Shown in pieces: positions 1 to 64,000 of a stretch of DNA of 64,000 nt (position 1 is the first letter of the stretch; each line of letters opens with the position of its first letter). Under the pieces are notes generated by a model. It made no database searches. It was not told where the DNA came from and was given only the letters and a program-made list of their open reading frames with translations. The stretch is from contig NZ_CP073104.1 of NCBI RefSeq assembly GCF_018138145.1, positions 2,232,001 to 2,296,000 of the forward strand, given 5' to 3'. This DNA comes from Pseudomonas sp. SCA2728.1_7 (lineage in GTDB: Bacteria; Pseudomonadota; Gammaproteobacteria; Pseudomonadales; Pseudomonadaceae). The position numbers and the translations under genes are program-made.

Positions 1-1
1 C

Positions 2-556
2 CTGGAATTCCTGCGCCCGGTGCTTGAACGCTGGTTTGACTGTATCGACCGTTACAACGCCGTGCGCGGCGACAGCGACACGCCTTACTGGCATGACGAG
101 AAAGCCAATCTCGGATTGCTCTCGGCCGCAGCCTGGATGGCTGAGCTGGTTACCTTGAACGAAACTGCCACGCGCAAGCAGAACGAAGAAGGCGAGCGCA
201 ACGCTCGCGCCGATCTGTTTCTGGCCGGCGCCGAAGACCGCGTCTTTATCCAGGCCACCCAGCGCTGGCCAAAGGTTACCAACCTGAATCTGACCCAAGC
301 CCTGCTCGATATCACTAACGACGCCAAGCGCATCAGCTACGCCAGCGATCTCAAGCTCGGCTGCCTGTTTGTCGCGCCGCAAAAAGCCCAGCACAGCGCC
401 AGCCCCGAAGAGTTGCAGGACATGGTCGACGACCTGCAAAAGGAACACACCTGCGCCGTCGCCTGGTATTTCCCTTACGCCTACCGCAAGTTGCGCAGCG
501 AAGCCGGCAATTATCACCCGGGCATCGCCGTGCTGTTCAAGGAAGCCCGCGGCTGA
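2..556 (+). CDS. Conserved hypothetical protein, 5' end outside the window
   Basis: The frame is open from base 2, so the true start lies upstream; a GTG at 20 is only the first in-window start codon. About 184 residues are visible, ending in a TGA at 554-556. The protein looks soluble: no signal peptide, membrane segment or repeat is seen. It is rich in charged residues and has a Trp/Tyr-rich patch near the C-terminus (AWYFPYAYRKL). I do not recognise the family and give no function. It precedes the sorbosone-dehydrogenase-like gene by 66 bp, on the same strand. Confidence 0.6.
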   Translation: MEFLRPVLERWFDCIDRYNAVRGDSDTPYWHDEKANLGLLSAAAWMAELVTLNETATRKQNEEGERNARADLFLAGAEDRVFIQATQRWPKVTNLNLTQALLDITNDAKRISYASDLKLGCLFVAPQKAQHSASPEELQDMVDDLQKEHTCAVAWYFPYAYRKLRSEAGNYHPGIAVLFKEARG

Positions 557-622
557 GCAGTTGAACCATCGGGCTTGCGCCCTCCTCTATGATTAGGAAT
601 GCATTCATAGGGAAGATCAGCA

Positions 623-1936
623 ATGCGCAAGCCCCAGCTCGTTTTTGTCATCGCCTTCGCCGGAGGGCTCGCCGCCTGCGGTGAGACCTCCAGCCTGCAA
701 GTCTCCGACGGCACCGGCCCGTCACCGAAATTGCCTGAACCAAACAAGACCCTGATTCCGACGGTGAACATTGCCCCGGCGATCGGCTGGCCCGCGGGCG
801 GCAAACCGACTGCGGCGGCTGGCACTCAGGTGGCAGCGTTCGCCGAAGGACTCGATCATCCGCGCTGGCTCTACGTTCTGCCCAATGGCGATGTGCTGGT
901 AGCGGAAACCAATGCCCCGCCAAAACCGGATGACAGCAGCGGCATTCGTGGCTGGGTGATGAAAAAGGTCATGGGCAAGGCTGGCGCGGGCGTGCCGAGT
1001 CCGAACCGCATCACCTTGCTGCGTGACGCCGATCATGATGGTGTCGCAGAAACCCGCACGGTATTCCTGCAGAACCTCAACTCGCCGTTCGGTATGACGC
1101 TGGTTGGCAATGACCTGTACGTCGCCGATACCGATCGCCTGCTGCGCTTCAACTACGAACCCGGCGCGACCGGGATCAAGTCACAGCCAATCAAGGTTGT
1201 CGATTTGCCCGGCGGTACGCTGAATCACCACTGGACGAAAAACGTCATCGCCAGCAAGGACGGCAGCAAGTTGTACGTCACGGTCGGCTCGAACAGCAAC
1301 GTCGGCGAAAATGGTCTGGATAAGGAAGAAGGCCGCGCGGCGATCTGGGAAGTTGATCGGGCGACCGGCAATCACCGCATCTTCGCCTCGGGCATCCGCA
1401 ACCCCAATGGCCTGGCCTGGGAGCCGAAAAGTGGCGCGCTGTGGACAGCGGTCAACGAACGCGACGAGATCGGCAGTGATCTGGTGCCGGACTACATCAC
1501 TTCCGTGAAGGACGGTGGCTTCTATGGCTGGCCGTTCAGTTACTACGGCCAGCATGTCGATGTGCGTGTGTCGCCGCAAAATCCGGACCTGGTGGCCAAA
1601 GCCATCGCCCCGGATTACGCGGTCGGGCCGCACACCGCCTCGCTGGGCCTGAGCTTTGCCGAGGGGAATACCTTGCCGGCGCAGTTCAAGGAAGGCGCAT
1701 TCATTGGCCAGCACGGCTCGTGGAACCGCAAGCCGCACAGTGGCTACAAAGTGATTTTCGTGCCGTTTACCGGTGGCAAGCCGAGCGGCAAACCGGTGGA
1801 TGTGCTGACCGGTTTCCTCGACAAGGACGAGAATGCACTCGGTCGGCCGGTGGGCGTGGTGATCGATAAGCAAGGTGGCTTGCTGGTGGCGGATGATGTC
1901 GGCAACAAGGTGTGGCGAGTCTCGGCCAGCAAATAA
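623..1936 (+). CDS. Sorbosone dehydrogenase-like PQQ-type beta-propeller lipoprotein
   Basis: The product has 437 residues. The N-terminus is a lipoprotein signal with lipobox LAAC and Cys19 as the modified residue, so it is probably membrane-anchored in the periplasm. The body resembles the L-sorbosone/glucose dehydrogenase (GSDH) beta-propeller family: [18 protein letters not shown] near residue 76, [10 protein letters not shown] near 218, [12 protein letters not shown] near 256 and a closing [15 protein letters not shown]. Family members oxidise sugars or aldehydes with PQQ; the substrate here cannot be told. The start has a GGGAAG ribosome site just upstream. The gene stands alone, and a REP doublet follows it before the convergent NlpC gene. 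Confidence 0.8.
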
Positions 1937-1957
1937 TTTTCGCCATGCACAAACAAC

Positions 1958-2047
1958 TGTAGGAGTGAGCCTGCTCGCGATAGCGGTCGATCATTCAACA
2001 TTGATGTTGAATGTGACACCGTCATCGCGAGCAGGCTCACTCCTACA
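1958..2047. repeat. REP doublet (inverted pair), TGTAGGAGTGAG type
   Basis: Two copies of a REP-like unit, TGTAGGAGTGAGCCTGCTCG, face each other across about 30 bp in the gap between two convergent genes. The pair can form a long stem in RNA and may serve as a transcription end for both genes. The same unit recurs at 38.2, 41.1, 43.9, 45.6 and 46.3 kb. Confidence 0.85.
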
Positions 2048-2070
2048 CATTAGATTTTGGGCAACTTGAA

Positions 2071-2607
2071 TTAAGGGTTATGCGCCAGATGCTCCGGCTG
2101 CAACACCCGCTTGGCACTCAGATAAGCTTTCTGCCAGTACGCCTTCGACAGGCTGTCGAGCTTGACCGTGCCACCCGTGGCCGGCGCATGCACAAAGCGC
2201 CCTTCCCCGACGTAAATCCCCGCATGACTGACCTGTGAGCCGCCATTGGTGGCGAAGAAAATCAGGTCGCCAGTCTGCAAGCCTTCCTTGCCGACATTCG
2301 GTGCCTGCATAACGATCAACTCACGCGTCGAACGTGGCAAAGAGATGCCCGCCGCATCACGGTAGACAAAACCGATCAGCCCGCTGCAATCAAAGCCTGA
2401 ATCCGGCGTGTTGCCGCCCCAGCGATAAGGCGTGCCGACCAGGCCGAGCGCGCGAAACAGCACGTCCTCAGCAGCAGGCGAAAAAGCTTGGGAGGGGCCG
2501 AACACGACCGGCGCGCGAACCACCGGCGCAGGCGGCAGTGTACGACTGGCGCAGGCGCTGAGCAGCGCTACGCAGAGCATCAATGTGAGGCGGGCCGTCA
2601 TCGTCAT
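2071..2607 (-). CDS. NlpC/P60 family cell-wall peptidase, lipoprotein
   Basis: The chosen start is the ATG at 2607, which has an AGGA site upstream and gives a 178-residue lipoprotein with lipobox LSAC (Cys19). The NlpC/P60 domain fills residues 45-175. Catalytic Cys74 lies in GFDCSG, His128 in VSHAG, and His140 in RFVHAP is the likely third residue. Family members cut the D-Glu-meso-DAP bond or similar cross-links in peptidoglycan. The next gene upstream on this strand (2828-3445) is a paralogue, but a strong terminator separates the two, so they are probably separate transcription units. Confidence 0.85.
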   Translation of the reverse strand: MTMTARLTLMLCVALLSACASRTLPPAPVVRAPVVFGPSQAFSPAAEDVLFRALGLVGTPYRWGGNTPDSGFDCSGLIGFVYRDAAGISLPRSTRELIVMQAPNVGKEGLQTGDLIFFATNGGSQVSHAGIYVGEGRFVHAPATGGTVKLDSLSKAYWQKAYLSAKRVLQPEHLAHNP

Positions 2608-2657
2608 AAGCAGAACATCCTGATCTGGCTGCGGCTTTTTCTGCCGGAGGACAGAAA

Positions 2658-2690
2658 ACAAAACCGCCTGCGTGAGCACGCAGGCGGTTT
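2658..2690 (-). terminator. Rho-independent terminator after the upstream NlpC/P60 gene
   Basis: Read on the minus strand, a 13-bp stem (ACCGCCTGCGTG type) with a four-base loop is followed by TTTTGTTTT. It lies between the two NlpC/P60 genes, 137 bp past the stop of the 2828-3445 gene. Confidence 0.75.
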
Positions 2691-2827
2691 GCCATCAAAC
2701 TAGATAAAGGATTCTAGCGGCTACGCGGCAAACTTCAAGTAAGACTTTAACTTCACCTTGTAAAGTATACGTCTACTCTGTTGCCGGAAGCCTGATTGTC
2801 GCTGCGAACGCAGCGACAACAGGGGAA

Positions 2828-3445
2828 TTACTTACGAGCAGTGACGACTGTCGGAGCGTTGGCCAGAGCGCGTTTCGCTTCGATGAAGGTCTTGCTCCAG
2901 TAGCTGTCACCCAGGCTGTCGATGCGAACACCGCCGCTGCGACGACTGCTGGAGTGGATGAACTGGTTGTCACCGAGGTAGATGCCGGCGTGACTGACAC
3001 GACCGCGACGACCATTGGTGGCGAAGAACAGCAGATCGCCCGGCTCAAGGTTGCTGCGCGATACCAGTGGTGCATCGACGTTGATCATTTCGCGGGTGGA
3101 GCGTGGCAGGTTCATGCCGGCTTCTTCGCGGAACAGGTAGCCGATGAAACCACTGCAATCAAAACCGGCTTCAGAGGTACCGCCGAAACGGTAACGGGTA
3201 CCGATCAGGGACATGCCGCGTTCGAGGATGCTGTCGGCCAGAACAGGAAGCTGATAAGGCTTCTTGCCATTGAATTCGTTGAGTTCTTTTTCGGTGTCCA
3301 GCTCTTCCTGGTAAATAACGGAAGACTGGGCCGTGGCAGAATTTTTAACCTGTTGAGGCTGCTCTTGAACTGGAGAATGAGCAGCGCAACCGTACAACAG
3401 GGTGACGAGTGCGAGAGGCACGAGGGGTGCGAAGCGCTTTAGCAT
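2828..3445 (-). CDS. NlpC/P60 family cell-wall peptidase, lipoprotein (paralogue)
   Basis: The ATG at 3445 gives a 205-residue protein with lipobox LYGC (Cys20), which is why I prefer it to the longer frame reaching 3517. After a linker of about 55 residues comes an NlpC/P60 domain with GFDCSG (nucleophile Cys) and VSHAGIYLG (His). It shares long stretches with the product of 2071-2607, including LPRSTRE and the loop after the nucleophile, so the two are paralogues. The role is probably local peptidoglycan remodelling at the envelope. The downstream terminator at 2658-2690 suggests it is transcribed alone. Confidence 0.85.
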   Translation of the reverse strand: MLKRFAPLVPLALVTLLYGCAAHSPVQEQPQQVKNSATAQSSVIYQEELDTEKELNEFNGKKPYQLPVLADSILERGMSLIGTRYRFGGTSEAGFDCSGFIGYLFREEAGMNLPRSTREMINVDAPLVSRSNLEPGDLLFFATNGRRGRVSHAGIYLGDNQFIHSSSRRSGGVRIDSLGDSYWSKTFIEAKRALANAPTVVTARK

Positions 3446-3671
3446 GGGCACGACCGTGGCTGATAGTTGTAAAGAAGCCGAGACTATGCCCGCTATCAGC
3501 CTCATTTGCAAATTCAATCGATCTTTTTGTGACTTCCCGGTTTCTCGTTTACATCTAAGCGCTTAAGCCCATTTGAACCGATACGCGGCCTGCACAGCGT
3601 GCAGGAAAGCGGATTTTCTGGCGCCTGAAATATGCCGAAACACGCTGAAAGCCGCAGAATCAAAGGGATAG

Positions 3672-4376
3672 CTACCAGCCCAGCGTTTCTTTCAGGAAGG
3701 GAATGGTCAGCTTGCGCTGAGCCTGCAACGAGGCCTGATCGAGCTGTTCAAGCAAGTCGAACAGCGCACTCATGCTGCGGGTGCCGCGAGTCAAAATAAA
3801 ATGCCCGACCTCGTCGGTCAGGTGCAGACCACGACGCGAGGCGCGCAATTGCAAGGCGCGCAATTTGTCTTCATCGGAAAGCGGACGCATCTGGAAAATC
3901 AGCGCCAGGGTCAGGCGCGATTTCAAGTCAGCCAGTTTGACCGGCAGTTCACGCGGAGAGGTGGAAGCGGCAATCAGCAAGCGCCGACCGCTGTCACGCA
4001 GACGGTTGAACAGATGAAACATCGCCTCTTCCCAGTCAGCCTTGCCGGCGATCACCTGCAAATCATCCAGGCAAACCAGTTCGTACTGTTCAAGGTTATC
4101 GAGGATTTCGACACCGCGATCCATCAACTCGGCCAACGGCAAGTACACCGCCGGCTCACCCATCTGCTCGAATCGCAGACACGCCGCCTGCAACAGATGC
4201 GTACGCCCTACGCCGTGTTTGCCCCACAGGTAGATCAGGCTTTCTGTCCAGCCGGCGTCGGCTTCGCATAGACGCTCGACATAGCCGAGTGCAGCGGCAT
4301 TGGCGCCTGGGTAGTAGTTGATGAAGGTGGCGTCGTCACGCAGACGCACACCTAGGGGCAGCTGAATCGGTTTCAT
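3672..4376 (-). CDS. hda: DnaA regulatory inactivator Hda
   Basis: The product has 234 residues, the usual length for Hda. The N-terminus carries QLPLGV (residues 5-10), which matches the beta-clamp-binding motif of Hda. The AAA+ module has a P-loop GKHGVGRTH at 52-60, with Arg where most AAA+ proteins have Lys (normal for Hda), and a Walker B LVCLDDL near 103. Hda bound to the sliding clamp stimulates ATP hydrolysis by DnaA and so limits re-initiation of replication. The permease gene upstream on the same strand starts its coding 207 bp away, so hda may have its own promoter in that gap. Confidence 0.93.
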   Translation of the reverse strand: MKPIQLPLGVRLRDDATFINYYPGANAAALGYVERLCEADAGWTESLIYLWGKHGVGRTHLLQAACLRFEQMGEPAVYLPLAELMDRGVEILDNLEQYELVCLDDLQVIAGKADWEEAMFHLFNRLRDSGRRLLIAASTSPRELPVKLADLKSRLTLALIFQMRPLSDEDKLRALQLRASRRGLHLTDEVGHFILTRGTRSMSALFDLLEQLDQASLQAQRKLTIPFLKETLGW

Positions 4377-4583
4377 GCTGACTGAACAGTTCTCAAGGAA
4401 CCGTTAGTGGCCTCTGTGTAAAGTTTGCGAAGTTTATACCCGTGAAGCTGAGCGCACAATGCGACAGAGTCCAAGCAAAATCAAAGGTTTGCGATAACGC
4501 AGTGGATTTATGACAGATTCTTTGGCGCCAGCGCCTGCAGGACACGGGCCAACCCGGCGATTTGCCGGGCCGCCCCTGCGCCA

Positions 4584-5657
4584 TTACAACTGCGGATCGT
4601 CAACGCCACTATAGATGTCGGAGTCCTTGTACAAGTCGTGCACATGGCGCACCAGCACCATGATCACCGCCGCCACTGGCAATGCCAACAGCACGCCGGT
4701 GAAACCGAACAGTTCGCCGCCAGCCAGAATCGCGAAAATCACCGCCACCGGATGCAGACCGATACGATCGCCCACCAGCAAAGGCGTCAGCACCATGCCT
4801 TCCAGCGCCTGACCGACCATGAACACCGCAACGATCCCGACCATCGGATACAGATCGCCGCCAAACTGGAACAGCCCGGCAATCAGTGCCGCGCCAATAC
4901 CGATCACGAAACCCATATACGGCACGATTGCAGCCAGTCCGGCGATCAAACCGATCAACAGCCCCAGCTCCAGTCCGACAATCATCAGGCCTGCCGCATA
5001 GATCACGCCCAGCGCCACCATCACCAGCAACTGACCGCGCACAAACGCGCCCAGTACCTCATGACATTCACCGGCCAACGATACGATGGTCTCTTCCCGA
5101 TCACGCGGCAGCAGGCTGCGGATCTTGGCCATCATCACGTCCCAGTCGCGCAGCAGGTAGAAACTTACTACCGGGATCAGCACCAGATTGGCCAGCCAGC
5201 CGATCAACGCCAGACTGGAGGCCGTTGCCTGACTCAGCACCACGCCGACAATGTCGGTGGTCTGCCCCATGTGCTCGCTGATCGCAGCCTTGACCTTATC
5301 GAACTTCCAGAAACCGTCCGACAACCCCAGCTTCGACTGCGCCCACGGCACTGCAGTGTGCTGCAGCCAATCGAGCATTTGCGGCGCCAGTTCGTACAAA
5401 CGCAGCAACTGCTTGGCGAGCATCGGCACCAGCACCAGCAACAGCGCGGTGACGATCAAGGTGAACAGAGCAAACACCGCGATCACGCCCCAGGTTCGCG
5501 ACAAACCAAGCCGCTCCAGGCGATCCACCAACGGATCGAACAGATAAGCCAGCAGCAGCGCCACCAGGAACGGCGTGAGGATCGGGTGTAGCAACCATAC
5601 AAACGCGCAAAGCAGGACTACCCCACCGAGCCAGAACCAACGCCGCGTATCGGCCAT
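4584..5657 (-). CDS. AI-2E family / PerM-type integral membrane permease
   Basis: The 357-residue product has the AI-2E transporter (UPF0118/PerM) layout: paired membrane helices at residues 8-40 and 60-85, a large soluble loop, then about five helices from residue 150 to 335. Conserved-looking segments are LLAYLFDPLVDRLE and PVAVIFAILAGGELFGFTG. Substrates of this family are mostly unproven. It lies 31 bp downstream of the DUF2066 gene on the same strand, so the two are likely co-transcribed. The DUF2066-PerM-Hda order is familiar from pseudomonads. Confidence 0.85.
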   Translation of the reverse strand: MADTRRWFWLGGVVLLCAFVWLLHPILTPFLVALLLAYLFDPLVDRLERLGLSRTWGVIAVFALFTLIVTALLLVLVPMLAKQLLRLYELAPQMLDWLQHTAVPWAQSKLGLSDGFWKFDKVKAAISEHMGQTTDIVGVVLSQATASSLALIGWLANLVLIPVVSFYLLRDWDVMMAKIRSLLPRDREETIVSLAGECHEVLGAFVRGQLLVMVALGVIYAAGLMIVGLELGLLIGLIAGLAAIVPYMGFVIGIGAALIAGLFQFGGDLYPMVGIVAVFMVGQALEGMVLTPLLVGDRIGLHPVAVIFAILAGGELFGFTGVLLALPVAAVIMVLVRHVHDLYKDSDIYSGVDDPQL

Positions 5658-5688
5658 GTACCACTCCTGCTTCTATATAAGGAAAGAC

Positions 5689-6747
5689 TTACCAGCGAAA
5701 CCGCAACGACGGTGCTGCCGGGATCGGGGCTGGCGCCGCGACAGATGTTGCGCCGCTAGCCACTGGCTGTGGCGCTGAAACCTGCGCCGGCGCCTCGGCC
5801 GGCAACTCCTGCAACTTCGCCAGCGACAGCTGCGCGCGCATTTGATCGGCGCTGCCATTGACCCGATAGACGATGCGATCACCGTCAACACTTTGCAGAC
5901 GCACGCCAAACGGTTCGAGTAACCGTAACAGCGCCGCGTAATGCTCCAGATTCATGCCCTGCACTTCCAGAGTCTGCTGCCCCGAAGCGCCGGGCTTGGC
6001 CACGAAACGTGGTGCCAGACGCTCGGCCACTGCGAGCATTACCGCATCGGCCACAGCGGCCTGATCGGCGCCCTGCACGCTGCCCGCCTCTTTCTGATCG
6101 CCCAGCCACAAGTGCCACTTGGCTTGCCACTGCCCGCCTTCTTCGCGCGCATGCACCGCCAGCAAGGCGTCAGCGTTGTAGCGTTCGGAGGCGCCGCGCA
6201 ACGGTGCCGGATCCGTGCCTTCCAGCGCTGGCGCCGTGGCAACAAGTTGCTCGCTCAAGTCCGCCAGCGGCAAACGCAACGGCAAGCCGCGATGTTGCGC
6301 GGCCGTACGCAACGGCGCCGCAGCGGCCTGACCATCACCCACCAGACTCGAACCCTCGGCCGAATCGTTCAGCCACCAACTCAGGATCGACGGCCGACTG
6401 GCCCCCCACAACGACAACCCGGCTCGCCGCAGCGCCTGCTCGGTGGTCGCCGGATCGAAATCGACCTTCAGCACCTCCGGCGGCCCGGCATCGAAACCGA
6501 ATTGACTGATAATTTGCTGCGGATCCTTGCGAATCGCCGCCAGCCCCGGGTTTTGCGCAGCTTTCGGATCGCCGGTCAGACGCAACACCAGCGTGTCGAG
6601 CGCCGCCTGCGTGGCGCGATCACGCTCTTCCGGCGCCTGGCCATTGACCGGCTCACGCACTTGATAAAGGCCTTTGAGATTTTCGGCGTGACTCGCCAGG
6701 CTGATCAGAGACAAACAACCCACAAACAACAATTTACACAAACGCAT
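5689..6747 (-). CDS. DUF2066 domain-containing exported protein
   Basis: The product has 352 residues with a clear signal peptide ending near LASHA-E (residue 22). The rest is a soluble, presumably periplasmic protein rich in Ala, Pro and Gln at the C-terminus. It matches what I know of DUF2066 proteins found beside perM and purM in pseudomonads; the function is unknown. It is divergent from purM with a 373-bp gap, and is followed after 31 bp by the permease gene. Confidence 0.75.
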   Translation of the reverse strand: MRLCKLLFVGCLSLISLASHAENLKGLYQVREPVNGQAPEERDRATQAALDTLVLRLTGDPKAAQNPGLAAIRKDPQQIISQFGFDAGPPEVLKVDFDPATTEQALRRAGLSLWGASRPSILSWWLNDSAEGSSLVGDGQAAAAPLRTAAQHRGLPLRLPLADLSEQLVATAPALEGTDPAPLRGASERYNADALLAVHAREEGGQWQAKWHLWLGDQKEAGSVQGADQAAVADAVMLAVAERLAPRFVAKPGASGQQTLEVQGMNLEHYAALLRLLEPFGVRLQSVDGDRIVYRVNGSADQMRAQLSLAKLQELPAEAPAQVSAPQPVASGATSVAAPAPIPAAPSLRFRW

Positions 6748-7120
6748 GGAGAATTCCCGTCGACAGGAGCGGCTGGAACAGGCCGCGTGAACCGGTTAAG
6801 CAAGGCTGTGACAATCTGCCAGCACTAAACATTCACACGACAGCGGTAAAATTTTGCACAGTGATAACGATAGACGGTTAATCGCCACACTTTATACAGG
6901 CGTTCATACGGCTCAATTGCAAAAAATTTCCGCTGATATGGCCCTGCCCGTCGGTGCGAGGATGGCCGCTGCCCCTCAAGCCTGATAAAATCGCGCGCCT
7001 TCGCAGACCGGCAACAGCCGGGCACCTCGAAACTCGCGTGAGGCCATCGCCCCGTCGATTTCGAAGTTCCCGCTGAACTCGGTCGTTACCCCTGAATCCC
7101 CTCCCCTAAAGGCCTGGATC
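6748..7120. promoter_or_regulatory. Divergent gap between the DUF2066 gene and purM
   Basis: This 373-bp gap holds no gene. A weak plus-strand sigma70-like pair, TTGCAC at 6854-6859 and GTTAAT at 6877-6882 with 17 bp between them, could drive purM with a leader of about 230 nt. I saw no PurR-like palindrome or riboswitch fold. The promoter call is a guess from spacing alone. Confidence 0.25.
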
Positions 7121-8179
7121 ATGAGCAAGCAACCCTCCCTGAGCTACAAGGACGCCGGTGTAGACATCGACGCCGGTGAAGCATTGGTCGAACGCATCAA
7201 GAGCGTCGCCAAGCGCACTGCGCGCCCGGAAGTCATGGGCGGCCTGGGCGGTTTCGGCGCCCTCTGCGAAATCCCGGCCGGCTACAAGCAGCCAGTGCTG
7301 GTTTCCGGCACCGACGGCGTCGGCACCAAGCTGCGTCTGGCGCTGAACCTGAACAAGCACGACAGCATCGGCATCGACCTGGTTGCCATGTGCGTCAACG
7401 ACCTCGTGGTGTGCGGCGCTGAGCCACTGTTCTTCCTCGACTACTACGCCACCGGCAAATTGAATGTCGACACCGCTGCCCAGGTGGTAACCGGCATCGG
7501 CGCTGGCTGCGAACTGTCGGGTTGCTCGCTGGTTGGCGGCGAAACCGCTGAAATGCCTGGCATGTACGAAGGCGAAGACTACGACCTGGCCGGCTTCTGC
7601 GTCGGCGTCGTGGAAAAGGCTGAAATCATCGACGGCTCGAAAGTCGCCACCGGTGATGCGCTGATCGCTCTGCCATCGTCCGGCCCGCACTCCAACGGTT
7701 ACTCGCTGATCCGCAAGATCATCGAAGTCTCCGGCGCTGACATCGAAAACATCCAGCTCGACGGCAAACCGCTGACCGACCTGCTGATGGCCCCGACCCG
7801 CATCTACGTGAAGCCGCTGCTCAAGCTGATCAAAGATACCGGCGCCGTCAAAGCCATGGCCCACATCACCGGTGGCGGCCTGCTCGACAACATCCCGCGC
7901 GTTCTGCCAAAAGGCGCTCAGGCTGTGGTTGACGTGGCTAGCTGGACTCGCCCGGCGGTATTCGACTGGCTGCAAGAGAAGGGCAACGTCGACGAGACCG
8001 AGATGCACCGCGTGCTGAACTGCGGCGTTGGCATGGTCATCTGCGTGGCTCAGGAACACGTTGAAGTTGCGCTGAACACCCTGCGTGACGCCGGCGAACA
8101 GCCTTGGGTCATCGGTCAGATCGCTGCCGCTGCCGAAGGCGCTGCTCAGGTTGATCTGCAGAACCTTAAGGCTCATTAA
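7121..8179 (+). CDS. purM: Phosphoribosylformylglycinamidine cyclo-ligase
   Basis: AIR synthetase, step 5 of de novo purine synthesis: ATP-dependent ring closure of FGAM to AIR in the cytoplasm. The 352-residue length is normal. The N-terminal [12 protein letters not shown] and the signature GTDGVGTKL (residues 63-71) are present, and [13 protein letters not shown] marks the C-terminal half. Its stop codon overlaps the start of purN (TAATG), so the two steps are translationally coupled. Confidence 0.97.
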
Positions 8180-8829
8180 TGTCCGCAACCTGTGATGTCG
8201 TGGTGCTGTTGTCCGGCACCGGCAGTAACTTGCAGGCTCTGATCGACAGCACGCGGACCGGCGACAACCCGGTCCGCATCGCTGCAGTGATTTCCAATCG
8301 CGCCGACGCCTACGGCCTGCAACGCGCCAGTGACGCGGGTATCGCCACCCGCTCACTGGATCACAAGGCATTCGAAGGTCGCGAGGCCTTCGATGCTGCT
8401 CTGATCGAACTGATCGACGAATTCAATCCGAAACTCGTGGTGCTGGCCGGCTTCATGCGCATTCTCAGCGCTGATTTCGTTCGCCACTATCAGGGTCGCC
8501 TGCTCAACATCCACCCGTCGCTGCTGCCCAAATACAAAGGGTTACACACTCATCAGCGCGCGCTGGAGGCCGGCGATACTGAGCACGGCTGCTCCGTGCA
8601 CTTCGTCACCGAGGAACTCGATGGCGGACCACTGGTCGTACAGGCAGTATTACCGGTAGAGTTGCACGACACGCCGCAGAGTCTTGCGCAGCGAGTTCAC
8701 GTTCAGGAACACCTGATCTACCCGATGGCTGTTCGCTGGTTTGCCGAAGGCAGACTGGCACTCGGTGAACACGGTGCTTTACTGGATGGCCAGTTACTCG
8801 CGGCCAGCGGCCACTTGATTCGACACTAG
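8179..8829 (+). CDS. purN: Phosphoribosylglycinamide formyltransferase (10-formyl-THF dependent)
   Basis: GAR transformylase, step 3 of purine synthesis. The 216-residue protein has the full catalytic set: Asn110 and His112 in LLNIHPSLLP, and Asp148 in the EELDGGP loop. VVLLSGTGSNLQAL at residues 8-21 is the phosphate-binding loop. It overlaps purM by one base and is followed 8 bp later by the DUF3108 gene, so the three probably share a transcript. Confidence 0.97.
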   Translation: MSATCDVVVLLSGTGSNLQALIDSTRTGDNPVRIAAVISNRADAYGLQRASDAGIATRSLDHKAFEGREAFDAALIELIDEFNPKLVVLAGFMRILSADFVRHYQGRLLNIHPSLLPKYKGLHTHQRALEAGDTEHGCSVHFVTEELDGGPLVVQAVLPVELHDTPQSLAQRVHVQEHLIYPMAVRWFAEGRLALGEHGALLDGQLLAASGHLIRH

Positions 8830-8837
8830 GAGATATT

Positions 8838-9551
8838 ATGCGTCGCGCCCTGCTCTTCGCTTGCGCTCTGCTCGCCCTGCCCTTCGCGCAGGCAGCGGAA
8901 CTTCAACCGTTCTCCGCCAGCTACACCGCCGACTGGAAGCAGTTGCCCATGAGCGGCACCGCCGAGCGCAGTCTGGTCAAGGAAGCGAATGGTGTCTGGA
9001 AGCTCAGCTTCAAGGCCTCGATGATGATCGCCAGCCTGACTGAAGAAAGCACCCTGACCCTGGACAAGGACACCTTGCTGCCGCAGTCCTACCACTTTGA
9101 ACGTGGTGGCCTGGGCAAAGCGAAAAAGGCTGATCTGGATTTCGACTGGAACAGCAAAATGGTCACCGGCACCGACCGTGGCGACGCGGTGAAAATCCCG
9201 CTGAACCGCGGCATGGTCGACAAGTCCACCTATCAACTGGCGCTGCAACATGATGTGGCTGCTGGCAAAAAGACCATGAGCTATCAAGTGGTCGATGACG
9301 GCGAAGTCGATACCTATGACTTCCGCGTGCTGGGTTCGGAAAAAGTCGAAACCAAGGCTGGCAAGATCGATGCGATCAAGGTCGAGCGCGTGCGCGACCC
9401 GACACAAAGCAAGCGCATCACCGTCCTCTGGTTCGCCAAGGATTGGGATTACCTGCTGGTCCGCCTGCAACAGGTTGAAACCGACGGCAAGGAGTACAAC
9501 ATCATGCTCCAGGACGGCACGGTCAACGGCAAAACCGTTAAAGGCAGCTGA
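8838..9551 (+). CDS. DUF3108 domain-containing exported protein
   Basis: The product has 237 residues with a signal peptide cut after about residue 19 (PFAQA-AE). The mature part is predicted mostly beta and matches DUF3108, a family of uncharacterised periplasmic proteins often found downstream of purN. An AGGAGAT site lies 7 bp before the ATG. It ends the purMN transcript, with a strong terminator 20 bp downstream. Confidence 0.8.
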   Translation: MRRALLFACALLALPFAQAAELQPFSASYTADWKQLPMSGTAERSLVKEANGVWKLSFKASMMIASLTEESTLTLDKDTLLPQSYHFERGGLGKAKKADLDFDWNSKMVTGTDRGDAVKIPLNRGMVDKSTYQLALQHDVAAGKKTMSYQVVDDGEVDTYDFRVLGSEKVETKAGKIDAIKVERVRDPTQSKRITVLWFAKDWDYLLVRLQQVETDGKEYNIMLQDGTVNGKTVKGS

Positions 9552-9570
9552 TCCGCCGCAAGAACATAGA

Positions 9571-9597
9571 GCCCCGCGAAATGCGGGGCTTTTTTTT
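9571..9597 (+). terminator. Rho-independent terminator of purM-purN-DUF3108
   Basis: GCCCCGC / GCGGGGC form a 7-bp stem with a GAAAT loop, followed by eight T residues. Confidence 0.93.
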
Positions 9598-9633
9598 GCC
9601 TGCGTTTAACTCGACTTTTTGTGTCACCTTCGC

Positions 9634-9930
9634 CCCTCACCCCAGCCCTCTCCCGAGGGAGAGGGAGCCGACCGAGATGTCTCACCAGCTACATCGACCT
9701 GAAAGACCGAGTCGATTATGGATTAGATCAGGTCGGCGTAATTTTCTAATCTCCCACGGTCAGCCCCCTCTTCCCTTGGGCGAGGGAGCCGGCCGAGATG
9801 TCTGGCGCTATGCATCGACCCGAAAGATCGAGTCGATTATGGATTCTCCAAAGCAAGATCAGGTCGGCGTAACTCGCCAATCTCCCACGGTCAGTCCCCT
9901 CTCCCCCTGGGAGAGGGTTAGGGTGAGGGC
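9634..9930. repeat. CTCTCCC/GAGAGGG-bounded interspersed repeat cluster
   Basis: This occupies most of a 400-bp gene-free stretch between convergent genes. It consists of tandem copies of a unit bounded by CTCACCCCAGCCCTCTCCC and its reverse complement. Inside are the recurring words GCCGACCGAGATGTCT, CATCGACC(T/C)GAAAGA and GTCGATTATGGATT. Related clusters lie at 14.2, 35.4, 48.9 and 56.8 kb. No coding potential is supported. Confidence 0.8.
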
Positions 9931-9951
9931 AGCCTCAGGTTCACCACACAA

Positions 9952-11577
9952 TCAAACCGAAAACTTCGCCACCATGCTGTTCAAATCCACCGCCAACCGC
10001 GACAACTCCTGACTCGCCGCACTGGTCTGATTGGCCCCCGCCGAGGTCTGCATCGCCAGATCTCGAATGTTCATCAGATTGCGATCCACCTCGCGCGCCA
10101 CTGCCGCCTGCTCCTCCGAAGCACTGGCGATCACCAGATTGCGCTCGTTGATCAGCGTGAATGCCGAGGCGATCTCTTCAAGTGCAGTCCCGGCCGCCTT
10201 GGCCAACTCCAGTGTGGAACGCGCGCGCACATTACTCTGCTGCATCGAACTCACCGCCGAATCGGTGCCCTGCTGAATGCCGCCAATCATCTGCTCGATT
10301 TCCTGGGTCGATTGCTGCGTGCGATGCGCCAGTGCGCGCACCTCATCGGCCACCACCGCAAACCCGCGCCCGGCATCCCCGGCGCGCGCGGCTTCAATCG
10401 CAGCATTAAGCGCCAGCAAATTGGTCTGCTCGGCAATCGAACGAATCACATCCAGCACTTTGCTAATGCTGTAGACCTTCTGCGCCAGATCCTCCACCTG
10501 ACTCGCATTGGCCGTCACATCATCGGCCAGCGATTCGATGGACAACACCGTTTGATGCACCTGTTCACGGCCATGCTGGGCAATGCGATCGGATTCCCGC
10601 GAGGCTTCAGAAGTGGCCACTGCATTGCTTGCCACTTCCTCCACTGCGGCCGTCATCTGATTGACCGCCGTAGCCGCCTGTTCGATTTCCAGGCTCTGCT
10701 GGTGCAACCCGCGCGTGGCATCCTCCGTGACGCAACTCAGCTCTTCCGACGCCGAGGCCAATTGACTGGAGGACTCGGAGATTTGCCGAATCGTGTCGCG
10801 CAGGTTGTGCTGCATGCTCTTGAGCGCGTGCAGCAGTCGCGCCGGCTCGTCCTTGCCACTGATGCTGATATCGCCAGTCAGATCACCACCGGCCACCACC
10901 TCGGCGACACCCAGCGATTGCGCCAGCGGCAGCACGATGCTGCGCGTCAGCAGCAGGGCCAGGCCGATGGTAATCAGCGCAGTGCCACCGATCATCACGC
11001 CGACCCACACCCGCGAACTGGTAAACACCAGCCGCGCTGCTTCGGTGGCGAGATTGGCATTGTGTTTATTCAGCTCAACCAGTTCGCGTAAGAGCACTGC
11101 GATTTCATCGGCCAAGGGACTCATCTGACCATTGAGAATGGTCGCGGCCTCCTCGACCCGATCCTGTGCAGAGAGCTGCATGACCTGCGCCTGGAACTCC
11201 AGATACTGGTGCTCGGCAACCTTGAAGCGATCAAACAGCTTGCGCTCCTCGGGCAGTACGATCAGCACGTCATAACGCTGCTGCGCTTCACTGAGTACGC
11301 CACGCAGTTCGTTGAGCTTGGTGACATTCTGTTCAAGCGCCTGCGGATCGCGATTGAGCAACAGGCGCATGGTCAGCGCGCGCAGGCGCAGCATGTCCTG
11401 ACTCATCTCACCGACTGCCATCACACTCGGCAGCCAGTTGTTATCAACCTCGTCGGACTGCGCGCGCATGTTCGACATTTGCAATAAAGCGAACGCCCCA
11501 AGGGCAAATACCATCAGCGCCAGCAGGCCAAAACCGAGGCCGGCGCGCGGGGCAATATTGAGACTACGGATACTCAT
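9952..11577 (-). CDS. Methyl-accepting chemotaxis protein
   Basis: The ATG at 11577 follows a GGAAGGA ribosome site and gives 541 residues; the frame is open 34 codons further but without a good site. Order: membrane helix 14-34, a helical periplasmic sensor of about 150 residues (4HB type), a second helix near 188-212, HAMP, then the cytoplasmic signalling helix bundle. The hairpin tip [18 protein letters not shown] is intact, so it should couple to CheA/CheW. The ligand cannot be inferred. It is a single gene flanked by repeats on its 3' side. Confidence 0.93.
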
Positions 11578-11707
11578 TGCTCTGGTTCCTTCCAAAAGCG
11601 CTGCATCAACCCTGCAGCTGGTTGCTTTAGAAGGTATCGGCCCGGCGGAAAAATGCGTAAGACGAAAAGGCGATATCAAAAGGCCTTGATCCTTCGAACC
11701 GTTGGCA

Positions 11708-12739
11708 TTAACGATTCAGCGTAGTTTTCTCGGACTTGAGCACCGTTCGCGGCAAGATCGCCAGGAAGTTATCCCGAGCGACTTTTTTCGCAACGTCCTC
11801 GGGCAACGCATCGAGGAATGGCTTGAAGCTGTGCATTTCCTCACCGAGTTTGTTGAATCGCCCGACCACGTCTGAACCCAGCATGAAGCGCTCCGGGTAT
11901 TTCTCGACCAGCGCCAGCCATTCCGGGCGCGGTTTGCCCTGCTCGTCCAGCAGATACGGCGTGAGCATGCTCCATGACAAGTCGATGAACAGATTCGGAT
12001 ACGCCTCAAGCATGCGCGTCAGCGTGGGCAACAGGAAAGTCAGCTGGGTCTGATGCCGATGGATTTCAGCGCTGGTGCCGGCGTGCGCCCAGATAAAACG
12101 CGTATGCGGGTGATTACGCAGCGGTTCTTCGATTTCCTTCAGGTACAGCGGATTTTTCTCACGCTTGGAGGTGATGTTGGAATGCAGCAACACCGGCAGA
12201 TCATTCTCGGCGGCCAGATGGTAGATCTTTTTCATCGCTTCGTTGTTGGCGCGCGGCGTGTCGCCGGACGTCAGCGCCGTGAGATCGTCATGACGGGTAA
12301 ACACTTCGCCGATGCCCTGCCACAGTCCCGGGTACAGATCGAGCATGCGCTGGATGTGTGCGGCGGAGTTCTTGTCGTTGGGGTTGAAGCCGGAAAGAAA
12401 CGGATGAAAGTACGGGCGTTGTTCTGCGCTCAGCTTTTGCACCGCATCGGCAACAATCACGTCGGTCGCGCTATACCAGTAAGCATCAGCGTCATCCCCG
12501 GCGTAATAGCGCGGGCGCTTGGGTTCATCCTCATGCCACTTCTTGGCGACCGGAATGCCAGAAATCATCACATGCTCGACGGACCCGTCCTTCATCGCCG
12601 TCAGCAGTTTCGCCATACCTGCACTTTCCTGGAAAAAATCCACGTAATGCAGGTGTGCATCGCTGTAGGTGTATTCGCGGGCGCTGACGTTGCCGGCAAA
12701 TACCAACAAACAGGCAAGACTCAAACGATACAGGGACAC
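11708..12739 (-). CDS. Exported amidohydrolase (TIM-barrel metal hydrolase)
   Basis: I choose the GTG at 12739, which has GGAG seven bases upstream and starts directly with a signal peptide ending NVSA (343 residues). An ATG at 12763 would add eight residues but has a poor ribosome site. [10 protein letters not shown] gives the HxH metal motif of amidohydrolase family 2. LLHSN and FIWAHAG supply further barrel histidines, and LGSDVVGRF gives the C-terminal Asp. The protein is probably periplasmic. The substrate is unknown. It is a single gene between the chemoreceptor and osmC. Confidence 0.78.
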
Positions 12740-12892
12740 AAGTAATCTCCAGGAAGTAGGCATAGCCTAGACCGCGCCCTGACGACAAGGGTTCATCCCG
12801 CAGGAAAGTGGAACGCGTACCGGTGGGAATGCTCTATAACTGCAAGGTCTTTTTTGATCGAAGCGACTTTTCCTACTGCCAGTGAGGTTCCC

Positions 12893-13309
12893 ATGACCGT
12901 TACCGTCAATACCGTCTCCGCTGAAGGTTTTCGTCACACCGTACAGATTGATGATCACGAATTGTTTGCCGATGTGCCGAAGTCGGCCGGCGGCGAAGGC
13001 TCGGCACCCGAGCCGCATGATTATTTCGATGCGGCCCTCGGCGCCTGCAAAGCCCTGACCCTGAAGATGTACGCGAAGAAGAAAGACATCCCGCTGACCG
13101 GTGTCGGTGTTGACGTCAAACGCGACAACAGCGAAGAGCAGAAAGGCAAATACGTGCTGCACGTCACCCTCACCCTGAAAGGCGTGCTCACCGACGCCCA
13201 GCGCGAGGAACTGCTCCGCGTCGCCGACCGCTGCCCGATCCACAAGCTGATGACCACCAGCGAAGTGACGATCGAAACCCACGCCCCGCAAGGCTTCGAT
13301 AGCCAGTAA
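12893..13309 (+). CDS. OsmC family peroxiredoxin-like protein
   Basis: The ATG at 12893 with GAGG upstream gives 138 residues, the usual size; an in-frame start at 12854 would add a non-conserved tail. The OsmC fold is marked by PHDYFDAALGACKALTLKMYA (first Cys) and ADRCPIHKLM (second Cys), the pair that reduces organic hydroperoxides. The LGACKA signature places it nearer the YhfA branch than OsmC/Ohr proper. It is followed by the pirin gene on the same strand. Confidence 0.88.
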   Translation: MTVTVNTVSAEGFRHTVQIDDHELFADVPKSAGGEGSAPEPHDYFDAALGACKALTLKMYAKKKDIPLTGVGVDVKRDNSEEQKGKYVLHVTLTLKGVLTDAQREELLRVADRCPIHKLMTTSEVTIETHAPQGFDSQ

Positions 13310-13370
13310 TCCTCCTGATGCCAGCGGCGGGTTATGCTTCTGGCATCACCCGCTCAGCCTGGAATGCACC

Positions 13371-14237
13371 ATGGACACGCAACCTCTGATCATTCGCCCG
13401 CGCGCCGAAGACGTCGAAGGCCAGCCGATTCTGCGCCCGCTGCCGTCAGCCAAATGCCGCAGCGTCGGGCCTTTCGTGTTTTTTGATCACATGCTCGAGA
13501 CGGTTTATCCGACGGGCAAAGGCATGAACATCCGACAGCACCCGCACATCGGTCTGTCGACACTCACCTATTTGTTTGAAGGCCAACTCCTGCACAAGGA
13601 CAGCCTTGGCTCGGACCAGGTGGTCAGCGCTGGAGATGTCAGCTGGATGACCGCCGGCAGCGCGATTGCACACGTCGAGCGCACGCCGGAACCGTTGTGG
13701 GACCAGAGCTTCACCATGCACGGCTTGCAGATCTGGCTGGCCTCGCCCAAGGATCATGAACAAGGTCCCGGGCATTACAGCCATCACCCGGCGGCGACAC
13801 TGCCGGTCAGCGATAACCTCGGCGTACAGATTCGCATGATTGCCGGGTCAGGCTTTTGCCTGGAATCGCCGGTGCCGGTGCTTTCTCCTACGTTGTATGC
13901 CGAAGTGCAGATGCAAACCGCGACCACCCTGCTGATCCCGACCGAGCATGAAGAACGGGCGGTGTATGTGTTGAGTGGGGATGCGCAGTTGAATGGCCAA
14001 GCGATTGAGCCACATGCGTTGGTGGTGTTGCCGGCTGGGGAAGAGATGAGCCTGTTTGCCGAAAGCGATGTGCACGCGGTGGTGTTTGGCGGCGCGCCAT
14101 TGGACGGGCCTCGGCGGATCAACTGGAATTTTGTGGCGAGCGACCCGGCGGCAATTGATGAGGCGCGGCGCAAATGGGCGGCCGGGGAATGGCCGACGGT
14201 ACCGGGGGAAGTCGAACGGATTGAATTACCAGGTTAA
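13371..14237 (+). CDS. Pirin family protein
   Basis: A 288-residue double-cupin protein. The N-terminal pirin motif is complete: HPHIGLSTLTYLFEG (residues 49-63) with a further metal-binding His-Glu in AIAHVERTPE near 100. Bacterial pirins bind iron; some act as quercetin dioxygenases, others as regulators, and the sequence does not decide between them. It lies 61 bp after osmC and may be co-transcribed. The last third uses G-ending and T-ending codons more than its neighbours, a mild local shift only. Confidence 0.88.
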   Translation: MDTQPLIIRPRAEDVEGQPILRPLPSAKCRSVGPFVFFDHMLETVYPTGKGMNIRQHPHIGLSTLTYLFEGQLLHKDSLGSDQVVSAGDVSWMTAGSAIAHVERTPEPLWDQSFTMHGLQIWLASPKDHEQGPGHYSHHPAATLPVSDNLGVQIRMIAGSGFCLESPVPVLSPTLYAEVQMQTATTLLIPTEHEERAVYVLSGDAQLNGQAIEPHALVVLPAGEEMSLFAESDVHAVVFGGAPLDGPRRINWNFVASDPAAIDEARRKWAAGEWPTVPGEVERIELPG

Positions 14238-14243
14238 GCCTTT

Positions 14244-14579
14244 ACCCTCACCCCAGCCCTCTCCCAGAGGGAGAGGGAGCCGACCGAGATGTCTTGCGTC
14301 ATACATCGACCTGAAAAATCTTGGCGATTATGGATTCACCAAGACACCCTCAGGTCGACGCGTTGGTTGAGCACCCACCATCAGTACCCTCACCCCAGCC
14401 CTCTCCCAGAGGGAGAGGGAGCCGACCGAGATGTCTCAGGTTATACGCTGACCTGAAAAGTCTTGGCGACTATGGATTCAGCACAGCCCTTTCAAGTCGG
14501 CGTAACTCCCAAGCATCCCCCATTCAGTCCCCTCTCCCTCCGGGCGGTCCGACGTTTCGGGAGGGTTAGGGTGAGGGGC
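14244..14579. repeat. CTCTCCC/GAGAGGG-bounded interspersed repeat cluster
   Basis: This fills the 358-bp gap between the convergent pirin and dienelactone hydrolase genes. Two near-identical units of about 150 bp begin CTCACCCCAGCCCTCTCCC, continue AGCCGACCGAGATGTCT, then a CTGAAAA(A/G)TCTTGGCGA word and TATGGATTCA. The array closes with GAGGGTTAGGGTGAGGGG. It is the same family as at 9.6 kb. Confidence 0.8.
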
Positions 14580-14595
14580 TTTTGCTTTTCAGGCT

Positions 14596-15324
14596 TTAGC
14601 CCTTGAACACTTCATCCAGCAAATCATGCATCGATTTGAACGCGCGCTTGGCGGTCTTCGCGTCGTACATCATCTTGCCCGGCACATTGGCATGCGGATC
14701 GGTAAACGAATGCACCGCGCCGCCATAGCTGAGCAACTGCCAATCGACCTTCGCTGCATTCATCTCGTCTTCAAACGCCGGCAACTGCTCTTTCGGCACC
14801 AATGGATCGGCAGCACCGTGCAGCACCAGCACCGAGCCCTTGATGTTCTGCGCATCCGCTGGGTTCGGCGAATCCAGCGTACCGTGGAACGACACCGCTG
14901 CCTTCACTGGCGCCCCCGTGCGGGCCAGATCCAGCGCACAGCAACCGCCAAAGCAGAAACCGAACACTGCCAGTTTCGACGTATCAACCGCCGCCTCACC
15001 CTGCTTCTGCAACTGCTCGAACGCCGCTTGCATACGCGTGCGCAGCAACGCACGGTCGTCCTTCAACGGCATCATCGCCGCGCCAGCCTGATCGGCGTTC
15101 TGTGGACGCACAGCCTGACCGTAAACGTCAGCAATCAACACCACGTAGCCCTTGGCCGCCACCGACTTGGCGATTTCTTCGGCTCCGGCGCTGACGCCCA
15201 TCCAGTTCGGCGCCATCAACAAACCCGGACGCGCGCCTTTTTGCTCGGCGTCGAACGCCAAGCGACCTTCATAGGGCTGGCCGTCAATCTGATAGACCAC
15301 GGAACGTACAGTGACTTGGCTCAT
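14596..15324 (-). CDS. Dienelactone hydrolase family protein
   Basis: A 242-residue alpha/beta hydrolase of the DLH family. The nucleophile is Cys124 in GFCFGG. The acid is in LHGAADPLVP and the catalytic His is in GGAVHSFTD, so the Cys-Asp-His triad is intact. Family members hydrolyse dienelactone or other esters in the cytoplasm. No aromatic-degradation genes are nearby, so the natural substrate is open. The ATG follows AGGAGTCAGAA. The gene is the first on the minus strand after the htpG terminator. Confidence 0.88.
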   Translation of the reverse strand: MSQVTVRSVVYQIDGQPYEGRLAFDAEQKGARPGLLMAPNWMGVSAGAEEIAKSVAAKGYVVLIADVYGQAVRPQNADQAGAAMMPLKDDRALLRTRMQAAFEQLQKQGEAAVDTSKLAVFGFCFGGCCALDLARTGAPVKAAVSFHGTLDSPNPADAQNIKGSVLVLHGAADPLVPKEQLPAFEDEMNAAKVDWQLLSYGGAVHSFTDPHANVPGKMMYDAKTAKRAFKSMHDLLDEVFKG

Positions 15325-15354
15325 TTCTGACTCCTGATTGGTTAAACACCAGAA

Positions 15355-15381
15355 TGAAAAAACCCGCCGAAGCGGGTTTTT
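15355..15381 (-). terminator. Rho-independent terminator of htpG
   Basis: AACCCGC / GCGGGTT stem with a TTCG loop on the minus strand, followed by a run of T. It sits 12 bp after the htpG stop; the mirror T-run on the plus strand makes it able to work both ways. Confidence 0.88.
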
Positions 15382-15392
15382 CTACGACTTGA

Positions 15393-17297
15393 TTAAACCG
15401 ACAGTTCAACCAGCAGCTTGTTCAGGCGGCGCACATACGCGGCCGGGTCTTTCAAGCTATCGCCGGCAGCCAGAGCAGCCTGATCAAAGAGGATGTGCGA
15501 CAGGTCGCCAAAACGCTCTTCGCTCTGCTCGCCATCGAGTTTCTCGATCAGCGGGTGGCTTGGGTTGAATTCGAAGATCGGCTTCGAATCCGGAACCTTC
15601 TGCCCGCTGGCTTCGAGGATCTGACGCATTTGCAGACCCAGATCCTGCTCGCCGATAGCCAGGATGGCCGGCGAATCGGTCAGACGATGCGATACGCGGA
15701 CTTCAGCCACGGAATCGCCCAGTGCGGTTTTCAGACGCTCAACCAGACCTTCTTTGGACTTGGCGACTTCTTCTGCGGCTTTCTTGTCCTCTTCCGAGTC
15801 CAGATTGCCCAGATCGAGATCACCACGTGCCACGTCGACAAACGTCTTGCCGTCGAACTCGCTGAGGTAGCTCATCAGCCACTCGTCGATGCGGTCGGTC
15901 AGCAGCAGCACTTCGATGCCTTTCTTGCGGAAGACTTCCAGGTGCGGGCTGTTCTTGACCTGCGCGTAGGTTTCGCCGGTGAGGTAGTAGATCTTGTCCT
16001 GACCTTCCTTGGCGCGTGCCAGGTAGTCGGCCAGACCAACGATCTGCTCGCCTTCGTCGCCATTGGTCGATGCGAAACGCAGCAGACCGGCAATTTTCTC
16101 TTTGTTGGCGAAGTCTTCGGCCGGGCCTTCTTTCATGACCTGACCGAAGTTCTTCCAGAAGCCTTTGTATTGCTCAGGCTCGTTCTTCGCCAGTTTTTCC
16201 AGCATGTCGAGCACGCGCTTGGTCAGCGCAGTCTTCATCGAATCGATGATCGGGTCTTTCTGCAGGATCTCGCGCGACACGTTCAGCGACAGGTCGTTGG
16301 AATCGACTACGCCTTTGATGAAGCGCAGGTACAGCGGCAGGAACGACTCGGCCTGATCCATGACGAACACGCGTTGCACGTACAGCTTCAGACCTTTCGG
16401 CGCTTCACGCTGGTACAGGTCGAACGGCGCGCGGGCCGGCACGTACAGCAGCGAGCTGTATTCGAGCTTGCCTTCGACTTTGTTGTGGCTCCAGGCCAGC
16501 GGGTTTTCAAAGTCGTGAGCGATGTGCTTGTAGAACTCCTGGTATTCCTCGTCCTTCACTTCAGTGCGCGGACGGGTCCACAGGGCACTGGCGCGGTTGA
16601 CGGTTTCCCACTCAACGGCCGGAGCCTCTTCGCCTTCGGCAGCTGCAGCTTCTTTCGGCAGCTCGATCGGCAAAGCGATGTGGTCGGAGTACTTCTTGAT
16701 GATGTTGCGCAGACGCCAGCCATCAGCAAACTCGTCTTCTGCAGCTTTCAGGTGCAGAACGATGCGGGTGCCGCGCTCCGGTTTGTCGATGGTGGCGACT
16801 TCGAACTCGCCCTCGCCTTTCGACGACCAGTGCACGCCTTCGCTGGCCGGGGTGCCGGCGCGACGGGAGTACACGTCAACCTGGTCGGCAACGATGAAGG
16901 CGGAGTAAAAGCCGACACCGAACTGGCCGATCAGGTGCGAATCTTTCTTCTGATCGCCCGAGAGGTTCTTCATGAAATCAGCGGTGCCGGATTTGGCGAT
17001 GGTCCCCAGGTGGGTGATCACATCGTCACGGTTCATGCCGATACCGTTGTCTTCGAGGGTGACGGTCTTGGCGTCCTTGTCGAAGCTCACACGGATTTTC
17101 AGATCAGCGCCACCTTCGAGCAACTCTGGCTTGGCCAGGGCTTCGAAGCGCAGCTTGTCGACAGCGTCAGAGGCGTTCGAGATCAATTCGCGAAGGAAAA
17201 TTTCCTTGTTGGAATACAGCGAATGGATCATGAGGTGCAGCAGCTGCTTTACCTCGGTCTGGAAGCCCAGGGTTTCCTTTTGAGTTTCCACACTCAT
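15393..17297 (-). CDS. htpG: Chaperone HtpG (Hsp90)
   Basis: A 634-residue bacterial Hsp90, full length, starting [13 protein letters not shown] at the ATG 17297 (GGAG ten bases upstream; two codons further up an ATG and a TTG are in frame). The N-terminal ATPase has [12 protein letters not shown] with the catalytic Glu, the EDNGIGM box and the [11 protein letters not shown] lid glycines. The middle domain (230-500) and C-terminal dimer domain follow. It is a cytoplasmic ATP-dependent chaperone. A heat-shock-type promoter is visible at 17365-17392. Confidence 0.97.
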
Positions 17298-17364
17298 GGT
17301 CATCAAACTCCAATCAGATGGCAGTGGCCGCGACCCGAAATGGTCGGCGGCGGGTTGTCTTGTG

Positions 17365-17392
17365 AGTTTGGGGCGCTGTTCAGGATTTCAAG
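17365..17392 (-). promoter_or_regulatory. Candidate sigma32 promoter of htpG
   Basis: On the minus strand CTTGAAA (17392-17386) is followed after 12 bp by CCCCAAACT (17373-17365), close to the sigma32 consensus CTTGAAA - CCCCATNT. It would start RNA about 60 nt before the htpG ATG. The -35 box overlaps the last codons of the upstream thioesterase gene. Confidence 0.6.
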
Positions 17393-17832
17393 GGCTCATC
17401 GATTTTGAAGTGTGCACGCGCGGTGGCAATCGGTTCGCTTTCGGTACTTTGCCAGGCCGTGATCGCGACGTTGGCGACGCGCCGGCCCTGGCGGCAGACC
17501 TGACACGTGGCCCAGGTGTCGCGAAACTGCCCGGCGCGCAGGTAATCAAGGGAGAAATCGATGATCTTCGGCACGCCCGGGGTCTCGGTGAAAATCAACA
17601 AATGCAGCGCGGCTGCCAACTCCATGAACCCGGCAATCACCCCACCGTGAATCGCCGGCAATAAAGGGTTACCAATGTTGTCCTTGTTCGCCGGCAGCTT
17701 GAACAGCAATTCATCGCCGACACGTGAGCATTCGATGCCGATCAGCCCGGCGTAGGGAATCAACTGCAACAGCGGCGCGTAGTCGCCCTCAGCGTGAGCC
17801 TGCTGCAACTGCTGTTTCAGATCATCGCTCAT
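17380..17832 (-). CDS. PaaI-type hotdog thioesterase
   Basis: A 150-residue single hotdog domain of the PaaI/4HBT group. [17 protein letters not shown] carries the family's HGG motif on the central helix, and [12 protein letters not shown] is the strand that follows. Such enzymes hydrolyse acyl- or aryl-CoA thioesters as oligomers in the cytoplasm. It overlaps the upstream, similar gene by four bases (ATGA), so they are translated together, perhaps as a hetero-oligomer. Its 3' end holds the htpG promoter. Confidence 0.85.
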
Positions 17833-18305
17833 TGCCCTGCTCCCTTGATCGCGCCGCCGAAGCCTTTGGTGCCTTTAAGGCCCTTGCCCATGCGCATGAA
17901 CGTACCGACGACGTGGGCGATGGGTTGTTCGGGATCGTCCTGATAGGCGAAACCACGAGCGAAGATCACATCGGTGGTTACCCGGTAGCACTGGGCGAAG
18001 CCATAGACGTCTTTGTTCGGTTCGGCGGCGTGCATATAGTCAATGCGCAAATCGAGGGTCGGGCAGACTTCGAATTCCGGCAACACACAGAGCGTCGACA
18101 TCCCGCAAGCGGTGTCCATTAACGAGGTAATTGCGCCACCATGAATGACCCCGGTCTGCGGATTACCGACGATTTGCGGGCTATAAGGCAGGATCACCGT
18201 GAGCCCTTCGCTGGAGGCTTCATGTACTCGCAAACCAAGTACCTGGCAGTGTCTTAACGCTGAAAGAAATCGCGTCGCGCGCTCAAAAACGGGGTTTTCA
18301 GCCAT
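17829..18305 (-). CDS. PaaI-type hotdog thioesterase
   Basis: The ATG at 18305 begins MAENPVFERATRF (158 residues); the longer frame to 18356 has no supporting site. The hotdog core carries VIHGGAITSLMDTACG, with the Asp that is usual in PaaI-type enzymes, and LDLRIDYMHAA. It is the first gene of a two-gene unit with 17380-17832. The paralogue lacks the Asp in the equivalent helix ([11 protein letters not shown] has Glu), so the two may differ in activity or substrate. Confidence 0.85.
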   Translation of the reverse strand: MAENPVFERATRFLSALRHCQVLGLRVHEASSEGLTVILPYSPQIVGNPQTGVIHGGAITSLMDTACGMSTLCVLPEFEVCPTLDLRIDYMHAAEPNKDVYGFAQCYRVTTDVIFARGFAYQDDPEQPIAHVVGTFMRMGKGLKGTKGFGGAIKGAGQ

Positions 18306-18463
18306 ATGATAATTACTCTCGTTAAAGCCATTGGCCAGTAGTAGCGAACAGACCAAAAGTTCCGTAGCAAAACAAACTTATATATCTGAAACAAATGAGG
18401 AACTTAACCTGTAGCGCCAAGCTCTTAAGGCCAGTAGTTATTTTCCATAAGGAGAAACACCCC

Positions 18464-18700
18464 ATGCGTAAGACTTTAGCTATTGCCTTGATGTTGACCG
18501 CTTCCCTCGGTCTCGCTGCCTGCGATAAAAAATCCGAGGACAAAGCTCAAGATGCCAACCAACATGCTGAACAAGCTCAGCAAGACATGAACAAAGCTCA
18601 GGATAAAGTGAACGACGCTGCGAAAGAAAACGCCGAAGCTGCCAAAGCTCAGGCTGAATCGAACGCTGCCGCGCAAGAAGAAGCTGCCAAGAAGCAATAA
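18464..18700 (+). CDS. Small Ala/Lys/Gln-rich lipoprotein
   Basis: The ATG at 18464 has a perfect AAGGAGA site and gives 78 residues. Lipobox LAAC places the modified Cys at residue 20. The mature part is a low-complexity helix of repeated A-Q/K/E steps (QAQQDMNKAQDKVND), probably one long amphipathic helix or coiled coil. It resembles small envelope lipoproteins of the Lpp/YgdI-like size class, but I cannot assign a family. It is a stand-alone gene with its own terminator. Confidence 0.78.
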   Translation: MRKTLAIALMLTASLGLAACDKKSEDKAQDANQHAEQAQQDMNKAQDKVNDAAKENAEAAKAQAESNAAAQEEAAKKQ

Positions 18701-18724
18701 TTCGCTTTTTGCTGCAGAAAAAAG

Positions 18725-18752
18725 AAAACCCGCCAAGTGCGGGTTTTCTTTT
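18725..18752 (+). terminator. Rho-independent terminator of the small lipoprotein gene
   Basis: AAAACCCGC / GCGGGTTTT stem with a CAAGT loop and trailing TCTTTT, 25 bp after the stop. The flanking A-run makes it possibly bidirectional, serving the convergent MAPEG gene too. Confidence 0.88.
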
Positions 18753-18778
18753 GCCTGTCATTTAGTGCCAGGCTCGCC

Positions 18779-19180
18779 TTAGAGCAGGACAGTTCTAAAA
18801 GTCGGACTAATCATCAGTAACAGCGAGCACAGTACGCCAACTACCCAAACCAGGCTGCGCAGCTTGGGCTGGTCGGCCAGATAGAGCCACAAGTAGAGGA
18901 TTCGCGCGATAACAAAAACGATTGCCAATGTATCGATCAGCCATCCTGCCGTTTGCGTGGTGTGCGCCATCAACACACCGACCGCAAACAACATGAACGC
19001 TTCAATCGTATTCTGATGCGCCGCCAGCGCCCGTGCGCCGTAGCCGGTCAGTTGCGCTTGTTGCTGGCGCGGCAAGTGGTTGTTGTAACCGCCCTGCTCT
19101 TTCATCGCCTTGCCCACCGGCATACGCGCGATGTAAATCAACAACGCAGTGATAAACACACACCAGAACGGAATACTCAT
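18779..19180 (-). CDS. MAPEG family membrane protein
   Basis: The ATG at 19180 gives 133 residues with four membrane helices (about 3-22, 55-75, 80-100 and 110-130). KEQGGYNNHLPRQQQAQL and GARALAAHQNTIEAFMLFA match the MAPEG fold (membrane-associated eicosanoid/glutathione metabolism), whose bacterial members are mostly uncharacterised. The start codon overlaps the stop of the DUF599 gene (TGATG), so translation is coupled. Confidence 0.82.
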   Translation of the reverse strand: MSIPFWCVFITALLIYIARMPVGKAMKEQGGYNNHLPRQQQAQLTGYGARALAAHQNTIEAFMLFAVGVLMAHTTQTAGWLIDTLAIVFVIARILYLWLYLADQPKLRSLVWVVGVLCSLLLMISPTFRTVLL

Positions 19181-19917
19181 CAAGCGACCTCTTTGTTTGT
19201 TTCGGGAAGGGGGGCTTCTGTAGGGGTATAGACCATGACATCGAGAACGTCGGAATGAAACTCGCGGCGGTACAGGACCAATACCACACCGGCGCTCATC
19301 AGCATGAACAACCATGGGCTGACGAACCACGCGAGCATGGTCATGCCGAAGTAGTAAGAGCGCAGCCCGAAGTTGAACTGGTTGGCCGCCATCGAAATCA
19401 CTCGCGCCGCCCGCGCAGCGAACGCCTTGCGCTCCTGTTCGGAGACATGTCGCTCACCGATCATTGGCGCCGAGCCGACCAAAACCGCCGCAAAGTTGTA
19501 CTGACGCATGCACCAGCTGAAAGTGAAGAAGGCATAGACGAACACCATCGCCAGACACAGCAACTTGATCTCCGACATGCCCTGCGACGCCTGTTGCACC
19601 ATAGGAATATCTGCCAGCAACGACACTGCCCGCTCCGACGCGCCAAGCACAGTGAGAATACCGGCGAGAATAATCAGCGTGCTCGAGGCGAAGAACGAGG
19701 CGTTACGCTCAAGATTCCCGATCACACTGGCGTCGGCGATGCGGTTGTCACGCAGCAACATGCGGCGCATCCAGTCTTCGCGGTACAGGTGCAGCACGCT
19801 CGCCAGACACGCTGTATCGCGGCCCTTCCAGGAGGCATAACGGGTATAACCGCCCCAGCAGATGACAAACCAGACGGCCGCGAGCAGGTGGATCAGGTTG
19901 GCTTGGATGAACGACAT
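19180..19917 (-). CDS. DUF599 family membrane protein
   Basis: The ATG at 19917 (MSFIQANLIHLLAAVWF) gives 245 residues; in-frame sequence beyond it runs into a REP doublet and is not coding. About four membrane helices: 7-25, 70-92, 110-130 and 185-215. LAMVFVYAFFTFSWCMRQYN and the acidic-basic segment after it match DUF599, a family of unknown role. It shares a TGATG junction with the MAPEG gene. Confidence 0.82.
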   Translation of the reverse strand: MSFIQANLIHLLAAVWFVICWGGYTRYASWKGRDTACLASVLHLYREDWMRRMLLRDNRIADASVIGNLERNASFFASSTLIILAGILTVLGASERAVSLLADIPMVQQASQGMSEIKLLCLAMVFVYAFFTFSWCMRQYNFAAVLVGSAPMIGERHVSEQERKAFAARAARVISMAANQFNFGLRSYYFGMTMLAWFVSPWLFMLMSAGVVLVLYRREFHSDVLDVMVYTPTEAPLPETNKEVA

Positions 19918-19954
19918 GCAATTCCTTGTGAGGTGTGTACACGCACTGATTACT

Positions 19955-20044
19955 TGTGGGAGCGAGCTTGCTCGCGAAAGCGGTGTGTCAGCCGCCATCA
20001 ATGTTGCGCGATACGCCGCTTTCGCGAGCAGGCTCGCTCCCACA
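19955..20044. repeat. REP doublet, TGTGGGAGCGAG type
   Basis: An inverted pair of TGTGGGAGCGAGC(T/C)TGCTCG units about 35 bp apart, between the DUF599 start and brnQ. It differs from the TGTAGGAGTGAG dialect by two base changes in the head. Confidence 0.85.
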
Positions 20045-20105
20045 TTGAGATTTAGGCAACCCTTCGACGTTAGCTCAGGGAAAAAGACACTGCCTGACGC
20101 GCATA

Positions 20106-20137
20106 AAAAATGCCCCGTATCGATTGATACGGGGCAT
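20106..20137 (-). terminator. Rho-independent terminator of brnQ
   Basis: On the minus strand a 12-bp perfect stem (ATGCCCCGTATC) with a four-base loop is followed by TTTTTT, 46 bp past the brnQ stop. Confidence 0.9.
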
Positions 20138-20182
20138 TTCTGTTTAAGCGTTGAAGACCCGCTTTTGGCGAGTCAGACAACG

Positions 20183-21496
20183 TCAGGCAACCGCTTCGCT
20201 GCGCTTGCCCAGCAGGCGATCGCAAACCACTGCAACCACCAGGGTCATCACGCACGGCACCAGCCACGCGAGGCCCTGCTCGCTCAGTGGCAGGTGCGAC
20301 ATTTGCGATGGCATCCAGTCGGCCAGACCGGCGCCTTTCAACGCGTCGATGGTGCCGAAGACGAACGACACCAGCATCACCGGGCCGAGAATGCGGCCGT
20401 GCTCATGCCAGAAGTCTTTGCAGAAGCTCAGCGCCACCAGCACGATGCACGGCGGATAGATCGCGGTCAGCACCGGAATCGAGAAGGCAATCAGCTTGGT
20501 CAGACCCAGGTTGGATACCAGCAGCGAGAACGCCGCCAGAATGATCACCAGGGTCTTGTAGGACAGTGGCAGCACACGGCTGAAGTATTCGGCACACGCA
20601 CAAGTCAGACCGACCGCCGTCACCAGACACGCCAGCGAGATCAGTACCGCGAGGAAACCGCTGCCCAGCGAACCGAAGGTGTGTTGCACATACGCGTGCA
20701 GTACCGCCGCGCCGTTGGTCGCGCCCACGGCCACTTCGTGGCTGCCGGAACCGAGACGGAACAGACTGATATACACCAGCGCCAGACCGACGCCGGCGAT
20801 CAGGCCAGCAATGATCGCGTAACGGGTGATCAGCGCCGGCGACTCGACGCCACGGGAGCGGATCGCGTTAACGATAACGATGCCGAACACCAGCGCCCCG
20901 AGGGTATCCATGGTCAGGTAACCATTGATGAACCCTTGAGAAAACGGTGCCGCCACGTATTCCGGCGTACCGTGGCCGATGTCACCCGCCGGCAAGGCGA
21001 ATGCAGCGATGCCGAGGACTGCCAGCGCGATAATTTTCAGCGGCGCGAGGAAGCGGCCAACGGTGTCCAGCAAACGCCCAGGGTAGAGCGAGATGAAGAA
21101 CACCAGCAGGAAGTACACCGAGCTGTAGAGGAACAGTGCCAACGGGCTTTCGCCGGTCAACGGCGCCAAGCCTACTTCAAAGGATACGGTTGCGGTACGC
21201 GGGGTGGCGAACAACGGGCCGACTGCCAGGTAGCACGCAGCCGCGAGAATACCGCCAGCGATCTTGCCGATCGGGCTGCTCAGCGCATCCATCGCCCCAC
21301 CGACCTTGGCCAGTGCAACGACAGTGATCACCGGCAAACCCACTGCGGTGATCAGAAAGCCCAGCGCGGCCATCCAGACGTGAGGTCCGGCCTGCAAGCC
21401 AACGATAGGCGGGAAAATGATGTTGCCAGCCCCGACGAACAGGGCAAACGTCATAAAACCAAGTGCCAGGATGTCCTGACCTTTCAAAACTTTCAT
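20183..21496 (-). CDS. brnQ: Branched-chain amino acid transporter (LIVCS family)
   Basis: A 437-residue inner-membrane protein with about 12 helices. The N-terminal [21 protein letters not shown] is the BrnQ signature around the substrate/Na+ site, and [20 protein letters not shown] lies mid-protein. The family takes up Leu, Ile and Val with Na+ or H+. It is transcribed alone, with a terminator behind it and an unusual gap upstream (see the candidate small RNA). Confidence 0.93.
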
Positions 21497-21547
21497 TAAG
21501 GTAATACCACACTACTGAATCGGAATTTAGAGGGGGATTGCCCTGTG

Positions 21548-21713
21548 TAATTAGGGAAATGCTGTCGATCCGTATGGGACTGACCCTTAAAGCGCGTTGC
21601 ATGCCTTGTGGGCGGTAGACGCAAAAATGGCTGCTAGCCTAACGAATTTGGCGTGTAAACGCACTGTTAGAGGGCGAACTATCCGATACGCGACGTTTCC
21701 GTGTCGCGTTTTT
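21548..21713 (+). ncRNA. Candidate small RNA divergent from brnQ
   Basis: A plus-strand intrinsic terminator at 21688-21713 has no plus-strand gene to serve: brnQ and sucD both run the other way. A weak promoter (TTTAGA, 16 bp, TAATTA at 21548-21553, with TG before the -10) could start an RNA of about 150 nt ending there. No credible protein is encoded between. This is inferred from position only. Confidence 0.3.
21688..21713 (+). terminator. Orphan plus-strand terminator
   Basis: ACGCGAC / GTCGCGT stem with an eight-base loop and TTTTT. Read on the minus strand it has no T-run, so it does not serve sucD. Confidence 0.6.
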
Positions 21714-21740
21714 GCATGTAATTGGGTAGATGGCTATAAA

Positions 21741-21814
21741 TCGCTTTCGCGAGCAAGCTCGCTCCCACTTGGAAATGCGTACAAATGTGGGAGCGAGCTT
21801 GCTCGCGAAGGCGA
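21741..21814. repeat. REP pair, TGTGGGAGCGAG type
   Basis: Two REP units pointing outward-in across a 16-bp spacer, within the 403-bp gene-free gap 21497-21899 between brnQ and sucD. The rest of that gap holds the brnQ promoter region, the orphan terminator and the sucD terminator. Confidence 0.85.
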
Positions 21815-21844
21815 TATCACTGATGACGCAGGTGCCAGAAACGA

Positions 21845-21870
21845 CAAAGGCCACCCGAAGGTGGCCTTTG
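21845..21870 (-). terminator. Rho-independent terminator of sucD
   Basis: AAAGGCCACC / GGTGGCCTTT, a 10-bp perfect stem with a four-base loop and short T tracts, 30 bp after the sucD stop. It closes the whole sdh-suc gene block. Confidence 0.85.
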
Positions 21871-21899
21871 TTTGGTGAAGCGTCAGCTAAGCGCGTGGC

Positions 21900-22781
21900 T
21901 TACTTGACAGCCCAACCAGTCAGCTCGGCCAGGGCCTTGCCGATGTCTGCCAGCGAACGCACGGTTTTAACGCCTGCGTCTTGCAGTGCAGCGAATTTCT
22001 CGTCTGCAGTGCCTTTGCCGCCAGAGATGATTGCGCCAGCATGGCCCATGCGCTTGCCCGGAGGAGCAGTCACACCAGCGATGTAGGAGACAACCGGCTT
22101 GGTCACGTGTGCCTTGATGTAGGCAGCCGCTTCTTCTTCAGCCGAACCGCCGATCTCACCGATCATTACGATCGCTTCGGTCTTCGGGTCTTCCTGGAAC
22201 AGCTTCAGGATGTCGATGAAGTTCGAACCCGGGATCGGGTCGCCACCGATGCCGACGCAAGTCGACTGACCGAAACCGGCGTCAGTAGTTTGCTTCACAG
22301 CTTCGTAGGTCAGGGTGCCGGAACGCGAAACGATACCGACCTTGCCTGGCAAGTGAATGTGACCTGGCATGATGCCGATCTTGCACTCGCCCGGAGTGAT
22401 AACGCCTGGGCAGTTAGGGCCGATCAGGACTACGCCCAGCTCGTCGCACTTAACTTTAGCGTCCAGCATGTCCAGGGTAGGAATGCCTTCGGTGATGCAG
22501 ACGATCAGCTTGATGCCGCCGAATGCCGCTTCCAGGATCGAATCTTTGCAGAAAGGAGCCGGAACGTAGATCACGGAAGCGGTAGCGCCAGTGGCTTCTA
22601 CTGCGTCTTTAACGGTGTTGAACACTGGCAGACCCAGGTGCTCGGTGCCGCCTTTGCCAGGAGTAACGCCACCAACCATCTTGGTGCCGTATTCGATGGC
22701 TTGCTGGGTGTGGAAACTACCTTGCGAACCGGTAATACCCTGGCAGATAACTTTGGTGTCTTTATTGATCAGGACGCTCAT
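21900..22781 (-). CDS. sucD: Succinyl-CoA ligase, alpha subunit
   Basis: A 293-residue protein, the CoA-binding and phospho-His subunit of succinyl-CoA synthetase (succinyl-CoA + NDP + Pi to succinate + NTP). The CoA loop [10 protein letters not shown] is at residues 16-25. The phosphorylated His247 lies in [11 protein letters not shown]. The ATG overlaps the sucC stop by one base (TAATG), fitting the fixed 1:1 subunit ratio. It is the last gene of the block. Confidence 0.97.
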
Positions 22782-23947
22782 TATTTGCCCTCCGCAGCTT
22801 TGACAACTTGTTGAGCAGCGTCGGTCAGGCTGGTAGCAGCGATGATGTTCAAACCGCTTTCTGCCAGTACTTTAGCGCCCAGCTCAGCGTTGTTGCCTTC
22901 AAGGCGAACAACAACCGGGATTTTCACGCCGACTTCTTTCACAGCGCCGATGATGCCTTCGGCAATCATGTCGCAGCGAACGATGCCGCCGAAGATGTTG
23001 ACCAGTACTGCAGCGACGTTGGTGTCGGACAGGATGATCTTGAACGCTTCAGTTACGCGTTCTTTGGTAGCGCCACCACCTACGTCGAGGAAGTTGGCTG
23101 GCTTGCCGCCATGCAGGTTGACGATGTCCATGGTACCCATGGCCAGGCCAGCACCGTTGACCATGCAGCCGATGTTGCCTTCCAGTGCTACATAGTTCAG
23201 TTCGAACTTGGCAGCGTGCGCTTCGCGCGGATCGTCTTGCGACGGATCGTGGAAAGTCTTCAGCTTAGGCTGACGATACATTGCGTTGGCGTCGATGTTG
23301 ATCTTGGCGTCCAGGCAGTGCAGATCGCCGTCAGCCTTGATCACCAGCGGGTTCACTTCCAGCAGAGCCAGGTCGTGATCCTTGAACAGTTTGGCCAGAC
23401 CTACGAAGATCTTGGCGAACTGAGCAACCTGCTTGCCTTCCAGACCCAGCTGGAATGCCAGCTCGCGACCCTGGAATGGCTGAGCGCCAACCAGTGGATC
23501 GATAGTGGCCTTGAGAATTTTTTCTGGAGTGTCGTGAGCGATTTTCTCGATGTCCACGCCACCTTCGGTGGAAGCCATGAACACGATGCGACGGCTCGAA
23601 CGGTCAACGACAGCGCCCAGGTACAGCTCTTTAGCGATATCAGTGCACGATTCAACCAGGATCTTGGTGACTGGCTGGCCATTGGCGTCAGTCTGGTAAG
23701 TCACCAGACGCTTGCCCAGCCACTGCTGTGCGAAGGCTTTGGCGTCTTCTTTGCTGCGAACCAGCTTGACGCCGCCCGCTTTACCGCGACCACCGGCGTG
23801 GACCTGGGCTTTGACAACCCACTCGCTGCCGCCGATTTTGTCGCAAGCTTCTGCTGCTGCTTCCGGGGTGTCTACTGCGTAACCAGTGGAAACTGGCAGG
23901 CCGTATTCAGCGAACAGCTGCTTACCCTGATACTCGTGAAGATTCAT
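22781..23947 (-). CDS. sucC: Succinyl-CoA ligase, beta subunit
   Basis: The ATG at 23947 begins [16 protein letters not shown] and gives the usual 388 residues. The ATP-grasp domain (residues 1-235) has the [15 protein letters not shown] nucleotide loop. The C-terminal domain has [15 protein letters not shown] and the glycine-rich [13 protein letters not shown] loop. It pairs with SucD. A 182-bp gap containing a strong hairpin separates it from lpd upstream. Confidence 0.97.
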
Positions 23948-24023
23948 GCTTTTTACCGTCTTCGTTAGGTACTGCGCATTCGGCGCTGCGCTCATTTGAG
24001 TGCCGCGCCACCTGTGACTGCTG

Positions 24024-24046
24024 CTTGCGTAGCTGAGCTACGCAAG
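24024..24046. other. Perfect 10-bp hairpin between lpd and sucC
   Basis: CTTGCGTAGC and GCTACGCAAG are separated by only TGA. There is no T-run on either strand, so it is not a classical terminator. In a polycistronic RNA it would sit about 80 nt before sucC and could be a processing or stabilising element. Confidence 0.6.
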
Positions 24047-24129
24047 ACTGCGTCCAGCGGACATTCCGCGGTGAGACTTGCTCGCAAGGCTCACGACGGG
24101 CCGTTACCGCCGTGGTTTCTTATTGTGTC

Positions 24130-25566
<1,437 letters not shown>

Positions 25567-25663
25567 TCAAAAAATCCTCTTTAGCGAAAAGCTTCAAGCC
25601 GCGCGCTCCAAGCCAAGCTGCCCTTTCCTGCAGCTTGAAACCTGAAGCCCGCGACTGCTTCTA

Positions 25664-26887
25664 TCAGATATCCAGCAACAGACGAGCCGGATCTTCCAGC
25701 AGGTTCTTGATGGTCACCAGGAAGGTCACAGCTTCTTTGCCATCGATCAGACGGTGATCGTAGGACAGTGCCAGGTACATCATCGGACGGATAACGACCT
25801 GACCGTTGATGGCCATAGGACGCTGGATGATGTTGTGCATGCCCAGAATCGCTGCCTGCGGCGGGTTGACGATCGGGGTCGACATCATCGAACCGAAGGT
25901 ACCACCGTTGGTGATGGTGAAGGTACCACCGGTCATCTCGTCCATCGACAATTTGCCGTCACGGGCTTTCTTGCCGAAAGTGGCGATGCCGCCTTCGATT
26001 TCAGCCAGGCTCATCAGCTCGGCGTTACGCAGAACCGGAACCACCAGGCCACGGTCGCTGGAAACGGCAACGCCGATGTCCGCGTAGCCGTGGTAAACGA
26101 TGTCGCCGCCGTCGATCGACGCGTTGACAGCCGGGAAGCGTTTCAGCGCTTCGGTAGCAGCCTTGACGAAGAACGACATGAAGCCCAGGCGTACGCCGTT
26201 GTGGGACTTCTCGAACAGGTCCTTGTACTTCGAACGCAGGGCCATGACTTCAGTCATGTCGACTTCGTTGAAAGTGGTCAGCATCGCCATGTTCGACTGT
26301 GCTTCAACCAGACGCTTGGCCACGGTGGCACGAACGCGGGTCATCGGTACGCGCTTCTCGATGCGGTCGCCAGCAGCGAACACAGGAGCAGCAGCCGATG
26401 GAGCAGCAGCCTTGGCAGGCGCGGCAGCCGGAGCGGCTTTCTTGGCAGCAACAGCAGCCACCACGTCTTCCTTGGTCACACGACCGCCTTTGCCGGTGCC
26501 GGCAACGGAAGCGATGTTGATGCCGTTTTCTTCAGCCAGCTTGCGCGCAGCAGGAGCAGCAACAGGATCGTCTTCGCCTTCGGCAGCAGCCGGTGCTGCG
26601 GCAGCAGTGGCCGGAGCAGCAGCGGCGGCTGGAGCAGCGGCAGCAGCGCCGCCCGCTTCGATGGAGCCCAGCACTTCGTCGGACAGAACGGTGTCGCCTT
26701 CATTCTTGACGATTGCGCCCAGCACGCCGTCGGCGGTAGCCAGAACTTCCAGTACGACTTTGTCAGTTTCGATGTCGACGATCAGGTCGTCACGCTTGAC
26801 GGCGTCGCCCGGTTGCTTGTGCCAGGTGGCAACGGTGCCATCGGCAACCGATTCCGGGAAAGTGGGGGCTTTGATCTCGATAGCCAT
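25664..26887 (-). CDS. sucB: 2-Oxoglutarate dehydrogenase E2, dihydrolipoyl succinyltransferase
   Basis: 407 residues. One lipoyl domain has the lipoylated Lys43 in ETDKVVLEV. An Ala/Pro-rich swinging linker (83-105) leads to the E3-binding domain ([14 protein letters not shown], about 111-145). A second Ala-rich linker leads to the catalytic core with [15 protein letters not shown] near the end, containing the active His. It transfers succinyl from lipoate to CoA. It lies between sucA and lpd. The 97-bp gap to lpd holds a short GCTTCAAGC/GCTTGAA repeat. Confidence 0.97.
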
Positions 26888-26929
26888 TATCTGTAGTTCC
26901 TTAAATTCGGTTTCAGGTGCGCGAAGGCG

Positions 26930-29761
26930 TTAAATGGTAAACGCGTCTTGCAGGAGTTTTTCCTGCTGCTCGGCGTGCATCGATGCGTAACCACAAGCTG
27001 GGGCAGCAGAAGCCTCACGGCCCGCGTACTCAAGTACGAGAGACTTGTCGAGGTTCCCGATGCTGCGACGCAAGTGGTGCTGGCTGCAGTACCAGGCGCC
27101 CTGGTTCATCGGCTCTTCCTGACACCAAACGGCATTTTTGACGTTGGTGTATGGAGCCAGGACTTCTTTCAAGTCGTCCTCAGGGAATGGGTACAGCTGC
27201 TCGATACGCACGATGGCGATATCTTCACGGCCTTCGGCACGGCGTTTTTCCAGCAGGTCGTAGTAGACCTTGCCGCTACACAGAACAACACGCTCGACCT
27301 TTTTCGGGTCCAGAGTATCGATTTCCGGGATCACGGTCTGGAACGAACCTTCGGCCAGATCTTCCAGGGTCGAGATGGCCAGCTTGTGGCGCAGCAGCGA
27401 CTTCGGCGTCAGCACGATCAACGGCTTGCGCAGCGGACGAATCACCTGACGACGCAGCAAGTGGTAGATCTGTGCTGGCGTGGTCGGTACCGCTACCTGA
27501 ATGTTGTGCTCGGCGCACAGTTGCAGGTAACGCTCAAGACGTGCCGAGCTGTGCTCAGGGCCCTGACCTTCGTAACCGTGTGGCAGCAACATGGTCAGAC
27601 CGCAGAGACGGCCCCACTTGTGCTCGCCGCTGGTGATGAACTGGTCGATTACAACCTGTGCACCGTTGGCGAAGTCGCCGAACTGGGCTTCCCAGATCAC
27701 CAGCGCATCCGGCGTGGTGGTCGAGTAACCGTATTCGAATGCCAATACCGCTTCTTCCGACAGGAACGAGTCGTACAGGTCAAAGCGCGGCTGACCGTCG
27801 TACAGGTGCTGCAGAGGAATGTAGGTGCCCGCGTCTTTCTGGTTGTGCAGCACAGCGTGACGGTGCGAGAACGTACCGCGGCCGATGTCCTGACCGGTCA
27901 TGCGGATCGGGTGACCTTCGAACGCCAGGGTCGCGTACGCCATGGTTTCGGCGTAACCCCAGTTGATCGGCAGGCCGCCGGCTTGCATTTTCTGACGGTC
28001 TTCGTAGATCTTCGAAACCTGACGCTGAACCACGAAGCCTTCCGGAATTTCCAGCAGCTTGGCGGACAGTTCTTGCAGGGTTTTCAGATCGAAACGCGTG
28101 TCGTGACGCGCAGTCCAGGCGTGGCCCAAATACGGACGCCAGTCCACGAACAGCTCTTTGTTCGGCTCTTTGACCAGCGATTTCACTACGTGCAGACCGT
28201 TGTCCAGCGCGTTGCGGTATTCGTCGACTTTCGCCTGAACACGCTCTGCGTCGAGTACACCGCCCTGGGTCAGACGATCAGCGTACAGCTCACGGGTGGT
28301 GCGCTGCTTGGTGATCTGCTGATACATCAGAGGCTGGGTGCCGCTTGGCTCGTCAGCTTCGTTGTGGCCGCGACGACGGTAGCAGACCAGGTCGATCACC
28401 ACGTCACGCTTGAACTGCATGCGGTAGTCGATGGCCAGCTGGGTCACGAACAGCACGGCTTCCGGATCATCACCATTCACATGGAGGATCGGCGCCTGGA
28501 TCATCTTCGCAACGTCGGTGGCGTACTCGGTGGAACGCGAGTCCAGCGGGTTGCTGATGGTGAAGCCCACCTGGTTGTTGATCACGATGTGCACGGTACC
28601 GCCGGTCTTGAAACCGCGGGTCTGCGACATCTGGAAGGTTTCCATGACCACGCCCTGACCTGCAAATGCAGCGTCACCGTGGATGGAGATCGGCAGAACC
28701 TTCTCACCGGTCGGGTCGTTACGACGATCCTGACGGGCGCGAACCGAACCTTCTACCACCGGGGAAACGATTTCCAGGTGGGACGGGTTGAACGCCATGG
28801 CCAGGTGAACTTCACCGCCGGCGGTCATCACGTTGGACGAGAAGCCCTGGTGATACTTGACGTCACCGGAACCCAGCTCGACCTTCTTCTTGCCTTCGAA
28901 CTCGTCGAACAGCTCGCGCGGGTTCTTGCCGAAGGTGTTGACCAGCACGTTCAGACGGCCACGGTGGGCCATGCCGATGACGACTTCCTTGGTGCCGTAG
29001 GAACCGGAACGCTGGATCAGTTCGTCGAGCATCGGAATCAGGCTTTCGCCGCCTTCCAGACCGAAACGCTTGGTGCCCGGGTATTTGGTGCCCAGGTATT
29101 TTTCCAGGCCTTCACCGGCGGTCACGCGCTCAAGCAGGTGGCTCTTGATGTCGGCGGAGTACGTCGGACGACCACGCACGCTTTCCAGACGCTGCTGGAA
29201 CCACTGGCGCTGCTCGGAATCGGTGATGTGCGTAAATTCAGCGCCGATGGTGCGGCAATATGTCTGCTGCAACGCTTCGTGAATTTCGCGTAGGCTCGCT
29301 TCCTCTTTGCCGATGAACAGGTCGCCGGCACGGAAGGTCGTATCAAGATCGGCATTGGTCAAGCCGTAATGATTGATCGACAGGTCTGCAGGTGCAGGAC
29401 GCTGCCACAGCCCCAGCGGGTCAAGCTGGGCTGCCTGGTGGCCACGCATACGGTAGGCCTGGATCAATCGCAACACTTCAACTTGCTTCTTCTCGTGCTC
29501 ACTGCTCACGCTCCCGGCGGAAACCGGTTGAGCGCGGCGCTGGTTCTTTGCCAGCAGCACGAAATGATCGCGAATTGTGGAGTGCGAAACATCAGTGGCA
29601 GAGTTGCCGTCGGCAGGCAACTTCTGAAAGTAGGTGCGCCACTCTTCTGGCACAGCGTTAGGGTCGTGCAGGTAGAGCTCATAAAGCTCTTCCACATAGG
29701 CAGCGTTTCCACCTGAAAGGTAGGCGCTGTTCCACATGCGCTGCATCACGCTTTCTTGCAT
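26930..29761 (-). CDS. sucA: 2-Oxoglutarate dehydrogenase E1
   Basis: 943 residues, full length for the thiamine-diphosphate E1 that decarboxylates 2-oxoglutarate. The N-terminal WNSAYLSGGNAAYVEELY segment binds E2. GMAHRGRLNVLVN and the GDAAFAGQGVV diphosphate motif lie in the catalytic half, and HSSARLERYLQL near 760. It heads the sucAB-lpd-sucCD genes, 251 bp from sdhB. That gap contains a GCGGGTTGAAGCCCGC hairpin without a T-run, so read-through from sdh is possible. Confidence 0.97.
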   Translation of the reverse strand: MQESVMQRMWNSAYLSGGNAAYVEELYELYLHDPNAVPEEWRTYFQKLPADGNSATDVSHSTIRDHFVLLAKNQRRAQPVSAGSVSSEHEKKQVEVLRLIQAYRMRGHQAAQLDPLGLWQRPAPADLSINHYGLTNADLDTTFRAGDLFIGKEEASLREIHEALQQTYCRTIGAEFTHITDSEQRQWFQQRLESVRGRPTYSADIKSHLLERVTAGEGLEKYLGTKYPGTKRFGLEGGESLIPMLDELIQRSGSYGTKEVVIGMAHRGRLNVLVNTFGKNPRELFDEFEGKKKVELGSGDVKYHQGFSSNVMTAGGEVHLAMAFNPSHLEIVSPVVEGSVRARQDRRNDPTGEKVLPISIHGDAAFAGQGVVMETFQMSQTRGFKTGGTVHIVINNQVGFTISNPLDSRSTEYATDVAKMIQAPILHVNGDDPEAVLFVTQLAIDYRMQFKRDVVIDLVCYRRRGHNEADEPSGTQPLMYQQITKQRTTRELYADRLTQGGVLDAERVQAKVDEYRNALDNGLHVVKSLVKEPNKELFVDWRPYLGHAWTARHDTRFDLKTLQELSAKLLEIPEGFVVQRQVSKIYEDRQKMQAGGLPINWGYAETMAYATLAFEGHPIRMTGQDIGRGTFSHRHAVLHNQKDAGTYIPLQHLYDGQPRFDLYDSFLSEEAVLAFEYGYSTTTPDALVIWEAQFGDFANGAQVVIDQFITSGEHKWGRLCGLTMLLPHGYEGQGPEHSSARLERYLQLCAEHNIQVAVPTTPAQIYHLLRRQVIRPLRKPLIVLTPKSLLRHKLAISTLEDLAEGSFQTVIPEIDTLDPKKVERVVLCSGKVYYDLLEKRRAEGREDIAIVRIEQLYPFPEDDLKEVLAPYTNVKNAVWCQEEPMNQGAWYCSQHHLRRSIGNLDKSLVLEYAGREASAAPACGYASMHAEQQEKLLQDAFTI

Positions 29762-30012
29762 GCTTGGTCACCCTCGGTTAGGGGAACACCATCGATGTCG
29801 ACACCGAGCAAACTTGCAGAAGTCCGAATGCAGCGACTAAAACAAGCCACTTAGGATCACACTGATAGTCCGGGTACCAGCCCGGATGCCCCTGCTTGTC
29901 TCATTTCTTCAAAATAAGAGCGGCAGCTTGTGGCTACTGCTCTGGTTATAGCCATGACGCGGGTTGAAGCCCGCGCCACAGCCTCTACGGTACAGCGGTT
30001 ACAGCAGCTGAA

Positions 30013-30717
30013 TCACACGCCGCTCGAGAGCAACATGTTACGGATGTGACCGATGGCCTTAGTCGGGTTCAGGCCTTTCGGACATACGTTGACGCAGTTC
30101 ATGATGCCCCGGCAGCGGAAGACGCTGAACGGGTCATCGAGCGAAGCCAGACGCTCGCTGGTCTTGGTGTCACGGCTGTCTGCCAGGAAGCGATAAGCTT
30201 GCAGCAGTGCAGCTGGACCCAGGAACTTGTCCGGGTTCCACCAGAAGGACGGGCACGAAGTCGAGCAGCAAGCGCACAGGATGCACTCGTACAGACCGTC
30301 GAGCTTTTCACGCTCTTCTGGCGACTGCAGACGCTCGATGGCCGGAGCCGGCGTGTCGTTCTGCAGGTAAGGCTTCACCTTCTCGTATTGCTTGTAGAAG
30401 ATGCTCATATCGACGACCAGGTCACGGATAACCGGCAAACCTGGCAGTGGACGAACGATCAGCTTGTTACCTTTTACAACGGCAGACAGCGGCGTGATGC
30501 ACGCCAGACCGTTCTTGCCGTTGATGTTCATGCCGTCGGAACCACAAACGCCTTCACGGCAAGAGCGACGATAGGAGAAACCTTCGTCCTGCTCTTTGAT
30601 CAGGGCCAGTACGTCCAGCACCATCAGATCTTTACCACCGGTATCGATCTGGAATTCCTGCATGAACGGCGCGGCGTCCTGATCAGGGTTGTAACGATAA
30701 ACGCTGACTTGCAACAT
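30013..30717 (-). CDS. sdhB: Succinate dehydrogenase iron-sulfur subunit
   Basis: The ATG at 30717 with AGGGTGG upstream gives 234 residues; a GTG three codons earlier is the alternative. [2Fe-2S] ligands are Cys53, Cys58 and Cys73, with Asp61 in place of a fourth Cys as in E. coli. CILCACCSTSCP holds the [4Fe-4S] and part of the [3Fe-4S] ligands, completed by NCVNVCPKGLNP. It passes electrons from SdhA to quinone at the SdhCD membrane anchor. Confidence 0.97.
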   Translation of the reverse strand: MLQVSVYRYNPDQDAAPFMQEFQIDTGGKDLMVLDVLALIKEQDEGFSYRRSCREGVCGSDGMNINGKNGLACITPLSAVVKGNKLIVRPLPGLPVIRDLVVDMSIFYKQYEKVKPYLQNDTPAPAIERLQSPEEREKLDGLYECILCACCSTSCPSFWWNPDKFLGPAALLQAYRFLADSRDTKTSERLASLDDPFSVFRCRGIMNCVNVCPKGLNPTKAIGHIRNMLLSSGV

Positions 30718-30728
30718 GGCGGCCACCC

Positions 30729-32501
30729 TTAATAAGTCCGAATCTTAGGTTCAAAAGTCGGAACAGTCTTCGGCGAGAAGTTCACGGCACGCTTGGTGAC
30801 GCGCTTGTCACCCGGGAAGTACAGGGTGTGGCACAGCCAGTTTTCGTCGTCACGGTCTTCGAAGTCTTCACGGGCGTGAGCACCGCGCGACTCTTTGCGG
30901 ACTTCAGCGGCGATGGCAGTAGCTTCAGCCACTTCCAGCAGGTTTTGCAGTTCCAGCGCTTCGATACGAGCAGTGTTGAACGCCTGCGACTTATCGTTGA
31001 TTTTCACGTTGGCGATGCGGGTACGCAGGTCAGCAAGCTGAGCGATACCTTTCTGCATGTATTCGCCAGTACGGAATACACCGAAGTAGTTCTGCATGCA
31101 GTTCTGCAGCTCGCGACGCAGGGTAGCCACGTCTTCGCCATCAGTACGGCTGTTCAGCGCGTTCAGACGCGACAGGGCAGCTTCGATGTCGGCTTCGGTA
31201 GCGTCGTCGTATTCGATGCCGTCGGTCAGGGCTTTTTCCAGGTGCAGGCCGGCAGCGCGGCCGAATACCACCAGGTCGAGCAGCGAGTTGCCGCCCAGAC
31301 GGTTGGCACCGTGAACCGACACGCAAGCCACTTCGCCCACAGCGAACAGACCAGGAATGATCTTGTCGACGCCTTCAGCGTCCTGGGTGATCGCCTGACC
31401 ATGAATGTTGGTGGCAACGCCGCCCATCATATAGTGGCAAGTCGGAACAACCGGAACCGGCGCAACAACCGGGTCAACGTGTGCGAAAGTCTTGGACAGT
31501 TCGCAGATGCCTGGCAGACGGCTGTGCAGTACTTCCTCGCCCAGGTGGTCGAGTTTGAGCAGTACGTGGTCGCCATTCGGGCCGCAACCGTTGCCGGCGA
31601 TGATTTCTTTAACCATCGAGCGAGCAACCACGTCACGACCGGCAAGGTCTTTGGCGTTCGGAGCATAACGCTCCATGAAACGCTCGCCGTGTTTGTTGAT
31701 CAGGTAACCACCTTCACCACGGCAACCTTCGGTCACCAGTACACCGGCGCCGGCGATGCCGGTCGGGTGGAACTGCCACATTTCGATGTCTTGTACCGGC
31801 ACGCCAGCACGCAGAGCCATGCCGACGCCGTCACCGGTGTTGATCAGGGCGTTGGTGGTGGACGCGTAGATACGACCTGCACCGCCGGTAGCCAATACGG
31901 TGGCCTTGGCGCGGATGTAGGTGGTTTCGCCGGTTTCGATGCAGATCGCGATCACACCGACGAAGTCGCCTTCCTGGTTTTTCACCAGGTCGACAGCGTA
32001 GTACTCGTTCAGGAACGTGGTACCGGCTTTCAGGTTGCCCTGATAAAGGGTGTGCAGCAGCGCGTGACCGGTACGGTCGGAAGCGGCGCACGTACGGGCA
32101 GCCTGCCCGCCTTTGCCGTAGTCCTTGGACTGACCACCGAACGGACGCTGGTAGATTCGGCCCTGTTCGGTACGCGAGAACGGCATGCCCATGTGGTCCA
32201 GCTCATAAACAGCAGCCGGGCCTTCCTGACACATGTATTCGATAGCGTCCTGGTCACCGATGTAGTCGGAACCCTTGACGGTATCGTACATGTGCCAGCG
32301 CCAGTCATCGTTCGGGTCAGCGGACGCGATTGCGCACGTGATGCCGCCCTGAGCGGATACGGTGTGCGAACGGGTCGGGAAAACCTTGGTGATCACGGCA
32401 GTCTTGTGACCGCCCTGTGCCAGTTGCAGCGCAGCGCGCATGCCGGCACCGCCACCACCAATAATGATGGCGTCGAAAGAAATCGTTGGAATGTTAGCCA
32501 T
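30729..32501 (-). CDS. sdhA: Succinate dehydrogenase flavoprotein subunit
   Basis: 590 residues. Dinucleotide loop GGGGAG at 15-20, covalent FAD site His46 in [11 protein letters not shown], and substrate-side [10 protein letters not shown] near 356. It oxidises succinate to fumarate on the cytoplasmic face of the membrane. It is preceded by sdhD with a three-base gap and followed by sdhB after 11 bp. Confidence 0.98.
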
Positions 32502-32504
32502 GAC

Positions 32505-32873
32505 TCAGATACCCCAGAGAATCTGCACACCCCAGACGAAGTAAGCGAACATCGCAACGCCGCATACTGCCTGGAAAAGGAAACGTATCGCCGTTGCGGA
32601 CTTGCCGAACGCCATTGGCGTCAGGTAGTCAGTCGCGATGGTCCACATGCCGACCCAGGCGTGAGCGCCGAGAGCAACAAGGGCCAGGAGGCTGAAAATA
32701 CGCATCCCGTTGTGGGCGAACAGTTCATGCCACTGGGCATACTCGAGGCCAGGGTGGGCCACGACGTATCCGATCAGAAAGATGAAGTAAGCCGCGAGAA
32801 CGACCGCAGACACACGTTGCGCCATCCAGTCATAGAGGCCCGAACGCGACAGGTTCGTGACGTTAGTTACCAT
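32505..32873 (-). CDS. sdhD: Succinate dehydrogenase membrane anchor
   Basis: The ATG at 32873 gives 122 residues with three membrane helices (about 23-43, 58-80 and 95-117). SGLYDWMAQRVSAVVLAAY at the start and HAWVGMWTIATDY before helix three supply the quinone-site and haem-side residues of SdhD. It overlaps the end of sdhC by several bases. Confidence 0.93.
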   Translation of the reverse strand: MVTNVTNLSRSGLYDWMAQRVSAVVLAAYFIFLIGYVVAHPGLEYAQWHELFAHNGMRIFSLLALVALGAHAWVGMWTIATDYLTPMAFGKSATAIRFLFQAVCGVAMFAYFVWGVQILWGI

Positions 32874-33241
32874 ATCCAAACTCCTGCCAGAACGATTACC
32901 ACCACGGAAACGGCGATAACGATTTTCGAGCCCAGTTTGCCGCCTTCCAGCGTCTCACCGATGCCCATGTCCATGATCAAATGGCGCACACCGGCTACCA
33001 GGTGATACAGCAGAGCGGACAGGATGCCCCAAATCACTAGCTTGGCTAGCGGACTGGTCAGACACGCTTTCACCTGACCGAAGCCTTCCTCGGAGCTCAG
33101 CGACTTGTCCAATGCGTAAAGCATGATGGCCAGGCTGACAAAGAGGATGACACCGGAGATACGGTGAAGAATGGACGTGTAAGCAGTGACTGGGAGTTTG
33201 ATGGTCCTTAGGTCTAGGTTTACAGGTCGTTGGCTTTTCAC
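32867..33241 (-). CDS. sdhC: Succinate dehydrogenase cytochrome b556 subunit
   Basis: 124 residues from a GTG at 33241 (MKSQRPVNLDL). Three membrane helices; SILHRISGVILF and LLYHLVAGVRHLIMDMG contain the haem b ligand and quinone-site residues. No strong ribosome site precedes the GTG. A GTG 14 bases further up would give MKK... but is put out of frame by an eight-A run, so the start call is uncertain by a few codons. First gene of sdhCDAB. Confidence 0.9.
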   Translation of the reverse strand: MKSQRPVNLDLRTIKLPVTAYTSILHRISGVILFVSLAIMLYALDKSLSSEEGFGQVKACLTSPLAKLVIWGILSALLYHLVAGVRHLIMDMGIGETLEGGKLGSKIVIAVSVVVIVLAGVWIW

Positions 33242-33376
33242 GGCTTTTTTTTCACACTGAAGAGCCCCTAACAATCAGGGCAAAGTTGTTGGGGAGTGCA
33301 CTGGTCAGGTAACCACCACCCAGGGATGCGACCCCCAATGAAAGCAAGCCCAAAAGCCCTTGGCGGTCGGTGGCCG

Positions 33377-33405
33377 AGTATAGACAGTTAGGCTACTAAT
33401 GACAA
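33377..33405 (-). promoter_or_regulatory. Sigma70 promoter of sdhCDAB
   Basis: On the minus strand TTGTCA (33405-33400) and TATACT (33382-33377) are exactly 17 bp apart. The predicted leader before the sdhC GTG is about 130 nt, long enough for regulation by RNA. The whole 363-bp gap 33242-33604 contains only this and the gltA promoter. Confidence 0.65.
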
Positions 33406-33519
33406 CGCAATCACCTACCCCAAATAGCTGATTGCACAAGTCGTATAAAAGGCGTAAATGGCAGTCAATTTCGAGGAAAAAGTGCGCTTAAAGCCTTCTG
33501 GAGCAAGACTTTAGGCAAA

Positions 33520-33547
33520 TTGACATTCGAATTTATCTCACTATAGT
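33520..33547 (+). promoter_or_regulatory. Sigma70 promoter of gltA
   Basis: TTGACA (33520-33525) and TATAGT (33542-33547), 16 bp apart, about 50 bp before the gltA ATG. One base off consensus in the -10, none in the -35. Confidence 0.75.
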
Positions 33548-33604
33548 GGTGCGGGCCCTGCGTGGGGGGTCTGTCTGATGGTTCAAGCATAAATAGGAGG
33601 CCAC

Positions 33605-34894
33605 ATGGCTGACAAAAAAGCGCAGTTGATCATCGAGGGCGCAGCCCCCGTCGAGCTGCCCATTTTAACCGGCACCGTTGGTCCCGATGTAATCGATGTT
33701 CGGGGCCTGACGGCCACGGGCCGCTTCACTTTCGACCCGGGTTTCATGTCGACCGCCTCGTGCGAATCGAAGATCACCTATATCGACGGCGACAACGGCA
33801 TTCTGTTGCACCGCGGCTACCCGATCGAACAACTGGCTGAAAAATCGGACTACCTGGAAACCTGCTATCTGTTGCTCAACGGCGAACTGCCGACCGCAGA
33901 GCAGAAGGCCCAGTTCGTCAGCACCGTGAAAAACCACACCATGGTTCACGAGCAGTTGAAAACCTTCTTCAACGGTTTCCGTCGCGACGCCCACCCGATG
34001 GCCGTCATGTGCGGTGTAGTCGGCGCCCTCTCGGCCTTCTACCACGACTCCCTCGACATCAATAACCCGCAGCATCGCGAAATTTCCGCGATCCGTCTGG
34101 TTGCCAAGATGCCGACCCTGGCAGCGATGGTTTACAAGTACTCCATGGGCCAACCCATGATGTACCCGCGCAACGACCTGACGTACGCGGAAAACTTCCT
34201 GCACATGATGTTCAACACCCCGTGCGAGATCAAACCGATCAGCCCGGTACTCGCCAAGGCCATGGACCGGATCTTCATCCTCCACGCCGACCACGAGCAG
34301 AACGCGTCGACTTCCACCGTACGTCTGGCCGGTTCTTCGGGTGCCAACCCGTTCGCCTGTATCGCCGCCGGTATCGCCGCACTGTGGGGCCCTGCCCACG
34401 GCGGTGCGAACGAAGCCGTGCTGACCATGCTTGACGAGATTGGCGATGTGTCGAACATCGACAAGTTCATCGCCAAGGCCAAGGACAAGAACGATCCGTT
34501 CAAACTGATGGGCTTCGGTCACCGCGTTTACAAGAACCGCGACCCTCGCGCGACTGTAATGAAGCAGACCTGCGACGAAGTACTGAAGGAACTGGGCATC
34601 AACAACGACCCGCAACTCGAACTGGCCATGCGCCTGGAAGAGATTGCGTTGACTGACCCGTACTTCATCGAACGCTCGCTGTACCCGAACGTCGATTTCT
34701 ACTCGGGGATTATCCTCAAGGCGATCGGCATTCCAACCAGCATGTTCACCGTGATTTTCGCGCTGGCACGTACTGTTGGCTGGATTTCGCACTGGAAAGA
34801 GATGCTCTCCAGCCCGTACAAGATTGGCCGTCCGCGCCAGCTGTACACCGGCTACGAGTCGCGTGACATTACCAAGCTGGAAGACCGCAAATAA
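33605..34894 (+). CDS. gltA: Citrate synthase, type II
   Basis: 429 residues, the size of the large NADH-sensitive hexameric type of Gram-negative bacteria. Catalytic His265 is in [10 protein letters not shown], His306 in [13 protein letters not shown] and Asp364 in PNVDFYSG. It condenses acetyl-CoA and oxaloacetate to citrate. Start after AGGAGGCCAC. Divergent from sdhC; own promoter and terminator. Confidence 0.98.
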
Positions 34895-34932
34895 GACCTG
34901 TCTTGCGATAACGTCTTGAAGTTGTACCGGGA

Positions 34933-34965
34933 ACGGCCTCTATTTATATAGGGGCCGTTTTTGTT
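34933..34965 (+). terminator. Rho-independent terminator of gltA
   Basis: ACGGCC / GGCCGT stem extended by CTATTTATATAG, with TTTTTGTTT behind it. Confidence 0.85.
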
Positions 34966-34976
34966 TGCCTGGGGTT

Positions 34977-35010
34977 TGGGATTTTGGGTTTTGGGTTTTG
35001 GGTTTTGGGA
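34977..35010. repeat. Tandem TTTTGGG heptamer repeat
   Basis: About five copies of TTTTGGG directly after the gltA terminator. Part of the 1.17-kb gene-free stretch 34895-36068. Confidence 0.85.
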
Positions 35011-35017
35011 TTGGGGG

Positions 35018-35235
35018 CATATCCGTTGCTGCGGGTGTTGCCGCTGGCGGTTTCGCTCTTACAGCGACTCACTTTTCCAGACGCCGAAAAGTAAGCAAAA
35101 GGCTTTGCCCCTGGCGTACGGCACTTCGCTGAGGCTCAGTGTTCCCTCGCTACGGCGTCCATCAGGGGGCATCGCCTACGGTTTGCTTCGCTGCACCTCC
35201 TCTCGATGAATGCGGCTGCGCCGCACGGCGCTGCG
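35018..35235. repeat. Left arm of a long imperfect inverted repeat
   Basis: Begins CATATCCGTTGCTGCGGG, continues through GCGACTCACTTTT, GAAAAGTAAGCAAAA, and CGCCTACGGTTTGCTTCGCT GCACCTCCTCTCG. The same words occur in inverse order and orientation at 35755-35980. Apparent open frames across it are not supported as genes. Confidence 0.75.
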
Positions 35236-35289
35236 CGCCTACCCCCTGATGAACACCTACGCTCGGCCTGCTGAAAGGGGCAAAAGATC

Positions 35290-35338
35290 AAAAGCCAAAG
35301 CTAAAGCCAAAGCCAAAGCCAAAGCCAAAGCCAAAGCA
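35290..35338. repeat. Tandem AAAGCC hexamer repeat
   Basis: Seven or so copies of AAAGCC (one AAAGCT variant) in the centre of the inverted-repeat region. Translation would give Lys-Ala runs, but nothing supports a gene. Confidence 0.9.
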
Positions 35339-35348
35339 AGATCACAAG

Positions 35349-35609
35349 CCCCTCACCCTAGCCCTCTCCCGGAGGGAGAGGGGACTGATAGCGGTGTTTG
35401 GGGGAGGTACGCCGACGTGAAATACCGAGTCGAACTCAGATTCTGAAACAGATCACAAGCCCCTCACCCTAGCCCTCTCCCGGAGGGAGAGGGGACTGAC
35501 CGCGTGGACTGGAAGAGGTACGCCGACGTGCGATAGTGCGTTGAACTCAGATTTTGAAAAGTCCACAAATCGGCTCCCTCTCCCTCGGGAGAGGGCTGGG
35601 GTGAGGGGC
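35349..35609. repeat. CTCTCCC/GAGAGGG-bounded interspersed repeats
   Basis: Two direct copies of a unit starting CCCCTCACCCTAGCCCTCTC with GTACGCCGACGTG inside, then a closing inverted copy ending GGGCTGGGGTGAGGGG. It lies between the arms of the long inverted repeat. Confidence 0.8.
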
Positions 35610-35754
35610 AAAGCCACCACAAAACCAAAGCCGAACACGCTGTTGCTCTTCACCACTCAACAGGATGAGCGTTAGCTCGGCTGCAGCTTTTGATCTTGAT
35701 CTGTAAGGCGACGTCGGAAGGCTGAGTGGAGGGATTGATCCGGGCGTGGGAGCG

Positions 35755-35980
35755 CAGCGACCGTTTGGCGCAGCCAAACACAGCGAGAGGAGGTGCAGCG
35801 AAGCAAACCGTAGGCGCTGCGCCCGGATCGATCCCGCAGCGAAGGAACCCCGAGCCCCAGCGAGCGGGCCGCACGTAGGAGCAAGCGTTTTTTTGCTTAC
35901 TTTTTTTTGGCGCTTGTAAAAAAAGTGAGTCGCCGTAAGGGCGAAACCCTAAGAAGCCGTTACCGCAGCAACGGATATGT
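35755..35980. repeat. Right arm of the long imperfect inverted repeat
   Basis: Reverse complement counterpart of 35018-35235: CGAGAGGAGGTGCAGCGAAG and CAAACCGTAGGCG, then TTGCTTAC, AAAGTGAGTCGC, and CCGCAGCAACGGATATG. The arms are best matched near both ends and diverge in the middle. Confidence 0.75.
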
Positions 35981-36009
35981 ACACAGCTCTAGCCGATAAC
36001 CGCCCACAA

Positions 36010-36039
36010 AAAATGCCCCGATCTCTCAACCGGGGCATT
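36010..36039 (-). terminator. Rho-independent terminator of yjcH-actP
   Basis: On the minus strand ATGCCCCGG / (C)CGGGGCAT stem followed by TTTTTT, 30 bp past the actP stop. Confidence 0.88.
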
Positions 36040-36068
36040 CAGCACGACATTAAAAAACCATCAAACCA

Positions 36069-37727
36069 TCAATGCGAAACCGCCCCACTCGCCCCCAACC
36101 CCGTCTGCGAACGCACAAATTGCGGGAAGAACAACGCCCGCTCCTTGTCCGCAGCCGCCGACTTGTCGGTAATCGAGAAGAACCAGATCCCGACAAAGGC
36201 AATGATCATCGAGAACAACGCCGGATACTCGTAAGGGAAGATCGCCTTCTCATGATGCAGAATCTGCACCCAGATGGTCGGCCCAAGGATCATCAAACCA
36301 ACGGCACTGACCAGCCCCAACCAGCCGCCAATCATTGCGCCGCGAGTGGTCAACTTCTTCCAGTACATCGAAAGCAACAGCACCGGGAAGTTACAGCTCG
36401 CCGCGATCGAGAACGCCAGACCAACCATGAACGCAATGTTCTGGCTTTCGAACAGGATGCCCAGGCCAATCGCCAGCACCGCCAAGGCAATGGTGGTGAT
36501 CTTCGAGACACGAATCTCGTCCTTCTCGTTCGCCTTGCCCTTTTTGATCACACTGGCATACAGGTCGTGAGAAACCGCCGAAGCACCCGCCAGCGTCAGA
36601 CCGGCAACAACCGCCAGAATGGTCGCGAACGCCACCGCCGAGATAAAGCCGAGGAAGATACTGCCTCCTACTGCGTTGGCCAGGTGCACCGCCGCCATGT
36701 TGTTGCCGCCCAACAGCGCGCCAGCAGCATCTTTGAAGGCCGGGTTAGTGCTGACCAGCAGGATCGCGCCGAAGCCGATGATGAAGGTCAGGATGTAGAA
36801 GTAACCGATGAAGCCAGTTGCGTAGAGCACGCTTTTGCGAGCTTCTTTTGCGTCACTCACGGTGAAGAAGCGCATCAGAATGTGTGGCAGGCCAGCCGTG
36901 CCGAACATCAGCGCCAGACCCAGCGAGAAGGCCGAAATCGGATCCTTGACCAGACCGCCCGGGCTCATGATCGCTTCGCCCTTGGCGTGAACCTTGATCG
37001 CTTCGGAGAACAGTGTGTTGAAGTCAAAGCCTACGTGCTTCATGACCATCAGCGCCATGAACGAGGCACCGGACAGCAACAGCACAGCCTTGATGATCTG
37101 CACCCAAGTGGTCGCCAGCATGCCGCCGAACAGCACGTACATGCACATCAGCACACCGACCAGAATCACCGCGACGTGGTAGTCCAGACCGAACAACAGC
37201 TGGATCAGCTTGCCGGCACCGACCATTTGCGCAATCAGGTAGAACGCCACCACCACCAGCGAACCGCAGGCAGACAGGGTGCGGATCTGGGTTTGCCCGA
37301 GGCGGTAGGACGCCACGTCGGCAAAGGTGTATTTACCCAGGTTACGCAGACGCTCGGCGATCAGGAACAGGATGATCGGCCAACCCACCAGGAAGCCGAT
37401 CGAGTAGATCAGGCCATCGTAGCCGGAGGTGAACACCAGCGCGGAAATCCCCAGGAAGGACGCCGCCGACATGTAGTCACCGGCAATCGCCAGACCGTTC
37501 TGGAAACCGGTGATCTTGCCGCCCGCCGCATAGTAGTCGGCCGCCGAGTTGTTTTTCTTCGAGGCCCAGTAGGTGATGTACAGCGTCGCACCGACGAACG
37601 CCACGAACATCAGGATCGCCGGAATATTCAGCGGCTGTTTGGCCACCTCCCCCGTCAACGCGTCAGCCGCCCAGACACCCGGCGCGAAAGCCGCAACACT
37701 CAATAAAGCCAGTAGACGCCGGATCAT
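36069..37727 (-). CDS. actP: Cation/acetate symporter
   Basis: 552 residues, a sodium:solute symporter family protein with a signal-like first helix (ending WAADA) and about 13 membrane helices. [29 protein letters not shown] is the family's substrate/Na+ region. It takes up acetate and similar short acids. The ATG lies within the yjcH stop region (four-base overlap), so the two are one unit. Confidence 0.93.
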
Positions 37728-38035
37728 TGCTGAGCCTCCTTGAGAATCGCATTGTTCAGGTCGTCAAACTCGCCATTGGCGCGGCGCACGTAGATAGCGG
37801 TGAGGATGAATGCCGAAAGAATCAGTCCGACACCGATCGGAATACCCCAGGTAATCGAGGACTCAGGACTGAGTTTCGCGCCCAGAATATGTGGCCCGTA
37901 AGCGATCAAAAGGATGAAGCCAGAGTAAAGCCCGAGCATGATCGCCGAGAGTATCCAGGCGAACTTTTCCCTTTTCTGAACCAGCTCCTTGAATCGGGGA
38001 CTGTTTTGAATCGAGAGGTAAATGCTGTCGTTCAT
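37724..38035 (-). CDS. yjcH: DUF485 membrane protein YjcH
   Basis: 103 residues with two membrane helices (about 28-50 and 63-85). The N-terminal [17 protein letters not shown] matches DUF485, the small partner nearly always encoded with ActP. The upstream AAAAACAA abuts the start codon and the ribosome site is GAGGA. Function unknown, probably part of, or an aid to, the acetate uptake system. Confidence 0.9.
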
Positions 38036-38110
38036 TGTTTTTATCCTCGCAGCACAGATTATTGTTGGAACATAGCTAATGTATGCGGCTGCGGGAGCGG
38101 TAACAGACGA

Positions 38111-38122
38111 CCTTAGTAGTAG
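38111..38122 (-). promoter_or_regulatory. CTACTACTAAGG element upstream of yjcH-actP
   Basis: Read on the minus strand CTACTACTAAGG lies about 75 bp before the yjcH start. I recall similar sequence upstream of acetate/ethanol genes controlled by LuxR-type ErdR/CrbR regulators in pseudomonads, but cannot check this here. Confidence 0.2.
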
Positions 38123-38166
38123 AACGCCATGACACTTTTGCCAATTTCCGGTTCACACAAAACAAC

Positions 38167-38256
38167 TGTAGGAGTGAGCCTGCTCGCGATGGCGTCGTAG
38201 CAGTCGACATTTTCATCAACTGACAGGACGCTATCGCGAGCAGGCTCACTCCTACA
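38167..38256. repeat. REP doublet, TGTAGGAGTGAG type
   Basis: Inverted pair of the REP unit between yjcH and the binding-protein gene; it lies 21 bp past the stop of the latter and may end its transcript. Confidence 0.85.
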
Positions 38257-38276
38257 GGGGTACGGCGGTGAGGCGG

Positions 38277-39128
38277 TTATTTAGTCCAGTCAGCCACGCG
38301 ATCCGGGTGCTTGGCGACCCAATCCTTGGCCGCTGCGTCAGGCTTGGCACCGTCCTGAATCGCCAGCATGACTTCGCCGATTTCGTCTTTCGACGCCCAC
38401 TGGAAGTTCTTCAGGAACTTGGCCACTTCCGGCGCTTTGGTTGCCAGTTCTTTGCTGCCGATGCTGTTCACGGTTTCAGCTGCGCCGTATACGCCTTTCG
38501 GGTCGTCGAGGAAGCGCAGTTTCCACTTGGCGAACATCCAGTGCGGCACCCAACCGGTCACGGCGATGGATTCGTTTTTCTTCTCGGCACGGGTCAGCTC
38601 GGCGATCATGCCGGCGCCGGAACTGGCTTTGAGGCTGTATTTGTCGAGGCCGTAATCCTTGATCGCCTGATCGGTCTTGAGCATGACGCCTGAACCGGCG
38701 TCGATACCGACGATGCGATTCTTGAAGGTGTCATCGGTTTTCAGGTCTTCGATCGACTTGGCTTTTACATACTCCGGTACGATCAGGCCGATTTTTGCAT
38801 CCTTGAAGTTCGGGCCGTAATCGACGACCAGATCCTTGTTCTTCGTCCAGTATTCGCCGTGGGTCACTGGCAGCCAGGCCGAGAGCATGGCGTCGAGTTT
38901 GCCGGTGGCCACGCCCTGCCACATGATCCCGGTGGCAACGGCTTGCAGTTTCACGTCGTAGCCGAGTTTCTGCTTGATCACTTCGGCCGCCACGTGAGTG
39001 GTCGCGACGCTGTCGGACCAGCCGTCAACGTAACCGATGTTCAGGGTCTGTTTTTCTGCACTGGCGAACGTGGAACTCATCGCAAGCACCAGAGCAGCAC
39101 TTGCGCCTAAAAGTCGTCGCATCTTCAT
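38277..39128 (-). CDS. Glycine betaine/choline-type ABC transporter substrate-binding protein
   Basis: The ATG at 39128 (GGGGAAG upstream) gives 283 residues with a signal peptide ending TFASA-E. NIGYVDGWSDSVATTHVA and SAWLPVTHGEYW are typical of the OpuAC family that binds quaternary amines in the periplasm; the Trp residues suggest a cation-pi cage. No permease or ATPase gene lies next to it, so it must work with a transporter encoded elsewhere. Exact ligand uncertain. Confidence 0.85.
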   Translation of the reverse strand: MKMRRLLGASAALVLAMSSTFASAEKQTLNIGYVDGWSDSVATTHVAAEVIKQKLGYDVKLQAVATGIMWQGVATGKLDAMLSAWLPVTHGEYWTKNKDLVVDYGPNFKDAKIGLIVPEYVKAKSIEDLKTDDTFKNRIVGIDAGSGVMLKTDQAIKDYGLDKYSLKASSGAGMIAELTRAEKKNESIAVTGWVPHWMFAKWKLRFLDDPKGVYGAAETVNSIGSKELATKAPEVAKFLKNFQWASKDEIGEVMLAIQDGAKPDAAAKDWVAKHPDRVADWTK

Positions 39129-39457
39129 CGTTACTTCCCCGAAATGCTGCGCCCGACGGATGACGGGCGGCGTCAACGTATTGTTATGGTGCACGGCGCC
39201 CCCATCACGCCTGACCGCAAACTCGCTCGAACATCAGCGGAGCACTGATGGTTTCGATCATCAACCTGACGCCCGCAGCGACCTGCTCTGTCAGCGACCT
39301 CAAGGCAACGAGAAACGACATCAGAAGGCCATTAATCGCGACTATATAAATGACGCCAAATAATCCGCCCGAACTTTGCATGTCAAAATCATGCGGGCCA
39401 CCAACCCCTCTATAAATGCAGGTAACATGCGTCGCTTTGCAGCCACTCGGCCTGACC

Positions 39458-41011
39458 ATGTCCGCGACTTCCCGTTTTCCCTTTCTGCCTTATCTCTTCA
39501 CCTGCCTGCTGGGGCTGTTTGCACTGGGTGGCTTCTGGTACGGCCTCGGCCAACCGGTGATCCTGCCGGACGCAGCGACCCCAACGCATAAATTGCAGTG
39601 CGCCTCCTACACCCCGTTCGATAAAGATCAGTCGCCGTTCGACGTGCCGTTCAAACTGCGCCCGGAGCGCATGGACGCCGATCTCGCATTGCTGGCGACA
39701 CGCTTTGAGTGCATTCGCACTTATTCGATGACGGGCCTGGAAGCGCTGCCGGATCTGGCGCGCAAACATGGCTTGAAATTGATGATCGGCGCGTGGGTCA
39801 ACAGCAATCCGGTGGACACCGAGAAAGAAGTCGACCTGCTGATCAAATCGGCCAACGCCAACCCGGACGTGGTCAGCGCGGTAATCGTCGGCAACGAAGC
39901 GCTGCTGCGCAAAGAAGTCACCGGCGCGCAACTGGCGAAGCTGATCAACAAGGTCAAGAGCCAGGTCAAGCAACCGGTCACCTATGCCGATGTCTGGGAA
40001 TTCTGGCTCAAGCATCCGGAAATCGCGCCGGCGGTGGACTTCCTGACCATTCACCTGCTGCCGTACTGGGAAGATGATCCGTCGAACATCGACGTCGCCC
40101 TGCAGCATGTCGCGGATGTGCGCCAAGTATTCGGTAATAAGTTCGCACCGAAAGACGTAATGATCGGCGAAACCGGCTGGCCGAGCGAAGGCCGTCAGCG
40201 CGAGACCGCCCTGCCGAGTCGGGTCAATGAAGCCAAATTCATTCGTGGTTTTGTCGCGATGGCCGAGAAGGAAGGCTGGCATTACAACCTGATCGAAGCC
40301 TTCGACCAGCCGTGGAAGCGCGGCAGTGAAGGCGCGGTCGGTGGATATTGGGGTTTGTTTGACGCCGATCGTCAGGACAAAGGCGTACTCGCGGGACCGG
40401 TGACGAATGTGCCGTTCTGGAAAGAGTGGCTGGCGGTCGGTGGGCTGATTTTCCTTGGCACGCTGATCCTTGGCGGTCGCGTTCGCACCACGCGTTCGGC
40501 GCTGGTATTGCCGCTGCTGGGCGCCCTCGCCGCCTGCTCCATCGGCGCCTGGGGCGATCTGGCGCGGGTGACTACGCGGTTTGCCAGTGAGTGGCTGTGG
40601 GTCGGCTTGCTGACGACGTTGAATCTGTTGGTGTTGGCACACGCTGCGCTGACGCTGAGCGCGCGTGCCGGCTGGCGTGAGCGGGCGTTCAATCTACTGG
40701 AGCGCCGTGCCGGCTGGCTGGTTGCGGCGGCAGGTTTTGCTGCGGCGGTGATGATGCTGGAGATGGTGTTTGATCCGCGTTATCGCAGCTTTGCAAGCAT
40801 GGCGTTTGTGCTGCCGGCGCTGGTTTATCTGTGCCGTCCGGTCAGTGTGCCGCGTCGCGAGATTGCCCTGCTGACGTTTATTGTCGGGGCGGGGATTGCG
40901 CCGCAGTTGTATCAGGAAGGGTTGCAGAATCAGCAGGCGTGGGGCTGGGCGTTGGTGAGTGGCTTGATGGTGGGTGCGTTGTGGCGCTGCCTGCGGGTTC
41001 ACAAGATTTAA
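39458..41011 (+). CDS. Membrane-bound GH17 beta-glucan-active protein
   Basis: 517 residues from the ATG at 39458. A first membrane helix (9-30) precedes a periplasmic GH17 domain of about 270 residues: the acid Glu is in IVGNEALL and the nucleophile Glu in GETGWPSEG. About six membrane helices follow (330-515). Soluble GH17 enzymes cut or transfer beta-1,3-glucan; here the domain is tethered to a polytopic C-terminus, so a role in making or trimming periplasmic or secreted beta-glucan is likely. Not part of an operon. Confidence 0.78.
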   Translation: MSATSRFPFLPYLFTCLLGLFALGGFWYGLGQPVILPDAATPTHKLQCASYTPFDKDQSPFDVPFKLRPERMDADLALLATRFECIRTYSMTGLEALPDLARKHGLKLMIGAWVNSNPVDTEKEVDLLIKSANANPDVVSAVIVGNEALLRKEVTGAQLAKLINKVKSQVKQPVTYADVWEFWLKHPEIAPAVDFLTIHLLPYWEDDPSNIDVALQHVADVRQVFGNKFAPKDVMIGETGWPSEGRQRETALPSRVNEAKFIRGFVAMAEKEGWHYNLIEAFDQPWKRGSEGAVGGYWGLFDADRQDKGVLAGPVTNVPFWKEWLAVGGLIFLGTLILGGRVRTTRSALVLPLLGALAACSIGAWGDLARVTTRFASEWLWVGLLTTLNLLVLAHAALTLSARAGWRERAFNLLERRAGWLVAAAGFAAAVMMLEMVFDPRYRSFASMAFVLPALVYLCRPVSVPRREIALLTFIVGAGIAPQLYQEGLQNQQAWGWALVSGLMVGALWRCLRVHKI

Positions 41012-41033
41012 TATTCATCGACTGAAATGCCCA

Positions 41034-41100
41034 ATCGCGAGCAGGCTCACTCCTACAGTTTGGAATGCGTTCCCCTTGTAGGAGTGAGCCTGCTCGCGAT
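41034..41100. repeat. REP pair, TGTAGGAGTGAG type
   Basis: Two inverted units facing outward with the spacer AGTTTGGAATGCGTTCCCC, between convergent genes. Almost the same arrangement, spacer included, is at 45631-45696. Confidence 0.85.
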
Positions 41101-41109
41101 AGCTGACGA

Positions 41110-41478
41110 TCAGACGCTGCGGGACTTACGGACCAGACGCAACCCGGCAATCACCAACGCAAACACCGCCAACGTGGTGTTGTACAACGCCAGTGCCGGC
41201 ACCCCAAACACCAGCGCCATCACCGCCAGCCACCACCCTGCCCGCCCGGGCACGACAAAACCGATCAGCGCCGCGCCCAGCGCGGTCCAGCCCAGTACCT
41301 TGAAGTGAATCATCAAGCCCAGGCTGGAACGCACCTGGCATTCCCAGCGACTGGCCTCATCCACACAGATGCCCACCCATTTTCCGTCCTCCATAAAGCC
41401 ATAACGCGCGCCATAACTGGCAGCCAGCCACAACGGCAACAGAACGAGCAGCAGAATCACGGGCAAACGGCGGGACAT
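41110..41478 (-). CDS. Small membrane protein of unknown function
   Basis: The ATG at 41478 gives 122 residues. Four hydrophobic stretches (5-24, 54-70, 76-92, 96-114) and two Cys in VGICVDEASRWECQV, which would face the periplasm if the first helix is a signal anchor and may form a disulfide. I do not recognise the family. It stands alone between the GH17 gene and the hydrolase-mlaA pair. Confidence 0.6.
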   Translation of the reverse strand: MSRRLPVILLLVLLPLWLAASYGARYGFMEDGKWVGICVDEASRWECQVRSSLGLMIHFKVLGWTALGAALIGFVVPGRAGWWLAVMALVFGVPALALYNTTLAVFALVIAGLRLVRKSRSV

Positions 41479-41702
41479 GAAACACTCCAATCTTCGGAAA
41501 TCGGCGGCCAGCTTAATCTGCCGCCAGCCGTGTGCAAGAACTAACAACTGTTAACTGTTCATTCAGGCAGTGCAAAGTGTATCGTCCAGCTACTATTACT
41601 CCGAATTCTGCCTGTTTGGTGCCGCAGCATGGCACTTTGGCGCAAACCCGGTGGTCATAGCCTGCGAACTTCATTCGGCACCTTCCTCTAAGGGATCTAG
41701 TC

Positions 41703-43001
41703 ATGCTCCGTTCCTTGCGCTTCGCCGCGCTGTTCAGCGGCCTTATTCTGAGTGCGTCCGCACTGGCGGTGGATATCGACGCCGCCAGTTATGGCTACCC
41801 CCTGACCAACCCGTTCGAGGCGACCATCGCCACGACGCCACCGGACTTGCGCCCGGAATTGCCGCTGGACGACGACATCAATCAGTCGGACCGAAGCCTG
41901 ACGTTGCGTCCGGAACGAGAGTTCATCCTGCCGGACAACTTCTGGGCGGTGAAAAAGCTCACCTACCGCATCGCCACCCAGGACAAACCAGCACCGCTGA
42001 TCTTCCTGATCGCCGGCACCGGCGCGCGCTATGACAGCACGCTCAACGAATACCTGAAAAAGCTCTACTACAAGGCCGGCTACCACGTCGTGCAATTGTC
42101 GTCGCCAACCAGTTTCGACTTCATCAGCGCCGCCTCGCGTTTCGCCACCCCGGGCGTAACCAAGGAAGACGCCGAAGACATGTACCGGGTGATGCAGGCC
42201 GTGCGCGCGCAGAATCCCAAGCTGCCAGTCACCGAGTATTACCTGACCGGTTACAGCCTCGGTGCTCTGGATGCCGCGTTCGTTGCGCATCTGGACGAGA
42301 CGCGCCGCAGCTTCAACTTCAAGAAAGTGCTGCTGCTCAATCCGCCGGTCAACCTTTACACCTCGGTGACCAACCTCGACAAACTGGTGCAAACCGAAGT
42401 TAAAGGCATCAACACCAGCACCACGTTCTATGAACTGGTGTTGTCCAAGCTGACCCGCTACTTCCAGCAGAAAGGCTACATCGACCTCAACGATGCGCTG
42501 CTCTACGACTTCCAGCAGTCCAAGCAGCACCTGACCAACGAACAGATGGCGATGCTGATCGGCACCTCGTTCCGCTTCTCGGCCGCCGACATTGCGTTCA
42601 CCTCGGACCTGATCAACCGTCGCGGCCTGATTACCCCGCCGAAATTCCCGATCACCGAAGGCACCAGCCTCACGCCGTTCCTCAAGCGTGCGCTGCAGTG
42701 CGACTTCGACTGCTACCTGACCGATCAGGTGATTCCGATGTGGCGCGCGCGCACCGATGGCGGCAGCCTGCTGCAACTGATCGATCAGGTCAGCCTGTAT
42801 GCGCTCAAGGATTACCTGCACGACAGCCCGAAAATCGCCGTGATGCACAACGCCGATGACGTGATCCTCGGCCCGGGCGACCTCGGGTTCCTGCGCAAGA
42901 CCTTCGGTGATCGCCTGACCGTTTACCCACTGGGCGGCCATTGCGGCAACATTAACTACCGCGTCAACAGCGACGCCATGCTGGAGTTCTTCCGTGGCTA
43001 A
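41703..43001 (+). CDS. Exported alpha/beta hydrolase-like protein paired with mlaA
   Basis: 432 residues with a signal peptide ending ALA-VD. The central LTGYSLGALDAAF carries the GxSxG nucleophile elbow of alpha/beta hydrolases, and PLGGHCGNINY at the end offers the His. LIFLIAGTGARYDS is the oxyanion-side strand. Relatives are sometimes labelled serine/threonine kinases, but no kinase motif is present. Its last eight bases overlap mlaA, so a linked role in outer-membrane lipid handling is plausible. Confidence 0.72.
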   Translation: MLRSLRFAALFSGLILSASALAVDIDAASYGYPLTNPFEATIATTPPDLRPELPLDDDINQSDRSLTLRPEREFILPDNFWAVKKLTYRIATQDKPAPLIFLIAGTGARYDSTLNEYLKKLYYKAGYHVVQLSSPTSFDFISAASRFATPGVTKEDAEDMYRVMQAVRAQNPKLPVTEYYLTGYSLGALDAAFVAHLDETRRSFNFKKVLLLNPPVNLYTSVTNLDKLVQTEVKGINTSTTFYELVLSKLTRYFQQKGYIDLNDALLYDFQQSKQHLTNEQMAMLIGTSFRFSAADIAFTSDLINRRGLITPPKFPITEGTSLTPFLKRALQCDFDCYLTDQVIPMWRARTDGGSLLQLIDQVSLYALKDYLHDSPKIAVMHNADDVILGPGDLGFLRKTFGDRLTVYPLGGHCGNINYRVNSDAMLEFFRG

Positions 43002-43782
43002 ATATCTCCTGCTGATGGCAGCGCTCCTCTGCGCAGGCGTGGCCCAGGCCGACAACAGTAAAGCCAACGCGCCAGTGGTCGTCGACAGCGACGGCTTCAA
43101 GGAACCGCTGTCCAAACTCAAATTCAACCCGGGGCTGGATCAGCGCGAATTCGAGCGCTCAACGCTCAACGCGCTAAACGTCTACGACCCGCTGGAATCG
43201 TGGAACCGCCGGGTTTACCACTTCAACTATCGTTTCGACCAATGGGTGTTCCTGCCGGTGGTCGATGGCTACCGTTACATCACGCCAAGCTTCGTGCGTA
43301 CCGGGGTGAGCAACTTCTTCAACAACCTCGGTGACGTGCCGAACCTGGTCAACAGCCTGTTGCAGTTCAAAGGCCAGCGCTCGATGGAAACCACCGCGCG
43401 CCTGCTGCTCAACACCACCATCGGCATCGCCGGCCTGTGGGATCCGGCCACCGCCATGGGCCTGCCGCGTCAGAGCGAAGACTTCGGCCAGACGTTGGGC
43501 TTCTACGGTGTACCGGGTGGCGCCTACTTCGTACTGCCGATCTTCGGCCCGTCGAACATCCGTGACACCGCAGGCCTGGCCGTCGATTACACGGCCGAAT
43601 CGGCGATCAACTTCCTCAACGTCTCGGAAGTCAGCTCCAACCACCCGGAAATCTGGGCCCTGCGCGCGGTCGACAAGCGTTATCAGACCAGCTTCCGTTA
43701 TGGCCAGATGAACTCGCCGTTCGAGTACGAGAAAGTGCGTTACGTGTACACCGAAGCGCGTAAGTTGCAGATCGCCGAGTAG
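42994..43782 (+). CDS. mlaA: Phospholipid-binding MlaA/VacJ family protein
   Basis: 262 residues. YDPLESWNRRVYHFNYRFDQW, PSFVRTGVSNFFNNLGDVPN and EDFGQTLGFYGVPGGAYFVLPIFGPS are the MlaA core. MlaA sits in the outer membrane and feeds mislocalised phospholipid to the Mla pathway. The signal peptide ends VAQA-D; the only early Cys (13, in ALLC) does not fit a lipobox well, so unlike E. coli MlaA it may be a non-lipidated protein. Overlaps the hydrolase gene by eight bases. Confidence 0.93.
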   Translation: MAKYLLLMAALLCAGVAQADNSKANAPVVVDSDGFKEPLSKLKFNPGLDQREFERSTLNALNVYDPLESWNRRVYHFNYRFDQWVFLPVVDGYRYITPSFVRTGVSNFFNNLGDVPNLVNSLLQFKGQRSMETTARLLLNTTIGIAGLWDPATAMGLPRQSEDFGQTLGFYGVPGGAYFVLPIFGPSNIRDTAGLAVDYTAESAINFLNVSEVSSNHPEIWALRAVDKRYQTSFRYGQMNSPFEYEKVRYVYTEARKLQIAE

Positions 43783-43801
43783 TTTTCGGCAGGTACAAAA
43801 A

Positions 43802-43836
43802 AGGGCCATTCGATGCGAGTCGAATGGCTCTTTTTC
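43802..43836 (+). terminator. Rho-independent terminator of the hydrolase-mlaA pair
   Basis: GCCATTCGA / TCGAATGGC nine-bp stem with a six-base loop and CTCTTTTT. Confidence 0.9.
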
Positions 43837-43856
43837 ATGGGATTGCACAGATCAAA

Positions 43857-43945
43857 TGTAGGAGTGAGCCTGCTCGCGATAGCGGTGTACCAGTCACTAC
43901 CTGTATGGCTGACAAACCGCTATCGCGAGCAGGCTCACTCCTACA
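43857..43945. repeat. REP doublet, TGTAGGAGTGAG type
   Basis: Inverted pair between the convergent mlaA and DUF808 genes. Confidence 0.85.
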
Positions 43946-43957
43946 GGGAGTTTGCGT

Positions 43958-44872
43958 TCAGCCTTTGATCGCGCGCCAGATCTTGCCGACAACGGAAACC
44001 ACCGCCAACACCACTGCCCCGGCGATAATCCCCGCCACACCATTGAGCAACATCGGCACCGCAAACCCGACACTGCCGGCCGCTGCGCCTACGCCTTCAA
44101 TCCAGTCATGCACCACCGGCACGCCGTGAGTGAGGATGCCGCCGCCGACCAGGAACATCGCCGCCGTACCAACCACCGACAAGGTCTTCATCATGTACGG
44201 TGCTGCGCTGAGAATGGCGCTGCCGACTTTCTTGGCGAACTGCCCAGGCTTCTGGGTCAGCCACAAACCGAGATCGTCGAGTTTGACGATACCCGCCACC
44301 AGGCCATACACGCCCACTGTCATCACAATCGCAATGCCGGACATGACAATCACTTGCTGAGTCAGCGAGGCAGTTGCCACGGTGCCGAGCGTAATCGCGA
44401 TGATTTCCGCCGAGAGGATGAAGTCGGTGCGAATCGCGCCTTTGATCTTGTCCTTCTCGTACGCCACCAGATCGGTCGCCGGATCGGCTACCGCCTCAGT
44501 CAGTTGCGCATGTTCGGCTTCATCTTCAGCCGCACTGTGCAGAAACTTGTGCGCGAGCTTCTCGAAGCCCTCGAAACACAAGTACGCACCACCGACCATC
44601 AACAACGGCGTCACCAGCCACGGCACGAATGCACTGATCGCCAGCGCCGATGGCACCAGAATCAGCTTGTTGACAAACGAGCCCTTGGCCACGGCCCAGA
44701 CTACGGGAATTTCCCGCTCGGCACGCACGCCGGAGACCTGCTGGGCGTTGAGCGCCAGATCGTCGCCGAGTACGCCGGCGGTCTTCTTGGCGGCCATTTT
44801 GCTCATCAACGCCACGTCATCCAGCACGGTGGCAATATCGTCGACCAGCACCAGCAAACTGCTTCCTGCCAT
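43958..44872 (-). CDS. DUF808 (YedI-like) membrane protein
   Basis: 304 residues. The start [21 protein letters not shown] and [19 protein letters not shown] are the DUF808 signature. About seven membrane helices follow from residue 65. Function is unknown in all members I know. Transcribed alone; divergent from the TetR gene with a 135-bp gap. Confidence 0.85.
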
Positions 44873-45007
44873 GAATCCTGTTTCCTTTTATGTATGAATG
44901 TTGCGAAGCATAACGCGACCTTAGACCACGCGGGGCATTCTTGAGCGCCGCGCGAGGCCGGTGCTACCATGCGCAACCGCCAGAACAGGCAAGGAACCAC
45001 CGGGTTT

Positions 45008-45613
45008 ATGAGCACAATCCGCGAGCGCAACAAAGAACTGATCCTGCGTGCCGCCAGTGAGGAGTTTGCCGACAAGGGCTTCGCTGCGACCAAAACCAGC
45101 GACATCGCCGCCAAGGCGGGATTGCCCAAGCCCAACGTCTACTACTACTTCAAGTCCAAGGAAAACCTCTACCGCGAGGTATTGGAAAGCATCATCGTGC
45201 CGATTTTGCAGGCCTCGACCCCGTTCAATCCGGACGGCGTACCGAGCGAAGTGCTGAGTGGTTACATCCGCTCGAAGATCCGCATCTCCCGCGATCTGCC
45301 GTTCGCTTCGAAAGTGTTCGCCAGCGAAATCATGCACGGCGCCCCGCACCTGAGCGCCGACCTGGTCGAGCAGCTCAACGGCCAGGCCAAGCACAACATC
45401 GACTGCATCCAGAGCTGGATCGACCGCGGGCAAATCGCCCCGATCGACCCGAATCACCTGATGTTCAGCATCTGGGCCGCGACCCAGACCTACGCCGACT
45501 TCGACTGGCAGATTTCTGCCATCACGGGGAAGGACAAGCTGGACGAAGCGGATTATGAAGCGGCGGCGCAGACGATTATCCGGTTGGTGTTGAAGGGGTG
45601 TGAACCGGACTGA
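45008..45613 (+). CDS. TetR/AcrR family transcriptional regulator
   Basis: 201 residues from the ATG at 45008. The N-terminal DNA-binding domain reads LRAASEEFADKGFAATKTSD and KAGLPKPNVYYYFKSKENLY, with the recognition helix at about 40-46. The C-terminal ligand/dimer domain resembles the RutR (YcdC) type. In other pseudomonads a TetR gene lies near hbpS-gcl, so it may control glyoxylate or purine-derived carbon use, but the RAYT gene and two REP pairs lie between. Confidence 0.87.
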   Translation: MSTIRERNKELILRAASEEFADKGFAATKTSDIAAKAGLPKPNVYYYFKSKENLYREVLESIIVPILQASTPFNPDGVPSEVLSGYIRSKIRISRDLPFASKVFASEIMHGAPHLSADLVEQLNGQAKHNIDCIQSWIDRGQIAPIDPNHLMFSIWAATQTYADFDWQISAITGKDKLDEADYEAAAQTIIRLVLKGCEPD

Positions 45614-45630
45614 AACACCGTAGAGACGCC

Positions 45631-45696
45631 ATCGCGAGCAGGCTCACTCCTACATTTGGAATGCGTTCCCCTGTAGGAGTGAGCCTGCTCGCGATT
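45631..45696. repeat. REP pair flanking the RAYT gene, right after the TetR gene
   Basis: Two inverted REP units with spacer TTTGGAATGCGTTCCCC, 20 bp from the RAYT stop codon. Confidence 0.88.
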
Positions 45697-45715
45697 GAGG
45701 CAACTCGGTTTCAGC

Positions 45716-46174
45716 TCAAACCCAAATAGCATCCCACAGCGGATAGTCGCCAAGCTTCTCCACCAGCCCGGCCCGCAACGGGTTGGCCACGACATAACGC
45801 GCCATTTTCACCAAATCGTCTTCCCGCCTCAGCGCGCGATCATGAAACCCTCTCTGCCAGAGAATGCTGGTTCCACCGGTAGCTTGCCTGACAGCCTTGG
45901 TACTCAACGATTTGGTTTTTTGCATTACCTCACTCAATGAACCTCGTTGCAATTCAATCAACCAATGGAAATGATCTGGCATCACTACCCAGGCTAATGA
46001 GCTCACCAGCCCTGAATCTTGCGCGTGGCGGAATTGATCAGCGACAAGTTTGCCCAAAGCAAAATTCGTGAAGATCGGCTTTCGTTGATAAGTGGTGCTG
46101 GTTAACAGGTAGATTCGACTGACTTCGGTATAGCGCCCGACTCGCAATTTATGTGCAGCAGGTAGATCCGGCAT
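45716..46174 (-). CDS. REP-associated tyrosine transposase (RAYT)
   Basis: 152 residues of the Y1/HUH transposase family. RVGRYTEVSRIYLLTSTTYQ is the N-terminal strand. PDHFHWLIEL gives the His-hydrophobe-His metal motif. The catalytic Tyr is in MARYVVANPLRAGLV near the C-terminus. RAYTs are single-copy, domesticated relatives of IS200/IS605 transposases thought to move or maintain REP sequences. REP pairs lie 20 bp and about 90 bp outside the gene, as expected. The frame and motifs are intact. Confidence 0.92.
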   Translation of the reverse strand: MPDLPAAHKLRVGRYTEVSRIYLLTSTTYQRKPIFTNFALGKLVADQFRHAQDSGLVSSLAWVVMPDHFHWLIELQRGSLSEVMQKTKSLSTKAVRQATGGTSILWQRGFHDRALRREDDLVKMARYVVANPLRAGLVEKLGDYPLWDAIWV

Positions 46175-46266
46175 TCCTTTGCCCTCTGTGATCAGGTCAT
46201 GACAAGGCTAGTACCGGGAAAGACAAATGGAGCGGTCAACTGTTGGCAGGATGTGTCTGGTAGATA

Positions 46267-46369
46267 GCTATCGCGAGCAGGCTCACTCCTACAGGGGATT
46301 TGCGGCGTTCAGACATTTTGTGTCTGAACACAACTCCCTGTAGGAGTGAGCCTGCTCGCGATAGCGGTT
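46267..46369. repeat. REP pair flanking the RAYT gene, distal side
   Basis: Two inverted REP units about 45 bp apart, between the RAYT start and the hbpS stop. Confidence 0.88.
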
Positions 46370-46386
46370 ATTCAATCAACGCAGAT

Positions 46387-46827
46387 TCAAGCAGCCACCC
46401 CCGCATCCGCCTTCAACTCCAACGCCTCCACCGCCCTGATCGCCACCTGCTCATCAATATCCGACAGATCACCGCTAATCCCGATCGCGCCCAGCACGTT
46501 CCCCGCCTGATCCCGAATCAACACACCACCCGGTGCCGGCACGACGCTGCCCTGGCCCATGCTGTTGAGTGCGGCAATAAACGCCGGACGTTGTTGTGCG
46601 TCCAGTGCCAGCAGGCGTGAGCCCTTGCCTAGGGCGATCGCGCCCCAGGCTTTGCCGATGGCGATGTTCGGGCGCAGCAGGCTGGCGCCATCTTCACGTT
46701 GCAGGGTGATCAGGTGGCCGCCGGTATCGAGTACCGCGATGGTCAGCGGCGCGGCGTTGATGCCGCGCCCTGCATTGATGGCTTCGTTGACCAGCTTGAC
46801 TGCGACTTTCAAGGTTAAAGCGCTCAT
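46387..46827 (-). CDS. HbpS/GlcG family haem-binding-like protein
   Basis: 146 residues, one HbpS/GlcG domain (old DUF336): LTIAVLDTGGHLITLQRED, RPNIAIGKAWGAIALG and VVPAPGGVLIRD, then GAIGISGDLSDIDEQVA. No signal peptide, so cytoplasmic. Members sit next to glycolate/glyoxylate genes (as glcG does), though a clear enzymatic role is not known. It is divergent from gcl and likely shares its control through the TTGTATACAA sites. Confidence 0.87.
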   Translation of the reverse strand: MSALTLKVAVKLVNEAINAGRGINAAPLTIAVLDTGGHLITLQREDGASLLRPNIAIGKAWGAIALGKGSRLLALDAQQRPAFIAALNSMGQGSVVPAPGGVLIRDQAGNVLGAIGISGDLSDIDEQVAIRAVEALELKADAGVAA

Positions 46828-46920
46828 GGTGCCGTCCTCATTTTGTTATAGGGAAAGTCGTGGGCCTGCGCTTTTCTGCCGCAGGCCGATGCAACAAATA
46901 GAACACAATGAGTTATTTTT

Positions 46921-46930
46921 TTGTATACAA
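46921..46930. promoter_or_regulatory. Palindrome TTGTATACAA, hbpS-proximal copy
   Basis: Perfect 10-bp palindrome 94 bp before the hbpS start codon, identical to the copy at 47059-47068. Likely half of a paired operator in the 268-bp hbpS/gcl gap. Confidence 0.5.
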
Positions 46931-47014
46931 TAATTATCGAAAAGCGCCACATGCGACGAAAAGCCACAGTCAGAAAGGCTTCCGACGAATGAAACAGGCG
47001 CTTGAGAAAATGGA

Positions 47015-47044
47015 TTGACCTGCGCCGTCCGCCGTGAATACACT
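47015..47044 (+). promoter_or_regulatory. Candidate sigma70 promoter of gcl
   Basis: TTGACC (47015-47020), 18 bp, TACACT (47039-47044). Transcription would begin near 47051, just before the operator-like palindrome. Confidence 0.45.
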
Positions 47045-47058
47045 CTGCGCAAAGCCAC

Positions 47059-47068
47059 TTGTATACAA
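47059..47068. promoter_or_regulatory. Palindrome TTGTATACAA, gcl-proximal copy
   Basis: Same 10-bp palindrome, 28 bp before the gcl ATG and just downstream of its predicted start of transcription, a usual place for a repressor site. Confidence 0.5.
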
Positions 47069-47095
47069 TTACAAAACGTAAAGAGGCACAAAACC

Positions 47096-48871
47096 ATGAG
47101 CAAAATGAGAGCAATCGAAGCCGCCGTTCTGGTGATGCGCCGTGAAGGGGTTGATACCGCTTTTGGCATCCCGGGCGCAGCCATCAACCCGCTGTACTCC
47201 GCCTTGCAGAAGGTCGGTGGCATCGATCACGTCCTTGCTCGCCACGTTGAAGGCGCCTCGCACATGGCCGAGGGCTACACCCGCACCAAGGCCGGCAACA
47301 TAGGCGTGTGCATCGGCACTTCCGGCCCTGCCGGTACCGACATGGTCACCGGGCTCTACAGCGCCTCGGCCGACTCGATTCCAATCCTCTGCATTACCGG
47401 CCAGGCACCCCGCGCCCGTATGCACAAGGAAGACTTCCAGGCTGTCGACATCACCAGCATCGTCAAGCCAGTCACTAAGTGGGCGACCACTGTTCTGGAG
47501 CCGGGCCAAGTGCCTTACGCGTTTCAGAAAGCATTCTTTGAAATGCGCTCCGGCCGTCCAGGCCCAGTGCTGATCGACCTGCCGTTCGACGTGCAGATGG
47601 CCGAGATCGAATTCGACATCGACGCCTACCAGCCGCTGCCATTGGCCAAACCGACCGCGACCCGCGTACAGGTCGAGAAGGCGCTGGCGCTGCTGGATCA
47701 GGCCGAGCGTCCATTGCTGGTGGCCGGCGGCGGCATCATCAACGCCGACGCCAGCGATCTGCTGGTTGAATTCGCTGAGCTGACCGGCATTCCGGTGATC
47801 CCGACCCTGATGGGCTGGGGCACTATCCCGGACGATCACCCGCTGATGGTCGGCATGGTTGGCCTGCAGACTTCGCACCGTTACGGCAACGCGACGATGC
47901 TGAAATCCGACGTGGTGTTGGGCATCGGTAACCGTTGGGCCAACCGTCACACCGGTTCGGTTGACGTTTACACCGAAGGTCGCAAGTTCATTCACGTCGA
48001 CATCGAAGGCACGCAGATCGGCCGCGTGTTCACGCCGGATCTGGGCATCGTTTCCGACGCCGCTGCTGCACTGACCGTGTTCATCGAAGTAGCGCGTGAA
48101 TGGCAAGCCGCCGGCAAGCTGAAAAACCGCAGTGCCTGGCTGCAAGACTGCCAGCAGCGCAAAGCCAGCCTGCACCGCAAGACTCACTTCGACAACGTGC
48201 CGGTGAAACCACAGCGCGTTTACGAAGAAATGAACCAGGTGTTCGGCAAGGACACCTGCTACGTCAGCACCATTGGTCTGTCGCAGATTGCCGGCGCGCA
48301 GTTCCTGCACGTCTACAAGCCGCGTCACTGGATTAACTGTGGCCAGGCCGGCCCGTTGGGCTGGACCATTCCGGCAGCGCTGGGCGTGGTGAAGGCCGAT
48401 CCGAACCGCAAAGTCGTGGCCCTGTCGGGGGACTATGACTTCCAGTTCATGATCGAAGAACTGGCGGTCGGCGCTCAGTTCAAACTGCCGTACATCCACG
48501 TCGTGGTGAACAACTCGTACCTGGGTCTGATCCGTCAGGCGCAGCGCGGGTTCGAAATGGACTACTGCGTGCAGCTGTCCTTCGATAACCTGAACGCGCC
48601 GGAACTCAACGGTTACGGTGTTGACCACGTCGCAGTGGCTGAAGGCCTCGGCTGTAAGGCACTGCGTGTGTTCGAGCCATCGGAAATCGCCCCTGCCCTG
48701 CGCAAGGCCGAACAGATGATCGAAGAGTTCAAGGTGCCGGTGATCGTCGAGATCATTCTGGAGCGTGTGACCAACATCTCCATGGGTACCGAGATCAACG
48801 CCGTCAACGAATTCGAAGACCTGGCGCTGGTCGGCAACGATGCGCCAACGGCGATTTCGCTGCTTGATTGA
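47096..48871 (+). CDS. gcl: Glyoxylate carboligase
   Basis: 591 residues, a thiamine-diphosphate enzyme joining two glyoxylates to tartronate semialdehyde and CO2. The N-terminus is close to E. coli Gcl ([17 protein letters not shown]). Val51 in [14 protein letters not shown] replaces the Glu found in nearly all other ThDP enzymes, the hallmark of Gcl. The [11 protein letters not shown] cofactor motif is in the C-terminal third. The ATG follows AAAGAGGC. First gene of gcl-hyi-glxR-ttuD-pyk. Confidence 0.97.
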
Positions 48872-48882
48872 TCGTAATTAGC

Positions 48883-48996
48883 TCCCTCTCCCTCCGGGAG
48901 AGGGCTGGGGTGAGGGAAAGGTTTTGCGGTGATCGCAAAATTCGGATCAGACTCAGGATCCCCCTCACCCTAACCCTCTCCCCCAGGAGAGGGGAC
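48883..48996. repeat. GAGAGGG-type repeat between gcl and hyi
   Basis: Two short inverted modules (CTCCCTCTCCCTCCGGGAGA... and CCCCTCACCCTAACCCTCTC) in the 177-bp gap. They could weaken or modulate read-through into hyi. Confidence 0.75.
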
Positions 48997-49048
48997 TGAT
49001 CGCGAACAATCTGACCAACCGTGTCACATCCGCTTTTAGGAGACCACC

Positions 49049-49831
49049 ATGCCGCGTTTCGCAGCCAACCTGTCCATGCTGTTCACCGAACAGGATTTCC
49101 TTGCCCGTTTCGACGCCGCCGCCAAGGCCGGTTTCAGCGGTGTCGAGTACCTGTTCCCGTACGATTTCAGCTCTGCCGAAATCAAGGCCAAGCTCGACGC
49201 CAACGGTCTGACCCAAGTGCTGTTCAACCTGCCGGCCGGTGACTGGGCCAAGGGCGAACGCGGTATCGCGTGCCTGCCGGATCGTGTCGAAGAGTTCCGC
49301 GCCGGTGTCGATCTGGCCATCGCTTACGCACAAGTGCTGGGCAACACCCAGATCAACTGCCTGGCCGGTATTCGTCCGCAAGGCGTTGACGATGCCACCG
49401 TGGAAAAGACCTTCGTTGCCAACCTGAAATACGCCGCCGACAAGCTGCAAGCAGCGGGCATCAAACTGGTGATGGAAGCGATCAACACCCGTGACATTCC
49501 GGGTTTCTACCTGAACAACACGGCGCAAGCCCTGTCGATTCGCGAGCAGGTCGGCAGTGCCAATCTGTTCCTGCAATACGACATCTATCACATGCAAATC
49601 ATGGAAGGCGATCTGGCCCGCACCCTGCAATCGCACCTGGGCGAGATCAACCATGTGCAGCTCGCGGACAACCCGGGCCGTAACGAACCAGGCACCGGTG
49701 AAATCAACTACCGCTTCCTGTTCGAACACCTCGATCGCATCGGTTATCAGGGTTGGGTCGGTTGCGAATACAAGCCGCTGACCACCACTGAAGCAGGCCT
49801 CGGCTGGCTGAAAACCCATAACGCAATCTGA
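49049..49831 (+). CDS. hyi: Hydroxypyruvate isomerase
   Basis: 260 residues, a TIM-barrel of the xylose-isomerase-like family. FNLPAGDWAKGERGIACLP, VMEAINTRDIPGF and QYDIYHMQIMEGDL carry the metal-binding Glu, Asp and His. WVGCEYKP holds the last Glu. It interconverts hydroxypyruvate and tartronate semialdehyde. Start after AGGAG; in the order gcl-hyi-glxR. Confidence 0.95.
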   Translation: MPRFAANLSMLFTEQDFLARFDAAAKAGFSGVEYLFPYDFSSAEIKAKLDANGLTQVLFNLPAGDWAKGERGIACLPDRVEEFRAGVDLAIAYAQVLGNTQINCLAGIRPQGVDDATVEKTFVANLKYAADKLQAAGIKLVMEAINTRDIPGFYLNNTAQALSIREQVGSANLFLQYDIYHMQIMEGDLARTLQSHLGEINHVQLADNPGRNEPGTGEINYRFLFEHLDRIGYQGWVGCEYKPLTTTEAGLGWLKTHNAI

Positions 49832-49842
49832 CGCAAATCCCC

Positions 49843-49932
49843 TGTAGGAGCGAGCCTGCTCGCGAAGAGGCCGGCACATTCACCATCAGTGGCGCCTGGC
49901 ATATCGCATTCGCGAGCAGGCTCGCTCCCACA
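49843..49932. repeat. REP doublet, mixed-dialect
   Basis: The left unit begins TGTAGGAGCGAG and the right ends GCTCGCTCCCACA, so one unit has the GTAGG head and the other the GTGGG head. Between hyi and glxR, inside the operon. Confidence 0.85.
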
Positions 49933-49986
49933 TAAAAGCAGCTCCCTTTTTGCTTGAAGCAGCAATAAAAACAAGAGGATTTTCTC

Positions 49987-50880
49987 ATGGCTAAAATCGG
50001 ATTTATCGGCACCGGCATCATGGGCCACCCAATGGCTTCGAACCTGCAGAAAGCCGGTCACAGCCTGTTCCTGTCGGCGCACCACGACGCCGCCCCGGCC
50101 GACCTGGTCGCCGCTGGCGCCGTTGCTTTGGCCAACCCGCGCGAAGTCGCGCAGGAAGCTGAATTCATCATCGTCATGGTCCCGGATACCCCACAGGTCG
50201 ACGACGTGCTGTTCCGCGCCGACGGCGTTGCCGCCGGCCTGAGCAAAGGCAAAATCGTTATCGATATGAGCTCGATCTCGCCGACCGCGACCAAGGCATT
50301 CGCTGCGAAGATCAACGAGAAAGGCGCGCAATACCTCGACGCACCGGTATCCGGTGGTGAAGTCGGCGCCAAAGCCGCGACCCTGAGCATCATGATCGGT
50401 GGTGACGCCGATGCCTTCGAACGCGCGCTGCCGCTGTTCCAGGCCATGGGCAAAAACATCACCCTGGTCGGTGGCAATGGCGACGGTCAAACCGCCAAAG
50501 TCGCCAACCAGATCATCGTCGCCCTGAACATTCAGGCCGTTGCTGAAGCCCTGCTGTTCGCTTCGAAAAACGGTGCCGATCCAGCCAAGGTGCGTGAAGC
50601 ACTGATGGGCGGTTTCGCCTCCTCTAAGATCCTTGAAGTGCACGGCGAGCGCATGATCAAAGGCACTTTCGATCCAGGCTTCCGCATCAGCCTGCACCAG
50701 AAGGACCTGAACCTGGCCCTGCAAGGCGCCAAAGAGCTGAACATCAACCTGCCGAACACCGCCAACGCCCAACAAGTGTTCAGCACCTGCGCAGCGATCG
50801 GTGGCAGCAACTGGGACCACTCGGCGCTGATCAAAGGTCTGGAACACATGGCCAACTTCTCGATTCGCGACAACAAATAA
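49987..50880 (+). CDS. glxR: Tartronate semialdehyde reductase (2-hydroxy-3-oxopropionate reductase)
   Basis: 297 residues of the beta-hydroxyacid dehydrogenase family. The dinucleotide loop GFIGTGIMGHPMA is at residues 5-17. The substrate motif DAPVSGGEVGA is at 118-128. Catalytic Lys171 is in GQTAKVANQI. It reduces tartronate semialdehyde to D-glycerate with NAD(P)H. An A-rich AATAAAAACAAG precedes its ribosome site. REP doublets sit on both sides. Confidence 0.96.
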   Translation: MAKIGFIGTGIMGHPMASNLQKAGHSLFLSAHHDAAPADLVAAGAVALANPREVAQEAEFIIVMVPDTPQVDDVLFRADGVAAGLSKGKIVIDMSSISPTATKAFAAKINEKGAQYLDAPVSGGEVGAKAATLSIMIGGDADAFERALPLFQAMGKNITLVGGNGDGQTAKVANQIIVALNIQAVAEALLFASKNGADPAKVREALMGGFASSKILEVHGERMIKGTFDPGFRISLHQKDLNLALQGAKELNINLPNTANAQQVFSTCAAIGGSNWDHSALIKGLEHMANFSIRDNK

Positions 50881-50896
50881 GCCCTGCACAAAACCC

Positions 50897-50986
50897 TGTG
50901 GGAGCGAGCCTGCTCGCGAAAGCGGTTGCACATTCAACATCCATGTTGGCTGACACACCGCCTTCGCGAGCAGGCTCGCTCCCACA
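50897..50986. repeat. REP doublet, TGTGGGAGCGAG type
   Basis: Inverted pair between glxR and ttuD, inside the operon. Confidence 0.85.
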
Positions 50987-51034
50987 AGGGTTCCGAGTTG
51001 CCCTTTCGAATAACAAGAATTCCGGGAGCCCGCC

Positions 51035-52309
51035 ATGTCGGTCGATCCGCAACAACTGCTGCGCGAGCTGTTTGCCACAGCCATCGACGCGGCCCATCCG
51101 AACCAAGTCCTCGAAGCCCATTTGCCCGCCGACCGCAGCGGCCGGGTGATCGTCATCGGTGCGGGCAAAGCCGCCGCCGCGATGGCGCAAGTGGTCGAGC
51201 GCTGCTGGGAGGGTGACGTGTCTGGCCTGGTGGTGACCCGTTACGGTCACGGCGCCCCATGCGAAAAAATCGAAGTGGTCGAAGCCGCGCACCCGGTGCC
51301 GGACGCTGCCGGCCTGGCCGTGGCCAAACGCGTGCTCGAACTGGTCAGCAACCTGAGCGAAGACGACCGAGTGATCTTCCTGCTCTCCGGTGGCGGCTCT
51401 GCCCTGCTGGCGTTGCCGGCTGAAGGCATCACCCTCGGCGACAAGCAGTCGATCAACAAAGCCCTGCTGAAATCCGGCGCGACCATTGGCGAGATGAACT
51501 GCGTGCGCAAGCACCTCTCGGCGATCAAGGGCGGCCGTCTCGGCAAGGCCTGCTGGCCTGCCACTGTTTACACCTACGCGATTTCCGATGTACCGGGCGA
51601 CCTCGCCACGGTCATCGCGTCCGGCCCGACCGTGGCCGACCCGAGCACTTCCGCCGAAGCGCTGGCGATCATCAAGCGCTACGGCATCGAGATCCCGGTC
51701 TCGGTGCGCAACTGGTTGCAAAGTCCTGAATCGGAAACTGTCAAACCCGGCGATCCGAGTCTGGCGCGCAGTCACTTCCAGTTGATCGCCCGTCCTCAGC
51801 AATCGCTGGATGCGGCGGCGGTGAAATGCCGCCAGGCCGGTTTCAGCACGCTGATCCTCGGCGACCTCGAAGGCGAATCGCGCGAAGTGGCGAAAGTCCA
51901 CGCCGGCATCGCCCGCCAGATCATCAACCACGGTCAGCCACTGGCAGCGCCGTGCGTGATTTTGTCCGGCGGCGAAACCACCGTGACCGTGCGCGGCAAT
52001 GGCCGTGGCGGACGCAACGCCGAATTCCTTCTGAGCCTGACCGAAAATCTCAAAGGCCAGCCCGGCGTCTATGCCCTGGCGGGTGACACCGACGGCATCG
52101 ACGGCTCGGAAGACAACGCCGGCGCGATCATGACCCCGGACAGCTACGCCCGCGCCGCCGCCCTCGGTTTGAGCGCCAGCGACGAGCTGGATAACAACAA
52201 CGGCTACGGCTATTTCGCGGCGCTCGACGCGCTGATCGTCACCGAGCCGACCCGCACCAACGTCAACGACTTCCGCGCCATTCTGATCCTTGAGAGCTGC
52301 AAATCATGA
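51035..52309 (+). CDS. ttuD: Glycerate 2-kinase (MOFRL type)
   Basis: 424 residues of the glycerate kinase type II/MOFRL family, often annotated hydroxypyruvate reductase TtuD. VIGAGKAAAAMAQVVE at the N-terminus, FLLSGGGSALLALPAEG near 110 and the C-terminal MOFRL domain with LSGGETTVTVRGNGRGGRN are present. It phosphorylates glycerate to 2-phosphoglycerate. The stop overlaps the pyk start (ATGA). Confidence 0.93.
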   Translation: MSVDPQQLLRELFATAIDAAHPNQVLEAHLPADRSGRVIVIGAGKAAAAMAQVVERCWEGDVSGLVVTRYGHGAPCEKIEVVEAAHPVPDAAGLAVAKRVLELVSNLSEDDRVIFLLSGGGSALLALPAEGITLGDKQSINKALLKSGATIGEMNCVRKHLSAIKGGRLGKACWPATVYTYAISDVPGDLATVIASGPTVADPSTSAEALAIIKRYGIEIPVSVRNWLQSPESETVKPGDPSLARSHFQLIARPQQSLDAAAVKCRQAGFSTLILGDLEGESREVAKVHAGIARQIINHGQPLAAPCVILSGGETTVTVRGNGRGGRNAEFLLSLTENLKGQPGVYALAGDTDGIDGSEDNAGAIMTPDSYARAAALGLSASDELDNNNGYGYFAALDALIVTEPTRTNVNDFRAILILESCKS

Positions 52310-53721
52310 CGCCTGATAAAAAGGTCAAAATCCTCGCCACCCTCGGGCCTGCCGTCGATGGCATCGAAGACATCCGTGAACTGGTCGAGGCCGGGGTGAA
52401 TATCTTCCGCCTGAACTTCAGCCACGGCGATCACGCCGACCACGCCAAGCGCTATCAGTGGATCCGCGAAGTCGAGCGCCAGCTCAACTACCCGCTGGGC
52501 ATTCTGATGGACTTGCAGGGGCCGAAACTGCGCGTTGGCAAGTTCGCTGACGGCAAGGTGCAACTGCACCGCGGTCAGGCCTTCCGCCTGGATCTGGACG
52601 CGACACCGGGCGATGAGCGCCGGGTGAATCTGCCGCACCCGGAGATCATTGCCGCGCTGGAAGCCGGCATGGATCTGCTCCTCGACGACGGCAAACTGCG
52701 TCTGCGCGTGGTCACCAAGTACGACGATGCGATCGACACCACCGTGCTCAATGGCGGCGAACTGTCGGACCGCAAAGGCGTCAACGTGCCGCAAGCGGTG
52801 CTCGACCTCAGCCCGCTGACCGCCAAGGATCGCCGCGACCTGAGCTTCGGTCTGGAGCTGGGTGTGGACTGGGTCGCGCTGTCGTTTGTACAGCGTCCGC
52901 AAGACATCATCGAAGCCCGCGCATTGATCGGCGACAAAGCCTTTTTGATGGCGAAAATCGAGAAGCCTTCGGCGGTTGAACAACTGCGTGAAATCGCTGA
53001 ACTGAGCGACGCGATCATGGTGGCGCGTGGCGACCTCGGCGTCGAAGTGCCGGCCGAAAGCGTGCCGCAGATTCAGAAAAACATCATCACCACCTGCCGC
53101 GAACTCGGCAAACCGGTGGTGGTGGCGACGCAGATGCTCGAGTCGATGCGCTTCTCCCCTGCCCCGACCCGCGCAGAAGTGACTGACGTTGCCAACGCCG
53201 TGGCCGAAGGTGCCGATGCGGTGATGCTGTCGGCGGAAACCGCGTCCGGTGAGTACCCGCTGGAAGCCGTGCAGATGATGAGCAAGATCATCCGTCAGGT
53301 TGAGAACGGCCCGGATTATCAGACGCAGCTCGATGTCAGTCGGCCGAAAGCCGAGGCAACCGTTTCCGATGCGATCAGTTGCGCGATCCGGCGTATCAGC
53401 AACGTGCTGCCGGTAGCGGTTCTGGTCAACTACAGCGAATCGGGCGCATCGAGTTTGCGTGCAGCGCGGGAACGGCCGAAAGCGCCGATCCTCAACCTGA
53501 CGCCGAACCTGCAAACCGCACGCCGTTTGAGCGTGGCGTGGGGGATTCATTCGGTGGTCAACGATCGCCTGCGTCAGGTCGACGAAGTCTGCTCGACCGC
53601 GCTGGAAATCGCCCAGGCGCAGGGTATGGCCGAGCGTGGTGACACGCTGCTGATCACTGCCGGCGTGCCGTTCGGGCAGCCGGGTTCGACTAACTCGCTG
53701 CGTATCGAAACATTGATTTAG
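52306..53721 (+). CDS. pyk: Pyruvate kinase
   Basis: 471 residues. KVKILATLGPA at the N-terminus, IFRLNFSHGDH near 40 and MAKIEKPSAVEQL with the catalytic Lys; MVARGDLGVEVP binds Mg2+ and PEP. The C-terminal regulatory domain is present. Overlap with ttuD ties it to the glyoxylate route, finishing the path glycerate - 2-PG - (enolase, elsewhere) PEP - pyruvate. Whether it is the PykA or PykF type cannot be settled by eye. Confidence 0.96.
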   Translation: MTPDKKVKILATLGPAVDGIEDIRELVEAGVNIFRLNFSHGDHADHAKRYQWIREVERQLNYPLGILMDLQGPKLRVGKFADGKVQLHRGQAFRLDLDATPGDERRVNLPHPEIIAALEAGMDLLLDDGKLRLRVVTKYDDAIDTTVLNGGELSDRKGVNVPQAVLDLSPLTAKDRRDLSFGLELGVDWVALSFVQRPQDIIEARALIGDKAFLMAKIEKPSAVEQLREIAELSDAIMVARGDLGVEVPAESVPQIQKNIITTCRELGKPVVVATQMLESMRFSPAPTRAEVTDVANAVAEGADAVMLSAETASGEYPLEAVQMMSKIIRQVENGPDYQTQLDVSRPKAEATVSDAISCAIRRISNVLPVAVLVNYSESGASSLRAARERPKAPILNLTPNLQTARRLSVAWGIHSVVNDRLRQVDEVCSTALEIAQAQGMAERGDTLLITAGVPFGQPGSTNSLRIETLI

Positions 53722-53734
53722 CGCCTGTACCGGC

Positions 53735-53835
53735 CTCTTCGCGAGCAGGCTCGCTCCCACAGTTGATTTGTGTGCATCACAAATTCAATGACTGAACAAA
53801 GATTCAGTGTGGGAGCCAGCCTGCTGGCGAAACAG
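53735..53835. repeat. Two unlike REP-type units
   Basis: A normal unit (TTCGCGAGCAGGCTCGCTCC) is followed by a variant with compensating changes, TGTGGGAGCCAGCCTGCTGG. The stem is kept while its sequence has changed. Confidence 0.75.
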
Positions 53836-53867
53836 GCGCCTCGGTTTCACTGACTTTCAGAACTGCC

Positions 53868-54782
53868 ATGCCTGCCAATCATTTCAACACCCACTGCCCC
53901 GACTGGGCCGAGGCTTTGCTCAACGGTTTCAGTCAGATATTCCTCCAGCGCCATCCGCTGTGCGGCCTGCTGTGCCTGTTGGCGATCCTGCTGACCGCAC
54001 CGGTGCTGTTCGCCGGTGCGCTGCTCGGTGCCGTCGCCGGATTGCTCACCGCGCAACGGCGCAACTACGCCAAGGCTGATCGCCAGGCTGGGTTGTTCAG
54101 CTACAACGGCATCTTGCTCGGCCTGTTGCTGAGCCTGTATTTCCCCTGGTCACCGCTGCTGCCGCCGCTGATTCTCGCCGCTGGCGGCTTGAGCGCGATG
54201 GTCACACAGCAATGGCTCAAACTCGTGTACCGCAGCCGATCGATTCCGGCCTACACCTCGCCGTTCGTGGCCATGAGCTGGGTTCTGCTGCTGTTCGCCG
54301 AACCGTCGGCGCCCATAGCGCACATCGAGCTGAACGCACTGAATTTGCTCGCCGCCGAACTGCGCGGTTTGGGCCAAGTGATGTTTCTCGGTCATCCACT
54401 GGCCGGTGCTTTGATCGCCATTGGTTTGCTGATCGCTGATCGCCGGGCTTTTTGCTGGGCGATGCTGGCTTCGGCGATCGGTCTCGGCTCCAGCCTGCTG
54501 CACCACGAAACCAGCGCTGCGCTGTCAGGCCTTGGCAGCTATAACGCCGTGCTCGCTGCCCTCGCCTTCTCTTCGCAACGTCAACAACCGTGGCTGCCAC
54601 TGCTCGGCATCGTGCTGGCGCTGCTGGTCACGCCACTGTTTGACGCAGTCGGCCTCGCTACTTTGACCGCGCCGTTTATCCTCGCCGGCTGGCTGATCCG
54701 TGCCGGGATTCAGATGCTCGGCAAAGCCGTCGTCGAGCGTGCGCCTTGCGCTCACGGGGAGAATCAACCTAGGCTGCGCTGA
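53868..54782 (+). CDS. Urea transporter (UT family)
   Basis: 304 residues, about ten membrane helices with the internal two-fold repeat of the UT family. GLFSYNGILLGLLLSLYF (first half) and GLGSYNAVLAALAFSS (second half) are the paired pore motifs. It conducts urea through the inner membrane. Two genes follow on the same strand. Urea use could connect to the glyoxylate genes through allantoin/ureide breakdown, but no urease genes lie in the window. Confidence 0.9.
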   Translation: MPANHFNTHCPDWAEALLNGFSQIFLQRHPLCGLLCLLAILLTAPVLFAGALLGAVAGLLTAQRRNYAKADRQAGLFSYNGILLGLLLSLYFPWSPLLPPLILAAGGLSAMVTQQWLKLVYRSRSIPAYTSPFVAMSWVLLLFAEPSAPIAHIELNALNLLAAELRGLGQVMFLGHPLAGALIAIGLLIADRRAFCWAMLASAIGLGSSLLHHETSAALSGLGSYNAVLAALAFSSQRQQPWLPLLGIVLALLVTPLFDAVGLATLTAPFILAGWLIRAGIQMLGKAVVERAPCAHGENQPRLR

Positions 54783-54803
54783 TCTTCGATTCAGGCGTTA
54801 TCC

Positions 54804-55628
54804 ATGGACAGCAGCAACAGTTGGCGCGAACGGCTTTACGTGATGATTTTCCAGAGCGACACCCGCGCCGGGCGTCGCTTCGACGGCATCCTGCTGTTGA
54901 TCATCCTCGCCAGTCTGGTGATCGTGATGCTCGACAGCATCGACAGCATTCACCAGAACTACGCGAACGTGCTGGCCTACATCGAGTGGGGCTTCACGAT
55001 CATCTTTCTCGGCGAGTACATCCTGCGTCTGTATTGCTCACCGAAGCCGTTACGTTATGCCTTCAGCTTTTACGGGCTGGTGGATTTGCTGGCGATCGTG
55101 CCCGGCATCCTCGCCCTGTATTACAGCGATGCACAGTACCTGCTGATCATCCGGATCATCCGCATGTTGCGGATTTTCCGCGTGCTCAAGCTCAGCCCGT
55201 ATCTCAAACAAGCCAATTACTTGATGTCGGCGCTGCGTGGCAGCAAGCAGAAAATCGTCGTGTTTCTGGTCAGCGTCTGCACCCTGGTGACGGTGTTCGG
55301 CACCTTGATGTACGTGATCGAAGGCCCGGAACACGGCTTCACCAGCATTCCCAAAGGCATCTATTGGGCGATCGTCACGTTGACCACCGTGGGCTTCGGC
55401 GACATCGTGCCGAAGACCCCGCTGGGCCAGGTGATTTCGTCGCTGGTGATGATCACCGGTTACTCGATCATCGCCGTGCCGACCGGGATTTTCACCGCCG
55501 AGCTGGCCAACGCCATGCGCGGCGAACAGCTGCAACACGACTGCCCGGTGTGCAAGAAAAACAGCCATGAACACGGCGCCGCGTTCTGCTCGCGATGCGG
55601 CAATGCACTGTTCAAGAAACTGGAATAA
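54804..55628 (+). CDS. Voltage-gated-like K+ channel with C-terminal zinc ribbon
   Basis: 274 residues. Six membrane helices with an Arg-rich S4 (IIRIIRMLRIFRVLKL, 115-130). The K+ filter TTVGFGD is at 194-200. After S6 comes a short tail with CPVCKKN ... CSRCGN, two CxxC pairs that would bind one Zn2+. The zinc ribbon is the odd part. It lies 21 bp after the urea transporter and is likely co-transcribed. Confidence 0.9.
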   Translation: MDSSNSWRERLYVMIFQSDTRAGRRFDGILLLIILASLVIVMLDSIDSIHQNYANVLAYIEWGFTIIFLGEYILRLYCSPKPLRYAFSFYGLVDLLAIVPGILALYYSDAQYLLIIRIIRMLRIFRVLKLSPYLKQANYLMSALRGSKQKIVVFLVSVCTLVTVFGTLMYVIEGPEHGFTSIPKGIYWAIVTLTTVGFGDIVPKTPLGQVISSLVMITGYSIIAVPTGIFTAELANAMRGEQLQHDCPVCKKNSHEHGAAFCSRCGNALFKKLE

Positions 55629-55732
55629 GCAAAGAGCTTTTTAATCTTTAAACGACTATGCGCGCCCCGTTATAGTCAGTGGCAATTGAACATCACCCCC
55701 TGCTCCTACACAGATAAAACAAGGAATGCGCA

Positions 55733-56731
55733 GTGAAAAAACTCTTTGGCGCCTCACTTCTCGCCGCCGGCCTGGCCTTGGCCAACATCGCTCAGGCAGC
55801 CCCGACGCTGCTTAACGTTTCCTACGACGTGATGCGCGATTTCTACAAGGACTACAACACTGCGTTCCAGAAACACTGGCAAGCCGAGCACAACGAAAAC
55901 ATCACCGTGCAGATGTCCTTCGGCGGTTCGAGCAAGCAAGCGCGTTCGGTGATCGACGGCCTGCCGGCTGACGTCATCACCATGAACATGGCCACCGATA
56001 TCAACGCCCTCGCCGACAACGGCAAACTGGTCCCGGAGAACTGGGTCACCCGCCTGCCGAACAACAGCGCGCCGTTCACTTCGGCCACGGTGTTCATCGT
56101 CCGTAAAGGCAACCCGAAAGCCCTGAAAGACTGGCCGGATCTGCTCAAGGACGGCGTGCAGGTGATCGTGCCAAACCCGAAAACCTCGGGTAACGGCCGC
56201 TACACCTACCTGTCGGCGTGGGGTTATGTGCTGAAGAATGGTGGCGACGAGAACAAGGCCAAAGACTTCGTCGGCAAACTGTTCAAGCAAGCGCCGGTGC
56301 TCGATACCGGTGGCCGAGCAGCGACCACAACGTTCATGACCAACCAGATCGGCGACGTGCTGGTGACCTTCGAAAACGAAGCGGAGATGATTGCCCGCGA
56401 GTTTGGTCGTGATCAGTTTGAAGTGATCTATCCGAGCGTTTCGGCTGAGGCTGAGCCGCCGGTGTCCGTGGTCGATAAAGTCGTCGACAAGAAAGGTTCG
56501 CGTGCAGCGGCTGATGAATATCTGAAGTACCTGTGGTCGCCGGAAGGTCAAGAGATTGCGGCGGCGAACTACCTGCGTCCGCGTGATCCGGCGGTGCTGG
56601 CGAAGTACACCGATCGTTTCCCGAAAGTTGATTTCCTTTCGGTGGAGAAGACCTTTGGTGACTGGCGTACGGTGCAGAAGACTCACTTCAATGATGGTGG
56701 GGTTTTCGATCAGATTTATAGTGGGCAGTAA
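55733..56731 (+). CDS. cysP: Sulfate/thiosulfate-type periplasmic binding protein
   Basis: 332 residues with a signal peptide cut after AQA. NVSYDVMRDFYKDYNTAFQK at the mature N-terminus and VMSFGGSSKQARSVI-like sequence (SFGGSSKQARSVIDG) match Sbp/CysP. KTSGNGRYTYLSAWGY is the second anion-binding segment. No cysTWA genes follow; a terminator closes the gene, so it is an orphan binding protein that must use a transporter elsewhere. Confidence 0.9.
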   Translation: MKKLFGASLLAAGLALANIAQAAPTLLNVSYDVMRDFYKDYNTAFQKHWQAEHNENITVQMSFGGSSKQARSVIDGLPADVITMNMATDINALADNGKLVPENWVTRLPNNSAPFTSATVFIVRKGNPKALKDWPDLLKDGVQVIVPNPKTSGNGRYTYLSAWGYVLKNGGDENKAKDFVGKLFKQAPVLDTGGRAATTTFMTNQIGDVLVTFENEAEMIAREFGRDQFEVIYPSVSAEAEPPVSVVDKVVDKKGSRAAADEYLKYLWSPEGQEIAAANYLRPRDPAVLAKYTDRFPKVDFLSVEKTFGDWRTVQKTHFNDGGVFDQIYSGQ

Positions 56732-56752
56732 GGTTTAAGCTGACATGGAAAA

Positions 56753-56778
56753 GGCGATCCACTGAGGTCGCCTTTTTT
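56753..56778 (+). terminator. Rho-independent terminator of the cysP-like gene
   Basis: GGCGA / TCGCC core with weak inner pairs and seven T residues, 22 bp after the stop. Confidence 0.8.
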
Positions 56779-56790
56779 TGTGGCCGCTTT

Positions 56791-56969
56791 ACCCTCACCC
56801 CAGCCCTCTCCCAGAGGGAGAGGGGGCCGACCGTTGGATGCTCAAAAGATTTGCCGACCTGAAAGTGCTGCTGTGAATCCATAATCGCTGCAAGTCTTTC
56901 AGGTCGATGTATAGCGCCAGACACCTCGGTCAGTCCCCTCTCCCTCTGGGAGAGGGTTAGGGTGAGGGG
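56791..56969. repeat. CTCTCCC/GAGAGGG-bounded repeat unit
   Basis: One unit in the opposite sense to those at 14 kb: the CATAATCG and TTTCAGGTCGATGTAT words appear reversed inside CTCACCCCAGCCC ... GGGTTAGGGTGAGGGG. Lies between convergent genes. Confidence 0.8.
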
Positions 56970-56972
56970 CTT

Positions 56973-57584
56973 TTACATCGGCGGAGTGACGCCATCCTTC
57001 CCCGCAGAAATCGATTGCGCCGTCAGCGTGCCATCCGCACTCTGCGTCACGAACGTAACGATCTTCACCCCAACCTTCAGCAAGCTCCGATCCCCCGGCA
57101 CCAAATTCACAATCGGCACATCCTCCGGCACCAGTATCTTCTGCTGCCCACCCTTGTAGTTCACCGTCAGCACCCGCCCGTTGCTCACCACCAGATCGCC
57201 GACACTGCCATTGGTCATGCTGCTGCCCTTGGCCAGATCGAACGGTCGATGCCCGTCACCACTGCCCGCCAGTTCCGGCGGGAACACATGCACTTCCAGC
57301 GCCTTGAGCGTGCCATCCTCCTGCGGTATCGCCGCCGAACCGATGTAGCTGCCGGGTTTGATGTCTTCGATATTGGCCAGGGTGACCGCGCGGACCTTGG
57401 TGTCGCCGGTCAACTGGATCACCACGTTCTCGCCACTGTTGACGTGGACTTTCAAGGTGTCGGCGCTGACCCCGGTGATCTCGCCGCGCACGCCGAGGCG
57501 CATCCCCGGTGCGTCGGCGGCCTGCACGCTCATCGCGCCGAGCAGGCTAGTCAGGACAATCGTTGCGATAAGACGAAGCTTCAT
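56973..57584 (-). CDS. Exported protein with repeated beta-barrel (DUF5666-like) segments
   Basis: The ATG at 57584 with GGAGGA upstream gives 203 residues and a signal peptide cut after VQA. The mature part is beta-rich: RGEITGVSADTLKVHVNSGE, then VRAVTLANIEDIKPGSYIG, a pattern of small OB-like units as in DUF5666. The function is unknown. Transcribed alone. Confidence 0.7.
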   Translation of the reverse strand: MKLRLIATIVLTSLLGAMSVQAADAPGMRLGVRGEITGVSADTLKVHVNSGENVVIQLTGDTKVRAVTLANIEDIKPGSYIGSAAIPQEDGTLKALEVHVFPPELAGSGDGHRPFDLAKGSSMTNGSVGDLVVSNGRVLTVNYKGGQQKILVPEDVPIVNLVPGDRSLLKVGVKIVTFVTQSADGTLTAQSISAGKDGVTPPM

Positions 57585-57827
57585 TGCAATCCTCCGGTCA
57601 TGAATGTTGAACAAGCCGATGCAAACATAAGCACGCTATCGAACAGTATGTAAGTGAATGTATCATCGACCCCCAACGGTCGGACGCAAGGTCTGCCGAT
57701 GGATGACAAACCGATAGCACCCGGTCATTCCGCAACGGAATAACTGATATCGACCGAAGGTGCCTTCTGCCCATCGGGTTTGTCCCATAGCCTCACCGCA
57801 TTCCCTTTCGCTGGATCGAGAAACCTT

Positions 57828-59015
57828 ATGACCACCACCACTCACGCAATGACCCGAGGCATGGTGCTGCTGTTCGCCTTCTGCTGCGGCGCCATCGTTG
57901 CCAACATCTACTACGCACAGCCGATCATCGGCCTGATCGCGCCGGACATCGGTCTCTCCGACACCATGGCCAGTTTCATCGTCTCGCTGACGCAGATCGG
58001 TTATGCGCTGGGCCTGTTCTTCCTCGTGCCGCTGGGCGATCTGCTGGAAAACCGCCGACTGATGATCATCACCACCGTGGTGGCGATTGCCAGCCTGTTG
58101 GCGGCGGCGTTTACCGATCAGCCCAATGTGTTCCTGCTGATTTCGTTGCTGGTGGGCTTCAGTTCGGTATCGGTGCAGATCCTGATTCCACTGGCCGCGC
58201 ATCTGGCGCCGGAAGAGTCTCGCGGTCGTGTGGTCGGCGGGATCATGGGCGGTTTATTGCTGGGTATTCTGTTGGCCCGACCGGTGTCGAGCGTGGTCGC
58301 TGACCATCTCGGCTGGCGCGCGATGTTCATGATTGCCGCCGCACTGATGGCGGCGATCAGCGTTGTGCTGGCGCTGACCGTGCCCAAGCGGCAGCCTGAT
58401 CACAGCGCTACTTATGGCCAATTGATCGGCTCACTGTGGACATTGCTGCGCCAGCAACCGGTATTGCGTCAGCGGGCGTTCTATCAGGGCTGCATGTTCG
58501 CCACGTTCAGCCTGTTCTGGACGGCGGTGCCGCTGGAACTGGCGCGCAACCATGGTCTGTCGCAAAGCGAGATCGCCATCTTCGCCCTGGTCGGCGCCAT
58601 CGGCGCCATTGCCGCGCCGATCAGCGGACGCCTGGCCGACGCTGGCCACACTCGCATCGCTTCGTTGTTGGCCATGGTATTTGCCAGTCTGAGCTTCCTC
58701 CCCGCCTTCATCCACCCGGCCTACAGCGTCATCGGCCTGGCCGTGACCGGCGTGGTATTGGACTTCTGCGTGCAGATGAACATGGTCCTGGGCCAACGCG
58801 CGGTGTATTCGCTGGACGCGAAAAGCCGTGGCCGTTTGAACGCGCTGTACATGACCAGCATCTTTATCGGCGGCGCCTTCGGCTCATCGGTGGCCAGTGC
58901 GGTGTATGAGCATGGCGGCTGGTTGTGGATCGTGATTGTGGGGAGTGTGTTTCCGCTGTTGGCGTTGTTGCGGTTTTTGAGTGCTTCCCAGCGTGGTTCA
59001 TTGGCGACGGCATAA
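57828..59015 (+). CDS. MFS transporter (drug/metabolite efflux type)
   Basis: The ATG at 57828 gives 395 residues with 12 membrane helices. IYYAQPIIGLIAPDIGLS and LGLFFLVPLGDLLENRRLMI (loop 2-3 motif A) mark the major facilitator fold, and LAPEESRGRVVGGIMGGLL gives motif C-like glycines. Probably a proton-driven exporter; the substrate is unknown. The last gene with ordinary genome composition before the accessory island. Confidence 0.87.
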   Translation: MTTTTHAMTRGMVLLFAFCCGAIVANIYYAQPIIGLIAPDIGLSDTMASFIVSLTQIGYALGLFFLVPLGDLLENRRLMIITTVVAIASLLAAAFTDQPNVFLLISLLVGFSSVSVQILIPLAAHLAPEESRGRVVGGIMGGLLLGILLARPVSSVVADHLGWRAMFMIAAALMAAISVVLALTVPKRQPDHSATYGQLIGSLWTLLRQQPVLRQRAFYQGCMFATFSLFWTAVPLELARNHGLSQSEIAIFALVGAIGAIAAPISGRLADAGHTRIASLLAMVFASLSFLPAFIHPAYSVIGLAVTGVVLDFCVQMNMVLGQRAVYSLDAKSRGRLNALYMTSIFIGGAFGSSVASAVYEHGGWLWIVIVGSVFPLLALLRFLSASQRGSLATA

Positions 59016-59024
59016 GGCGCCAAA

Positions 59025-59053
59025 AGCTTCGCGAGCAGGCTCGCTCCCACAGG
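59025..59053. repeat. Single REP unit
   Basis: One GCGAGCAGGCTCGCTCCCAC unit without partner, just before the hicB stop; it marks the left edge of the accessory island. Confidence 0.7.
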
Positions 59054-59084
59054 TTATTCACTGAGCCTGGGGGAGCGAGGAAGC

Positions 59085-59489
59085 TTAATAACGAACCAGT
59101 TTCTCCATGGCCGCATCCGCCAGAAAGGAGGAGCGACTTTTAACGTTGTGTTCGCGCACATAACGATCGATTCGCTGAATCACATAACCGGGCAGCGTTA
59201 CGTTGACCTTTTCGGTTTTGCCGAGATAGGGCGAAATGTCCAGCTCAAGCATGCCCCAGCCCATCTCGGCAAAGTCCGGATTACTGCGATGAGCGGATGC
59301 CGAAGTCGGCATAGGAATCGACTCCCCGTCCGCCGCAATCTCCTGCAGCATGATGTGGGCGACTTCGACCGCCGCCTTGTAGGCATCTTCAAAGCTATCC
59401 CCTGCAGTAACGGCGCCGGGAATATCGGGGATCTGAATACCGATGGCGGTATTTTCGTCACCCCATTCGATGCAGATTGGATATTGCAT
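59085..59489 (-). CDS. hicB: HicB-type antitoxin
   Basis: 134 residues. The N-terminal partial RNase-H-like fold (IPDIPGAVTAGDSFEDAYKA) is the HicB toxin-binding domain. The C-terminus has a ribbon-helix-helix stretch, KVNVTLPGYVIQRIDRYV ... SRSSFLADAA, for operator binding. It neutralises HicA and probably represses the pair. The ATG overlaps the hicA stop by one base. Toxin-first order is usual for hicAB. Confidence 0.93.
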   Translation of the reverse strand: MQYPICIEWGDENTAIGIQIPDIPGAVTAGDSFEDAYKAAVEVAHIMLQEIAADGESIPMPTSASAHRSNPDFAEMGWGMLELDISPYLGKTEKVNVTLPGYVIQRIDRYVREHNVKSRSSFLADAAMEKLVRY

Positions 59490-59701
59490 TACGGATCTCC
59501 TTCATAACTGGCTGGCGGGTTGTACAGCCCGGCACGCCTCCTGATGCTTTTGACCGTCCCCAACGGCAAATCCTTTTTCGGATGAGGAACGGGAATCGTG
59601 TAAGGGTTGTAACGGTGCCTGAAAATGTGATGACTGCCGGTGACCCGATCCAACGTCCAGCCTGCCTCCTCCAGCTCCTTGATCAATTGCCTGCTCTGCA
59701 C
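59489..59701 (-). CDS. hicA: HicA-type mRNA interferase toxin
   Basis: I choose the GTG at 59701, six bases after AGGAGG, giving MQSRQLIKELEEAGWTL (70 residues); a TTG one codon earlier is too close to the site. The dsRBD-like fold has the catalytic His in VTGSHHIFRH and the PVPHPKKDLPLGTVKSI strand-helix. It cuts mRNA when HicB is lost. All key residues are intact. Confidence 0.92.
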   Translation of the reverse strand: MQSRQLIKELEEAGWTLDRVTGSHHIFRHRYNPYTIPVPHPKKDLPLGTVKSIRRRAGLYNPPASYEGDP

Positions 59702-59728
59702 CAACCGCCTCCTTGCCTGGGCCTCATA

Positions 59729-59757
59729 AAAATAACTCTAGAGTTACCTTTACTCAA
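59729..59757 (-). promoter_or_regulatory. hicAB promoter with an operator palindrome in its spacer
   Basis: On the minus strand TTGAGT (59757-59752) and TATTTT (59734-59729) are 17 bp apart. TAACTCTAGAGTTA, a perfect 14-bp palindrome at 59733-59746, fills most of the spacer. This is where a HicB dimer would block RNA polymerase. Confidence 0.6.
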
Positions 59758-59865
59758 GCACAGAAATTCTGGAAGCGACGCCCGGTTGTTTTACAGAGTG
59801 TGATTGATTGCATCGCAACCGGACCCAATCACACTCAGCGGCTCAGATCCAGAGCCCTGAACAAT

Positions 59866-59986
59866 AGAAGACCAGAAGAGATTGCTATGGCAATGGCGGT
59901 TTCTACCTTCAGAACAGGGTGGCTTCATCACCGGGCAGACATTGTTCGTCGATGGCGGCGCCTCGGTCGGTAAAGCCTCGTTTTAA
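59866..59986 (+). pseudogene. C-terminal remnant of a short-chain dehydrogenase/reductase
   Basis: RRPEEIAMAMAVS (59866-59904) in one frame is continued by FLPSEQGGFITGQTLFVDGG and ASVGKASF-stop (59900-59986) in another. Together they are the typical SDR tail, PEEIA...FLxSxxxxFITGQTLxVDGG. A small deletion near 59900 breaks the frame, and the first 200 or so residues are missing. It is the remains of a gene lost from this place. Within the 507-bp gene-free gap 59702-60208. Confidence 0.82.
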
Positions 59987-60134
59987 TCAACAACACGACT
60001 CCCCTGTAGGGGTGGACGCTGCCGGATCAGGGTTTGTGGGCGGTGTTTCCGACGGGGCGGATGGCGAGTGCCAAGGCAAGGGCGATTGTTGAGTGTGTCA
60101 CGGGCTTCTAGTGAGCAACCATTGACGCGTAACG

Positions 60135-60166
60135 TTTCGTTTATTGCGATTTTCGTTTAATTCGAA
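60135..60166. promoter_or_regulatory. 16-bp-period direct repeat before the antitoxin-like gene
   Basis: TTTCGTTTATTGCGAT is followed at once by TTTCGTTTAATTCGAA. The two share TTTCGTTTA and the final CGA. They lie about 45 bp before the gene at 60209, within its likely promoter, and look like autoregulatory sites. Confidence 0.4.
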
Positions 60167-60208
60167 TAACGTCCCGACATTGTCTTTTCAGAAAGCTGGA
60201 AAACCATC

Positions 60209-60658
60209 ATGTCGATTGTTATTCATCCGCCGGTCACCCTCCCCGTAGAGTGCGAGATCAAAGCCGCCATCGAGGGCCAGCGTGCCTTGGCCGCTTACCT
60301 CGCTACCCAATTCGAAACCCAGCACATACAGATCTTCGATGAGCAGAACGAAGCTCATCGTGTCGAGTTGCCAACGTCGGCCCTGCGCCTGCTTGCTGAC
60401 ATTCTTGCAGCGCTGGCAGAGGGCAACGCCGTTAAAGTCGTGCCAGTACACGCCGAACTGACCACCCAGGAAGCCGCTGATCTGCTCAATGTCTCACGCC
60501 CGCACATGATTAAACTGCTGGAAAGTGGCGAGATTTCCTACCACAAAACCGGCAAGCACCGACGTGTGCGCTTTGCCGATCTGATGGATTATAAGACCCG
60601 GCGTGACAGCGCCAGCGAGCAGGCAATGATGCTTCTCGCAGAGCAGGCACAGCGTTAA
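60209..60658 (+). CDS. Excisionase-family DNA-binding protein, antitoxin of a PIN-type pair
   Basis: 149 residues. The N-terminal half (IEGQRALAAYLATQFETQHI ... PTSALRLLADIL) is the part that I know from antitoxins encoded before PIN-domain toxins. The C-terminal half is a MerR-like excisionase HTH: LTTQEAADLLNVSRPHMIKL, then GKHRRVRFADLMDY. The protein looks complete, but the toxin that should follow is not there: only a 22-codon remnant remains before the kinase gene. Confidence 0.83.
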   Translation: MSIVIHPPVTLPVECEIKAAIEGQRALAAYLATQFETQHIQIFDEQNEAHRVELPTSALRLLADILAALAEGNAVKVVPVHAELTTQEAADLLNVSRPHMIKLLESGEISYHKTGKHRRVRFADLMDYKTRRDSASEQAMMLLAEQAQR

Positions 60659-60671
60659 GGACAGGTTACGA

Positions 60672-60740
60672 GTGAGGCATTCCTATTTCACGGCTGTAAA
60701 GATGCCAAATTTTGTTTACTGCCCCATTGAGATTTTTTAG
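60672..60740 (+). pseudogene. Truncated N-terminus of a PIN-type toxin gene
   Basis: From a GTG 13 bp after the antitoxin stop, the frame reads VRHSYFTAVKMPNFVYCP then IEIF-stop. The first nine residues, RHSxFTAV, look like the start of the PIN toxins that pair with this antitoxin family (I recall RHSPFTAVYDACVLYP). After FTAV at 60698 the DNA turns AT-rich and the similarity ends. The match is short and from memory, hence low confidence. Confidence 0.4.
60731..60740 (+). repeat. Left copy of direct repeat GATTTTTTAG
   Basis: Identical 10-mer to 61932-61941, here followed by TGAAC. The two copies enclose the kinase gene. Confidence 0.4.
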
Positions 60741-60781
60741 TGAACTCCCGTACTCTCGACGAATAGGTAAAGGAGATTCTT

Positions 60782-61903
60782 ATGTCCGCGAGACCGATCG
60801 AGTTCCCGAAAAGCAAAGCTTATATACTTGAGAAAGATCTTGGCCAAGGAGCATGCGGCAGAACAGTTTTAGTTTTCGACCCCGAGATCAACGAACACTT
60901 CGTCTGCAAGAAATACTCTCCGATCTACGAAGGATTGAAAGAAGAACTATTTTCAAACTTCATTCGCGAAATAAAACTTCTATACCTACTAAATCACCCA
61001 AACATTGTTCGCGTATTCAATTATCACCTATACAACGAAAAACATTTAGGCTACATCTTTATGGAGTACATCATTGGCACCCATATAGATGACTACTTGA
61101 AGCAGCATCCAGAAAGTGCCAATGAAATATTCCGCCAAGTAATTGATGGATTCTCACATCTAGAAGAAAGAAAAATCCTACACCGTGATATCCGCCCATT
61201 CAATCTTATGGTGGACGAAAACGGCACAGTAAAAATCATAGACTTTGGATTTGGTAAACAAACAGCAGATATAGCTGCATTTGATAAAAGCATCTCTTTA
61301 AACTGGTGGTGCGAACCCCCAACAGATTTCGAAAACGATACTTACAACTACGGCACGGAGATCTATTTTGTTGGAAAAATGTTCGAGAAAATACTGACCG
61401 ATAACAACATCCAACAATTTTCTCACCCCTTATTAATAAAAGCGATGTGCAACAGATCTCCCACCAACCGACCTACATCATTCATCGGGATTAGAAAAGA
61501 ACTTTTAACAGAAAAGTTTTCAACCATCGAATTCAACACGAGAGAACGAACCGTATACAAAAACTTTTCAAACGGCCTATTCCTTGCCCTATCAAAAGTT
61601 GAGAAGAACGCTAAATACTACGACATCGATACTATACAATCTAAACTAGAGGATTGTTACAAAAAAGTCATGCTAGAGGACTTCATCCCGAAAAATAATT
61701 TATTAACAAACTGCATAATCGACGGATCACACTTTTACAAAACAACAAATGCATTCAAAGTTTCAACCCTAAAAAACTTCATAGACATACTAAAATCATG
61801 CAACAAGGAAAAGAAAAACATAATAATCAGCAACCTTCAAAGCAAAGTAGATGCCATTCTTCGCTACGAAGACACACCATTCAGTGACGACATACCCTTT
61901 TGA
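60782..61903 (+). CDS. Eukaryotic-like serine/threonine protein kinase, AT-rich
   Basis: 373 residues. The kinase domain spans about 15-235: glycine loop LGQGACGRTVL (Gly21, Gly23, Gly26), ATP Lys at 43/44 in FVCKKY, helix-C Glu63, catalytic loop LHRDIRPFN (Asp136, Asn141; Arg138 where Lys is usual), and DFG at 154-156. NRPT near 230 closes the lobe. The C-terminal 130 residues match nothing I know and have no membrane helix. AAAGGAG lies 6 bp before the ATG. Two sampled 60-base lines hold 23 and 22 G+C, far below the neighbours, so it was probably acquired. No phosphatase or PASTA domain. Confidence 0.87.
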   Translation: MSARPIEFPKSKAYILEKDLGQGACGRTVLVFDPEINEHFVCKKYSPIYEGLKEELFSNFIREIKLLYLLNHPNIVRVFNYHLYNEKHLGYIFMEYIIGTHIDDYLKQHPESANEIFRQVIDGFSHLEERKILHRDIRPFNLMVDENGTVKIIDFGFGKQTADIAAFDKSISLNWWCEPPTDFENDTYNYGTEIYFVGKMFEKILTDNNIQQFSHPLLIKAMCNRSPTNRPTSFIGIRKELLTEKFSTIEFNTRERTVYKNFSNGLFLALSKVEKNAKYYDIDTIQSKLEDCYKKVMLEDFIPKNNLLTNCIIDGSHFYKTTNAFKVSTLKNFIDILKSCNKEKKNIIISNLQSKVDAILRYEDTPFSDDIPF

Positions 61904-61931
61904 ACATTCGAAAAAACCAACTTATTCCGTT

Positions 61932-61941
61932 GATTTTTTAG
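61932..61941 (+). repeat. Right copy of direct repeat GATTTTTTAG
   Basis: Lies 28 bp after the kinase stop, followed by GAAC. See 60731-60740. Confidence 0.4.
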
Positions 61942-61956
61942 GAACCATATTATTAA

Positions 61957-61985
61957 AAACGGCGATCCAAAGATCGCCGTTTGCA
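61957..61985 (-). terminator. Rho-independent terminator after the lipoprotein gene
   Basis: AACGGCGATC / GATCGCCGTT ten-bp stem, with TTTTTAATA behind it on the minus strand. Also able to stop kinase transcripts, so it marks the right edge of the island. Confidence 0.85.
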
Positions 61986-61986
61986 T

Positions 61987-62391
61987 TCACTGCCCGAACT
62001 GCTTGCCCAATCCCGGTGGCACGCCGTGGATGTTGGTGTCTTCCCACGGGCCGTTCGGGCTGATGGAGCGGCTCCAGCCGTTGTTCCAGCGGTAGTAGGT
62101 GCGCTGGCGGTAGAAGGTGTTGGGCTGGTCGTCGAGGACGTAGACGCCGAGTTTCTGGTCCCAGTGGCTGTTGCCGCCCGGTGGCGGTGCGAAGCTGGCC
62201 GAGGTGCGCGGAACTGGTTTGGCTGGTTTCGCCGGGATGCTTTTTCCCGGTGTTGGTGAGGTCGATGGGGTCGGGCTTGGTTGCGACGGCGGGATCGGCG
62301 GCAGGTTGGTGGTCGGTTCCGGTCGTTGCACCGCACATGCACTCAAGCCCAGGGCCAGTGTGAGGACTGTGATTCGGGCGATGGTGTGCAT
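61987..62391 (-). CDS. Pro-rich lipoprotein of unknown function
   Basis: 134 residues with lipobox LSAC (Cys19). A Pro/Ser/Thr-rich linker (about 25-70) leads to a C-terminal aromatic domain: HWDQKLGVYVLDDQPNTFYR and YYRWNNGWSRSISPNGPWED. The W/Y-G-rich end resembles small cell-surface modules, but I cannot name the family. It follows ccmI on the same strand after 25 bp and is closed by a terminator, so it may be the last gene of a ccm transcript. Confidence 0.75.
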   Translation of the reverse strand: MHTIARITVLTLALGLSACAVQRPEPTTNLPPIPPSQPSPTPSTSPTPGKSIPAKPAKPVPRTSASFAPPPGGNSHWDQKLGVYVLDDQPNTFYRQRTYYRWNNGWSRSISPNGPWEDTNIHGVPPGLGKQFGQ

Positions 62392-62416
62392 GGCGGTGCT
62401 TTCCTGTTGTGTCCGG

Positions 62417-63619
62417 CTATTGGTCCGGGCTGTCGATGGTCAGTTTTTGTAGCGCAGTGGTGCTGCTGGCCAGAGGGCCGCTGCGACCGACCCACTCGCC
62501 GGCAGTCGGTTGGCCGGCGCGGGAGATGCGCGCAACCAGTTGGACTTCAGGGAAGTTCGACAGTTTCAACTGCGGCATCATTGCATCGGCATCGCCCAGT
62601 TCGACAGTCACTGGCAGATCGGCCACGGTCAGGCGCTTGGCTGCCAGCGGTGCCGGTGGGCCGGAGGTGGCGCGAGCGAAGATGAACACGCTGTCGCCCG
62701 GTTGCACTTTGCTTCTGAGTTCGCTGGCCAGATCGACGCTGACTTTCAACAGCGCGGCTTTCGCGGCTACCGGTGCCTGAGCGACTTTGCCGCCGCTGGC
62801 TTCCAGGCGTTCGGCGGCACGCTTGATCCCGCCTTGCAGTGCGGCGCGGGAGTTGTCCTCCGGCGGTAGTTGAGCGAGCAGACGGTTCCAGTAATCGATG
62901 GCTTCTTGATAACGCTCGCCTTCAAACGCAGCGATGCCGAGCAGACCGAGGCTGGTGACTTCTTTCGGATCCGCCTTCAGTGCTTCGTCGGTCAGCGTCT
63001 GAATCTTCGCCGACCACTTTTTGCCATCCGCAAAATACTGCGCCTGGGCCCACTGGCCGAGCAGTTCCGGCTGGCGACCGGCCAGATTGGCGGCGCGTTC
63101 GAACATCTTCGCCGCGTCCGCCGGACGCTCTTGCGCCATGTAGGTACGGCCGAGGAAATACAGGCCTTCGGCAGAATCCGGTTGCGCCGCGACGGCGCGT
63201 TCCAGACGTTGGGTCATTTCTTCCATCGACTGCGGCGCCTGGGCGAATTCGCGGGTCAGCTCGACCTTGTCGGCAGCACCGAAGTGCATATAGAGGCCCA
63301 GACCCAACACAGGCACCAACACCGCCGCCAGCAACGGCAACGGTTTACCCAGTTTCGAGATACGCGGCGCGGCAACACCTTCGGTATCGGCCAGCAACTC
63401 ACGCGCCGCCTCGGCACGACCGCTGTCCATTTGTGCAGCGTCGAGCACGCCTTCAGCCTGTTGCGCTTGCAACTCGGCGACACGCTCCTGATACAGCGCA
63501 ACGTTCAGGGCAGTACGATCCTCTTCACGCTGGGCGCGACGCTCACGCAACACCGGGATCAGCAGAAAACTCAGGGCGACCAGAAGCAACAGCCCTGCGG
63601 CAAGCCAGAAATCAATCAT
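62417..63619 (-). CDS. ccmI: Cytochrome c biogenesis protein CcmI
   Basis: The ATG at 63619 ([18 protein letters not shown]) gives 400 residues. Two membrane helices (4-24 and 97-118) flank a cytoplasmic loop with [16 protein letters not shown]. The periplasmic part has TPR repeats ([20 protein letters not shown] near 160) and a C-terminal beta domain. CcmI brings apocytochrome c to the haem ligation complex. It overlaps the end of ccmH by eight bases. Confidence 0.94.
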
Positions 63620-64000
63620 TCTTGGTTTTATCCAACAGTTGGTCGAGGCGCTGACGTTCTTCAACGGACAGCGCTTGCGGAGTCTCGGCGCGCTGGCCAC
63701 GACGACGGCGGACGATCACCGCGATCACCACCAGACCACCGAGCAGCAGCCCGGCCGGGCCGAACCACAGCAACGCCGTTTTGGCATTGAGCGCCGGTTT
63801 GTAGCGGACGAAATCACCGTAGCGATCGACCATGAAGTCGATGATCTGCTGGTTGTCCTTACCCTCACCGAGCATGCGGAAAATCTCTTTGCGCAGGTCA
63901 GCAGCAATCGGCGCGTTGGAGTCGGCGATGTCCTGGTTCTGGCACTTGGGGCAGCGCAGTTCCTTGGTCAGTTCGCGGAAACGCTCACGGTCGCCTTCTT
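63612..64000 (-). CDS. ccmH: Cytochrome c biogenesis protein CcmH, start outside the window
   Basis: The frame is open to the right edge, so the start lies beyond 64000. About 129 residues are visible. [19 protein letters not shown] contains the CxxC thiol pair that reduces apocytochrome c. [10 protein letters not shown] is followed by a membrane helix ([20 protein letters not shown]) and a charged tail. It works with CcmI and CcmF in haem attachment; the ccm genes presumably continue past the edge. Confidence 0.95.

What the first reader, a model, noticed from the sequence alone, without database searches (positions are those of the whole stretch)
60209..61903. Antitoxin kept, PIN toxin cut to a stub, protein kinase in its place
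The protein at 60209-60658 looks like the antitoxin of a PIN-toxin pair. Thirteen bases after its stop a GTG frame starts VRHSYFTAV, like the start of that toxin family, but it ends after 22 codons and the DNA turns AT-rich. An intact kinase gene follows. This could be simple decay by insertion. It could also be a new pair in which the DNA-binding protein now controls or neutralises a kinase, which would be an undescribed toxin-antitoxin or defence arrangement.
Basis: partly seen in the sequence, partly recalled or inferred. Interest (0 to 1): 0.75.

Follow-up and report, generated by a model that had tools for sequence, protein, structure and literature searches.

The report
Decayed toxin gene replaced by kinase
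In this Pseudomonas genome an old toxin-antitoxin pair has lost its toxin and a foreign protein-kinase gene sits in the toxin's place; it looks like a one-off landing of a mobile gene in a spot where the toxin is often lost, and not a new toxin-antitoxin pair, although the surviving DNA-binding protein may now control the kinase.

Summary
60209-60658 is an HTH_17 antitoxin-type protein; its homologues usually precede a PIN_3 gene. The window keeps only the 5' end of that PIN gene: homology with relatives is firm from 60672 to 60732 and resumes at 61955, so about 1.2 kb of AT-rich DNA with an intact Ser/Thr kinase (60782-61903) stands where relatives have the toxin. Toxin loss with the antitoxin kept is common: 23 of 68 loci with a full-length antitoxin (22 if one late stop is forgiven). 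The kinase follows the antitoxin only here (1 of 86 genus loci, 0 of 29 class-level loci). None of the 7 other full-length kinase relatives, from several phyla, has the antitoxin within the fetched flanks; one abuts a type IIG restriction enzyme and one lies near Lamassu genes. So a neutralising antitoxin-kinase pair is not supported; arrival of a mobile, possibly defensive kinase in a decaying TA slot is. Part of the bolder idea survives: a 34-bp operator-like block before the antitoxin is conserved in 28 of the 29 closest other loci, intact here and unique in the genome, and no promoter or terminator is predicted in the 123-nt gap. The kinase may therefore be transcribed under the antitoxin's control.

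The parts
60135..60168 (+). Operator-like repeat block TTTCG(N)TTATTGCGANTTTCG..TTCGAATA upstream of the antitoxin; probable autoregulatory site
   Evidence: Pattern present in 29 of 30 close loci, window included; L020 lacks part of it. Related TTTCGNWTA-type repeats upstream of many distant homologues (by eye). 1 site in the whole genome at up to 3 mismatches, control 0. Binding itself not shown.
60209..60658 (+). Antitoxin-type HTH_17/excisionase-like DNA-binding protein, 149 aa, C-terminal tail shortened
   Evidence: PF12728 E 3.9e-13, TIGR01764 E 4e-16; homologues followed by a PIN_3 gene
60648..60656 (+). Site of the missing base (about 60651) that brings in an early stop and removes the overlap with the PIN start
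   Evidence: Alignments with 8 relatives
60672..60732 (+). Remnant of the 5' end of the PIN_3 toxin gene (about 20 codons, with small indels)
   Evidence: 0 of 1000 shuffles
60733..60781 (+). Junction zone and ribosome-binding site of the kinase; possible further PIN-derived sequence
   Evidence: suggestive only
60731..60740 (+). Left copy of direct repeat GATTTTTTAG
60782..61903 (+). Ser/Thr protein kinase (Pkinase domain residues 15-210) with a conserved C-terminal region of about 130 aa that matches no Pfam family above cut-off
   Evidence: PF00069 E 2.7e-31; glycine loop, Lys, Glu, HRD, the Asn after it and the Asp and Gly of DFG invariant in 6 aligned relatives; C-terminal region:
61932..61941 (+). 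Right copy of direct repeat GATTTTTTAG
61955..61985 (+). Right junction; homology with relatives resumes at a perfect 11-bp hairpin (arms 61957-61967 and 61972-61982) that in relatives follows the PIN gene

Best explanation
The locus was a type II toxin-antitoxin pair (HTH_17 antitoxin, then PIN_3 toxin with overlapping start) next to the ccm cytochrome-c biogenesis genes. In this lineage the toxin was destroyed and a horizontally acquired, AT-rich gene for a solitary Ser/Thr kinase landed in its place, between the PIN 5' end and the old terminator (shown by comparison). The kinase belongs to a rare, patchily spread family whose members mostly stand alone, some of them beside restriction or Lamassu genes; the most likely role is anti-phage defence or a similar conflict function in which the kinase phosphorylates host or phage targets (inferred). 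The antitoxin gene and its operator-like repeats are kept. The kinase reading frame follows in the same direction without a predicted terminator or promoter between, so it is probably transcribed from the antitoxin's autoregulated promoter (inferred). The antitoxin most likely does not neutralise the kinase protein (inferred).
For: The same syntenic place in relatives holds antitoxin, full PIN and the ccmI-side genes: ccmI-side genes lie downstream in 25 of the 30 closest loci and are not found within about 4 kb in the other 5. Left and right homology limits 60732 and 61955. The L005 toxin matches PIN_3 PF13470, E 2.2e-7, over cut-off. PIN broken or absent in 23 of 68 loci with a full-length antitoxin, by different lesions. 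A second locus, L107, has up to about 1.65 kb of AT-rich DNA with an HNH-like gene in the PIN slot. G+C 0.379 in the kinase against 0.582 for the window. Kinase relatives: 56% Pyrinomonadaceae, 49% another genome of the genus, 48% Cloacimonadota, 47% Sorangium, 42% Planctomyces, Scalindua in two pieces of 59% and 42%, 38% on a viral contig. Defence genes beside L062 (type IIG, 25 bp away) and L133 (LmuA and LmuB, E 1.4e-117 and 1.6e-201, the nearer 2.6 kb away). Catalytic motifs invariant. Operator-like block. No + strand terminator and no promoter match in the gap.
Against: Only 2 of 7 kinase relatives have strong defence neighbours. L065 has an HNH gene 640 bp away with weak model hits, L063 a CoiA_N-domain ORF just over cut-off; L061 and L064 have nothing telling. 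PADLOC's PD-T4-6 label is unspecific: in S. [quoted passage not shown] The promoter and terminator scan has low power (2 promoter-like sites found in the region, 3.5 expected by chance). Strain-level data for this species were not available, so the age and fixation of the insertion are unknown.
Confidence: 0.72

Rival explanations
1. New toxin-antitoxin pair: the kinase is toxic and the HTH protein binds and neutralises it, having swapped partners from PIN to kinase.
For: Gene order antitoxin-then-effector and same strand. The antitoxin differs from that of L002, whose PIN is also broken, by 7 synonymous and 3 non-synonymous changes, P 0.0026 without constraint.
Against: Unique in 86 + 29 antitoxin loci; 7 of 7 kinase relatives have no such antitoxin in the fetched flanks; the antitoxin has lost its C-terminal tail, the part next to the toxin start; the antitoxin is kept with a broken or absent PIN in 22 other loci, so retention needs no kinase.
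Confidence: 0.05
2. Pure decay: both genes are passengers; the kinase is not expressed, or drives itself, and the antitoxin is on its way out or kept only to counter related toxins from elsewhere (anti-addiction).
For: One-base loss in the antitoxin tail; frequent toxin loss; toxin loss with antitoxin retention and an anti-addiction reading are described for Xanthomonas (PMC4861877, abstract and passages); the antitoxin family occurs on 268 plasmid records, with an annotated PIN gene behind it in 1 of 2 looked at.
Against: Kinase frame fully open with all catalytic residues and the conserved C-terminus; operator-like block intact.
Confidence: 0.23
3. The stub resemblance is chance and the kinase landed in unrelated DNA.
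For: The stub is short and its middle part is diverged.
Against: Synteny, continuous alignment through the PIN start, exact 12-mer in place, 0 of 1000 shuffles.
Confidence: 0.01

Closest known systems
HTH_17 (excisionase-like) antitoxin with PIN_3 toxin, type II toxin-antitoxin pair (VapBC-like toxin)
   Same: Antitoxin family, gene order, operator-like repeats; a few toxin codons remain
   Different: Toxin gene destroyed; foreign kinase in its slot; antitoxin tail shortened
Toxin loss with antitoxin retention (Xanthomonas, PMC4861877, abstract and passages)
   Same: Antitoxin kept, toxin gene lost repeatedly
   Different: The passages read mention no foreign effector in the slot; here a kinase (and in L107 an HNH-like gene) fills it
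PD-T4-6 and other Ser/Thr kinase defence genes (PADLOC models); MAD6 kinase of MADS
   Same: Kinase domain (best PADLOC models mad6 E 1.7e-30, PD-T4-6 E 5.6e-28)
   Different: Matches lie in the kinase part (residues 12-227 for PD-T4-6); the C-terminal region is not covered, and the whole-protein MAD6 cut-off is not reached
HipBA (HTH antitoxin plus HipA kinase toxin; recalled, and seen in one search listing, PMC8262856)
   Same: DNA-binding protein gene before a kinase gene
   Different: No HipA domain for this kinase in Pfam; antitoxin is HTH_17; pairing not recurrent
CapK-CapS (PMC13373217, abstract and passages)
   Same: Kinase next to a DNA-binding regulator near immune genes
   Different: CapK is a GHKL kinase and CapS a STAS-wHTH protein; here a eukaryotic-type Ser/Thr kinase and an HTH_17 protein

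Membership tests
HTH_17/PIN_3 type II toxin-antitoxin pair | HTH_17 antitoxin gene | tested here: met
   PF12728 E 3.9e-13, over cut-off
HTH_17/PIN_3 type II toxin-antitoxin pair | Intact PIN_3 toxin gene directly downstream | tested here: not met
   Only about 60 nt remain; no PIN match by tblastn anywhere in the window at E up to 1
HTH_17/PIN_3 type II toxin-antitoxin pair | Antitoxin neutralises toxin and represses its own operon | not testable with these tools
   Conserved operator-like block only
HipBA | HipA-type kinase | tested here: not met
   Pfam gives Pkinase PF00069 and no HipA family at E up to 0.1
PD-T4-6 defence kinase | Match over the whole protein and anti-phage effect | tested here: inconclusive
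MADS (MAD6) | Whole MAD6 protein over the curated cut-off | tested here: not met
   NF047741 75.3 bits against a cut-off of 460
Kinase family defined here (window, L061-L066, L133) | Pkinase domain plus collinear C-terminal region ending in PF (DDIPF-like) | tested here: met
   Alignment A1 of 6; full-length match L133 and the two pieces of L065

The most novel reading that the evidence does not exclude
Regulatory capture: a mobile kinase has taken the toxin's place in a toxin-antitoxin operon and is now held down by the former antitoxin through its own operator, so that loss or displacement of the antitoxin switches the kinase on. More widely, PIN slots behind this antitoxin would serve as ready-made, regulated landing sites for foreign genes (kinase here; an HNH-like gene, though on the opposite strand, in L107).
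Probability: 0.3. Interest if true: 0.55.

Novelty: new variant of a known kind. Interest (0 to 1): 0.36.

Why it matters
It is a clear comparative case in which the toxin half of a TA pair is gone and an unrelated, possibly defensive kinase occupies the slot, while the DNA-binding half and its operator-like block stay. If the kinase is read from that promoter, TA loci can act as regulated docking places for new effectors, which would help to explain how orphan antitoxins are kept. The small kinase family with an unassigned C-terminal region is itself a testable defence candidate.

Tried and rejected
Integron cassette origin of the insert: no attC-like site or half site at the window; half sites GTTAGGT and ACCTAAC flank L065, and GTTAGGT precedes L066; none at the other five relatives. 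The integron integrase family is over its cut-off in 0 of 2 genomes searched (G000, G112). Target-site duplication: the 10-bp direct repeat GATTTTTTAG (60731-60740, 61932-61941) brackets the kinase. A 15-mer built on it matches twice in the window at up to 2 mismatches, and 1 of 100 shuffles reached two; no shared 9-mer lies within 180 nt on both sides in 7 of 7 relatives, so I do not take it as proof. PIN homology up to the kinase start codon (60778): not significant for 7 of 8 relatives. Rfam: no match in 59000-63000 at gathering scores. C-terminal region of the kinase: no convincing solved-structure or Pfam match. Structure prediction never ran because the queue was full. The PIN dN/dS figures printed are in a wrong frame and are not used; one search repeats them in frame. 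The synteny split printed (14 of 29 and 9 of 39) counted weak matches; one search recounts it with a strict rule (14 of 27 and 9 of 41), and that is used. A kinase profile search of 369 class-level genomes at E 1e-60 found only the window's own gene.

Full report
WHAT IS THERE. The window lies in a 6.78-Mb single-contig genome at C1:2232001-2296000. The ORFs are exactly as described: antitoxin-like protein 60209-60658, GTG stub at 60672, kinase 60782-61903. The protein has an HTH_17/excisionase-type domain. The kinase has a Pkinase domain over residues 15-210.

THE STUB IS REAL. Of 398 genomes of the genus, this one included, 84 carry the antitoxin at E 0.001 or better. I took all 86 loci of these 84 genomes (30; 56; re-fetched 10 of the 30 with longer flanks). 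In the closest 30 loci the antitoxin is 84-100% identical, the window's own included, and 27 of 30 carry the same PIN gene start behind it. A full PIN gene beginning VRHSSFTAVYDACVLYPAPLRDFLM, or close to it, overlaps the antitoxin's end in many (the output was cut); the L005 copy matches PIN_3 over its cut-off. The ccmI-side genes of the window follow in 25 of these 30 loci. Against such loci the window is homologous up to 60732 and again from 61955. About 1.2 kb of AT-rich DNA replaces about 530-540 bp of PIN gene and spacer.

TOXIN LOSS IS COMMON, THE KINASE IS NOT. Of the 86 loci, 68 have a full-length antitoxin (at least 125 aligned residues, no stop) and 18 only part. Of the 68, the PIN gene is intact by my rule in 45 and broken or absent in 23, the window among the 23: 14 of 27 loci with ccm synteny, 9 of 41 without. 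One of the 23 (L008) only has a stop seven residues before the end, which makes it 22 if forgiven. Lesions differ: internal deletions, stubs of 19 to 33 codons, point stops, frameshifts. The full-length kinase lies at the antitoxin only in the window (1 of 86; sequence downstream about 1.5 kb for 21 loci and at least 3.5 kb for 65). In a class-level sample, 32 of 369 genomes, the window's included, have the antitoxin at E 1e-20; 29 loci of others were given, of which 23 have a PIN match behind it, some of them partial, and 0 the kinase. Of 268 plasmid records with the antitoxin I looked at 2: one is followed by a gene annotated as PIN, one by IS21 genes. One other genus locus, L107, repeats the pattern with other cargo: homology stops about 35-42 nt after the antitoxin match, up to about 1.65 kb of mostly 41-43% G+C DNA with an HNH-like gene on the opposite strand follows, and homology resumes (HNH match below cut-off and weak defence-model matches).

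THE KINASE FAMILY. Full-length relatives, with the C-terminal region conserved as well, are rare. There is 1 in 397 other genus genomes (L032/L066, 49%; the next best match is E 1.7e-19 and covers residues 13-233). There are 5 loci in one scan of the genome-contig collection (L061-L065; that scan starts from short exact peptide patterns and misses distant ones) and 1 viral contig (L133, 38%). There is none beyond the window in 369 class-level genomes at E 1e-60. 0 of 36 matching phage records cover 80% of the query; 5 of 282 matching plasmid records do, at 20-23% identity. Neighbours: L062, a type IIG restriction-modification gene 25 bp upstream; L133, LmuA and LmuB ending 4.3 and 2.6 kb upstream; L065, an HNH gene 640 bp downstream with weak hits, attC-like half sites, and a kinase split in two with a transposase-like ORF between the pieces (label from the sequence, not searched); L066, a protein with a sub-threshold DUF4145 match directly downstream; L063, a CoiA_N-domain ORF about 270 bp downstream; L061 between selD-like and egtB-like genes (names recalled, not searched); L064 nothing telling. 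None of the 7 has the antitoxin or PIN within the fetched flanks. Catalytic motifs are invariant in the 6 aligned proteins. I infer a mobile, solitary, probably defence-related kinase; this is the weakest inferred step.

WHY CONTROL BY THE ANTITOXIN STAYS OPEN. A block TTTCGNTTATTGCGANTTTCG..TTCGAATA ends about 40 nt before the antitoxin start in the window and is found in 28 of the 29 closest other loci; the exception, L020, has lost part of it and also its PIN gene. Repeats of the same kind precede many distant homologues, judged by eye. The window's copy is the only one in its genome at up to 3 mismatches. The scan shows no + strand terminator and no promoter-like site between 60659 and 60781 (low power). 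Antitoxin divergence from L002, whose PIN is also frameshifted, is 7 synonymous to 3 non-synonymous changes, P 0.0026 without constraint; whether toxin loss preceded that split is not known, and the PIN of L002 itself looks constrained until recently (29.5 synonymous to 12.5 non-synonymous changes against L005).

PRINT. Toxin loss with antitoxin retention is described for Xanthomonas, with an anti-addiction reading (PMC4861877: abstract and passages seen). PIN_3 toxins in Tn3 transposons pair with RHH_6 antitoxins (PMC7157771: passages), and PIN_3 is listed under VapBC in P. syringae (PMC8790059: one passage). CapK-CapS is a kinase and repressor pair of other families (PMC13373217: abstract, outline and passages). 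PD-T4-6 as a label: PMC11514479, passages. PMC8262856 and PMC11341870 (HipA families; KKP kinases) were seen only in a search listing. The searches listed no paper that, by title and start of abstract, is about an HTH_17/PIN_3 pair with its toxin replaced by a kinase; the library lacks most subscription journals.

VERDICT. Real, correctly spotted, mostly ordinary: decay of a toxin gene and a foreign kinase in its slot. The new-pair reading is unlikely; regulatory capture is possible and cheap to test.

Noticed in passing
L002 1925-2060, L014 and L021 same region (oriented with the antitoxin on +): Nearly the same 17-18-nt stretch CCTCGCCAAT(A/G)AA(A/G)AGC replaces five or six bases after about PIN codon 8 and shifts the frame, in two backgrounds only 75% identical over the PIN gene (L002 against L014); L014 is 98% identical there to L006, which lacks it. 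No second exact copy in G198, G252 or G084. It looks like a recurrent, sequence-specific lesion and has no explanation yet.
   Followed up: partly
L107 (G157), from about 35 nt after the antitoxin match: Second case of foreign AT-rich DNA in the PIN slot, with an HNH-like gene on the opposite strand.
   Followed up: partly
59085-59704: HicB/HicA toxin-antitoxin pair on the minus strand about 0.5 kb upstream; also beside the antitoxin in L002 and several other loci, not found within the fetched flanks of the rest.
   Followed up: no
59921-59986: Remnant reading GFITGQTLFVDGGASVGKASF, like the end of a short-chain dehydrogenase (label recalled, not searched); in L003 and L005 the matching DNA lies about 0.9 kb further upstream.
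   Followed up: no
L065 2070-4702: Kinase relative split in two pieces with a transposase-like ORF between, and attC-like half sites outside; possibly an integron cassette hit by an insertion element.
   Followed up: partly
L180 (CP098928.1), downstream of the antitoxin: E. coli plasmid on which IS21-family genes follow the antitoxin about 0.6 kb on and no PIN gene is listed; the gene table of that collection is incomplete.
   Followed up: no
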